This document shows positions 1 to 39,011 of a stretch of 39,011 nt of DNA, piece after piece (position 1 is the stretch's first letter; each line of letters opens with the position of its first letter). A program made the translations under genes and the position numbers. This DNA is from Deltaproteobacteria bacterium. GTDB taxonomy: Bacteria; Desulfobacterota; RBG-13-43-22. The stretch covers positions 1-39,011 of the forward strand of contig JACRBX010000028.1 of assembly GCA_016219225.1 (NCBI GenBank). The letters are read 5' to 3'. The notes beneath the pieces were generated by a model, which did no database searches, was not told the DNA's origin, and was given only the letters and a program-made list of their open reading frames with translations.

Positions 1-21
1 AGTATCCGTCTTCCAAGGAGC

Positions 22-86
22 CTATTTTCATGCTTCGTGGTGCCATGCCCCAAAAGGCGGGGCGTGGCGGTTTAGTTCGAAAATAG
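22..86 (+). repeat. Hairpin repeat, family A, copy 1
   Basis: Begins CTATTTTCATGCTTCGTGG and ends TTTAGTTCGAAAATAG. The centre folds as GCCATGCCCC pairing with GGGGCGTGGC (10 bp with one G-T wobble) around a 7-nt loop. The outermost TATTTTC and GAAAATA are also complementary. It lies about 50 bp upstream of the cytochrome c3 start. This is the longest apical stem among the copies in the window. Confidence 0.85.
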
Positions 87-134
87 CATTTCAAAAGTTA
101 TTGATTGTTTAGGAGGAGGGAGGTGAAACAAAAG

Positions 135-563
135 ATGAAAAAAGGCCTGGTAATAATGTCGATAATAACGGCGTTTATTTTTTCCTTAGGGTTGATGGCC
201 TGGGTTTATGCCGCCGATAAAGCCCCTGATTCCTTTAAAATAGATAATGATAAGGCATTATTTAAGGATGGCAAGCGGACCAAACCAGCGGTGGAATTTA
301 CCCACCTGAAACACGAAAAAGATCACAAAATAGCTTGCACCGAATGCCACCACGTCTATAAGGACGGCAAAAATACCTGGAAGCAGGGGAATAAGGTTCA
401 GAAGTGCAGCGAATGTCACAAGGCAGCGGAGGAAGGCAAAAAGTTGACCCTCCAGAATTCCTTTCATAAAAATTGCAAGGATTGCCACACCAAATTGAAG
501 ACAGAAGGCAAGAAAACAGGGCCAACCCTATGTGCTCAGTGCCATGTAACGGAAAAGAAGTAA
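135..563 (+). CDS. Tetraheme class III (c3-type) cytochrome c, periplasmic
   Basis: A 142-residue exported cytochrome. Residues 1-26 form a Sec signal peptide ending in VYA before ADKAPD. Four CxxCH heme-binding motifs lie at residues 68-72, 91-95, 114-118 and 133-137. The segment FTHLKH upstream of heme 1 and the second His after CTECHH match the axial-ligand layout of cytochrome c3. In sulfate- and metal-reducing Desulfobacterota this family shuttles electrons between periplasmic hydrogenases or formate dehydrogenases and membrane complexes. The ATG at 135 is chosen over the in-frame TTG at 105 because a strong GGAGG-type ribosome site lies at about 111-124 and the signal peptide then starts with MKK. 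A bidirectional terminator follows. No partner redox enzyme is adjacent, so the specific electron donor is unknown. Confidence 0.93.
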   Translation: MKKGLVIMSIITAFIFSLGLMAWVYAADKAPDSFKIDNDKALFKDGKRTKPAVEFTHLKHEKDHKIACTECHHVYKDGKNTWKQGNKVQKCSECHKAAEEGKKLTLQNSFHKNCKDCHTKLKTEGKKTGPTLCAQCHVTEKK

Positions 564-580
564 GCAATTTTAGATAAAAA

Positions 581-622
581 AAACAAAGGCCTGCTGGAAA
601 TTCTCCAACCAGGCCTTTGTTT
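581..622. terminator. Bidirectional intrinsic terminator between cytochrome c3 and ferredoxin
   Basis: A 13-bp perfect inverted repeat (arms AAACAAAGGCCTG and CAGGCCTTTGTTT, 16-nt loop) lies between two convergent genes. The stem base is A-rich on one side and T-rich on the other, so it can terminate in both directions. Confidence 0.9.
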
Positions 623-807
623 TATATCTCTGTTACCGTAATCGCCTGGAATTCGCAAACCTCGATACAGCTTTCACAGCCCAGACATTCATCGGCTTGA
701 ACCGGAACGGCTTTACCATCTTGGAGCTCAAAAACATCCACCGGACAGACCTCTACACATTCTTCATCACCGACACACTTATCCGGGTCCACTTCGACCT
801 TAAACAT
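622..807 (-). CDS. 7Fe-type ferredoxin with Asp14 (D. africanus FdIII-like)
   Basis: A 61-residue soluble ferredoxin. The first cluster site reads C11-x2-D14-x2-C17-x3-C21-P: the second Cys of the canonical CxxCxxCxxxCP is Asp. The second site is complete at C41, C44, C47 and C51, and C51 is followed by Glu rather than Pro. Length, the Asp14 substitution and the segment ELQDGKAVPV closely resemble Desulfovibrio africanus ferredoxin III. In that protein the Asp site holds a [3Fe-4S] cluster that reversibly takes up a fourth metal, beside a stable [4Fe-4S] cluster; Pyrococcus furiosus ferredoxin also uses Asp14. A low-potential electron carrier is the likely role. It is convergent with the cytochrome c3 gene and shares its terminator. 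The physiological partner cannot be told from the neighbourhood. Confidence 0.92.
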   Translation of the reverse strand: MFKVEVDPDKCVGDEECVEVCPVDVFELQDGKAVPVQADECLGCESCIEVCEFQAITVTEI

Positions 808-953
808 AATTCATCTCTTTTCTGGTTTTAATTTTTAACGTTTTGTAAAAAGGCACTACAAATCGATCATATTTGAACCACTGGGGTTTCTAAGACTATT
901 TATTTAGGAGAAATAAAAAAAGTTGTCAAGTGAAAAGCAACCTTACATCATTT

Positions 954-990
954 CTGTAGGTGGGTTCCGTTTCACTCCACCACCCTACAG
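954..990. repeat. GTAGGTGG-type palindromic intergenic repeat
   Basis: CTGTAGGTGGG and CCACCCTACAG form imperfect arms around a short TTCCGTTTCACT-type centre. Similar GTGGGTT..CACCC palindromes are scattered in many bacterial genomes. It overlaps the last codons of the unknown protein gene ending at 985. Confidence 0.55.
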
Positions 991-2001
991 GGGAGACCAT
1001 GGGGAAAGCAGGATCAATTGGTCTGACCCCCTTTGATTCGAAGAAGGCTTTACCGGGGGAAGTACAAGATTATATCTGCCGCCGGCCGGCCATCCCAGGC
1101 CGGATAAAGACTTTTGAAAATCGAGGATTAATTCTTCTTGAGGAGAGGCTATAAGGGATTTTAGAAGGCCTGGGAGGTCCTTCGCCGGCTTAGAAAAGCG
1201 TGTCTCTGATTGTTTCAGGAAATCATCCAAACTCAGGGAACCCAAATCCGGTAAAGGGATAGAAATGGCCCGGCCTTCTTCGGGATCCTGGCCATAGTTT
1301 TCGGCCCAAACCCATAACTGATTAGTAAAAAGAATTAATGGTTCAGGGACCAGTCGATTCTTTAATTCCCGCCAGGCCGTCAGGGCCAAGGGGCAAATGA
1401 TCTCGACGGCCTTTCTTTTTACCCCCGGATGCTCGGGGAAACTGAAATCCAGTCCTTCCTCGATATTTTCCTGCCAGCCTTGGGCCAGGTTTTTTTCCTG
1501 TTCCTCGATTCTGACTAAAGAGGCCTCCAGTTCCCATTCCTCCAGCATCCATTCATGGATCAGGGAAAGGAGAACCTGGCCGTCAATGGCCGAAGAATCC
1601 TTTGCTCCCTTCTGGAAAGGTTGTCCTTTTAAAAGGCCGAAGATTTCTTCCTGGGTCTCCTGATTCTCCCCGTGGGATACTTCCTTGAGATATTTCAGCA
1701 TCCCCTGATCCGGCTTGCCGGCTATATAGGTCCGGATGGACCTCAGGCTTCTGTCCTTTGCCCGGATTTCCTCCTGGGTTCGCTCCAGGGAACGGACCTG
1801 TAACAATCCCTGATCCATCAGGGACTGGTGGGACGGGGACAAGGATAATGGAAAAGGGTGCAGTAATAGGGCCTGTTGAAACAATAGGATAGACCAGGCT
1901 AAGGCTTCTTCTTCCAGCAAGGTGTAAGGACATATCAGGGCCGGTTGTATGGGATCGGAAATCATGGACGAGAATTTATGGGGGAAAATGGTCTTTGTCA
2001 A
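985..2001 (-). CDS. Unknown protein, coupled to the selenocysteine DsbA-like gene
   Basis: I do not recognise this 338-residue protein. It is Leu/Glu/Gln-rich, has no clear signal peptide, no transmembrane segment, no Cys clusters and no recognisable catalytic motif. The central part (residues about 75-185, with KDRSLRSIRTYIAG and EASLVRIEEQEKNLAQGW) looks helical and probably forms coiled coils. The chosen start is a TTG at 2001, one base after the stop of the upstream DsbA-like gene, with GGGAG inside that gene's last codons as ribosome site. This implies translational coupling. The coupling suggests a shared role, possibly as substrate or partner of the oxidoreductase, but that is inference from position only. 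A later start near MISDPIQ (about residue 13) is possible. Confidence 0.7.
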   Translation of the reverse strand: MTKTIFPHKFSSMISDPIQPALICPYTLLEEEALAWSILLFQQALLLHPFPLSLSPSHQSLMDQGLLQVRSLERTQEEIRAKDRSLRSIRTYIAGKPDQGMLKYLKEVSHGENQETQEEIFGLLKGQPFQKGAKDSSAIDGQVLLSLIHEWMLEEWELEASLVRIEEQEKNLAQGWQENIEEGLDFSFPEHPGVKRKAVEIICPLALTAWRELKNRLVPEPLILFTNQLWVWAENYGQDPEEGRAISIPLPDLGSLSLDDFLKQSETRFSKPAKDLPGLLKSLIASPQEELILDFQKSLSGLGWPAGGRYNLVLPPVKPSSNQRGSDQLILLSPWSPL

Positions 2002-2002
2002 C

Positions 2003-2626
2003 TCAATCTCCCATTCGCTTCTTTACCCCGGCGGCCTCTAAAAATTTACCCATTTTTTCATAAGGCTGGGCGCCGACCAAAGAATTGCCGTTCAAAACGA
2101 ATGTCGGAACGGCTTGAATGCCCAGGCTCCGAGATCTGGCCCAGTCCGAATCGACCGCCATTTTAAAGGTCCTTTTTTTCAAAATTTCTCCGGCTTCCTT
2201 TCCGGGGAGCCCGATACCTTCGGCAAGCTTTTGGAGTTCATCCATTTTCCCGATATTGATACCCTGGACAAAATTAGCCTGGAAAACCACCTGGTGGAAG
2301 GGACCTTCCTGCCCTTTGGTGCCGGCCCATTTGGACAGTTCTTGGGCTAACCGGCTGTTATAGATCATCTTCTGATCTCCAAAGGGCAATCCGCTATCCT
2401 GGGCCGCCTTTTTCAGACGGGTCATGATCTGCTGGATATCCAGACGCCCGGCAAAAAACTCTTCCAGGGTTTGTCCCTCTTCAGGGGTTTCGGGATGGAG
2501 CGGGAAGGCCGTCCATCGGATGTCCAATTCAAATTCTTTTTGTAAACGATCAATACGCCCGGTAATGAAATAGCACCAGGGTCAGACATAATCTGAAAAA
2601 ATTTCTAAAAGGGGGAGATCAGGCAT
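2003..2626 (-). CDS. DsbA/FrnE-family oxidoreductase with in-frame UGA, probable selenoprotein (UPWC)
   Basis: An ORF finder sees only residues from a TTG at 2527, which lacks the thioredoxin-fold active site. Reading upstream in the same frame to the ATG at 2626 gives M-P-D-L-P-L-L-E-I-F-S-D-Y-V, then UGA (2584-2582, codon 15), then P-W-C-Y-F-I-T-G-R. The family motif here is normally FxDxxCPWCY, so the UGA falls exactly on the first active-site Cys, giving U-P-W-C. The reading frame is otherwise open for 207 codons. The cis-Pro region GIQAVPTFVLNG lies near the C-terminus. AAGGA sits 5 nt before the ATG. FrnE/DsbA-family proteins are thiol-disulfide oxidoreductases, and UxxC thioredoxin-fold selenoproteins are known in deltaproteobacteria. 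A nonsense mutation is the alternative, but it would have to hit this one codon. No signal peptide is visible, so it is probably cytoplasmic. Confidence 0.82.
2558..2581 (-). promoter_or_regulatory. Possible SECIS-like hairpin just after the UGA
   Basis: Immediately 3' of the UGA, CCC(U)GGU can pair with ACCGGG with one bulged U, closing an 11-nt loop that begins with G. Bacterial SECIS elements lie directly downstream of the UGA and usually carry G early in the apical loop. This loop is closer to the UGA than in the E. coli fdhF element, so the assignment is tentative. Confidence 0.35.
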
Positions 2627-2657
2627 GGATTTCCTTTCCAAATAATACGGAAAAAAA

Positions 2658-2688
2658 GTTTCAAGATGCAAGATGCAAGTATGAAACA
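2658..2688 (+). repeat. Degenerate 7-nt repeat tract (GTTTCAA/GATGCAA type)
   Basis: Reads as consecutive 7-mers GTTTCAA, GATGCAA, GATGCAA, GTATGAA. The same vocabulary recurs in at least six other intergenic regions of this window. Confidence 0.75.
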
Positions 2689-2780
2689 TATTAAAATCAT
2701 TTAACCTATAAATAGCCTATAACCTTGTGAGGCATTTTCATATTTGATGAATTCGCAAAAAATCGCCGAAACCCGCATTA

Positions 2781-2871
2781 CGTCATTCCGGCGAAAGCCG
2801 GAATCCAGTGTTTTTATCAGGTTAGAATTTCCTGGACCCCGGCTTGCGCCGGGATGACGAGTTTTTACGAG
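2781..2871. repeat. Paired REP-like palindromes (GTCATTCCGG / CCGGGATGAC)
   Basis: First palindrome: CATTCCGGC-GAAA-GCCGGAATCCAG. Second: CCTGGACCCCGGCTTGC followed by GCCGGGATGACGAG. The two halves are arranged head to head and flanked by TTCGCAAAAA-type and TTTTTACGA-type ends. This is a widespread class of intergenic palindromic repeat in proteobacteria. Confidence 0.8.
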
Positions 2872-3062
2872 ACCATCATATTTCATGGTGCCCTTAAGGC
2901 CACATTTTTTAAATACCATGTTCTGCCGGAAGTTCAAAGGGGAAAATTTTTCCGATTATTAAAGTTGGGGTATAAATATGTCGATTAAACAAGGGAGGGA
3001 GCGGAAATTTTTCAGGATCCAAGGGGGATAAAATTTAACTCATTCCAGGGGAATTTTTAGCA

Positions 3063-4274
3063 ATGATCAAAAAAATTGAGTCCGACCATTTAACTATCGG
3101 GATGTATGTCAATCAATTGGACCGTCCTTATCTTGAAACCCCGTTTTTGAGCCACAAGTTCTTTCTCAAAACCCCGAAACAGATAGATCAGCTCCGTAAA
3201 TATTGCCGGTATGTTTATGTTGATACAGAGAAAGGGATGGATATCGATCCGGTTCAGGAAGTCCCCAAGGCGGATCTTGTTGAAAACGCTTTCTTAAGTG
3301 TCGGGAACAGCAGGAAAAAGGATGATAAAACTTCAATCCTGGGGGATAGAGAGATCCATCGAGCCTTAGAGGTTCATAATCAGGCCCAAAAAGTTATCGG
3401 AAAAATTCTGGAGGATGTAAGACTCGGTGAAAGCATAAAAACGGCTGAAGCCAAACAAGCGGTTAATGCCATCGTAAACAGTCTTATAGAAGATCAAGAT
3501 GCTCTGCTCTGTTTTTCGCAGTTGAAGACCCGGGATGAATATACGGCTTTTCATTCCATTAATGTCAGCATCCTCTCGGTCGCTTTCGGCAAGCAGTTGG
3601 GACTGAGTGTCGAAGAACTGCAGATTTTGGGTTTAGGGGGTTTATTGCATGATATTGGAAAAATGAGGATCCCTCTTGAGATTTTAAACAAACCCGGCAA
3701 ACTGACCGATGCGGAATTTGAAATCATGAAAAGTCATGTCCTTTTGGCCAAAGACCTGCTGGAAAGAGCCGGGGATTTTCCTGTGAAGGCCATGGAGGTC
3801 GTGCTGCAGCATCACGAAAGATATGACGGCCGGGGGTACCCTTCCGGTCTGATCGGCAACCAGATCGATCTTTTTGGAAGGATCGCTTCCATCGTAGATG
3901 TTTATGATGCCATTTCCAGCGATCGGATTTACCGAAATGCCATGCCCCCTCATGAGGCCATAAAACGGATCTATGAGTGGAGTGCAACGGACTTTGAACG
4001 ATCCCTGGTGGAACATTTTATCAAAGCTATTGGGATATACCCTGTCGGGAGCCTGGTGGAAATTAACCGTTCCGATGTCGGGATGGTCGTCTCCACGAGT
4101 CAAAAAGATGCCCTGAAGCCGGTAGTCCTCCTCCTCTTTGACAGCCAAAAACAGAAATACAAACCGCCCCGGTTGATTGATCTCACGGAAAAAGATCCTG
4201 TTTTTAATAGTTCTTTTTGGTCAGTCAGTAAGGTTTTGGGCCCGGCCGGGAAAGAAATTTTATCCGCACTATAA
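3063..4274 (+). CDS. HD-GYP domain cyclic-di-GMP phosphodiesterase
   Basis: A 403-residue cytoplasmic signalling protein. Residues about 1-125 form a DUF3391-like N-terminal region (IKKIESDHLTIGMYV...). The HD-GYP domain spans about 140-330: His164 in FHSINVSIL, the HD pair at 196-197 in LLHDIGK, HH at 250-251, and the GYP signature in GRGYPSGL at 258-260, followed by DVYDAISSDRIYR. These are the metal and substrate residues of HD-GYP phosphodiesterases, which hydrolyse cyclic-di-GMP to pGpG or GMP. No receiver domain or membrane segment is present, so the input signal is unknown. The ATG at 3063 follows a GGGGAA box. It stands alone between repeat-rich intergenic DNA and a convergent exported-protein gene. 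Confidence 0.93.
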   Translation: MIKKIESDHLTIGMYVNQLDRPYLETPFLSHKFFLKTPKQIDQLRKYCRYVYVDTEKGMDIDPVQEVPKADLVENAFLSVGNSRKKDDKTSILGDREIHRALEVHNQAQKVIGKILEDVRLGESIKTAEAKQAVNAIVNSLIEDQDALLCFSQLKTRDEYTAFHSINVSILSVAFGKQLGLSVEELQILGLGGLLHDIGKMRIPLEILNKPGKLTDAEFEIMKSHVLLAKDLLERAGDFPVKAMEVVLQHHERYDGRGYPSGLIGNQIDLFGRIASIVDVYDAISSDRIYRNAMPPHEAIKRIYEWSATDFERSLVEHFIKAIGIYPVGSLVEINRSDVGMVVSTSQKDALKPVVLLLFDSQKQKYKPPRLIDLTEKDPVFNSSFWSVSKVLGPAGKEILSAL

Positions 4275-4303
4275 ACAGGTTTGAATCCATTCTCCGGGAA
4301 TTC

Positions 4304-4789
4304 TTATTCCCAGCGTCCTTGATAACATTCCTCGACCCAAACCCCCGGCCTCGGACTATAATAAGTACAACGGCCGGGGACCCAGACCGGACTATGGGGC
4401 GGAAACCACTCCCGATCCATATAGGGGGCCGATTCAAATGGACTGTTCCATGAAGAGGCGTAATCGTCATAAGGCGGATCATATTCTTTAGCCGGAGGAT
4501 AATAGACCGGTGGTGGAGGGGGCGGGTAATAGGCCGGCGGCGACTGATAAGCCGGAGGATAAACAGGCCGATCATTTCGATAGGCAGGTGAAAAGGTCCA
4601 CCCCAAAACGCCTCCGATTATTAATCCGGGGAGGAACCAGTCAAAGCCGGAATGACGGGACCCACGATGGGACGGATAACTTCCTCTGGGACCGTGGAAT
4701 CCGCGAGAGGGAACCTTCCCATAACTTATGGGGATAGAAAAAGCCCAGGTTAAACCAATAGCCAATAACAGGGTCGTGAGTTTTTTCAT
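4304..4789 (-). CDS. Exported Pro/Tyr-rich protein of unknown function
   Basis: A 161-residue protein with a Sec signal peptide (MKKLTTLLLAIGLTWAFSIPISYG). A basic Gly/His/Ser segment follows, then a glycine-rich hydrophobic stretch (GLIIGGVLGWTF). The C-terminal half is rich in Pro and Tyr, including a run of six Pro, and ends in WVPGRCTYYSPRPGVWVEECYQGRWE with two Cys that could form a disulfide. The ATG at 4789 is preferred over a longer frame reaching 5059 because CAGGAG lies 6 bases before it and a proper signal peptide follows. The longer reading would overlap the divergent gene at 4895. It is probably periplasmic or cell-surface. Composition resembles the Trp/Gly/Pro-rich lipoprotein at 17062-17385, but they do not align clearly. 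Confidence 0.8.
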   Translation of the reverse strand: MKKLTTLLLAIGLTWAFSIPISYGKVPSRGFHGPRGSYPSHRGSRHSGFDWFLPGLIIGGVLGWTFSPAYRNDRPVYPPAYQSPPAYYPPPPPPVYYPPAKEYDPPYDDYASSWNSPFESAPYMDREWFPPHSPVWVPGRCTYYSPRPGVWVEECYQGRWE

Positions 4790-4894
4790 TTTTTCTCCTG
4801 ACTCTTTACAGTTCGGGGGAAATAGTCCATAATTTATAAGACCAACAACAAAATAAAAAGTTAAAAAATCCTTTATAAGGAGGTCAGCAGGAAC

Positions 4895-6052
4895 ATGCCT
4901 TTCAAGCTTCCCCCTTTCAGCCCTCCGGATTTTACCAGTCCCCCTTTTAGCCATGCACCGACGGTGATTTTCAAAAAAGTAATTCAAAAGGGGAGCGCAC
5001 CGGAGAACTATCATGCCACTTCCATTTATCCGGAATTTTTCCAGATCCGCAAGGGCCAATGGCTGCTTCCGGAAAACTCCCGTATGGACTGTGTGGTGGT
5101 CCTGGAGGACAGGGACCGTCTGAGTGTTAAAGAATTCCGAAATCTACAGAAAGGAGACCGGGTTGCCCTGGGCCGGAGGGAAAACGGAGAAGAGGGTATT
5201 TTTGTGCATACCGGCGGCTTTGGTTTTCCCGAGAAATACTCCGAAAAATTCGCCTTCCGAAAAAGGATAACCCGGGAGACCTCCTTTTCCATCGACTACG
5301 ATGAACTTTATGAATTGCTCGAATATGACCGGCAAGAGGGCTTCATCCTCTGGGTCCTTGGGCCGGCGGTCGTGTTCGACTATGATGCCCGTCAGGCCTT
5401 TGCCGGACTGATTGATCGGGGTTATGTTCACGGACTTTTGGCCGGGAACGCCCTGGCCGCCCATGATCTGGAAGGGGCCCTTTTCGGAACGGCTCTGGGC
5501 CAGGAGATCTACTCCAAAAAATCAGTGCCCCTGGGCCATTATAAACACCTGGATGCCATCAATCGGATCAGGGCCTTGGGTTCCCTTAAAGGGGCGGTCC
5601 GCCAAGGCCTGATACAAAATGGCTTGATGCGGGCGGCCATCCTGAAAAAAATTCCCTATGTGCTGGCCGGATCTATTCGCGATGACGGGCCTTTGCCGGA
5701 GGTTATCGGAAATGCCTACACGGCCCAGGACCGGATGCGGAAACTGACGGCCCGGGCCACGACCGTTATCGCCATGGCTACCCAACTCCATGCCATTGCC
5801 ACAGGCAATATGGTGCCTTCCTACCGGGTATTATCAGAGGGCCAGGTACGGCCGGTCTATTTTTATTCGGTGGATATGTCTGAATTTGCTGTGACCAAAC
5901 TGGCCGACCGCGGGTCTTTGACGGCCCGTTCCATTTTGACCAATGTCCAGGATTTTGTGGTTACCGTGGAAAGGGGGCTTAGGAAACGGTACGGGGGTTT
6001 GTTAGAAAATAGCATTCAGGGGTCGGGGAGCAGGGGTCAGGGCATAGAATAA
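4895..6052 (+). CDS. TIGR00300-type (LOR/SDH-like) ornithine cyclodeaminase homolog
   Basis: A 385-residue protein resembling the TIGR00300 family: an N-terminal region shared with lysine-ketoglutarate reductase/saccharopine dehydrogenase proteins, and a C-terminal part with HGLLAGNALAAHDLEGALFGTALG, close to the family motif GLLAGNALAxHDIE. Members include the archaeal ornithine cyclodeaminase and the C-terminal half of the cyanobacterial arginine-dihydrolase fusion, which turns ornithine into proline and ammonia. The guanidine-hydrolase half of that fusion is absent here. Nearby carbamate kinase and proline/P5C dehydrogenase genes fit ornithine to proline to glutamate catabolism. AGGAGG lies about 11 bases before the ATG. 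The last 15 or so residues (ENSIQGSGSRGQGIE) are encoded by an intergenic repeat, so the native C-terminus was probably altered by repeat insertion. Confidence 0.78.
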   Translation: MPFKLPPFSPPDFTSPPFSHAPTVIFKKVIQKGSAPENYHATSIYPEFFQIRKGQWLLPENSRMDCVVVLEDRDRLSVKEFRNLQKGDRVALGRRENGEEGIFVHTGGFGFPEKYSEKFAFRKRITRETSFSIDYDELYELLEYDRQEGFILWVLGPAVVFDYDARQAFAGLIDRGYVHGLLAGNALAAHDLEGALFGTALGQEIYSKKSVPLGHYKHLDAINRIRALGSLKGAVRQGLIQNGLMRAAILKKIPYVLAGSIRDDGPLPEVIGNAYTAQDRMRKLTARATTVIAMATQLHAIATGNMVPSYRVLSEGQVRPVYFYSVDMSEFAVTKLADRGSLTARSILTNVQDFVVTVERGLRKRYGGLLENSIQGSGSRGQGIE

Positions 6053-6112
6053 AGTTTCAAGATACAAGTTTCAAGTTGCAGGGGGGAAAAAACCCTGAAC
6101 CCTGAACCTTGA
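6002..6112 (+). repeat. Degenerate heptad tract beginning inside the upstream gene
   Basis: Starts TTAGAAAATA, then 7-mers AGGGGTC, GGGGAGC, AGGGGTC, AGGGCAT; a second block GTTTCAA, GATACAA, GTTTCAA, GTTGCAG; and CCCTGAA, CCCTGAA, CCTTGAC. The first 51 bases code for the tail of the ornithine-cyclodeaminase-like protein. Confidence 0.75.
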
Positions 6113-6113
6113 C

Positions 6114-6187
6114 GGATTCGTAAAAAGTCCGGGAGACCCCAATTTCGTCATTCCCGCCTGCGCGGGAATGACGAGTTTTTACATAGT
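6114..6187. repeat. REP-like palindrome with TTCGTAAAAA / TTTTTAC ends
   Basis: Core CGTCATTCCCGC-CT-GCGGGAATGACG type hairpin at 6146-6175 within GATTCGTAAAAA and GTTTTTACATAG ends. It is the same class as the element at 2781-2871, with a single hairpin. A degenerate family A relic (TTTTTCGTGGTGCCC) follows at about 6209-6240. Confidence 0.75.
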
Positions 6188-6241
6188 CATCAACCTTGAA
6201 CCTGACTTCATTTTTCGTGGTGCCCGTTAAGGACTTTCTTC

Positions 6242-7180
6242 TTACCGGACGAATTCCGTGCCGGCCTTTCCGGCAACGGCCTCTTCTATCTGCTCGATGG
6301 AGGTGATCACGGCCCTACGGCCCCCCTGGGCCATAAATTTTATAGCCGCTTCCACCTTGGGGCCCATGGAGCCTGCAGGAAAATGGCCTTCGTTGAGATA
6401 ACTACGGGCTTCGGCCAGGGTCAGACGGCGCAGGAAATCCTGATCCGGACTTCCATAACCAAGGGCCGCACCCGGTACATCGGTGGCCATCAGAAAAAGG
6501 TCCACCCCGACCTCCTGAGCCAGAACGGCGCTGGCCAGGTCCTTGTCGATCACGGCATCCACCCCGCAAAAGGTCCTTCCCTCCCGGATTACCGGAATAC
6601 CTCCCCCTCCGCAGCAGATGACGATAAAACCCATCTCGATGAGTTTTTTTATCTCCCGTTTTTCCACGATGGTAACCGGCTGCGGGGAGGCCACCACCCG
6701 CCGGTATCCTTTGGGGGTGTTTCGAGTAGGATAGGGCAGGGTGAGAGCCTTTTCCTTCGAAAAGGCCGGTCCGATGGGTTTGGAGGGCTTTAGAAAGGCC
6801 GGGTCATTTTCCTGGACCACGACATAACTGAGGAGACTGACGATGTATTTCTGTTGGTCCAGACCCAGTTCCATCAACTGGCTGTCCAGGGTGGATTCGA
6901 TCATATAACCGATCTGGCCCTGGGTTTGGGCCACCAGGATTTCCAGAGGCAAAGGAGGGAAGGACCGGCAGGATTCCTGCTGTAAAAGCAAATGGCCTAC
7001 TTGCGGCCCGTTTCCATGGGTGATGATGATTCGATAGGACTCTGAAAGACGGGCGATCTGACGGATCGGGATTTTCAGGGTCTGAAATTGTTCTTCGATA
7101 GACCCTTCCTGGCCTTTTTGGATGAGGGCGTTCCCTCCAAGGGCCACCAGGAGGACTTCTTTTCTTTTTTGGGTTCCCAT
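6242..7180 (-). CDS. arcC: Carbamate kinase
   Basis: A 312-residue amino-acid-kinase-fold enzyme. The N-terminus LLVALGGNALIQKG, then ITHGNGPQVGHLLLQQE and later VICCGGGGIPVIREG, VDAVIDKDLASAVLA and FPAGSMGPKVEAAIKF are family signatures. The enzyme interconverts carbamoyl phosphate plus ADP with carbamate plus ATP and normally yields ATP in arginine, citrulline, agmatine or purine-derived pathways. The ATG at 7180 is chosen over 7219: it gives a normal-length N-terminus, has AAGGCGGGGG before it, and leaves a 13-base gap after the upstream GTPase gene, so the two are co-transcribed. No arginine deiminase or carbamoyltransferase lies in the window, so the source of carbamoyl phosphate is not visible. 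Confidence 0.95.
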   Translation of the reverse strand: MGTQKRKEVLLVALGGNALIQKGQEGSIEEQFQTLKIPIRQIARLSESYRIIITHGNGPQVGHLLLQQESCRSFPPLPLEILVAQTQGQIGYMIESTLDSQLMELGLDQQKYIVSLLSYVVVQENDPAFLKPSKPIGPAFSKEKALTLPYPTRNTPKGYRRVVASPQPVTIVEKREIKKLIEMGFIVICCGGGGIPVIREGRTFCGVDAVIDKDLASAVLAQEVGVDLFLMATDVPGAALGYGSPDQDFLRRLTLAEARSYLNEGHFPAGSMGPKVEAAIKFMAQGGRRAVITSIEQIEEAVAGKAGTEFVR

Positions 7181-7193
7181 TTCCCCCCGCCTT

Positions 7194-8537
7194 TTACCCG
7201 GAAGGCCTTTTGGATGCATCCAGGGCCTGGAGCCGCCTTATCAGGCATTCCTCCAAAAGCGGCGTTCCATAATCCCGGTATTCGTAACGGACCCGAAGGG
7301 TGGGTTTGTTGATCGATAAGACCTTGGTCAACTGGATGGGCGTGGCGAAAAGGACCAGGTCGCAATCGACGCTGTTGATAGTCATTTCCAGATCCTTAAT
7401 CTGTTCCTGGCTGTAACCCATGGATGGGAGTATGGGTCCTATATGCGGATAGGTTTGAAAGACCTGTTTTATGGTCCCGGCGGCAAAGGGCCGGGGATCG
7501 ACGATTTCCGCGGCTTGAAACTCCGTAGCAGCGATAAAGCCGGCCCCGAAGGACATTTCTCCGTGGGTCAAGGTCGGGCCGTCTTCCACCACCAGGACCC
7601 TTTTCCCCTGGATCAACTCGGGATGGCTGACCAGAACAGGCGATTGGGCCAGGACAATTTCGGCCTTGGGGGCATGGCGTTGGATATTTTCCCGAATCTG
7701 CTCCACATGGGCAAAGGGGGCCGTATCCACCTTGTTGATGATGGCTATATCGGCCATGAGCATATTGGTCTCACCCGGGTAATAGAGGGATTCATGCCCC
7801 GGCCGGTGGGGATCGAAAAGGACCAGGTGCACATCGGGAAAATAAAAAGGGGTGTCGTTATTTCCTCCGTCCCAGACGATGACCTCGGCCTCCTGTTGGG
7901 CCGCCTTAAGGATCAGCCCATAGTCCACCCCGGCATAGACCACGATGCCCAGGTCCACCAGGGGTTCATATTCTTCCCGTTCTTCCAGGGTGCAATGATG
8001 CCTTTCGAAATCTTCATAGGCGGCAAACCGTTGAACGATCTGGACACTCAGGTCGCCATAAGGCATGGGATGACGGACCACCACCACCTTACGGTTAAAC
8101 CGGTGGAGTATTTCGCAGACTTTACGGGTGGTTTGGGATTTCCCCGCTCCGGTCCGAACAGCACAGACGGCTACCACAGGCTTATTGGACCGGAGCATGG
8201 TATAAGTCGCCCCGATCAGAATAAAGTCGGCCCCTTCGGCCATGGCAATGGAAGCCTTATGCATCACCTCCACATGGGGGACGTCGCTATAGGAAAAGGC
8301 CACCAGATCCACCCGGTGTTCCCGAATAAGCCGGACCAGGTGACTTTCAGGATAAACGGGGATCCCTTGGGGATAAGACTTTCCCGAAAGTTCCGGCGGA
8401 TAAAGCCGTCCCTCGATAGAGGGGATCTGGGCGGCCGTAAAGGCCACCACCCGGTAACGGGGATTGTCTCTGAAATAAACGTTGAAATTATGAAAGTCCC
8501 GGCCGGCCGCTCCCATAATAATGACTTTTTCGATCAT
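7194..8537 (-). CDS. COG2403 / cyclic 2,3-diphosphoglycerate synthetase-like GTPase
   Basis: A 447-residue cytoplasmic protein with N-terminal IIMGAAGRDFHNFNVYFRDN, typical of this family, a P-loop in CAVRTGAGKSQTTRK (about residue 135-149), and WDGGNNDTPFYFPD and IINKVD (nucleotide-base recognition type). The founding homolog is the cyclic 2,3-diphosphoglycerate synthetase of Methanothermus, but most bacterial members lack a proven reaction. The gene is directly upstream of carbamate kinase and probably forms an operon with it, suggesting a role in carbamoyl-phosphate or arginine metabolism rather than thermoprotectant synthesis; this is inference. The ATG at 8537 has AGGAAAAG just before it. 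The longer frame to 8645 runs into repeat DNA and is rejected. Confidence 0.85.
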   Translation of the reverse strand: MIEKVIIMGAAGRDFHNFNVYFRDNPRYRVVAFTAAQIPSIEGRLYPPELSGKSYPQGIPVYPESHLVRLIREHRVDLVAFSYSDVPHVEVMHKASIAMAEGADFILIGATYTMLRSNKPVVAVCAVRTGAGKSQTTRKVCEILHRFNRKVVVVRHPMPYGDLSVQIVQRFAAYEDFERHHCTLEEREEYEPLVDLGIVVYAGVDYGLILKAAQQEAEVIVWDGGNNDTPFYFPDVHLVLFDPHRPGHESLYYPGETNMLMADIAIINKVDTAPFAHVEQIRENIQRHAPKAEIVLAQSPVLVSHPELIQGKRVLVVEDGPTLTHGEMSFGAGFIAATEFQAAEIVDPRPFAAGTIKQVFQTYPHIGPILPSMGYSQEQIKDLEMTINSVDCDLVLFATPIQLTKVLSINKPTLRVRYEYRDYGTPLLEECLIRRLQALDASKRPSG

Positions 8538-8574
8538 CTTTTCCTCAGCCTTTTGCAACAACAAGATAGGTTCA

Positions 8575-8590
8575 AGGCACCACGAAACAT
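8575..8590 (-). repeat. Fragment of hairpin family A on the minus strand
   Basis: The reverse complement reads CATGTTTCGTGGTGCC, matching the conserved 5' half of the family A hairpin. It is the only clear copy on the minus strand in the window and abuts the inverted heptad element at 8592. Confidence 0.6.
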
Positions 8591-8591
8591 G

Positions 8592-8684
8592 GGAATATTG
8601 AATATCGAATAATGAATATCGAATGTCGAAGGAATGTAAAAACAAATTACTTCATGATTCGAAATTCGATGTTCGATATTCAAG
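8592..8684 (-). repeat. Inverted TTC-type heptad element, left copy
   Basis: One half reads TGAATAT, CGAATAA, TGAATAT, CGAATGT, CGAAGGA; after an AT-rich centre the other half reads TTCATGA, TTCGAAA, TTCGATG, TTCGATA, TTCAAGA. The arms can fold into a long imperfect hairpin. Its reverse complement is nearly identical to 12689-12787, so two inverted copies bracket the proline dehydrogenase gene. Confidence 0.8.
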
Positions 8685-8729
8685 AGGTTCTTTTAAAAGT
8701 CTTAATTATGCAAAATTAACACCCAATAG

Positions 8730-8789
8730 GTCAGCCGTCCCGGCTGACTATCAAATGGTTTTAACCTATTGTCAGGCAGGATGCCTGAC
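8730..8789. repeat. Pair of GTCAGSC palindromes
   Basis: Two perfect 8-bp-stem hairpins with 3-nt loops: GTCAGCCG/CGGCTGAC at 8730-8748 and GTCAGGCA/TGCCTGAC at 8771-8789. Each is flanked by ATAGG or CCTAT-like bases. They look like a REP-type unit. Confidence 0.7.
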
Positions 8790-8844
8790 CTATTTTTACT
8801 ACGCTGCAAGTATCATGAAATATGAGAAGGGAATTCTCCGAACA

Positions 8845-8887
8845 TTCATACTTGAAACTTACATCTTGAATCTTGCAACTTTATTGT
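8845..8887 (-). repeat. Degenerate heptad tract (CTTGAAA type)
   Basis: Reads TTCATAC, TTGAAAC, TTACATC, TTGAATC, TTGCAAC on the + strand, the reverse complement of the GTTTCAA/GATGCAA vocabulary found elsewhere. Confidence 0.7.
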
Positions 8888-8947
8888 CGCATTAACCCCT
8901 CATGCCCCAATGAATCTCAGCAACCAGTATCCAGTATCTACCATCTA

Positions 8948-11900
8948 TTAAAGAACCGCCCGCTCTCCCAGATTCCCATAGCGATGATAGTTGTCACAGA
9001 CCGACTGTTCCCGAAAATACCACAACAGCTCAATACGGCCTTCCGCCATGATCTTGGAGCGGGCGATAAAAAAACCGACTTGGGCTGGGGCCTGAAAAAC
9101 TTCCGGGGGCACCCGGTTTGGTGAGGCATAACGGATACGGGAGATATGGGGGATCATCCGGACCAGGTCTGCATCCGTGTGCCGGTCAATGGGGACAGGG
9201 CCGCTGAATTTCCGGCCTTCCGGACCGGAAAGAAAATCCATGGCCGGGGTATTCAGATCCGGAGGGGCGCTTAAAATAAAGGGGCATGCAGCGATTCTGG
9301 CCCCGGCGATCCTGGCCAGGATCTCAAAAAGGGAGTCCATGGGATGGATCCGGACCAGAACCCTTCCGGCCGGGATATAACGGAGCAGGTTATCCTGGCC
9401 CCGAAGATGAAAATAATCTTTTTTCTTAAAAAACTCGTTTTCCGCCTGAAACAGATAGCTTCTCACGGCCCGGATGGTTTGCCTGAGATCGGGTTCCCAT
9501 TCAAGCAGTTGTCCCCAATCCAGCTTTTGTTCCCATTCCAGCATAAGCCTTAAAAGGGTATGATCCTTTTCAAGGGCGCCCGTTGAAGGAGGACCGGTTT
9601 CCTCAAAGTCCATAAACTGGACTACATAACTGGGTCCACCGACTTTGATGCCCGATCCCAGGCCGGACTTGCCCCAGCCTCCGAAGGGCTGGCGCAAGAC
9701 CCTGGCCCCGGTGGTCTCCCGGTTGATATAGAGAGTCCCGGCTTTAATCTTCTCTTTCCAAAGTTCCTGCTCCCGGGGGTCGATACTTTCCAGACCGGAG
9801 GTGAGCCCATAGCCGGTTTGATTGACCAGATCAATGGCCTGATCCAGGTTTTCTGCGGCCATCACGCCCAAAAGGGGGCCGAAGAATTCGGTCAGGTGCG
9901 TATAGCTGCCCGGCTGGACGCCCCATTTGATGCCTGGTGTCCACAAGTGGGGGTTTCCGGGGACATTTTCCGGCTTCAAGGCCCAGGATTCCCCGGGTTC
10001 GAGCCGGGTCAAAGCATTGATCAGATCCGCTTCCGGCGGTTGAATCAAAGGCCCCATCCGGTTTTGAAATTCCCAGGCCGATCCCACAGACAGGCTCCTG
10101 ACGGCATCGACCAGCCTTATTTTGAATTTGGGGTCTTCAAAGACTTCTTTTTCCAGGATAAGCAGGGAAGTGGCCGAACATTTCTGGCCGCTGTTGCTGA
10201 AGGCCGATTGTACGCAATCCTTGATGGCCTGGTCCCGGTCCGACATGGCCGTCACAATGGTGGCATTCTTGCCGCCGGTCTCAGCCGCCAGATAGAGATT
10301 TGGGCGTTGTTTTAACAAAGCCCGGCCGGTGGCGGTGCTGCCGGTGAAAATCAGGCCATCGATATCCGGATGAGCGGCCAGTTTTGCTCCGGTCGTCGAC
10401 CCGGAGCAGGGTAAAAACTGTAAGACTTTTTTGGAAATACCGGCCCTCCAGAAACATTGGCAAAGGACCCAGCCCACCAGGACGGCGGCCGAGGCCGGTT
10501 TGAAGAGGACCGTATTGCCGGCGGAAAGTAAGGCCGTAATCCCCCCGCAGGGGATGGCAATGGGGAAGTTCCAGGGTGAAATGACCAGACCCACCCCTTT
10601 TCCCCGGCATTGGATAGAGTTCCTCTCGGAGAGATCCTTTATCGACCAGGGATAGTATTCGGCGAAATCGATGGCCTCGGAAACTTCCGGATCGGATTCG
10701 GTGAATATTTTTCCCGTGTTGGCCGCAGCCGCACCGACCAGGTCCCCCCTGGCGGCGCGCAGTTCCCGGGCCACCTGCGAAAGCACGGCCCACCGTTCTG
10801 AAAGGGGTTTGGCCCTCCAGCCATCCGGATCGGCCCTGGCTATGGCCACGGCCTGATCGATGTCCGAATCGTTGGCTTGCGCATAAGCAGCCACCTGGAT
10901 GGCGTCAAGATATTGAGAGGGATCGAAACAGGGCCGCAGGTCCCTGCCCTGGAAAATTTCCTTTCCCCCGATCACCAGGGGAATTTCGATGGGCGGATCT
11001 TCTTTTTTCTTTTTCCATTTCCCAGGGATCGTTTCGGCCCATTTTCGGTTGGCCGGCAGGGACCAGTCGGTATCCGGCTCATTTTTAAATGCCCCTTGAA
11101 AAAGGGCCCCCTGCTTCCCTGAAAATTTTTCCTCCAACCGGTTTTGATTGCGGTGGGATTTACTCCGGAGCAGGTCGGGAAAAGAAAAAGAGGCCAGGAA
11201 TTGTTTTTTCAGAAATTCCCATTCTTTGGAATGGACTTCCAGCCGGGGTGCATAGCGCAGATAATTTTCCTCAGAGGTGTTTTCATCCAGCCGCCGGATC
11301 AGGTAGGCGATGGCGTTGATAAATTGTTCTCTGGTGGCCACCGGCGCATAAAGAACGAGTTCCTGTCCGGTTTCCTGAATGGCCCGCCGGACGTGATCGG
11401 CCATCCCTTCCAGCATTTCAAAGGAGAAATAAGGGGTAACCCCGTAGGTTTGGGCCAGACGGTGGGCATAGGCCAGTTCAAAGAGATTGTGGGAGGCAAT
11501 GCCGAGATGAACGGCTTGAATGTTCTCCGGTCTGAAGCCATACTCCATCATACGCCGGTAATTGCCATCCACGTCGCCTTTGCAGTTGTAGGGCGACAAG
11601 GGCCAGTTGCGGATGGCGGCCTCGACCTGTTCCATCTCCAGGTTGGCCCCTTTGACCAGGCGGATTTTGACCGGCCTCCCTCCGGCGGCCTGCCTTTTTT
11701 TGGCCCAGTGCGTTAAGGCCTGCTGGATTTCAAAAGATTCCGGAAGATAGGCCTGCAAGGCCAGACCGGCGGAATAGTCCTGAAATTCTTCCTGGTCCAG
11801 GGTTCTTTGAAAGGCTTTCACCGTCAGTTCCAGATCCCGGAATTCTTCCATGTCCAGATTGACGAACTTGGAGACCAGGGTGCCGTCTTTTCGTCTGAAA

Positions 11901-12550
11901 AGGTTTTCCCCGGCCGCCCGGTATAATTGGGCAAGGCGGTCCTGGAGGATGTCGACGGTATATTCAAAGGCCAAAGGTTGGATTTGGGAAAAAATGGTTG
12001 AGATCTTGACCGAGATATATTCGATTTCCGGTTCCTTCAAGGCCTCCAGATAGGATTGGAGACGAAAGAGGGCTTCTTCTTCTCCGAGAACGGCCTCTCC
12101 CAGATGATTGACATTCACCCGCACATTTTCCATTTTTCTTTTCTGCAGATAGGGAAGAAAAACCTTCCTCTCACCGGGAATGACCGATCGGGAACTGTCT
12201 TCGCGCATCTTCTCCACCATGGTGGGCACGGAAATATGGGGAAAATGCCGGCCGATCCCTAAGAATAGCCGCATGAGTACTTTCTCGGTGGTATTGAAGA
12301 AATGCGGGACCCCGTATTGCTGGAATATATAATTGACCTGATCGGCCACCCGCTCGTCATCCTGAGAGCGAAAGCTCTGGTCGATCATCTTCAGCATGAC
12401 AAAGCGGTCAGTGGGATGGTCCAAGAGTCTTTTTAAGTGCTCATGAATAATTTTTTCTTCATGAGTCAAAAGCTGATTGGCCCGATTTTGCCAGGTTTCG
12501 GCTAAAGAGACGGCCTCGGTTTTCAGATGATCAGGGGGGTAGGGGGCCAT
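8948..12550 (-). CDS. putA: Bifunctional proline dehydrogenase / L-glutamate-gamma-semialdehyde dehydrogenase
   Basis: A 1200-residue two-domain enzyme. The proline dehydrogenase barrel (about residues 120-460) shows RLVKGANLEMEQVEAA, YFSFEMLEGMADHVRR and YLIRRLDENTSEENYL, the FAD- and proline-binding signatures. The aldehyde dehydrogenase domain (about 540-990) shows VISPWNFPIAIPCGG, the general-base Glu near 757 in LAAETGGKN and the nucleophile Cys near 790 in NSGQKCSATS. The remaining 200 residues form a C-terminal extension. It oxidises proline through P5C to glutamate, channelling the intermediate and passing electrons from FADH2 to quinone. The N-terminal DNA-binding domain of E. coli PutA is absent, so it is not a self-repressor. 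AGGAG lies 9 bases before the ATG. Inverted repeat copies lie on both sides of the gene. Confidence 0.95.
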   Translation of the reverse strand: MAPYPPDHLKTEAVSLAETWQNRANQLLTHEEKIIHEHLKRLLDHPTDRFVMLKMIDQSFRSQDDERVADQVNYIFQQYGVPHFFNTTEKVLMRLFLGIGRHFPHISVPTMVEKMREDSSRSVIPGERKVFLPYLQKRKMENVRVNVNHLGEAVLGEEEALFRLQSYLEALKEPEIEYISVKISTIFSQIQPLAFEYTVDILQDRLAQLYRAAGENLFRRKDGTLVSKFVNLDMEEFRDLELTVKAFQRTLDQEEFQDYSAGLALQAYLPESFEIQQALTHWAKKRQAAGGRPVKIRLVKGANLEMEQVEAAIRNWPLSPYNCKGDVDGNYRRMMEYGFRPENIQAVHLGIASHNLFELAYAHRLAQTYGVTPYFSFEMLEGMADHVRRAIQETGQELVLYAPVATREQFINAIAYLIRRLDENTSEENYLRYAPRLEVHSKEWEFLKKQFLASFSFPDLLRSKSHRNQNRLEEKFSGKQGALFQGAFKNEPDTDWSLPANRKWAETIPGKWKKKKEDPPIEIPLVIGGKEIFQGRDLRPCFDPSQYLDAIQVAAYAQANDSDIDQAVAIARADPDGWRAKPLSERWAVLSQVARELRAARGDLVGAAAANTGKIFTESDPEVSEAIDFAEYYPWSIKDLSERNSIQCRGKGVGLVISPWNFPIAIPCGGITALLSAGNTVLFKPASAAVLVGWVLCQCFWRAGISKKVLQFLPCSGSTTGAKLAAHPDIDGLIFTGSTATGRALLKQRPNLYLAAETGGKNATIVTAMSDRDQAIKDCVQSAFSNSGQKCSATSLLILEKEVFEDPKFKIRLVDAVRSLSVGSAWEFQNRMGPLIQPPEADLINALTRLEPGESWALKPENVPGNPHLWTPGIKWGVQPGSYTHLTEFFGPLLGVMAAENLDQAIDLVNQTGYGLTSGLESIDPREQELWKEKIKAGTLYINRETTGARVLRQPFGGWGKSGLGSGIKVGGPSYVVQFMDFEETGPPSTGALEKDHTLLRLMLEWEQKLDWGQLLEWEPDLRQTIRAVRSYLFQAENEFFKKKDYFHLRGQDNLLRYIPAGRVLVRIHPMDSLFEILARIAGARIAACPFILSAPPDLNTPAMDFLSGPEGRKFSGPVPIDRHTDADLVRMIPHISRIRYASPNRVPPEVFQAPAQVGFFIARSKIMAEGRIELLWYFREQSVCDNYHRYGNLGERAVL

Positions 12551-12568
12551 GGGATCGACTCCTGTGGG

Positions 12569-12629
12569 TTAGTTCGAAAATAAAGTTTCAAGATGCAAGT
12601 TTCAAGTATGAAAAACCTTGGCCTTGAAG
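12569..12629 (+). repeat. Upstream arm and heptad tract of composite repeat
   Basis: TTAGTTCGAAAATA (12569-12582) followed by 7-mers GTTTCAA, GATGCAA, GTTTCAA, GTATGAA and a short unique segment, leading directly into the family A hairpin at 12630. Confidence 0.8.
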
Positions 12630-12685
12630 CTATTTTCATGCTTCGTGGTGACCCAATGGGTCATGAGGGTTTAGTATGAAAATAC
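12630..12685 (+). repeat. Hairpin repeat, family A, copy 2
   Basis: CTATTTTCATGCTTCGTGGT at the 5' side, GAGGGTTTAGTATGAAAATAC at about the 3' side, and an apical stem GACCC/GGGTC closing a 3-nt loop. Confidence 0.85.
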
Positions 12686-12688
12686 AAA

Positions 12689-12787
12689 TATTGAATATCG
12701 AACATCGAATTTCGAATCATGAAGTGATTGGTTTTTGCCTTCCTTCGACATTCATTATTCGTTATTCGATATTCGACATTCTCTTGT
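12689..12787 (+). repeat. Inverted TTC-type heptad element, right copy
   Basis: TGAATAT, CGAACAT, CGAATTT, CGAATCA, TGAAGTG, then an AT-rich centre, then TTCGACA, TTCATTA, TTCGTTA, TTCGATA, TTCGACA, TTCTC. It is the reverse complement of 8592-8684 with few differences. A degenerate family A relic (TTTCGTCGTACCCC) follows and touches the 3' end of the acylase gene. Confidence 0.8.
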
Positions 12788-12826
12788 TTCGTCGTACCCC
12801 ATAATGCCTGAGGGCTTAGTTGCCCA

Positions 12827-15223
12827 TTACCTGGGGCTAAGGATCAGGGTTTGCCGGGCATGGTCTCTGATGGCCTTATCGCTGAACCACCAATAGAGCT
12901 TTTCGCCTTCCATAAAGGGTTTGATCTGGTCTGTGGTATGAGGGTCGAAGACCCGGGCGGTGATCCCGCCGGGCAGGACCGCGACGATTTTGTCCTCATC
13001 GGCCAAATCGGCCACCATGCGCATAGAGGCCGAAATCGTTACCCCGAAGGGTTGGTTGAAGCCATAGATGCCCCGGTACAGGGTTTCCCCCGAGCCCCCC
13101 ATCGGGTTGGAGCCGCCGCCCAGAAGACCCTTGCCAAAGCCTTTCCGCCGGATGGGGCTGACCAATTCCAGTTGATGCACCTTGCCCCAGAGCCAATTCT
13201 CGGGATTCACTCCGAGGCTTGGGGTTAACTCTTCTATTACGGTTTTGGCGGCCTTATGAAAAAGGTCCTCCTGGGCTTTCTTCGTCTGATCCATTGTTAA
13301 GTCACCGGGCCAGGGTAAGGTCCCTTTAATCACCATATCCTGGAGCCGTTCCTGCCAGAAGTACCAGTTGTCGAGCATCAGTGCCGTCAATTCCGGGCCC
13401 AGTTTTTCGGAAAAGACCATCAGGGCGAATTTGCGGTAGACGGCCTGAAAGATGGTCGGAGCTGCCAGATCCTTGTCATCCTGGAAATCCCACTTGCTGA
13501 GAATGGCGGCCAGGGGTTTGGTGTCCTCATGGGCCATAAGGGCCTTGACCATGACGGGGGTGATCTCCCTGGCCATAAGGTTCAGGGTATCCCGCTGAAA
13601 TTGCCAGTGGTCGTCTGCGGATTTGACTCCCGGCCCATCCAGAAGCTCGCTTAGACGCCGGTAGCGGTAAGAGGGCGACAGGTGGGAAGAGTAATAGAAG
13701 GGATAGTCCTTGGGTACGGTGTCATGGTTGCAGGTCCCCAGCCATCCCCTTTCCGGATTATGGGACTGGGGCATCTTTTCATAAGGGATCCAGCCGATCC
13801 AGTTGTCCTGACCGTCCTTTACAACAAAGGGGACGGTTCCGTCCTTCTGGGAACGGATGGGGAGCTTCCCCGAGGTCTGCCAGCCGATGTTGCCTTTGAT
13901 GTCGGCAAAGACAAAATTAAGGCCGATCCAATTTACCCCTTTCAATGCCTCCCGGACTTCCATAACCGACCGGGCCTCCTGGACCTTGTCCAGGCCCAAG
14001 GCGGGCCCCATGGTCTCAAAGGGGGCCCAGCGCAGGGTGATCACTTTATGGCCCTTCAAACCCGGAAGGATGCCGGAGACCACCGGTCCCCTTTTGGTGG
14101 TCCTGATCCGGATGGTTTCCAGGCGAAACCCTTCGGGGGCCTTCTTGTCCTTGATCTTGAGAGTCTCTTCAATCCATTGAAATGGAACCGATAGAGCCCC
14201 CTCCAGGTATCGGCCGGGGTCTTTCGGGTCAAGGGTTTCGATATACAGGTCCTGGGTGTCCCCATAACTGTTGGTGATACCCACGGCGATATGGCTGTTC
14301 CTGCCGACCACCAGAGAAGGGGTGCCGGGTATTCCGGCACCGACAAATCTCATCTCCGGGGTGATCAGACCCACGGGGTACCATGGTCCGGGGAGGATCC
14401 GGGCATCCAGATGGGGATCATTGGCCAGGACCGGTTTGCCGCCCGGCGAGGTCTTGGGACCCACTACCCAGTTGTTGCTCCCTATCCGCAGGGAATCCGT
14501 TTCCAGAAAACTGAGAAGGGCCTGGTCCGGACCGAGGTTAATGCCGGTTACTTCCTGGTCTGATCCGGTATTGGCCTGTCGGCCCCTGTCTTTATTGTCG
14601 GGGTTGATATTAAGGGGAAAGATCTCCCGGGCCTTTTCCAGTCCGAGCTTTTCGACCAGCATCTGGGCAATGATCTCGGTCCCCAGATTGGCCGATGAAC
14701 CCCAGCTCATATAATACATGATGGTCAGGGCATCTTCGATGCGCCAGGGCTGGGCGACGATACCGGAGAGTTTGAATTCCAAGGGGATGGATTCGGGATT
14801 TTCCCGGATACAGGCGTTGATGCCGTCCACGTATCGTTGCAGGTTGCGCCGGGTCGGTTCGTCCAGCAACGGGGCATGCCTTTGGGCATTGCGGAAAAAG
14901 CCGATGGTCCGCATCCGGATATCGAGGCCTTTGGTTTCTTCGCCGGCCATCTCCGAGAGACGGCCCGAGGCAAAGAGCCGGGTCAGCTCCATTTGGAATA
15001 ACCGGTCCTGGGCGCTAACGAATCCCTGGGCAAAGAGGACGTCATCCATGTTCTGGGCATAGAGGTAAGCCATGCCCTTTTCATCCCGCAGAACGTTCAC
15101 CTTTTCTTTGAGGCCTGAGAGGCCGAGCTCTCCATCCCTCTGATACCGATTCAAGGCCGAACAGCCGGCAAGACAACATAGGAAGAGAACACCCAAGACT
15201 GCAGACCATTTTCTAATATTCAT
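12827..15223 (-). CDS. Penicillin acylase family Ntn-hydrolase lipoprotein
   Basis: A 798-residue precursor. The signal sequence ends in a lipobox LAGC with Cys21, so the protein is probably lipid-anchored in the envelope. VLFAQGFVSAQDRLFQMELTRLFASGRLSEMAG is the alpha-chain signature. After a spacer, Ser249 in RIGSNNWVVGPKTSPGGKPVLANDPHL matches the N-terminal nucleophile of the beta chain released by autocatalytic cleavage. The family hydrolyses amide bonds of penicillins, acyl-homoserine lactones, acylated peptides or lipids. The substrate here cannot be told; quorum-signal degradation or amide scavenging are possibilities. GGCGGAG lies before the ATG. It is divergent from the toxin-antitoxin genes and is probably its own transcription unit. 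Confidence 0.93.
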   Translation of the reverse strand: MNIRKWSAVLGVLFLCCLAGCSALNRYQRDGELGLSGLKEKVNVLRDEKGMAYLYAQNMDDVLFAQGFVSAQDRLFQMELTRLFASGRLSEMAGEETKGLDIRMRTIGFFRNAQRHAPLLDEPTRRNLQRYVDGINACIRENPESIPLEFKLSGIVAQPWRIEDALTIMYYMSWGSSANLGTEIIAQMLVEKLGLEKAREIFPLNINPDNKDRGRQANTGSDQEVTGINLGPDQALLSFLETDSLRIGSNNWVVGPKTSPGGKPVLANDPHLDARILPGPWYPVGLITPEMRFVGAGIPGTPSLVVGRNSHIAVGITNSYGDTQDLYIETLDPKDPGRYLEGALSVPFQWIEETLKIKDKKAPEGFRLETIRIRTTKRGPVVSGILPGLKGHKVITLRWAPFETMGPALGLDKVQEARSVMEVREALKGVNWIGLNFVFADIKGNIGWQTSGKLPIRSQKDGTVPFVVKDGQDNWIGWIPYEKMPQSHNPERGWLGTCNHDTVPKDYPFYYSSHLSPSYRYRRLSELLDGPGVKSADDHWQFQRDTLNLMAREITPVMVKALMAHEDTKPLAAILSKWDFQDDKDLAAPTIFQAVYRKFALMVFSEKLGPELTALMLDNWYFWQERLQDMVIKGTLPWPGDLTMDQTKKAQEDLFHKAAKTVIEELTPSLGVNPENWLWGKVHQLELVSPIRRKGFGKGLLGGGSNPMGGSGETLYRGIYGFNQPFGVTISASMRMVADLADEDKIVAVLPGGITARVFDPHTTDQIKPFMEGEKLYWWFSDKAIRDHARQTLILSPR

Positions 15224-15548
15224 TTCTCCGCCCCCTTTAAGTATGAATTTGAAGGTGAATATCTTTGGTTAGTTTTTTTTCTCCTCCAGTATATTGCCCA
15301 AAGCCATTATGAGGTTATTCCTGCTTGAAACTTGAAATTTGCATCTTGAAACTTACTTTTCCTACTGAAGTATAGAAGAAAGCCCTTTAGGTGTCAAGAA
15401 GACCCGGAGGGCCTTGGCGGTCGTTCAGGGAAAAACCCCGCCGGAAATCGTCCTAAAGAGCCTCTCAGAGAACCGTTCGCCCCCATCCACTCCTAAAGTT
15501 TAAAATAAAAAAATAGCTGATCACGAAGATGCTCTCCCAGGAAAGAAG
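15224..15548. other. Non-coding stretch upstream of the acylase and mazEF genes
   Basis: Contains the acylase leader, a heptad tract at 15324-15355 (CTTGAAA, CTTGAAA, TTTGCAT, CTTGAAA) and a GC-rich segment with GGGAAAAACCCCGCC near 15430. No ORF or RNA gene could be supported. Confidence 0.6.
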
Positions 15549-15577
15549 TTGACATTTCAGTTACTTTTTTGTATACA
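15549..15577 (+). promoter_or_regulatory. Consensus sigma-70 promoter for the mazEF operon
   Basis: TTGACA (15549-15554), a 17-bp spacer and TATACA (15572-15577) match the vegetative promoter consensus closely. The start codon of the antitoxin follows about 34 bp downstream. Confidence 0.85.
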
Positions 15578-15595
15578 TATCTGTGAACGATATGT
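15575..15595. promoter_or_regulatory. Palindromic operator overlapping the -10 box
   Basis: Perfect 7-bp arms ACATATC and GATATGT are separated by 7 bases and overlap the -10 element and the expected transcription start. This is where an autoregulating antitoxin or toxin-antitoxin complex would be expected to bind. Confidence 0.7.
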
Positions 15596-15610
15596 GGTCA
15601 AGGAGAGATC

Positions 15611-15862
15611 ATGCCAAGTTCAAGTTCAACTATTCGAATAAGTAAAGAATCCAGTAATATTTTAAGGGAGATTGCCACCCAAGAAAAAAAATCGCTCCAG
15701 ACCATCCTGGATGCCGCGATTGAGGATTACCGCCGTCATCGTTTTCTCCAAGAAGCTAATAAGGCCTATTCGGTATTAAAAGAAAACCCGAAAACCTGGG
15801 AAGCGGAACTGGGGGAGCGGAAACGATGGGATCCTACCTTGTCTGATGGTCAGAGGGAGTGA
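15611..15862 (+). CDS. mazE: MazE-like ribbon-helix-helix antitoxin
   Basis: An 83-residue protein. The N-terminal 45 residues (STIRISKESSNILREIATQEKKSLQTILDAAIEDYRRHRFL) look like a ribbon-helix-helix DNA-binding fold. The C-terminus (WEAELGERKRWDPTLSDGQRE) is charged and probably disordered until it wraps the toxin. Antitoxins of this layout neutralise MazF and repress their own operon. AAGGAGAG lies just before the ATG. A consensus promoter with an overlapping palindrome is immediately upstream. The toxin gene starts 5 bases after its stop, so the two are translationally linked. Confidence 0.88.
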   Translation: MPSSSSTIRISKESSNILREIATQEKKSLQTILDAAIEDYRRHRFLQEANKAYSVLKENPKTWEAELGERKRWDPTLSDGQRE

Positions 15863-15866
15863 AGAA

Positions 15867-16208
15867 ATGGCGGAACCGCGGCGTGGGGAAGTCTGGTTGG
15901 TTGATTTGAATCCTACCCGGGGACGCGAGCCTTTCGGAAGAAGGCCCGCCCTGATTGTCTCGGTAGATCTTTTTAACCAAGGCCCGGCCGAGCTTATCGT
16001 AGTTATACCCGTTACCTCAAAGGAAAAAGGGATACCCTTCCATGTTCCCATTGAAATTTCCGAAGGAGGACTTCTTAAACGAAGTTTTATCAAGTGTGAA
16101 GATATTCGTTCCATTTCTAAAGACAGGCTTTCCAAACGTCTCGGCCCGGTATCCCAAGAAACCATGTCTGCCGTGGAAGATCGCCTGCGTATTCTACTGA
16201 ATTTGTAG
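15867..16208 (+). CDS. mazF: MazF/PemK-family endoribonuclease toxin
   Basis: A 113-residue protein beginning EPRRGEVWLVDLNPTRGREPFGRRPALIVSVD, the beta-strand and Arg-containing loop typical of MazF/PemK/ChpB toxins. VIPVTSKEKGIPFHVPI and SFIKCEDIRSISKDRL follow, matching later conserved strands. MazF cuts single-stranded mRNA at short sequence motifs and arrests growth when not bound by MazE. The ATG at 15867 is preferred over the in-frame ATG at 15846, which overlaps the antitoxin, because GGGAG precedes it at good spacing and it matches the family start. It looks intact, so the module is probably active. Confidence 0.93.
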   Translation: MAEPRRGEVWLVDLNPTRGREPFGRRPALIVSVDLFNQGPAELIVVIPVTSKEKGIPFHVPIEISEGGLLKRSFIKCEDIRSISKDRLSKRLGPVSQETMSAVEDRLRILLNL

Positions 16209-16233
16209 TTTTTATAAATAATGGTGTTATTTT

Positions 16234-17058
16234 ATGGAAAGTGAATTAATCCCCCTTGTAGCCCAACCCCTCGAAAGAGTGCCGGCCCGGTGGTTTGTTT
16301 TTTATAAGCGGAAAATGCTCCTTTCCGCCGAAGGCGACCGGCTGATGATTCCTCTTTCTTACAGCCTCGATGATCTTGGACTTCATCCCCAGGGAGCGAT
16401 CTATCTCGGAACCCTGGAAGGAAAGCCTTGTTATGGCGCTGTGCTGTCTGATCCGGCGGAGATCCCGGAGGGGATGAGTTTTTTTGACCTGTGGCCGCTT
16501 CACGAGTGGTTAGGCCAGGATATGATTTACATGGCCTTCCGGGCCATCCACCTTCTCGACTGGTCCCGAAAAAACCGATTCTGCCCCCAATGTGGGGGGG
16601 AGATGGGGGAAAAGGACGGTATCCGGGCTAAAGAATGTCCAAGTTGCCAAACCTTGTATTTCCCGCGTATCTCACCGGCGGTGATTGTCCTGGTTGAACG
16701 GGGGGATCGGTGTCTATTAGCCTGTTCCCCCCGGTTTAAAGACGAATTTTACAGTACCCTGGCCGGTTTTGCCGAACCGGGAGAAACACTGGAGGAGACG
16801 GTTGCCCGGGAGGTCAGGGAAGAAACCGGAATTGAAGTCAAAGATATCCGTTATTTCGGGAGTCAGCCCTGGCCTTTTCCGGATTCCCTGATGATCGGCT
16901 TCACGGCCCAATATGCCGGCGGGGAGATCCGGGCGGACGGCATAGAGATCCTGGATGCTAAGTGGTTTGCTTTTGACCGACTCCCCAAGATTCCCGGCAA
17001 GATCAGTATTGCCAGAAATCTCATCGATTGGTTTGTGGCCAAGCATCAAAATAAATAA
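16234..17058 (+). CDS. nudC: NudC-type NADH pyrophosphatase / RNA deNADding Nudix hydrolase
   Basis: A 274-residue enzyme. A zinc ribbon uses Cys117, Cys120, Cys135 and Cys138. The Nudix box GFAEPGETLEETVAREVREETGI lies at 178-200, and the NudC-specific SQPWPFPDSLM follows at 210-220. The protein cleaves NAD(H) into NMN(H) and AMP and removes NAD caps from RNA 5' ends. The N-terminal 110 residues form the usual less conserved NudC domain. It starts 25 bases after mazF on the same strand and may be read from the same promoter, but a functional link to the toxin is not shown. A weak ribosome site precedes the ATG. Confidence 0.95.
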   Translation: MESELIPLVAQPLERVPARWFVFYKRKMLLSAEGDRLMIPLSYSLDDLGLHPQGAIYLGTLEGKPCYGAVLSDPAEIPEGMSFFDLWPLHEWLGQDMIYMAFRAIHLLDWSRKNRFCPQCGGEMGEKDGIRAKECPSCQTLYFPRISPAVIVLVERGDRCLLACSPRFKDEFYSTLAGFAEPGETLEETVAREVREETGIEVKDIRYFGSQPWPFPDSLMIGFTAQYAGGEIRADGIEILDAKWFAFDRLPKIPGKISIARNLIDWFVAKHQNK

Positions 17059-17061
17059 AGG

Positions 17062-17385
17062 TTATCTCCAGTAGCCCGGTCTCCAGCCCCATCCCCGGGG
17101 ACCGTGGTGATGCCAGCGTCCGGGATGCCATTCCGCTCCCGGATGGGGTCTCCGGTCCCAATACCCGCGCCTCCAGTTCCAATTGCCGCCGTGATAGCCC
17201 CAATAGCCTCCAATCCAGACCGAATCGGGATAAGGGATGACCGGCCGCACATCCACCAGGGGTTCCGGTGGTGGGCCGGGGACGTAGACCCCGTCCGGTG
17301 GCGGTCCTGGGACATAGGCCACGCAACCGATTAACAAGGAAAATACCAACAAAACCCCTGAAAGAGCAATGCTAAGAGCTTTCAT
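17062..17385 (-). CDS. Small Trp/Gly/Pro-rich lipoprotein, function unknown
   Basis: A 107-residue protein with a lipoprotein signal ending LLIGC (Cys21). After it comes a duplicated YVPGPPPxGVYVPGPPPEP segment, then a Trp/Tyr/Gly/His/Arg-rich tail (WIGGYWGYHGGNWNWRRGYW..., ending RGWGWRPGYWR) of the kind found in YXWGXW-type envelope proteins. GGAGGG lies upstream of the ATG at 17385. Such proteins are common in proteobacterial envelopes but have no known role. It is convergent with nudC with only a few bases between the two. Confidence 0.82.
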   Translation of the reverse strand: MKALSIALSGVLLVFSLLIGCVAYVPGPPPDGVYVPGPPPEPLVDVRPVIPYPDSVWIGGYWGYHGGNWNWRRGYWDRRPHPGAEWHPGRWHHHGPRGWGWRPGYWR

Positions 17386-17496
17386 ATTTTTCCCTCCTTT
17401 TTTATTATTGACCGATGGCTGGGGTTGATGGTTAAATAGGTATGACAAAAAAATTTCCGAGCCGGGAAGTTAAATAAATTATAACAGGAGAAATTT

Positions 17497-17913
17497 ATGA
17501 ATAAAACAGAAATACTTGAATTTTTGAATGTCAACCCCATTTGCTATTTAGCCACTTCTGAAAACAACCGGCCTCATGTCCGGGCCATGGGCATGATCCG
17601 GGCCGATGAACAGGGTATTATTTTCCAGACGGTGGACGGGAAGGATTTGCCGAAACAGTTGCTGCAGAATCCCAATATAGAAGTCTGCTTTCATAACCGC
17701 GAAAAAAACATTCAAATCCGGGTATTCGGGAAGGCCGGTTTGGTGGATGACCTGGAATTAAAAAAAGAAATTGCCGAAAAACGACCTTTTCTCAAGCCCT
17801 GGATTGAAAAAAATGGGTTCGATGCTATCCCTGTATTTCGAATTGTTGATTGTACGGCTTTGATTTGGACCATGGCCACCAATCTGGAGCCAAAGGAATA
17901 TATCCGGCTATAA
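17497..17913 (+). CDS. Pyridoxamine-5'-phosphate-oxidase-fold flavin-binding protein
   Basis: A 138-residue single-domain protein: FLNVNPICYLATSENNRPHVRAMGMIRADEQGIIFQTVDGKDLPKQLLQNPNIEVCFHN is the typical split-barrel N-terminus, and the C-terminal segment FRIVDCTALIWTMATNLEPKEYIRL resembles the general-stress-protein-26 branch. Members bind FMN, F420 or heme; which one applies here cannot be read from the sequence. AGGAGAA precedes the ATG. It is monocistronic, followed by a strong terminator. Confidence 0.88.
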   Translation: MNKTEILEFLNVNPICYLATSENNRPHVRAMGMIRADEQGIIFQTVDGKDLPKQLLQNPNIEVCFHNREKNIQIRVFGKAGLVDDLELKKEIAEKRPFLKPWIEKNGFDAIPVFRIVDCTALIWTMATNLEPKEYIRL

Positions 17914-17960
17914 AAACCCCGAGGTGTGGCCTCGTTGGCCGAAGCCAAGGGGGATGGTTG

Positions 17961-17998
17961 GTAAAGGGCGGGCCTTATGCCGCCCTTTACGCTTTTTC
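17961..17998. terminator. Intrinsic terminator
   Basis: Perfect 11-bp stem GTAAAGGGCGG/CCGCCCTTTAC with an 8-nt loop, followed by GCTTTTT on the + strand. It ends the PNPOx-fold gene and separates it from the convergent multicopper oxidase gene. Confidence 0.9.
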
Positions 17999-18008
17999 TG
18001 TTCAGGCG

Positions 18009-19541
18009 TTACATCATACCCATAATATGCCACATGCCCATCATCCCTATATCCTCATGTTCGAGGATATGACAGTGAAACATCGTCATACCGTCATAAT
18101 CCATAACAGGGACAAGTATCGTTGCACTACCCCATTTGGGTACCAGCACCGTATCCTTCCAAGCAGGAAGGGTCGAATAGGGGGGGTATGACGAATCGAC
18201 TCCGCTTACGGAAAGGACCTGGGCGGCATTAACATGCTGATGGAAAGGGTGATCCATGCCGCTATTGTTGACAATAGTCCAGACTTCGTACGATCCAAGA
18301 TTCGACATGATGGTGTAGGGATCAACGTCAAAGTCCTGGCCGTTGATATATCCTCTTCCCTGGCCCATGCTAAGGGAAAGGGTCCTTTGGGCCATAACCA
18401 TCACGGAATTCGGATCGATCCGGACAGCGGCCGGATCGATGGAAGAAGGAATGGCGTTGCTCACCCGCGCTCCCTGAACGGAAAGGGTCAGGAGGGTGAT
18501 TTGAGGCGAGGTCATCATGCCCATCCGCGAATAGGACAGGGAAAGAAATTTATAATTTCCATTGGTCGTGCTGGCTTTAATCAGCAGGTCCACTCTCTCA
18601 CCGGGAGAGAGGAGGATCTGGGAACGGGGGTAAGCCTTATCGAGCAGCCCGCCGTCTGTGCCGATAAGATACATGGTGTGGTTGGCGAGGCTGAGTTTGT
18701 AAAACCTGGCGTTACTGGCATTGACAATGCGCCATCTCTGCACCTGTCCGGGCCTGGCCGGCAGGACCGGGTTAACCTGTCCGTTCACCAGGATGGTGTT
18801 TCCTTCCTTGCCGTGCATATAATCACTCATCATCGAATGGGGTGCCGGGTCAGGGCCGCTTAAAGAAATGTCCTTCAGAACCATGACGTGGGTCTCGTAA
18901 CTGCCGAGAGCAGGGATTTCGTCCGCCACGATCATGGCCCCGGCCAGGCCGGCCCAGAATTGTTCGGCCACGAGACCGTGGCGATGGGGATGATAGAAAT
19001 TAAAAGCACCGCTGTCGAGCAGGGAGAGATCATATTCATACGGGTAGGTCTGGCCGGGCATCAGGTTTAAATGGGCTGCATCCGCAGGTTCTTTGGGTGA
19101 AACATGCCATCCATGGGTGTGGAGGTTCGTCATATTTTTCTGATAATTGAGTAGATTGGTTTCGGATGAATAGGGCAGGGAGTTGACAAAATTTATCCTG
19201 AGAACATCGCCTTTTTTAACGTTTATAGTCGGGCCGGGAAAATAACCATTATAGGTCATCAGGTTTGCCGTTGTTCCATTGATATTTACCGGGGAGATCA
19301 TGGACTCCAGGTTCACCTCTACCAGATTCCCGTTCCTGATCGACTGCATGGGGACAGGGTCCCGGAAGGCCGCCCCCGGAGAGGGATCTATCGTCCCGCC
19401 GCCGCCCATGCCTCCACCACCCATGCCGCCGCCGCCCCCTCCTTGCCTGCCCGCCGCCGGAGCAGCCCTCAATCCCAAATAGCCGCCGGCCACCGCGGCC
19501 AAAGATTTTTTAAAGAAGGTTCTTCTGGTCAACTTCATCAT
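18009..19541 (-). CDS. Tat-exported multicopper oxidase (laccase-like), Met-rich
   Basis: A 510-residue periplasmic copper oxidase. The Tat signal is LTRRTFFKKS followed by AAVAGGYLGL. All four copper-ligand motifs are present: HTHGWH (141-146), HPHRHG (184-189), HPFHQH (431-436) and HCHILEHEDIGM (489-500), supplying the type 1 site (Cys490, axial Met500) and the trinuclear cluster. A Gly/Met-rich linker (residues 34-49) follows the signal, and the C-terminus ends GMMGMWHIMGMM. Such Met-rich regions in CueO-like enzymes bind Cu(I), so cuprous or metal oxidation is more likely than phenol oxidation. It is directly downstream of a second multicopper oxidase and likely co-transcribed. AAAGGAGA precedes the ATG. 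Confidence 0.93.
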   Translation of the reverse strand: MMKLTRRTFFKKSLAAVAGGYLGLRAAPAAGRQGGGGGGMGGGGMGGGGTIDPSPGAAFRDPVPMQSIRNGNLVEVNLESMISPVNINGTTANLMTYNGYFPGPTINVKKGDVLRINFVNSLPYSSETNLLNYQKNMTNLHTHGWHVSPKEPADAAHLNLMPGQTYPYEYDLSLLDSGAFNFYHPHRHGLVAEQFWAGLAGAMIVADEIPALGSYETHVMVLKDISLSGPDPAPHSMMSDYMHGKEGNTILVNGQVNPVLPARPGQVQRWRIVNASNARFYKLSLANHTMYLIGTDGGLLDKAYPRSQILLSPGERVDLLIKASTTNGNYKFLSLSYSRMGMMTSPQITLLTLSVQGARVSNAIPSSIDPAAVRIDPNSVMVMAQRTLSLSMGQGRGYINGQDFDVDPYTIMSNLGSYEVWTIVNNSGMDHPFHQHVNAAQVLSVSGVDSSYPPYSTLPAWKDTVLVPKWGSATILVPVMDYDGMTMFHCHILEHEDIGMMGMWHIMGMM

Positions 19542-19619
19542 GAATCGTCTCCTTTCGCAGATTCTCTGAAAATTTATGATTGAGGGGCCGCCTGGCAGCG
19601 GCCCTCAATTTTTATTTGG

Positions 19620-21938
19620 TTAAGGGTTGCAGGGGGTCACACCGTCGTCGACACAGTAGGCCCTCATCATTTCGTTGTCTTCATGTTCAACGATATGGCA
19701 GTGCCAGACGAAGAGCCCCGGGATATCGAATTTGGCCTTGATTCGTGTGATTTCACCGGGGTAGGCGATTACGGAATCCTTGAAGCCGGCTTCCCAGGGC
19801 GTCACGCCGTTCGGGCTCGGAGTCCCGCCCAACAGGGTACGGCTGATGACTTGAAATCTAACCAGGTGCAGATGGATGGGGTGTGCATCCACCGTGAAGT
19901 TGTGGATCTCCCATTCTTCAATATCGTTCAGAACAGGCTTCTCGGTTATGGCATCTGCCCACATCATGGGCATACCGGTCGGTAGTCCCGATAACGGATC
20001 GACGGGGCCTACGAGACCCAGTTTGGCGGCCTTAGGTGCGGCCGGCACGCCGAGACCCCCGCAGAGAGGCGGAAGGACATCGGGGATAACCGCATTAAAG
20101 GCATCCACACAGACCGAAGAAGATTCTTCTTCGTTAAGGGAAACCTTCCGGATGACATTGGCAACACCGAGAGGTGCGCTGGTTGCCTCAGAATTCATGA
20201 CCAGGTTCAATGGGGAGGTCGAAGATACGTCAGCGGGCTGCAAAAGCGCGGAATTTACCACGAATTCCATTACCTGACCGGTGGTGGCCGGATCAGCCGG
20301 CACATCGGGAAATCCGCCAAAAGGGGCATCAGGCGCTGTATTGATCATCCGGATTCTGGTGCCGTCCGGCAGGCCGCTGAAATCCACCAGGACATCGGCC
20401 CGCTCAGCCAGCCCCATGAGCAGGGCCTGCTGTTTGGATGCGGCTTTCTTTGGTTTTGGCATCGTTCCGTCTCCGGGCAGGGGGGTTGCATACCCCGTCA
20501 GGACCTGAACCACCTGTGGCAGGAATCCCTGCTCGGCCCCAATCTGGTAAATAGCCAATTCTTTATCATATTTATTGCTTTTTTTCGGGTGCGGGCGCAC
20601 CACGAAGAGCGACAGATTCAGAAACCGCGAGTTACAGCCGTTCAGAAGACGAAAACGGTACAGGGCCGGAGCTACCTCCAGAACCGGCCAGGTGCTGCCG
20701 TTTACCACCATGGTATTAAAGAAGGCCTCTGGATTCCATATCGGTGAAATATCGCTGAAAACATTGGTGAAGTTGGGAACCAAATCAGGAATGTAAGGCC
20801 CGGCGAATCCATCGAAAAAGGCCCGGCTGCCCGGATAAAAAAGGGAGCCATCGGAGTTGAAGGAGCGGTCCTGAATGGCTATGGGGATCTCCCGTACGGC
20901 ATTCCTGACGGGATCACCCGGAACATTGAGCTGAAGGACCGTCTGGCCCGCTGTCGGCGCAGGTCCCGGAAGGACGGCCGGGAGCCCCGTGGTCCCGTCT
21001 ATGGCCCCATCATAAACCCCACCCCGCACCAACCAGAATCCCGCCGGACCGGCATAGACATTCGAGCGGGTCATACCGAGGGAGTGGTCGTGGTACCAGA
21101 TGGTAGTGGCGGGCTGATCGTTGCGGTACAGAAACTGGGCGGCGCCGTCTTCAAGAGGTGCACCCGGAGCCTGATCAAAGTTTGAACCCCGGGTGGCATA
21201 GCCGGCAGGGATGTCAAAAGCCGCCGGCAGATACCAGGCCTCTGGATATCCATCGCTATGGGGAGCGACATGGGCCCCGTGGACATGAACTATAATCGGC
21301 ACCGGTCCGGTATAGGGAGCCGGATTATCCGTAAAACAGTCGGTCCGATCGGTGCCGTCGCTGCACCCGGTAGCCGGTGGGTTGGCCCAGTGGAGCGTCT
21401 GGTCAATCGGCAGCAAATGAGGCAGGAAGGTGCGGGACGGGGATCCCACAGGATAAGGAAAACCCGTTGCCGGATTGATGGCCACGAGTTCATTTAGCCA
21501 CTTGACATTGACCGGGCTATTCGACACCGTCTCCAGGGTGTATGCCGGGTAGTTAAATTGGGAGTTGGGAGCGGGTGCTACGCCGGCAGGAATTCCGAGG
21601 GCGCCGGCATCAGGCCGGGGGTCGGCTGCCGGTCCATAACTCCAGACCGGGGTAGCCGGAAAGGCGTCCGTGCGGCCGTTTAAAATATTCCATATCCCTC
21701 CCGGCAATATCTGCTGCTTGAACTCCCGGACGGCAATATCATAATTATCTTCCGTGCCGCTGTTTTTCATCACCGGTGGGATCACCAAGGGGATTACAAA
21801 TTTCGGAATGGTAGTCGGATCCAGGGTTCCTCCCGGCAAAGGGGCTGCCAGAGCGCCGGACAGGCTGCCTATCGAGGCTGCGATCAAAAGCAGGGCGGCT
21901 TTGAAAAAAAATCGTTTTCCTGAAAAGTTCATTTCCAT
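19620..21938 (-). CDS. CotA/bilirubin-oxidase-type multicopper oxidase
   Basis: A 772-residue protein with an N-terminal Sec-type signal (KRFFFKAALLLIAASIGSLSGALAAP). Copper motifs: HVHGAHV in the first domain, WYHDHSLGMTRSNVYAGPAGFW, HPIHLHLVRF and HCHIVEHEDNEMMRAY. The set and spacing match CotA, phenoxazinone synthase and bilirubin oxidase, which oxidise organic or metal substrates with reduction of oxygen to water. It is longer than CotA (513 residues); extra length is in the first 100 residues and the loop near residues 160-260. It is the first gene of a pair with the Met-rich oxidase, 78 bases apart. A Mn(II)-, Fe(II)- or Cu(I)-oxidising role is possible but cannot be settled from sequence. 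Confidence 0.93.
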   Translation of the reverse strand: MEMNFSGKRFFFKAALLLIAASIGSLSGALAAPLPGGTLDPTTIPKFVIPLVIPPVMKNSGTEDNYDIAVREFKQQILPGGIWNILNGRTDAFPATPVWSYGPAADPRPDAGALGIPAGVAPAPNSQFNYPAYTLETVSNSPVNVKWLNELVAINPATGFPYPVGSPSRTFLPHLLPIDQTLHWANPPATGCSDGTDRTDCFTDNPAPYTGPVPIIVHVHGAHVAPHSDGYPEAWYLPAAFDIPAGYATRGSNFDQAPGAPLEDGAAQFLYRNDQPATTIWYHDHSLGMTRSNVYAGPAGFWLVRGGVYDGAIDGTTGLPAVLPGPAPTAGQTVLQLNVPGDPVRNAVREIPIAIQDRSFNSDGSLFYPGSRAFFDGFAGPYIPDLVPNFTNVFSDISPIWNPEAFFNTMVVNGSTWPVLEVAPALYRFRLLNGCNSRFLNLSLFVVRPHPKKSNKYDKELAIYQIGAEQGFLPQVVQVLTGYATPLPGDGTMPKPKKAASKQQALLMGLAERADVLVDFSGLPDGTRIRMINTAPDAPFGGFPDVPADPATTGQVMEFVVNSALLQPADVSSTSPLNLVMNSEATSAPLGVANVIRKVSLNEEESSSVCVDAFNAVIPDVLPPLCGGLGVPAAPKAAKLGLVGPVDPLSGLPTGMPMMWADAITEKPVLNDIEEWEIHNFTVDAHPIHLHLVRFQVISRTLLGGTPSPNGVTPWEAGFKDSVIAYPGEITRIKAKFDIPGLFVWHCHIVEHEDNEMMRAYCVDDGVTPCNP

Positions 21939-22260
21939 TCTCCTTATTGGAGGTCCGTGTTTTTCATTTTTTTCGAAACCAGACTGTTTAAAACCATTTC
22001 ACCTCCTTTACTCCTTTTGCCCTTATTTAGTGTGTTTTTATCAATAAAAAAGGGGTCTATGTCCGTGTATTTTAATAATACAGCAGAAGAACTTCGAAAA
22101 GGAATAGCTTGAAGCCTGTATTTTATTGGCCGCAGGGCGGTATATGGGACCCTTGGTGTTTTAAAAAGATAGGGAGGAATAGGGGGTTAAGATAAGAGTT
22201 TTCTTTTATTCCGTTGAGCGGGAATTGAACGTGGTGAGATGTAAGGTATTAATTTAAAGG
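21939..22260. other. Leader and upstream region of the multicopper oxidase pair
   Basis: AT-rich non-coding DNA with the ribosome site of the large oxidase (AAGGAGAATGG) at its left edge and a palindrome at 22066-22082. The phrase CTGTATTTTA occurs here (about 22116) and also in the region upstream of the YtkA-like gene (about 37144). No ORF is supported. Confidence 0.55.
22066..22082. promoter_or_regulatory. Possible operator, 6-bp-arm palindrome
   Basis: TGTATT-TTAAT-AATACA is a perfect inverted repeat about 130 bp upstream of the multicopper oxidase start. The sequence suggests a dimeric regulator site, but no regulator gene lies nearby. Confidence 0.35.
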
Positions 22261-22274
22261 TATTGTTTTCCGCA

Positions 22275-22313
22275 AAGAAAAACCGACCAGGGGCCTTAGT
22301 GCCCCCTGGTCGG
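22275..22313 (-). terminator. Intrinsic terminator of the iron-sulfur protein gene
   Basis: Stem CCGACCAGGGG paired with CCCCTGGTCGG, followed on the minus strand by TTTTTCTTTGC. It lies about 20 bases after the stop at 22334. Confidence 0.88.
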
Positions 22314-22333
22314 CAGTGGGCGGTTAAATCCCA

Positions 22334-23335
22334 TCAGGCCGGGACAAATTCGGCCGGCCGGACCTCTTCCAGGGCCAGGGCTTCTTCGGGGCAGGTCACC
22401 AGGCAGACCCCGCAGCCCATGCATTTCTCAGCATTGACGACGGCGGTGTCTCCCTCCCCTTCCAGGCTGATGGCCTCGAAATGGCAGCGGTCCAGACAGG
22501 TACCGCAGGAGGAACAGCGTTCCATATCTACCTTGGCCCGAAAGCGGCTGGGCACCACGAATTTCCCGAGGCCGGTCCGCAGTGACGGCCAGTTCAGGCA
22601 ACAGTCGCTGCAGCAATTGCAGATCACATGGCCGGGGGCCCGTTTGTTGTCGCCCACATGGACCAGGCCTTCCTCCTCGCACATCTTCATCAATTGGAGA
22701 GCCTCCTCCTTTTCCAGTTTGCGCCCCGTTCCCCTTTCTATGGCATAGTCGGCGGCTTTATCGACCTGGACGCAGACCTCCACCGGTTTGCCGCATTCTC
22801 CGTCGATGAGGCGGCAGGAACAGGGGGTAACCGCCAGGACCCTGGCGTTAGATACGATGTTCCGGATATCATCAAAGGCCAGGATTTGGGTCTCGGGATT
22901 GATGGATATGTTTACCGGGATCACTCTGACGGCCGGGGCCGGCAAGACCTGTTCTACCATCCGGCTGTAGTCGTCGAATTCCGTTTTCATGAAGGCTTTC
23001 CACAATTCCAGCATCCCCTGGGGGGGATTCACGGTTACGGCCGTGGAATCGTGGAGTTGAAAGAGATTCCGAACCCGGTAGTATCGGATCACGTCCCCCT
23101 TCCTGGATTTAAAGAGCAGACCTTTCCGAAAGAGGGGGTCGATCATCTTTTCGACCTCTTCCTCTTTGAGACCGGTCTTTTGGGTGATTTCCTCAAGCGT
23201 GGCCGGCGGAGCGGCAGCCAAAAGGATTTTGGCCTCCTTTTCGTCGGCCATCTTTTCAAAAATCCCGGGAATATATTTCGATTCGCCGGCGCCTATGGAC
23301 TCAGCCAATTGTTGATACGCGGTTTTCTCTGCCAT
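22334..23335 (-). CDS. Cys-rich 4Fe-4S protein with N-terminal winged-helix-like region
   Basis: A 333-residue cytoplasmic protein. Residues about 30-95 (EAKILLAAAPPATLEEITQKTGLKEEEVEKMIDPLFRKGLLF...) look like a winged helix of the MarR/ArsR sort. The middle carries CSCRLIDGECGKPVEVC and CNCCSDCC, unusual Cys clusters that may bind an extra metal centre. The C-terminus is a 2[4Fe-4S] ferredoxin module: CSSCGTCLDRC and CMGCGVCLVTCPEEAL. Similar architectures recur in Desulfobacterota with unknown roles; electron transfer coupled to a helix-turn-helix scaffold is plausible. GGGAGGAAAACC precedes the ATG. It has its own terminator and stands between the oxidase pair and the IorAB genes. Confidence 0.85.
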   Translation of the reverse strand: MAEKTAYQQLAESIGAGESKYIPGIFEKMADEKEAKILLAAAPPATLEEITQKTGLKEEEVEKMIDPLFRKGLLFKSRKGDVIRYYRVRNLFQLHDSTAVTVNPPQGMLELWKAFMKTEFDDYSRMVEQVLPAPAVRVIPVNISINPETQILAFDDIRNIVSNARVLAVTPCSCRLIDGECGKPVEVCVQVDKAADYAIERGTGRKLEKEEALQLMKMCEEEGLVHVGDNKRAPGHVICNCCSDCCLNWPSLRTGLGKFVVPSRFRAKVDMERCSSCGTCLDRCHFEAISLEGEGDTAVVNAEKCMGCGVCLVTCPEEALALEEVRPAEFVPA

Positions 23336-23657
23336 TAGGTTTTCCTCCCTTTAGTTCGAAAATAGAATTCTGAGATCAGGGATCAGGGGACAGTTGAAGC
23401 GAAAGTTGCCAGTGTAAAAAGCTTGAACCCTGCACCTTGCCCCATCACCCATAGCCCATCGCCTCTAAAAAATTTTGACGATTTGTGGTGTCCCATTCAG
23501 AATATAGGCCATGAAAGGTTAGGGTGTCAATGAAAAATGACCTCAAAATACAATCCATTTTTACATAAAATACAGTATCTGCCTTATTAACTCCTTGGGC
23601 GTCCTTAGGTATCTTAAAAAAAGCCATCTGAAAATTTATCATCGGAAGGAGGGGTCT
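23336..23657. other. Non-coding stretch with composite-repeat remnants
   Basis: Contains TTAGTTCGAAAATA (23351-23364), GATCAGG-type heptads, a tract TGAACCC, TGCACCT, TGCCCCA, TCACCCA, TAGCCCA, TCGCCTC (about 23424-23465), and a worn family A hairpin at 23472-23510 (ATTTTGACGATTTGTGGTG). The leader of iorA with GGAAGGAGG follows. Confidence 0.7.
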
Positions 23658-24128
23658 ATGCTTTCCATTAAAGTGAATGGGAAGGATTATCAGGTCGTGG
23701 TGCCTTCGGACACCCCCCTTTTGTGGGTGATTCGGGACACCATTGGTCTGACCGGAACAAAGTTCGGATGCGGCATGTCCGTCTGCGGCGCCTGCACGGT
23801 CCTGATGAACGGGGAGGCCATCCGTTCCTGTGTCACCCCCGTTTCATTTGCTGTGGACAAGGAGGTCATTACCATTGAAGGGCTTTCTGCAGACGGCCGT
23901 CATCCGGTCCAGCAGGCCTGGATCATGGACGATGTGCCCCAATGCGGTTACTGCCATTCCGGACAGATTATGGCCGCTGTGGCCCTGCTGGCCAAAAATC
24001 CGAAGCCAAGCGACCTGGATATCAATGAAGCTATGTCCGGAAATCTTTGCCGCTGCGGGACCTATCAGCGTATCCGCCGGGCTATCCATCGGGCCGCGGG
24101 TATGATGGTCAAAGGAGGGAAAAAATGA
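23658..24128 (+). CDS. iorA: 2Fe-2S subunit of IorAB-type molybdenum hydroxylase
   Basis: A 156-residue protein with a plant-type [2Fe-2S] site (C38, C43, C46, C58 in [24 protein letters not shown]) and the second, molybdenum-proximal [2Fe-2S] site (C96, C99, C131, C133 in [11 protein letters not shown] and [15 protein letters not shown]). It has no signal peptide and probably folds in the cytoplasm and leaves bound to the Tat-signal-bearing large subunit. It transfers electrons from the molybdopterin centre. The ATG at 23658 follows GGAAGGAGG. The stop overlaps the start of the large subunit gene (ATGA), so expression is coupled. Annotated homologs include isoquinoline 1-oxidoreductase and aldehyde dehydrogenases. 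Confidence 0.93.
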
Positions 24129-26287
24129 CCGGAATCGTCAATCTTTGCCGGCGTGACTTTTTAAAGACCGGGGCACTGATCGGCGGCGGCCTGGTCCTTG
24201 GCTTTCACATCCCCTTTCAGACAAACCCGGGGCAGGCCGAAGCGGATTCAACTTCTCCTTCGGCCCTCAACGCCTTTATCCGTATCGGCAGGGACGACAC
24301 GGTGACTATCCTGGTCAACAAATCAGAGATGGGACAAGGGGTTTATACCTCCCTGTCGATGCTGGTGGCCGAGGAACTCGAATGTGACTGGGCCAGAGTG
24401 CGTGTCGAGGCCGCCCCGGTGGACAAGGCCTATAACCATACGGCCTTCGGTATCCAGATGACCGGCGGCAGTACCAGTATTCAAAGTGAATGGGAACGGA
24501 TGCGCCGGGTTGGGGCAGCCGCCCGGGAAATGCTGGCGGCCGCCGCAGCCGACCAGTGGAAGATAGACCGGGCCCAGTGCCGGACCGAGAAGGGTGCGGT
24601 GATTCACCCCAACGGCCAAAGGCTGACCTATGGACAGTTGGCCGAAAGAGCCGCCGCCCGGCCGGTACCGGCAAAGGTCCGACTCAAAGACCCCTCGGCC
24701 TTCAAACTTGTCGGAAAGCCCACAAGGCGACTGGATACCCCGGCCAAGACCAACGGCACGGCCCTCTTCGGTATGGACGTCAAGGTTCCTGACATGCTCA
24801 CCGTTGTAATCGCCCGTCCTCCTGTTTTTGGCGGCACAGTAAAGGGTTTTAAGAGCGAAAAGGCCAAAGCCCTGCCGGGAGTAAAAGAGGTGGTCCAAAT
24901 CGAATCCGGAGTGGCCGTGGCGGCCGCTGATTTTTGGTCGGCCAAGTCAGGGCGGGAAGCCCTGGAGATATCCTGGGACGAGGGGCCCCTGGCCGGATTT
25001 TCCACCCAGGGGATGAGGGAACAATACAACAGGCTGGCCCAAAACACGGGGGTTGTGGCCCGGAAAGAAGGAACACCTGAAAAGGCCTTTGCCGGGGCGG
25101 CCAGGCGGATCCAGGCCGATTATGAGGTCCCTTATCTGGCCCATGCCGCTATGGAGCCTTTGAACTGTTTTGTGGATTTAGGCCCACACCATATGGAAAT
25201 CCGGACAGGCACCCAGTTTCAAACCATTGACCGCATTGCTGCAGCCAGGGTGGCCGGGCTCCAGCCCGAAGAGGTAACGATCCAAACCACCTTTTTGGGT
25301 GGCGGTTTTGGCCGCCGGGCAAATCCTGACTCGGACTTTGTGGTCGAAGCGGTTCGGGTGGCTATGGCCATCAAAAAACCGGTTAAAGTCGTCTGGACCC
25401 GGGAAGACGACATGAAAGGCGGCTATTATCGACCCATGTGGGTTGACCGGATAACCGCCGGCCTCGATCCGAAAGGGAAACTGATCGCCTGGCAGCACAC
25501 TATTGTCGGACAATCGATCCTTAAGGGGACACCATTTGAACAGGCCCTGGTTAAGGACGGAATCGATGGAACTTCCGTAGAAGGGGCCGAAGATATTCCT
25601 TATGGGATCCCCAATATCCTGGTCAGCCTTCACAGCCCCCTAATCAAGGTTCCGGTCCAGTGGTGGCGTTCCGTGGGCCATTCCCACACCGCGTTTGTCG
25701 TCGAAAGTTTTATTGACGAAATAGCCCACAGTATCGGAAAAGACCCTTATACCTTTCGTCGTCAGCTCCTGGCCGGGAAACCCCGTCATCGGGGTGTGCT
25801 GGAATTGGCCGCTAAAAAAGCCGGCTGGGGTAAACCCCCGGCACCCGGAAGGGCCCGGGGCCTGGCCCTGCACAAGTCCTTCGGCAGTTTTGTCGCCCAG
25901 GTGGCCGAGGTCTCCGTAAACCCTGCCGGGAAAGTTCATCTCCATAAGATCGTTTGTGCCATCGATTGCGGCCGGGTGGTCAACCCAGACACCATCGAAG
26001 CCCAGATGGAGGGCGGTATTGTTTTCGGTCTTTCCGCAGCCCTCCATGGAGCCATTACCTTCAAAAACGGCCGGGTGGAACAGGAAAATTTTGATGATTA
26101 TCCGATTCTGACCATGGACGAGATGCCCAAAATCGAAGTCTATATTGTACCCAGCAAAGAAGCCCCCAGCGGCGTGGGAGAGCCGGGGGTGCCTCCCATC
26201 GCCCCGGCCGTCACCAACGCCATCTATGGAGCTACCGGTAAAAGGATCAGAAGGTTACCCATCCGCAGGGAGGAATTAAAAAAATAG
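24125..26287 (+). CDS. iorB: Molybdopterin-binding large subunit, IorB-type hydroxylase, Tat-exported
   Basis: A 720-residue xanthine-oxidase-family subunit. The Tat signal [15 protein letters not shown] lies at residues 9-23. Domain order follows Ior[23 protein letters not shown], a second repeat with GQGVYT-like motif, [32 protein letters not shown] (molybdopterin cytosine dinucleotide contact), and the C-terminal catalytic Glu in [23 protein letters not shown]. The enzyme hydroxylates or oxidises aldehydes or N-heterocycles with water as oxygen source. The substrate is not predictable. The usual IorAB pair has an additional c-type cytochrome acceptor in many species; none is adjacent, though a monoheme cytochrome occurs at 31949. 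It is followed after 216 bases of repeat DNA by tlpA. Confidence 0.92.
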
Positions 26288-26342
26288 GCCATGGCTGCAT
26301 AATTTCCATTACAGTGTTTACATTATCCAGGCGAATGGTATA

Positions 26343-26419
26343 TTTAGTTCGAAAATAACGTTCAGGGATCGGGGGTCAGGGATCGGGGGTCGGCGAGGGA
26401 TCGGGGGTCGGCGAAAACA
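26343..26419 (+). repeat. Upstream arm and GG-type heptad tract of composite repeat
   Basis: TTTAGTTCGAAAATA (26343-26357) then 7-mers GGGATCG, GGGGTCA, GGGATCG, GGGGTCG, GCGA, GGGATCG, GGGGTCG, ending at the hairpin. Clear tandem 7-nt periodicity with a vocabulary different from the CAA-type tracts. Confidence 0.8.
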
Positions 26420-26477
26420 ATTTTCATGCTTCGTGGCGCTGGCTTGAGGCCAGCAGGACTGCTTGATACGAAAATAG
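26420..26477 (+). repeat. Hairpin repeat, family A, copy 3
   Basis: ATTTTCATGCTTCGTGGC at the 5' side and GATACGAAAATAG at the 3' side. The apical stem is GCTGGC/GCCAGC around TTGAG. It ends 26 bases before the TlpA start codon. Confidence 0.85.
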
Positions 26478-26503
26478 AAAAATTCAGTCTAAAGGATTCT
26501 GTA

Positions 26504-27013
26504 GTGCAGAGAAGAGATTTTTGGAAAATTTGTCTGGCGGCCGGATGGGGCTTTATAATTCCCGGATGGCTGTCCCCAAAGGCTGAAGCGGGATTGCGAA
26601 TCGGTGATATTCCGCCCCGGATGATCTTGAATGATCTTAAAGGAACCCCATTCAACCTTCCCGGCGCCTTCAAGGGCAAGGTGGCCCTGATCCATTTCTG
26701 GGCAAGCTGGTGCCCTTCCTGCCGCAAGGAGATGATCCTTCTCGAGACCATCCACCAGCATTACGGCCCAAAGGGGATTTTACCCTGCTCTATTGATGTG
26801 GGTGAAACCAAGGAAGCGGCGCAACAGTACCTCAGAAATGTCAAGATCACTTATCCTGTTCTCCTGGACCCACGTTCATCGACCGCCCGGCAATTCGGTG
26901 TTTCCGGTATACCGACCTCCTATGTGCTCAACCGGGAAACCATCATCCGCTTCAAAATCCTGGGTGAACCCAACCAAGAGGGATTGGACAGGATTATCAA
27001 GGGGCTTTTGTGA
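26504..27013 (+). CDS. TlpA-like periplasmic thioredoxin
   Basis: A 169-residue thioredoxin-fold protein. The N-terminus QRRDFWKICLAAGWGFIIPGW can act as a secretion signal or membrane anchor, possibly Tat-like (RRDFWK). The active site is FWASWCPSCRKEM (CPSC), and the cis-Pro loop is VSGIPTSYVLN. TlpA/ResA proteins reduce disulfides in apo-cytochromes c or copper-site proteins outside the cytoplasm. Start: the longer in-frame reading to the ATG at 26426 is made from the hairpin repeat and has no signal-like sequence; the GTG at 26504 has AAGGA 8 bases upstream and places the signal at the N-terminus. It runs directly into the Cys-rich gene at 27015 and heads the NosL/ABC block. Confidence 0.9.
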   Translation: MQRRDFWKICLAAGWGFIIPGWLSPKAEAGLRIGDIPPRMILNDLKGTPFNLPGAFKGKVALIHFWASWCPSCRKEMILLETIHQHYGPKGILPCSIDVGETKEAAQQYLRNVKITYPVLLDPRSSTARQFGVSGIPTSYVLNRETIIRFKILGEPNQEGLDRIIKGLL

Positions 27014-27014
27014 A

Positions 27015-27350
27015 ATGAAAAGAGTCACCTTAATCCCTTCGATCATAGCCCTTGCGGTTCTCCTGTGCGCTCCTTTCAGCCTGACGCCGGTTTCCGGCTC
27101 TACACAACACGGGGGTCTGGTTTGCTATTGTTGTACCGGGCAGGGAATCCCCTGTGCCTGTACCCTGGTTTCCTGCCCCAAATGTAACACCCCAGCCGAC
27201 GTCCAGGATACCGACTGGTCGCCGGATTTAATTTACCCTTCCTTTGAAATGACCATCCATTTTCAGCCCGTGGTCAGCCGGGCGGAACGTTTTTATTCAC
27301 CCCGCCAGGTATACCCTAATGTTCCGGTCAAACCCCCCAATACCCCGTAG
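27015..27350 (+). CDS. Small exported Cys-rich protein, function unknown
   Basis: A 111-residue protein with a Sec signal (KRVTLIPSIIALAVLLCAPFSLTPVSGS). The mature N-terminus is packed with Cys: GLVCYCCTGQGIPCACTLVSCPKC has seven Cys in 24 residues. The rest is a Pro/Tyr-containing tail without Cys. It starts one base after the tlpA stop, so the two are co-translated. Cys spacing resembles metal-binding or disulfide-bonded knots, not a known family to me. Neighbouring TlpA and NosL genes suggest that it receives reduced thiols or copper in the periplasm; that is inference from position. The ribosome site is weak, consistent with coupling. Confidence 0.75.
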   Translation: MKRVTLIPSIIALAVLLCAPFSLTPVSGSTQHGGLVCYCCTGQGIPCACTLVSCPKCNTPADVQDTDWSPDLIYPSFEMTIHFQPVVSRAERFYSPRQVYPNVPVKPPNTP

Positions 27351-27427
27351 CCCAGTCCATCCAATCCGATTTTCAAAACAGGTATTAGGCGCTCAAGGCC
27401 TGTAGAGCGTCCTGATGCATGCCAATA

Positions 27428-27487
27428 GGTTCAAGGTAAAGGGTTCAAGGTTTTTCATACTTGAAACTTGCATCTTGCAACATGAAA
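27428..27487. repeat. Degenerate heptad tracts before nosL
   Basis: GGTTCAA, GGTAAAG, GGTTCAA then TTGAAAC, TTGCATC, TTGCAAC, so a + and a reverse-complement block face each other and could pair imperfectly. Confidence 0.7.
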
Positions 27488-27515
27488 CTATTTTTATTTA
27501 AAGAAAGGAAAACCG

Positions 27516-28031
27516 ATGAAAATAAAAAGACTAGGCTCAATGCTGATGGTATGTTGTTTCATCGTCGGCAGCGCCCTTTGGGCTTACGGCAACGATGTAA
27601 AAGACATACCGGCCTGCAAGTATTGCGGTATGAACCGCGAGATGTTTGCCCACAGCCGGATGCATATTGAATATGACGATGGCACCAGCGTGGGGACGTG
27701 CAGTCTTCATTGCACTGCCGTGGATCTGGCCTTGAATCTGGACAAGAAACCGAAGCTCATCCGCGTCGGGGATTACGAGACCAAGGTTTTACTCGACGCT
27801 GAAACAGCCTTCTGGGTCATCGGAGGGGACAAACCCGGTGTGATGACCAGAAATGCCAAGTGGGCCTTTGCAAAAAAGGAAGATGCGGAGAAATACCGGC
27901 AGGAACACGGAGGTAACCTGGCAGGATTTGATGAAGCCCTGGAAGCCGCTTATAAGGACTTAAGCGCCGACACCAGGATGATCCGGGAGAGAAGGAAGAT
28001 GAAGAGGATGCACCAAATGGAGAAGAAATAA
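27516..28031 (+). CDS. nosL: NosL-family copper-binding protein, first copy
   Basis: A 171-residue exported protein. After a signal peptide ending near residue 25 (LWAYG), it carries CKYCGMNREMFAHSRMHIEY (Cys34, Cys37, Met39) and GTCSLHC (Cys62, Cys66), the thiol and Met motifs of NosL that bind Cu(I). The C-terminal 40 residues are highly charged and end in a Met/Lys-rich tail. In nitrous-oxide reducers NosL delivers copper to NosZ; here no nosZ is visible and the local copper enzymes are the two multicopper oxidases about 6 kb away. AAGAAAGG precedes the ATG. Its stop overlaps the start of the second NosL gene. Confidence 0.9.
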   Translation: MKIKRLGSMLMVCCFIVGSALWAYGNDVKDIPACKYCGMNREMFAHSRMHIEYDDGTSVGTCSLHCTAVDLALNLDKKPKLIRVGDYETKVLLDAETAFWVIGGDKPGVMTRNAKWAFAKKEDAEKYRQEHGGNLAGFDEALEAAYKDLSADTRMIRERRKMKRMHQMEKK

Positions 28032-28540
28032 TGAAGGACATTAGAAACCTGGAATTCGGGTTTTCCCTGAAGCTGCCGGTCTTGAGCATCCTCTGTTTTA
28101 TCTTGTTGGGTTCTCTGGTCGGAGCAGCCGAAAAAGGGATGCCGAAGCCGACGGTCAAAGACAAATGCCCGGTTTGCGGCATGTTTATTACCAAATATCC
28201 GGACTGGACGAGTGCGGTTGTTTTCAAGGACGGCTCTCGTGCCTTTTTCGATGGCCAGAAAGATATGTTCAAATATTTTTTTGACCTGAAGCGGTACAAC
28301 CCTTTAAAGAAAATAGAAGATATCGAGGCTATTTGGGTGCAGGATTATTATGCACTCTCCCCGGTAAACGCCAAAACCGCCTGGTACGTGCTGGGCAGTG
28401 ATGTTTATGGGCCCATGGGGCGGGAATTGATCCCTTTGGAAAAGGAATCGGATGCCCGGGAGTTTTTGAAGGACCACAAAGGAAAGCGGATCCTCAAATT
28501 CATTGAGGTGACAGTGGAGGTCATCAAAACCCTTGATTAG
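28031..28540 (+). CDS. nosL: NosL-family protein, second copy
   Basis: A 169-residue paralog. A hydrophobic signal or anchor at residues 10-33 is followed by KDKCPVCGMFITKYPDWTSAVVFKDGSRAFFDG, with the CPVCGM copper-binding motif at 46-51. The C-terminal domain (AIWVQDYYALSPVNAKTAWYVLGSDVYGPMGRELIPLEKESDAREFLKDHKGKRIL) is the classic NosL body. It lacks the second Cys pair of the first copy. The start overlaps the preceding stop by one base. A tandem pair of dissimilar NosL proteins suggests two-step copper transfer or two metallation states; this is inference. The next gene begins inside its last codons. Confidence 0.92.
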   Translation: MKDIRNLEFGFSLKLPVLSILCFILLGSLVGAAEKGMPKPTVKDKCPVCGMFITKYPDWTSAVVFKDGSRAFFDGQKDMFKYFFDLKRYNPLKKIEDIEAIWVQDYYALSPVNAKTAWYVLGSDVYGPMGRELIPLEKESDAREFLKDHKGKRILKFIEVTVEVIKTLD

Positions 28541-28889
28541 CAAATCTCCTCAGAAAAAGGCCGGCGAGGTTCGGTCTTCCCCGAGAAAATCGAGCCTCTG
28601 TCTGGCCCTTTGGGTGGTAAGTCTATTGTTGGTGGGATTGATGTTTGTTCAGGCCTATTGGCAGCGACAGGCCGATATCCCTTTAATCCGGCACCTGTCC
28701 GGTGTGGTCAAAAACCTGGAATTGACCGACCTGTGTCTTTTTACCGAGGCCCGCTACACCCGTCATCTTTCCCAGGCAGATCTCTATTCGGCTTTTCAGG
28801 ATCACCCCCTTTCCCTGGAACATTTTCCGGCCGGCTCCATTGCCGGCCCGCCGCCAACCTTAAGGAGATTGCATGGCCGTCTGGATTGA
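28533..28889 (+). CDS. Single-pass membrane protein in NosL/ABC operon
   Basis: A 118-residue protein read from a TTG at 28533 that overlaps the nosL stop. A basic N-terminus (MISKSPQKKAGEVRSSPRKSS) leads to one transmembrane helix (LCLALWVVSLLLVGLMFVQAYW) and a periplasmic tail ending PPPTLRRLHGRLD. I know no named family. The overlap on both sides (7 bases with nosL, 17 with the permease) and the proper positive-inside helix favour a real gene. It may anchor or complete the adjacent transporter. The exact start is uncertain because TTG has no separate ribosome site. Confidence 0.65.
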   Translation: MISKSPQKKAGEVRSSPRKSSLCLALWVVSLLLVGLMFVQAYWQRQADIPLIRHLSGVVKNLELTDLCLFTEARYTRHLSQADLYSAFQDHPLSLEHFPAGSIAGPPPTLRRLHGRLD

Positions 28890-30009
28890 AAAGCAAAGGA
28901 TGATACTTGACTTCACCCTCTCCTCGCTGATGCGCAGGAAAGGCAAAAACATCAGTCTCCTTTTAGTCTATACCCTGGTGGTCTTTATTTTGGGATCGGC
29001 CATGTTCTTTACCCAGGCCATGAAAAAAGAAGCCGCTCTTATCCTGAAGGATGCCCCTGAAATGGTTGTCCAGCGGTTGTTGCAGGGCAGATATGCCCCC
29101 ATTCCAATGGGCTATCTCGAAAAGATCAGGAAGATCCGTGGGGTCATCTCAGCCGAAGCGAGGTTGTGGGGATATCTCTACGACTCGGCCCTTGGCGCCA
29201 ATTATACCCTGATGGTTTCCCGAAACACCACCATCCCTCCGGAAACAATTATTATCGGCCACGGGATCTCCAGGAGCCGCAGGATTTATCCCCGGGATAT
29301 GATGGCCTTCCGGGCCTACAATGGAGCCATCCACACTTTCGTCGTCCAGGATGTGCTTTCATCTGAATCGGAGCTGGTTTCTTCCGATCTGATTCTCCTT
29401 TCCGAAGCCGACTACCGGGTTCTCTTCGGTTTATCGGCTGAACAGGCGACCGACCTGGTGGTAACCGTGCGTAATCCCAAAGAGCTGATTACCATAGCCA
29501 ACAAGATTTCGGAACTGCTCCCGGATACGCGCCCTATTATCCGGGACGAGATGGTCCGGACCTATGACTCGGTTTTTGACTGGCGGGGCGGAATCGTTGT
29601 GGTCTTGCTGATGATGGCTATTCTGGCCTTCGTGATTTTTGCCTGGGAAAAGGCCTCAGGCCTCAGCGCCGAGGAAAGAAGGGAGATCGGCATTCTGAAA
29701 GCCATCGGCTGGGAAACAGGGGATGTCATTACGGTCAGAGGCTATGAAGGCCTTTTGGTCTCCTTCTTTTCTTTCAGCCTCGGGATCCTCCTGGCCTATG
29801 CCCATATCTTCTTTTCTTCAGCCTTCCTGTTCGCACCGGCCCTCAAGGGTTGGTCGGTCCTCTACCCGGCGTTCAGGTTGACCCCCTTTCTCGATCCCTA
29901 CCAGATTGCGGTGCTTTTTTTTCTGACGGTAGTGCCTTACACGATCACCACCATAGTGCCGTCCTGGAGGGCGGCTATCGTCGATCCCGATTCGGTGATG
30001 AGGACCTGA
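28873..30009 (+). CDS. FtsX/MacB-type ABC transporter permease
   Basis: A 378-residue protein: one N-terminal transmembrane helix (LLLVYTLVVFILGSAMFF), a periplasmic domain of about 200 residues, then three C-terminal helices (GGIVVVLLMMAILAFVIFAW, LLVSFFSFSLGILLAYAHIFF, IAVLFFLTVVPYTITTIVP). EERREIGILKAIGWETGDV is the coupling-helix signature of FtsX-domain permeases. These mechanotransmission transporters act on the periplasm and often do not move a cytoplasmic substrate. AAGGAG lies just before the ATG. Its ATPase is at 30222, separated by a REP-like element. Context with NosL suggests work on copper or lipoproteins. Confidence 0.9.
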   Translation: MAVWIEKQRMILDFTLSSLMRRKGKNISLLLVYTLVVFILGSAMFFTQAMKKEAALILKDAPEMVVQRLLQGRYAPIPMGYLEKIRKIRGVISAEARLWGYLYDSALGANYTLMVSRNTTIPPETIIIGHGISRSRRIYPRDMMAFRAYNGAIHTFVVQDVLSSESELVSSDLILLSEADYRVLFGLSAEQATDLVVTVRNPKELITIANKISELLPDTRPIIRDEMVRTYDSVFDWRGGIVVVLLMMAILAFVIFAWEKASGLSAEERREIGILKAIGWETGDVITVRGYEGLLVSFFSFSLGILLAYAHIFFSSAFLFAPALKGWSVLYPAFRLTPFLDPYQIAVLFFLTVVPYTITTIVPSWRAAIVDPDSVMRT

Positions 30010-30084
30010 TGAATGCGGAATGCGGATTTCGGAATGGGGAATGGGAAAGGAAACCGGAATGACTAATACTGAAGGACTGGTAGC

Positions 30085-30183
30085 CCCCGTCATTCCGGCG
30101 AAAGCCGGAATCCAGGCTCATTGGTCTGGTTCCTGGTTGCCACCGAGACGGTGTCTGGACCCCGGCTTTTACCGGGGTGACGA
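30085..30183. repeat. Paired REP-like palindromes inside the ABC operon
   Basis: GTCATTCCGGC-GAAA-GCCGGAATCCAG, then about 45 bases, then CTGGACCCCGGCTTTTACCGG followed by GGTGACGA. It is the same class as 2781-2871 and lies between the permease and its ATPase, where it could stabilise or attenuate the transcript. Confidence 0.75.
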
Positions 30184-30221
30184 TCAGAGAGGTCATCAAT
30201 GTTGAACGTGGGGGACTTTAA

Positions 30222-30950
30222 ATGATTCAGCTAATGAACGTGATAAAAGGATTCAACCTGGGTAAAACGAATGAATTTATTGCTGTTAACGGGGTGACCC
30301 TTTGGCTGGAAGCAAACCGGATCACGGTATTGAAAGGACCGAGCGGGTCGGGTAAGACCACACTTCTCAGTCTCGTAGGCTGTATGACCAGGCCCACCTC
30401 GGGCCGGATCCATTTGCAGGGGTTGCCGGTTGCCAATCTCGGGCTTCCGGAAATGGGGGGAAATGCCCAGGTGGAAGTTACCAGCCTGCCCGAAAGGTTT
30501 TTAACGGAGATCAGGCGACGGACCTTCGGCTTTATTTTCCAGCAGTTCAATCTGATAAAAGGGATCACGGTTTTGGAAAACGTTATGCTGCCTTCCTATC
30601 CTTTGGGTGAAAAATACGGCCTGGTCAGAAAAAGGGCTTTTGAACTCTTAGGGCTTTTCGGCCTGGCAAAACGGGCTTCCGCCAGGGTGGAATGGCTCTC
30701 CGGCGGAGAGGCCCAGCGGGTAGCCATCGCCAGGGCCTTGATGAATGATCCCCCGGTCCTTATTGCCGATGAACCGACCGCCCATCTGGACAGCAAACTA
30801 TCCCTGGAATTCATGGAGATTATCAATCGCCTCAAGGACCAGGGGAAAACCGCCGTCATTGCCAGCCACGACCCTCTGGTCTGTGAGGCCTCTATGGTTG
30901 ACCGGGTGGTAGCGGTCCGGGACGGTCGGATCGATGGTGGCCTTGGATGA
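30222..30950 (+). CDS. ABC transporter ATPase (LolD/MacB type)
   Basis: A 242-residue ATPase. Walker A GPSGSGKTT (39-47), Q-loop FIFQQFNLI, signature LSGGEAQRVAIARAL, Walker B VLIADEPTAHLD and H-loop ASHD are all present. An insertion of about 25 residues (NLGLPEMGGNAQVEVTSLPERF) sits between Walker A and the Q-loop where LolD proteins have a shorter loop. It pairs with the FtsX-type permease at 28873. Its stop overlaps the start of the polytopic membrane protein (ATGA). A moderate GGGGGA site precedes the ATG. Confidence 0.93.
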   Translation: MIQLMNVIKGFNLGKTNEFIAVNGVTLWLEANRITVLKGPSGSGKTTLLSLVGCMTRPTSGRIHLQGLPVANLGLPEMGGNAQVEVTSLPERFLTEIRRRTFGFIFQQFNLIKGITVLENVMLPSYPLGEKYGLVRKRAFELLGLFGLAKRASARVEWLSGGEAQRVAIARALMNDPPVLIADEPTAHLDSKLSLEFMEIINRLKDQGKTAVIASHDPLVCEASMVDRVVAVRDGRIDGGLG

Positions 30951-31957
30951 TCCTCCACCCGGCCATCATCGCCCTTATCCTGGTTTCCTTATTAATCTCC
31001 GGCATGGTCCTTTATGCTTCCTTCTTCGGGATTCGGATCATCCGGCGGTGGGATATACAAAGCGGCAGTGAGGAACAACTTGCGCTGGAGCGAAGCACCT
31101 ACCTCATTTCCACCATTCTATCCTATGTCCTGGTATTTCAAATCGGCTCGCTCTTTCTTTATATCTACACGGCCGACAACCTGCACCGGCTTTTCGTCGG
31201 GGCCATGTGTGCGGCCGGGACCTTGAACGTCAATCCTTACGGCTATCCGACCTTTCTCTTAAAGATTCTTAATTTCATTCTGGCGGGTCTGTGGCTTATT
31301 ATTAATTATACGGACAACCAGGTCTTTGATTATCCTTTGATCAAGAAAAAATATGCCCTTTTGCTCTTCATTGCCCCTTTGATGGTCACGGAATCCGTCA
31401 TGCAGACCCTTTATTTCCTGGGGTTAAAAGGGGATGTAATCACTTCCTGCTGCGGGAGCCTGTTCAGTACGGAAAGAAGCAGCGTCAGTTCGGAGATTGC
31501 CTCAGTGCCGGTGAGGGCCGGTATGGCAGGGTTCTATTCCGGTTTGGCCCTCACCTTCTTCTTGGGCATTGTTTATTGGACCAGGGGGAAATTGGGCCGT
31601 CTCTTCTCTTTGGCCAGCGGGGTTTTTTTTCTTGTTTCCTGTGTCTCTCTGATTTCGTTCCTCTCTTTATATTTTTACGAGCTTCCGACCCACCACTGCC
31701 CATTCTGCATTTTGCAAAGAGAGTACGGATACATCGGATACCTGCTCTATGGGACCCTGCTTGTCGGGGTCGTTTCAGGGCTGGGGGTAGGGGTTTTAAT
31801 GCCTTTCAAAGGGATCAAGAGCCTTTCCCGCAGCCTGCCCATGATCCAGAAGAGACTTACCCTGATCTGTCTTGTGGCATACCTGATTTTCGCCGGTATA
31901 TCCATTTACCGCCTAATGAGTACGGATTTTACCCTGGGGGTATCGTTTTTATTTTGA
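30947..31957 (+). CDS. Polytopic membrane protein with DsbB-like CxxCxxQR motif
   Basis: A 336-residue protein with about eight hydrophobic helices (residues roughly 4-27, 52-76, 102-121, 136-160, 192-211, 219-243, 261-285 and 305-324). Between two late helices it has HHCPFCILQREYGYIGY (Cys251, Cys254). The CxxCxxQR part matches the quinone-facing motif of DsbB-type oxidases, normally written CxLCxxxR or CPLCILQR. A second Cys pair, TSCCG at 168-169, lies in an extramembrane loop and could be the partner disulfide. Overall it is not DsbB-like in length. It begins within the ATPase gene stop and ends 9 bases past the convergent cytochrome gene end. A role in passing electrons between TlpA and quinone, or in copper-site redox, is inference. 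Confidence 0.75.
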   Translation: MILHPAIIALILVSLLISGMVLYASFFGIRIIRRWDIQSGSEEQLALERSTYLISTILSYVLVFQIGSLFLYIYTADNLHRLFVGAMCAAGTLNVNPYGYPTFLLKILNFILAGLWLIINYTDNQVFDYPLIKKKYALLLFIAPLMVTESVMQTLYFLGLKGDVITSCCGSLFSTERSSVSSEIASVPVRAGMAGFYSGLALTFFLGIVYWTRGKLGRLFSLASGVFFLVSCVSLISFLSLYFYELPTHHCPFCILQREYGYIGYLLYGTLLVGVVSGLGVGVLMPFKGIKSLSRSLPMIQKRLTLICLVAYLIFAGISIYRLMSTDFTLGVSFLF

Positions 31958-32257
31958 ACTCAGGAGAAAATCGACTATGGCCGTAATCTGTTCCTTGGTA
32001 AGCTTATTCTCAAAGCCGGGCATCTGGTTTTTTCCTTTTATGATGATTTCGATCATCTCCTCTTTGTTCATTTTACTGTTTTTCAGAAAGAGTTTGCTGG
32101 GGTCGATTTTTAACAACTTAGCCCTTCTTATATTGGTCTTGGCACTCCCTCTGTGACAACTTATGCACTGGGCATGGTAGTCGCTCCTGGCATCGGCCAG
32201 GGCCAGGGTTGGTGCGGCAAATACAAAAAGAACCAGCGGGATCAATATTTTTTTCAT
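31949..32257 (-). CDS. Monoheme class I cytochrome c, periplasmic
   Basis: A 102-residue protein with a signal peptide (KKILIPLVLFVFAAPTLALA), a heme site CISCH (residues about 31-35) and the axial Met in KNQMPGFENKL. Length and motifs match small cytochrome c5/c551-type electron carriers. AGGAGGTACCC lies before the ATG. It is convergent with the DsbB-like gene and overlaps it by 9 bases. It is a plausible electron acceptor for the IorAB hydroxylase or multicopper oxidases, but no coupling is shown. Confidence 0.93.
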   Translation of the reverse strand: MKKILIPLVLFVFAAPTLALADARSDYHAQCISCHRGSAKTNIRRAKLLKIDPSKLFLKNSKMNKEEMIEIIIKGKNQMPGFENKLTKEQITAIVDFLLSSK

Positions 32258-32336
32258 CGGGTACCTCCTGTTAAGATAGAAAATAGTTCAAAGCTCAAAG
32301 CAAACCAAAAACAATTAAATCGACGCCTGGCGAAAA

Positions 32337-32387
32337 TATTTTCATGCTTCGTGGCGCCCAAAACGGGCATGAGGGTTTAATACGAAA
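32337..32387 (+). repeat. Hairpin repeat, family A, copy 4
   Basis: TATTTTCATGCTTCGTGGCG, apical stem GCCC/GGGC around AAAAC, then ATGAGGGTTTAATACGAAAA. Nearly identical to copy 5. Confidence 0.88.
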
Positions 32388-32419
32388 AGAGGCCCGGATT
32401 AACCTCCAGGCTTGTTTGT

Positions 32420-32508
32420 CCTCCGTCATGCCGGACTTGATCCGGCATCCAGGAAGGGGTTACGGACTTTCTTCAGCCTGGATTCCGGCTTTCGCCGGAA
32501 TGACGAGC
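32420..32508. repeat. Paired REP-like palindromes
   Basis: CGTCATGCCGGACTTGATCCGGCATCCAG-type half (split here: GTCATGCCGG, CCGGCATCC) and CTGGATTCCGGC, GCCGGAATGACGAG. Reverse-order counterpart of the element at 2781. Confidence 0.75.
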
Positions 32509-32527
32509 TAACTCCACGTTTAACTAA

Positions 32528-32582
32528 TATTTTCATGCTTCGTGGCGCCCAAAACGGGCATGAGGGTTTAATAGGAAAATAG
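32528..32582 (+). repeat. Hairpin repeat, family A, copy 5
   Basis: Same flanks and same GCCC/GGGC apical stem as copy 4, ending TTTAATAGGAAAATAG. Confidence 0.88.
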
Positions 32583-32610
32583 GCTCCAACTTCCTTCCAT
32601 CGCCTGAAAA

Positions 32611-32663
32611 AATATTCATACTTCGTGGCGCTTCCTGGGGCATGAGTGCATAGTTAGAAAATA
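32611..32663 (+). repeat. Hairpin repeat, family A, copy 6 (degenerate)
   Basis: ATATTCATACTTCGTGGCG at the 5' side and GCATAGTTAGAAAATAA at the 3' side. The apical stem is weak, so this copy is decayed. Confidence 0.75.
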
Positions 32664-32678
32664 AAGTTTTCAGCCACT

Positions 32679-33410
32679 TTAATGAAGTGGTCCTGATTCG
32701 GCAGGTGCCTGCCGATTTACAAATTCCCCGATCCGGCCGTCACGCATTTCGAACAACCGGTTGGCCTGTCGGGCCAGATCCTGGTTGTGCGTGACCATGA
32801 TGATGGTCAACCCGGCTGTGCGGTTGAGTTCTTTTAAGACCTCGACAATTTCTATGGATCGCTTGGTATCCAGGTTTCCGGTCGGTTCATCGGCCAGAAG
32901 TATCTCCGGTTTATTGACCATGGCCCTGGCTATGGCCACCCTCTGCATCTCCCCGCCGGAGATTTGACCCGGGAGGTGGTCTTTACGGTGACCCATCCCC
33001 AGGAGTTCCAAAAGCCGGACGGCCTCCGCCTCCGTGCCGGGCTTGCGAAAAAAGGTCAGGGGCAGCAGGACATTTTCCAGGACCGTCAAGGTGGGAATCA
33101 GGTAGAAATTCTGGAAAATATATCCGAATAATTCCCTCCTGATCCTGGTCAGCGCCCCTTCCGAAAGGCGTTTTCCATTTCCGAAGATCGGCCGACCGGC
33201 CAGATTAAGTTCTCCGGAAGTCGGGTTGTCGAGACAGCCCAGGAGATTGATCAGGGTCGTTTTACCGGACCCCGATGGCCCGATAATCGAGATGAAGTCC
33301 CCTTTGTTGATCTCGAAAGAAACGTCATTGATCGAAAGAACCTCCTCGTTTCCTCGGGAATAGACCTTGACCAGGTTTTTTGTTTCTATGGATAACCCAT
33401 TTTGACTCAT
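32679..33410 (-). CDS. ABC transporter ATPase (MacB/LolD type)
   Basis: A 243-residue ATPase: Walker A GPSGSGKTT near residue 45, Q-loop FQNFYLIP, signature ISGGEMQRVAIARAM, Walker B ILLADEPTGNLD and H-loop VTHN. The ATG at 33410 overlaps the permease stop (ATGA); the longer in-frame reading is the permease sequence in another frame. It energises the MacB-like permease encoded just upstream. It is the last gene of a five-gene minus-strand unit beginning with the YtkA-like gene at 37058. Fifty percent or so of its positions look shared with the ATPase at 30222 by eye, so the two transporters are probably relatives. Confidence 0.93.
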   Translation of the reverse strand: MSQNGLSIETKNLVKVYSRGNEEVLSINDVSFEINKGDFISIIGPSGSGKTTLINLLGCLDNPTSGELNLAGRPIFGNGKRLSEGALTRIRRELFGYIFQNFYLIPTLTVLENVLLPLTFFRKPGTEAEAVRLLELLGMGHRKDHLPGQISGGEMQRVAIARAMVNKPEILLADEPTGNLDTKRSIEIVEVLKELNRTAGLTIIMVTHNQDLARQANRLFEMRDGRIGEFVNRQAPAESGPLH

Positions 33411-34600
33411 CTTCCCACGTCTCCCCGGATCGCCTCCAAAGGTCTGATCCTTCCGGCCTTCCAAGCCGGGTAAATGCCGCTGAAAAGGCCGATAGCCATG
33501 ATTCCGGCCAGGGTGATAACGATCAGTTTCAGGTCGATGCGGACCAGGCCACCGCCCGGGGCATAAGGTAACACACTGCGGATCACCACATCCGTTACCC
33601 TTGCCAGTATCAGGGCCAGGATGACCCCGAGGACCCCTCCGGTAGTGCAAAGTATCACGGTTTCGATCCAAATCAGTTTAAAGATGTCCCAGGGCATGGC
33701 CCCAATGGTCTTTAAAATGCCGATCTCCTGAAACCTTTCCCAGACCGAAGTCAAAATCGTGTTGATCACCCCGACCATGGCGATCAGAATGGCTATGAGG
33801 GCTATGGACAGGACCATGACCTTGGCTGTGGAAATCAGATTCATGATGGTTTCTTTCACCTGGGCCAGGCTGACGATCTGGACGTCCGGAAGCTGATAGA
33901 GCCTGTCCTCCAGTCGGGTGCTGTTCACCCCCTTTTTGACTTTGATTCCTAATGTGGTGATTTCATCGGGTTTGTTGAATATCTTCTGAAGGGTCTTGAG
34001 GGGTACGAAGATGGTTCCGTCATCCTGGGTTCCGGTCCTTTCCAGTATCCCGACCACCTTGAACTGAATGTTCTTCTCAGGCATCAGGATCATGTCCCCT
34101 ACCTCACGCTGCTCCAGTTCGGCGGCCTCATACCCCATAACCGCCTCATAGGCGTTTTGATCCGAAAACCATTGGCCAAACTTGAATTTAAGAAAGGGTT
34201 TCATTTCGCTGAAACTTACCGGGTCCACTCCGAAGTATCCGGCCACCCCGCCGCTTTCCCCCTTATTCGGGTCGAGGACCGCCGACATGAGGATCGGCGT
34301 GGTCTTCTCCACTTCAGGTTCTTTGGCCACATCCTTCTCGATGGACTCCTTCATATATTTGAGCCCGGTCCCTCCTTTGAGCATCATGGTAGCCGCTTCG
34401 TAGGGGCAGCCTTTGGCCATGATCATCAATTGAAAACCCATATTGTCTATATCTTTATTGAGGGCGGTTTCATAACCCTGGTTGAACCCCAACAGACTCA
34501 CCAGCACCCAGGAGGAAAGGGCAATGCCGATCAGGGTGAGTAAGCTGCGGATCCTTTTTCGCAACAGATTCTTGTAGGCTACTTGAAAGGTAGTAATCAT
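33407..34600 (-). CDS. MacB/LolC-type ABC transporter permease
   Basis: A 397-residue permease: an N-terminal helix (LLTLIGIALSSWVLVSLLGF), a large periplasmic MacB-like domain (about residues 45-265), then helices at about 270-300, 320-345 and 360-385. WERFQEIGILKTIGAMPWDIFKLIWIET is the FtsX coupling-helix signature, and the C-terminus YPAWKAGRIRPLEAIRGD is typical. Such pairs export lipids, peptides or extract lipoproteins. Its start overlaps the stop of the FMN_bind-like gene and its end overlaps the ATPase start, giving a tight operon. Confidence 0.95.
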   Translation of the reverse strand: MITTFQVAYKNLLRKRIRSLLTLIGIALSSWVLVSLLGFNQGYETALNKDIDNMGFQLMIMAKGCPYEAATMMLKGGTGLKYMKESIEKDVAKEPEVEKTTPILMSAVLDPNKGESGGVAGYFGVDPVSFSEMKPFLKFKFGQWFSDQNAYEAVMGYEAAELEQREVGDMILMPEKNIQFKVVGILERTGTQDDGTIFVPLKTLQKIFNKPDEITTLGIKVKKGVNSTRLEDRLYQLPDVQIVSLAQVKETIMNLISTAKVMVLSIALIAILIAMVGVINTILTSVWERFQEIGILKTIGAMPWDIFKLIWIETVILCTTGGVLGVILALILARVTDVVIRSVLPYAPGGGLVRIDLKLIVITLAGIMAIGLFSGIYPAWKAGRIRPLEAIRGDVGR

Positions 34601-35244
34601 TTTTGAGATCCCCCCGGAATGGAAGAAGCCGTCTGTGGGTGGTAGATAAACTCGTCCATCAGGATCAGGTTTTTTTTCGTGGCCCGCAGGGCGGCCCGAA
34701 AATCGGCCTCGGCTTCAGGGGCCGGATTCTTTATGGCCTCGACCTTGCCGGAGGTCTTTCCTGAGAGTACATCATAAGAGTCGAAATCCTTGATGGTCAG
34801 ACCGGTGAACTGCCGGCCGAACCGGGCATCCCGCAATTTCCCGGCGTACTGGCTGGTCATTTTTTGGATATAAAAACCTTTGATGTGTCCTTCCAGATTG
34901 AGGACCACAAAGATCTGGATGCCTCCGAACTGGCCTTTCTGGTTTACCCCATGGATGTAACCGACCTTTTTCTTGTTATTAAATATTTCATAGATGGTAT
35001 AAGGCACGTCGATGGTCTCATAAATACCGTGGAATTTATCTCCCAGTTTTGTTTCAATCCTGGCCAGGAGTTTTTCTCCACCCTTCTGGACAATCGAAGT
35101 GTAGATGGTTTTGTAGCCGGTCGATTCCGGGAAGAGTCTGGCCACATCCCGGTCAGGATCATTCAGGTCGCATCCCACCGCCCCCCAGGCCGTTGCGGAG
35201 GTGGTCAGAAGAAAAAGAAGGATCAACAGAGTTTGTTTGATCAT
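34597..35244 (-). CDS. Exported protein, distant FMN_bind-like
   Basis: A 215-residue protein with a Sec signal (KQTLLILLFLLTTSATAWGA). The central part (YIHGVNQKGQFGGIQIFVVLNLEGHIKGFYIQKMTSQYAGKLRDARFGRQFTGLTIKDFDSYD) has the pattern of FMN_bind domains from RnfG/NqrC. The [ST]GA[ST]x[ST] flavin-attachment motif is missing: the matching region reads LSGKTSGKVEAIK, so covalent FMN is doubtful. One Cys (CDLNDPDRDVARLFPESTGY) follows the signal. It starts the ABC part of the operon and overlaps the permease by 4 bases. A substrate-binding or accessory role for the exporter is plausible; the family call is tentative. Confidence 0.7.
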   Translation of the reverse strand: MIKQTLLILLFLLTTSATAWGAVGCDLNDPDRDVARLFPESTGYKTIYTSIVQKGGEKLLARIETKLGDKFHGIYETIDVPYTIYEIFNNKKKVGYIHGVNQKGQFGGIQIFVVLNLEGHIKGFYIQKMTSQYAGKLRDARFGRQFTGLTIKDFDSYDVLSGKTSGKVEAIKNPAPEAEADFRAALRATKKNLILMDEFIYHPQTASSIPGGSQK

Positions 35245-35254
35245 AAGATGGTCC

Positions 35255-35304
35255 TTATTTCGAAAATACGGTTCAAGGTTCAGGGTTCAAGGTCTGGGAA
35301 AATC
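35255..35304 (+). repeat. Upstream arm and heptad tract of composite repeat
   Basis: TTATTTCGAAAATA (35255-35268), then GGTTCAA, GGTTCAG, GGTTCAA, GGT, then the hairpin at 35305. Confidence 0.78.
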
Positions 35305-35364
35305 CATTTTCATGCTTGGTCGGTGCCCGCTTCAGGCGGGCATGAGGGCTTAGTATGAAAATAG
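35305..35364 (+). repeat. Hairpin repeat, family A, copy 7
   Basis: CATTTTCATGCTTGGTCGGT, apical stem GCCCGC/GCGGGC around TTCAG, then ATGAGGGCTTAGTATGAAAA and TAG. Confidence 0.85.
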
Positions 35365-35492
35365 GGATCAGGAGCCAGGGTTCGGGGGTCAGGGATCGGT
35401 TGGAAAATAAAGTTGCAAGTTTTATGTGCAAAAACATTGAATCCTGTACCTTGCCCAGCACCTATTGCCCATAGCCCATCGTCTGAAAAAAT
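35365..35492 (+). repeat. Mixed heptad tracts after copy 7
   Basis: GG-type 7-mers (AGGAGCC, AGGGTTC, GGGGGTC, AGGGATC), another GAAAATA arm at 35403-35409, then GTTGCAA-like and TGAATCC, TGTACCT, TGCCCAG, CACCTAT, TGCCCAT, AGCCCAT blocks. A worn family A relic (TTTCATAGTGCCCGGG) is next to the stop of the barrel gene. Confidence 0.7.
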
Positions 35493-35518
35493 TTCCTGTT
35501 TCATAGTGCCCGGGAATC

Positions 35519-36511
35519 TCACAACAGGGGCATGTAGAAATAGAGCTGCATGATAAACCGGTTGTCATCGGTATTGCGGTCGTAGGTATGCATTAAACGG
35601 ACCGTCAGATCCGAGGTTACCTGGCTTGAAAAACAGAAAGACATCTGAAAATCCGTTTCATTGCCGAACTTCCAGTAGGTGGGCTGGGCCTCTATCTTCA
35701 ACCGGTTTTCCGGATCCAGATTCATCCCTATCCGGTAAAACAGGGCATGCGTGTCATTTCCCAGCCAATCCCCGGCCAGGAGATCGAACCGGTGCTCGAA
35801 GTTATTCCAAAGGAGGGTCAGGTCGGCACTGGCCAGCCTCATCAGTATGGGCTCCGGGTCCCTGACATTATAACCCATGGTGTCCAGGGTATTGCCGTAC
35901 CCCAGGGAAAAACCGCAATTAAAATTATCCTGGCTCAACACCCCGTAAGAGATGCGGGCCGCAGTCATATAATTGCCCTTTAAATAGGCCGGCATCCCGG
36001 TACCGGTGGTGACGCTAGCCGAGATATCCCCCCAGGAAAAATCCCGATAGAGCCCTGCCCCCCAGTCCCGGTCATAACCGAAACCCTGTATGGCCAGGGT
36101 CCTCAAAATCAGGCCGTGGCTGTCGAAATAGGAGGAAAGGCCGAAAGCCGGACGGTTATGTCCGACCCAGACATAAGGTCCGGGGGTTTTCAATTTAAAA
36201 TAGGCATTGTAGAACTGGGTCTCAAATCTTTTGTCTTCTCCATCGACGGTCAGGGCCAGACGCCCCTGAAGAGCAAAGGTGCCCCAATCTCCGGATTCTC
36301 CTGAAAATCGTTTCAGATAATCAAAACCGATACTCGGCTTCTGCATCTCGGCATCGGGGTTCATGGAATAATAGACCGGTTTTTCCAGTTGAGAAGAATA
36401 ACCGGCGATCCCCTGGGCTTCGAAATAAAGCAGGTGGTCGGCTGCCTGGGCCATTTTCGGCAGGGCTAAAAGCAACAGGCCAAGAATCAGGCGACTAAAC
36501 ATTGAAGGCAT
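35519..36511 (-). CDS. Predicted outer-membrane beta-barrel protein
   Basis: A 330-residue protein with a Sec signal (MFSRLILGLLLLALPKMAQAA). The remainder alternates short amphipathic strands rich in aromatic residues and Gly (GTFALQGRLALTVDG, FYNAYFKLKTPGPYVWVGHNRPAFGL, AGLYRDFSWGDISASVTTG, AARISYGVLSQDNFNCGFSLGYG, HRFDLLAGDWLG, DLTVRLMHTYDRNTDDNRFIMQLYFYMPLL) and ends in an aromatic-hydrophobic strand, as in porin-like barrels. No family name is assigned. Its start overlaps the end of the YtkA-like gene by 17 bases, so the two are co-translated. In an operon with a MacB-type exporter it could serve as the outer-membrane receptor or channel. Confidence 0.8.
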   Translation of the reverse strand: MPSMFSRLILGLLLLALPKMAQAADHLLYFEAQGIAGYSSQLEKPVYYSMNPDAEMQKPSIGFDYLKRFSGESGDWGTFALQGRLALTVDGEDKRFETQFYNAYFKLKTPGPYVWVGHNRPAFGLSSYFDSHGLILRTLAIQGFGYDRDWGAGLYRDFSWGDISASVTTGTGMPAYLKGNYMTAARISYGVLSQDNFNCGFSLGYGNTLDTMGYNVRDPEPILMRLASADLTLLWNNFEHRFDLLAGDWLGNDTHALFYRIGMNLDPENRLKIEAQPTYWKFGNETDFQMSFCFSSQVTSDLTVRLMHTYDRNTDDNRFIMQLYFYMPLL

Positions 36512-37058
36512 AACTCCCCCTGAAAATGACCTTGCCTTCTTTAACGAGGGTCAGCCTTATTTCCCAATCGCCCGGCATAACGATATCAACCGGCAGGAGA
36601 TAATCCCCTTTTTTGGAAAGGGTAAAAGGCCGGTCCCCTGTTCCATGTGCACCCCTCATGGAGGGCATATCGGCATCGGCCTTGATCTGAAAGGAGGTAT
36701 CTTTTTTGCCTTCTCGGGTAAAGACTTCGACCTTCATGATTACGATGCCCAGCTTGGGTTTTTTATCGAAACCGTAAAGGAAATAATGTCCGCTTCCAAG
36801 AGGGATTTTTTTGCCCGGCCCGGACATGGAGGAATAGGCCGTTTGTTTTTCGGTCTCGGAAGCGGCTGAGGCCGATTGAGGACCGATATAGTGGATATGA
36901 ATCCTGTGGGCCGACTTACCGGCCTCGGAAGCGGCAGGATCGGCCAGGTCCTGGTTGGATTTCTGCTCCTGCCGGTTCTCGGTATAAAAGGACAGAACCA
37001 GAAGAGAACCGATTACAAAAAATGAAATAAAGAAAAGCCCCTTTTTTATCCCGGACAT
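36495..37058 (-). CDS. Membrane-anchored YtkA/FixH-like protein
   Basis: A 187-residue protein with one N-terminal transmembrane helix (GLFFISFFVIGSLLVLSFY) and a periplasmic body. The C-terminal 75 residues (SFQIKADADMPSMRGAHGTGDRPFTLSKKGDYLLPVDIVMPGDWEIRLTLVKEGKVIFRGSYAF) match the YtkA-like/FixH immunoglobulin-type fold, with Met and His residues (MPSMRGAH) that in relatives are linked to copper or heme-copper oxidase assembly. It is the first gene of the unit that continues with the barrel, FMN_bind-like, permease and ATPase genes. A near-palindromic site lies about 105 bp upstream. Confidence 0.82.
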   Translation of the reverse strand: MSGIKKGLFFISFFVIGSLLVLSFYTENRQEQKSNQDLADPAASEAGKSAHRIHIHYIGPQSASAASETEKQTAYSSMSGPGKKIPLGSGHYFLYGFDKKPKLGIVIMKVEVFTREGKKDTSFQIKADADMPSMRGAHGTGDRPFTLSKKGDYLLPVDIVMPGDWEIRLTLVKEGKVIFRGSYAFNV

Positions 37059-37161
37059 GATGTTCTCCTGTTGTTGGCAAGGTAATTATGGATGTTAAAA
37101 ATATCTTAATGAAAACAACCGGGGGAGGCGATAAGGTAAAGACTGTATTTTAAGGTAGAAA

Positions 37162-37186
37162 AACCTCTATTTTAAAATGAGAGGTT
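37162..37186. promoter_or_regulatory. Possible operator palindrome
   Basis: Perfect 7-bp arms AACCTCT and AGAGGTT flank the self-complementary core ATTTTAAAAT plus one G. It lies upstream of the YtkA-like operon and may bind a dimeric regulator. Confidence 0.4.
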
Positions 37187-37270
37187 GGCGGTCTGCAGGA
37201 AATCTGCCTGAAAGTGAAGGGGCGCAAGGGGCTTTTTGTTCTTGACCCCTTTCAGCCAAATCTCTTATAA

Positions 37271-37346
37271 TTAGTTCGAAAATAAAGTTTCAAGATGCAA
37301 GATGCAAGATACAAGTTTCAAGTATGAAAAATTCTGGGCCTTGAAT
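37271..37346 (+). repeat. Upstream arm and CAA-type heptad tract of composite repeat
   Basis: TTAGTTCGAAAATA (37271-37284), then GTTTCAA, GATGCAA, GATGCAA, GATACAA, GTTTCAA, GTATGAA. It is the cleanest 7-nt tandem array in the window and leads into the hairpin at 37347. Confidence 0.85.
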
Positions 37347-37402
37347 CTATTTTCATGCTTCGTGGCGCCTGACCCGGGCATGAGGGCTTAATAAGAAAAT
37401 AG
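37347..37402 (+). repeat. Hairpin repeat, family A, copy 8
   Basis: CTATTTTCATGCTTCGTGGC, a GCC/GGGC-type apex (GCCTGACCCGGGC), then ATGAGGGCTTAATAAGAAAA and TAG. Located about 45 bp upstream of the kinase-like gene. Confidence 0.85.
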
Positions 37403-37447
37403 ACCAATACAAGGCGAGAGGAAAGAATCCAAAAGGAGGGGTTGAAC

Positions 37448-38134
37448 ATGTTTACAGAGAAACTGGTTCCCAATATCGACCGTCGGCTGTCAACCTGGAT
37501 AGCGATTCAAGAGCAATTGAAGAAGGAACCTCGTCACGAACGGAAACCGACGATCACCATTTCCCGGCAGTTCGGCTGTGAAAGTTTTCCGCTGGCTGAA
37601 ACAGTGCAGAACCTCCTCGAAAAGAAGACAGGGGATGTCTGGACGATCTTCGACAAGACTCTGATTGAAAAGGTCAGCCGTGAAACGGCCCTCTCCGAAC
37701 GTCTCCTGACTAACCTCGGGGATGCCTCTCAGGCCTTCGATGCCCTGGTCACGATGATCCCCGGTATGCTTACCCACAGTGATGCCTACCAGGTCCTGGC
37801 CCGCTATGTCATTCGGATCGCCCTCGGAGGAAACGCCATCATCGTCGGCCGGGGGGGAGCCATTTTAACCCAGCACCTCCCCAATTGTTTCCACTTCCGG
37901 CTCGAAGCGCCCATCGAGCACCGTATCCGGTCCATCCAACAACGGTTGGATATCCCCATCGAGGAAGCGAGAACTCTGGTGATTGAGAACCAGAAGCTGC
38001 GCGAGCGGTTCATTGAAAATTTTTTAAACAGCTCGATCGCCGACACGCGTTTCTATCATGCCGTATTCAACAGCAGCAAGAGCCCTATTCTTAATATTTC
38101 CCGGAGTATTTTGTGCCTGCTCTTTGAAGATTAG
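37448..38134 (+). CDS. Cytidylate kinase-like family protein
   Basis: A 228-residue cytoplasmic protein of the cytidylate-kinase-like family. PTITISRQFGCESFPLAETVQNLLEKKTG is the degenerate P-loop region (SRQFGCESFPLA in place of GxxGxGKS), NAIIVGRGGAILTQHLPNCFHFRLEAPIEHRIRSI is the central conserved block, and LRERFIENFLNSSIADTRFYHAVFNSSK is the lid or C-terminal region. Family members are annotated from similarity to CMP kinase, but the altered P-loop means nucleotide specificity is unproven. AAAGGAGG lies 8 bases upstream of the ATG at 37448, which is preferred over the TTG two codons earlier. It is convergent with the ketoacyl synthase gene, six bases apart. Confidence 0.88.
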   Translation: MFTEKLVPNIDRRLSTWIAIQEQLKKEPRHERKPTITISRQFGCESFPLAETVQNLLEKKTGDVWTIFDKTLIEKVSRETALSERLLTNLGDASQAFDALVTMIPGMLTHSDAYQVLARYVIRIALGGNAIIVGRGGAILTQHLPNCFHFRLEAPIEHRIRSIQQRLDIPIEEARTLVIENQKLRERFIENFLNSSIADTRFYHAVFNSSKSPILNISRSILCLLFED

Positions 38135-38140
38135 CCGGGA

Positions 38141-39011
38141 TTAAGGCATCCTGTAAACCATGGAATTAATGTTCATGCCGGCTCCAACGGAAGCAAAAAC
38201 AGCCAGATCTCCCGGATGGAGAACATGGTTGTTCAGCTTCCCCCTTTGTAATAGATCAAAGAGAGTAGGCAAGGTGGCCACAGAACTGTTCCCCAGCCAG
38301 GAAATCGTCATCGGCATAATGTCTGCCGGGTTTTTTTCTATCTGGTATAACTTTAGCAACCTTTTCAGGATCGCTTCATCCATTTTTTGATTGGCCTGGT
38401 GTATCAAGACCTTCTTGACGTCGGACAAAGAAAATCCGGCCTTGTCCAGGCTTCGTTTTACCGCCTCCGCAACGGTCTTGACGGCATATTTGTAGATCTC
38501 GTGACCGTCCATCTTGAGAAACAGCCGGTTTCGGTCATAATCGGGATTGTAGGATGGGCCGAGGCGTAACAGGTAGGCTTCGTCAAAGGTGTCGGATCGG
38601 GTAACATGGGCCAGGATTCCGGCTTCCCGGTCGGTTGCTTCAACCAGGACGGCCCCGGCTCCATCGGAATAGATCATGCTGTCTATGTCATGGGGATCTG
38701 AAATCCTGGACAGGGTTTCTGTCCCGATAACCAGAACCTTCCTGACGTCCCCGGACCTGATATAATAATCGGCCTGAATCATCCCGTGCAGCCAACCCGG
38801 ACACCCAAAGAGAACGTCATAGGCCACAGTATAAGGATTTTTTATCTTCAGCTTGTGCTTTACCCTGGCAGCGATGGTGGGGACCATGTCGGATCTGGGG
38901 TTGTCGGCCTTCATATCTCCGAAATTTTGACCGACAATGATGTAATCAAGCGTTTCCCGGTCCACGCCTTCCAGCGCGCCTTCGGCGGCTAAAAAGGCTA
39001 TATCCGAGGTG
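38141..39011 (-). CDS. 3-oxoacyl-ACP synthase III family protein (FabH-like), 5' end beyond window
   Basis: At least 290 residues; the reading frame stays open to the window edge and begins TSDIAFLAAEGALEGVDRETLDYIIVGQ, the usual N-terminal segment of FabH-like enzymes, so the start lies outside. Catalytic residues are visible: Cys in VLFGCPGWLHGM, His in VLIHQANQKM and Asn in WLGNSSVATLP, followed by FASVGAGMNINSMVYRMP at the C-terminus. The family condenses an acyl-CoA with malonyl-ACP, starting fatty-acid, polyketide or hydrocarbon synthesis. GCPGW replaces the common ACSGF around the Cys, so it may be a specialised branch rather than housekeeping FabH. Confidence 0.92.
   Translation of the reverse strand, partial: TSDIAFLAAEGALEGVDRETLDYIIVGQNFGDMKADNPRSDMVPTIAARVKHKLKIKNPYTVAYDVLFGCPGWLHGMIQADYYIRSGDVRKVLVIGTETLSRISDPHDIDSMIYSDGAGAVLVEATDREAGILAHVTRSDTFDEAYLLRLGPSYNPDYDRNRLFLKMDGHEIYKYAVKTVAEAVKRSLDKAGFSLSDVKKVLIHQANQKMDEAILKRLLKLYQIEKNPADIMPMTISWLGNSSVATLPTLFDLLQRGKLNNHVLHPGDLAVFASVGAGMNINSMVYRMP

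Follow-up and report, generated by a model that had tools for sequence, protein, structure and literature searches.

A FrnE/DsbA-like gene of a Thermodesulfobacteriota draft genome with an active-site UGA probably read as selenocysteine

The analysed stretch of DNA, referred to below as the window, comprises the 39,011 nucleotides of contig JACRBX010000028.1 (assembly GCA_016219225.1, a draft of 353 contigs, G000 in our numbering). On its minus strand it carries a gene that, judged from sequence comparison, very probably (about 95%) encodes a FrnE-type thiol-disulfide oxidoreductase of the DsbA superfamily with selenocysteine (Sec15) as the attacking residue, the UGA being decoded with the help of a hairpin shortly downstream. 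Insertion of Sec at codon 15 is thus a prediction from comparative data. The gene adds a new member, on strong evidence, to the DsbA-like selenoproteins, a kind known since 2005. The features discussed below are as follows.

2003–2626, minus strand: gene for a predicted FrnE/DsbA-like selenoprotein of 207 residues, with Sec at position 15 and Cys at 18
2582–2584, minus strand: in-frame UGA at codon 15 within the UPWC motif, read as selenocysteine on the grounds of its conservation across loci
2549–2569, minus strand: SECIS hairpin, arms 2569–2562 and 2556–2549, loop CGGGC at 2561–2557, supported by covariation, a recoding null and independent loci
2632–2637, minus strand: Shine-Dalgarno-like AAAGGA upstream of the ATG at 2626, recognised from the sequence
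985–2001, minus strand: uncharacterised gene of 338 aa with a TTG start directly after the selenoprotein-gene stop, found in close relatives only

Gene structure and the in-frame UGA

The reading frame starts at the ATG at 2626, passes through a single in-frame TGA and ends at the stop at 2005–2003. The internal TGA (2584–2582) occupies the position of the first Cys of a CPWC motif, in the context FSDYV-U-PWCYF. The original prediction had described this frame, its coordinates and the position of the UGA correctly, together with the AAGGA ahead of the ATG (part of AAAGGA, 2637–2632); purine-rich motifs of the AAGGA type also precede the starts of most relatives. It had further anticipated that automated annotation would begin at an internal TTG and lose the active site, and mechanical ORF calling does start at the TTG at 2527, giving a product of 174 aa that lacks the motif. 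The clade is prone to misannotation, since gene callers drop the stretch encoding the active site. The true stop of the gene is a UGA as well, hence this codon is not reassigned throughout.

Distribution of Sec and Cys forms

The whole-genome search of 99 relatives revealed TGA at exactly codon 15 in 17 loci of 17 genomes, the window's included. The proteins encoded by the 16 other loci, each from a different genome of the phylum, are 28–69% identical to the window protein, and the sequence around the UGA reads FSDY[VI]-UGA-P[WF]CY or a close variant of it. All 19 further loci, not used before and originating from a search of 395 genomes (18 loci) and from a viral-contig collection (one locus), also have TGA at this codon, which brings the UGA total to 36 loci, a recurrence far beyond chance. 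In the 395-genome sample of the phylum a close relative was matched in 85 genomes and, by our own count from the table, one TGA lies within the match in 66 of the 83 genomes with a nearly full-length match. The close relatives L030 and L031 have TGC at codon 15, and TGC or TGT was found in all 80 loci from named contigs, a set retrieved with the pattern DYVCPWCY and therefore biased toward Cys relatives. The alignment of homologs proposed in the original prediction has thus returned either a Cys codon or TGA at codon 15. Over the eight codons ahead of the UGA, the relatives depart from the window by 48 synonymous and 21 other changes, a predominance that fits a translated stretch.

A tree of 100 proteins implies no fewer than five switches of the Sec label along branches with good support. 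Three Cys forms (L047, L049 and L031) fall next to Sec clades or inside them, and 6 of the 8 hairpin pairs are retained in L049; both observations are consistent with Sec-to-Cys changes. For the exchange of Sec and Cys this set amounts to a clean natural experiment, with hairpin pairing in excess of the protein-preserving null confined to the UGA users. A broader view, in which the Sec-FrnE clade of this phylum would form a distinct and ancient selenoprotein lineage that swapped Sec and Cys repeatedly and, being without the regenerating Cys pair at the C-terminus, depends on a separate reductant, is tentative and on balance rather doubtful. One UGA form, 46% identical to the window protein, comes from a contig filed as viral (L202, IMGVR_UViG_3300037076_000473); it lies near the contig end and may be host DNA. 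The DsbA/FrnE relatives detected in a plasmid search were distant, with at most 34% identity among the matches listed.

The SECIS hairpin

RNA folding indicated two candidate hairpins, one distal and one proximal to the UGA. The distal hairpin pairs columns 16–23 with 29–36, counted from the U of UGA; its 5-nt loop starts 20 nt after the UGA, contains a G and reads CGGGC or CGUGC in most loci. The window copy forms 6 of the 8 pairs, with two mismatches, and 91% of the cells are paired across 16 sequences. Changes on both sides of a pair occurred in 17 cells compared to 5.2 in shuffled data, none of the 500 shuffles reaching 17, and sliding of the pairing partner abolished the signal. Compensatory combinations include CAGUAC/GUAUUG, CGGUAC/GUACCG and CUGUAC/GUAUAG.

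Since the bases of the hairpin double as codons, the pairing was compared with a null in which the codons of each gene were replaced at random by synonymous ones, following that gene's own codon usage, so that the protein stayed the same. The UGA genes (n = 16, without L035, where the hairpin is out of register) had 117 paired cells, while the null averaged 81 and never exceeded 95 in 2000 recodings; the 74 distinct Cys genes had 316, as in the null (316). In the 19 independent UGA loci 136 cells were paired, the null mean being 90 and its maximum 103. Pairing beyond the null in UGA genes and its lack in Cys genes indicate that the structure is selected, detectably only where UGA is used. A SECIS-like element conserved as a structure is therefore present at the expected place (2569–2549), in line with the check suggested in the original prediction, and it provides a testable SECIS for bench work. 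The Rfam search of the window gave no matches.

Against the distal hairpin stand the two mismatches of the window copy and its minimum-energy fold, which favours the hairpin nearer the UGA; the latter shows weaker covariation than the distal one and may represent an alternative state. The most distant UGA relative (L035, genome G066) has a perfect 8-bp hairpin, GGGCGAGA/TCTCGCCC, that lies about 3 nt out of register with the remaining loci.

Selenocysteine machinery of the genome

The search for the Sec genes, called for by the original prediction, had a divided outcome: selA, selB and selD were found, and selC was represented in the draft only by its 3' half. SelB (contig C54, 390 bits), SelA (C320, 628 bits) and SelD (C203, 394 bits) all score above their curated cut-offs; a second SelB match, on C20, turned out to be EF-Tu. 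Every one of the 17 UGA genomes encodes SelA, and G037, which carries a Cys form, lacks it. The SelD of the window's genome (L132, G000:C203:11408–12319, minus strand) is itself a selenoprotein, with an in-frame UGA in AAGUASKLGPG.

The tRNA-Sec fragment (C145:159–224) matches the tRNA-Sec of G001 from the anticodon loop on; foreign sequence takes the place of the 5' part, and the overall score is only 31 bits. The search of the window's own genome with RF01852 returned other tRNAs and this one fragment, with no intact tRNA-Sec, and two pattern searches of the draft did not find the 5' half. Intact tRNA-Sec genes are present in the relatives G001–G004, two of which belong to the window's genus. 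At the junction (G000:C145:145–224; L130, L171) the 3' half is joined to the foreign sequence at the anticodon, about 158 bases from the contig end. The break point and its nearness to a contig end suggest an element that inserted into selC and whose far end the fragment would mark; the intact gene would then be absent from the assembly. In G002, a genome of the same genus with a contamination estimate of 8%, a tRNA-Sec is directly followed by a second selA (G002:C31:24494–25965), besides the selA on G002:C163.

Alternative readings of the UGA

The broken tRNA-Sec could mean that Sec decoding fails in this strain and that translation of an intact gene stops at codon 15; an assembly holding only a 3' half, broken near the anticodon, with no 5' half recovered, speaks for this. 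Yet the assembly is a draft in 353 contigs, the position of the break so close to a contig end is as expected where the far end of an integrated element copies the 3' part of a tRNA, selA, selB and selD are present, and tRNA-Sec is complete in two further genomes from the genus, which makes such a failure very unlikely. If, instead, the locus were a pseudogene, or its TGA an error for a Cys codon, only the 174-aa product from the internal TTG, devoid of the active site, or nothing at all would be made. Mechanical ORF calling, yielding the TTG form only, agrees with that, but UGA occupies one codon common to 36 loci, the codons before it vary mostly synonymously (48 to 21), and the hairpin is selected in UGA genes only, so that decay or error is extremely improbable. 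Sequencing error, named as a hazard in the original prediction, is excluded by the agreement of 36 loci on TGA alongside TGC or TGT in other close relatives.

Reading of the UGA as another residue, by suppression or an altered code, would equally leave the frame open. The chance of this is close to negligible, as the same gene terminates at UGA, the Sec genes are present, and the UGA stands solely at the redox Cys. Decoding as selenocysteine thus remains the preferred reading.

Protein family and proposed mechanism

The protein matches PF01323 with 107.6 bits (curated cut-off 25.6) and the FrnE of Deinococcus radiodurans with a phmmer E-value of 2.2e-19. The best Foldseek matches of its AlphaFold2 model (pLDDT 95) are FrnE structures, with TM-scores of 0.87–0.89 and 27–29% identity to Deinococcus FrnE. 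By these sequence and fold matches the predicted protein would belong to the FrnE subfamily (cd03024), with UPWC in place of CP(W/F)C. In the model residue 15 lies just ahead of a helix spanning residues 16–31, and a VPTF loop is conserved. The role of the cis-Pro in loops of the VPTF type is established for thioredoxin folds.

The similarity to D. radiodurans FrnE (DR_0659; PDB 5cnw and relatives) concerns the fold and the position of the CPWC motif; the window protein differs in having Sec for the first Cys and in the absence of the C-terminal CXXXXC pair, Cys18 being its sole Cys, with none after residue 18. D. radiodurans FrnE is a predicted cytoplasmic thiol oxidoreductase whose C-terminal CXXXXC was proposed to regenerate the active site (PMC8945050), so in the window protein regeneration must proceed differently. 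The pair is found in many FrnE members and is absent from those of S. roseofulvus and D. maricopensis (PMC8945050), hence it does not define the family.

We propose that SelB with Sec-tRNA-Sec would bind the hairpin (2569–2549) during translation, allowing the UGA at 2584–2582 to be decoded as Sec15. Beside the conserved cis-Pro loop (VPTF), Sec15 and Cys18 would form a selenenylsulfide/dithiol pair that reduces or isomerises substrate disulfides and is regenerated by an external reductant. The enzyme probably works in the cytoplasm, where it would reduce or isomerise disulfides; its catalytic direction, substrate, electron donor and location are all inferences.

Relation to known selenoproteins

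A predicted family of DsbA-like selenoproteins was described in the Sargasso Sea study of 2005, which reported nine 'DsbA-like protein' members with UXXC, assigned to COG2761 (PMC1088965). The family appears in later tables as DsbA-like, PF01323, UxxC (PMC9312934; PMC13188914, 'DsbA-like protein form 1', Table 1), and its members were listed for genomes such as those of Anaeromyxobacter and Desulfovibrio (PMC1794560). Set beside the published representatives by description, the window protein shares the PF01323 domain, the N-terminal active-site UxxC and the existence of Cys homologs, as well as a small bacterial SECIS hairpin just after the UGA with a G in the apical loop (as in PMC1088965). 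It is the same in kind and differs in its lineage, a Thermodesulfobacteriota draft genome, and in having a SECIS tested by covariation. The Rcas_1661 family of thioredoxin-like (seleno)lipoproteins, or DsbG-like proteins (NF041057), also consists of thioredoxin-fold UxxC selenoproteins; membership in it was rejected, as the C-terminal part alone matches, with 34.7 bits where the cut-off is 190.

Genomic neighbourhood

The original prediction had suggested the coupled gene at 985–2001 as a possible partner of the selenoprotein. Its homolog is adjacent to the selenoprotein gene in G001 (about 150 nt away), lies 5.7 kb away in G002 and is absent or marginal elsewhere, and the gene has no Pfam or NCBIfam match. 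With adjacency confined to the genus and no family match, a partner role is not supported. Other neighbours of the selenoprotein gene vary between genomes. A class III cytochrome c gene is located nearby in the window (105–563, plus strand), and a close relative of it is found near the selenoprotein gene in G001 too (L141, 3657–4097). Further along the window, two adjacent multicopper oxidase genes (18009–21938, minus strand) encode one protein with three recognised domains and another in which the C-terminal domain alone is recognised.
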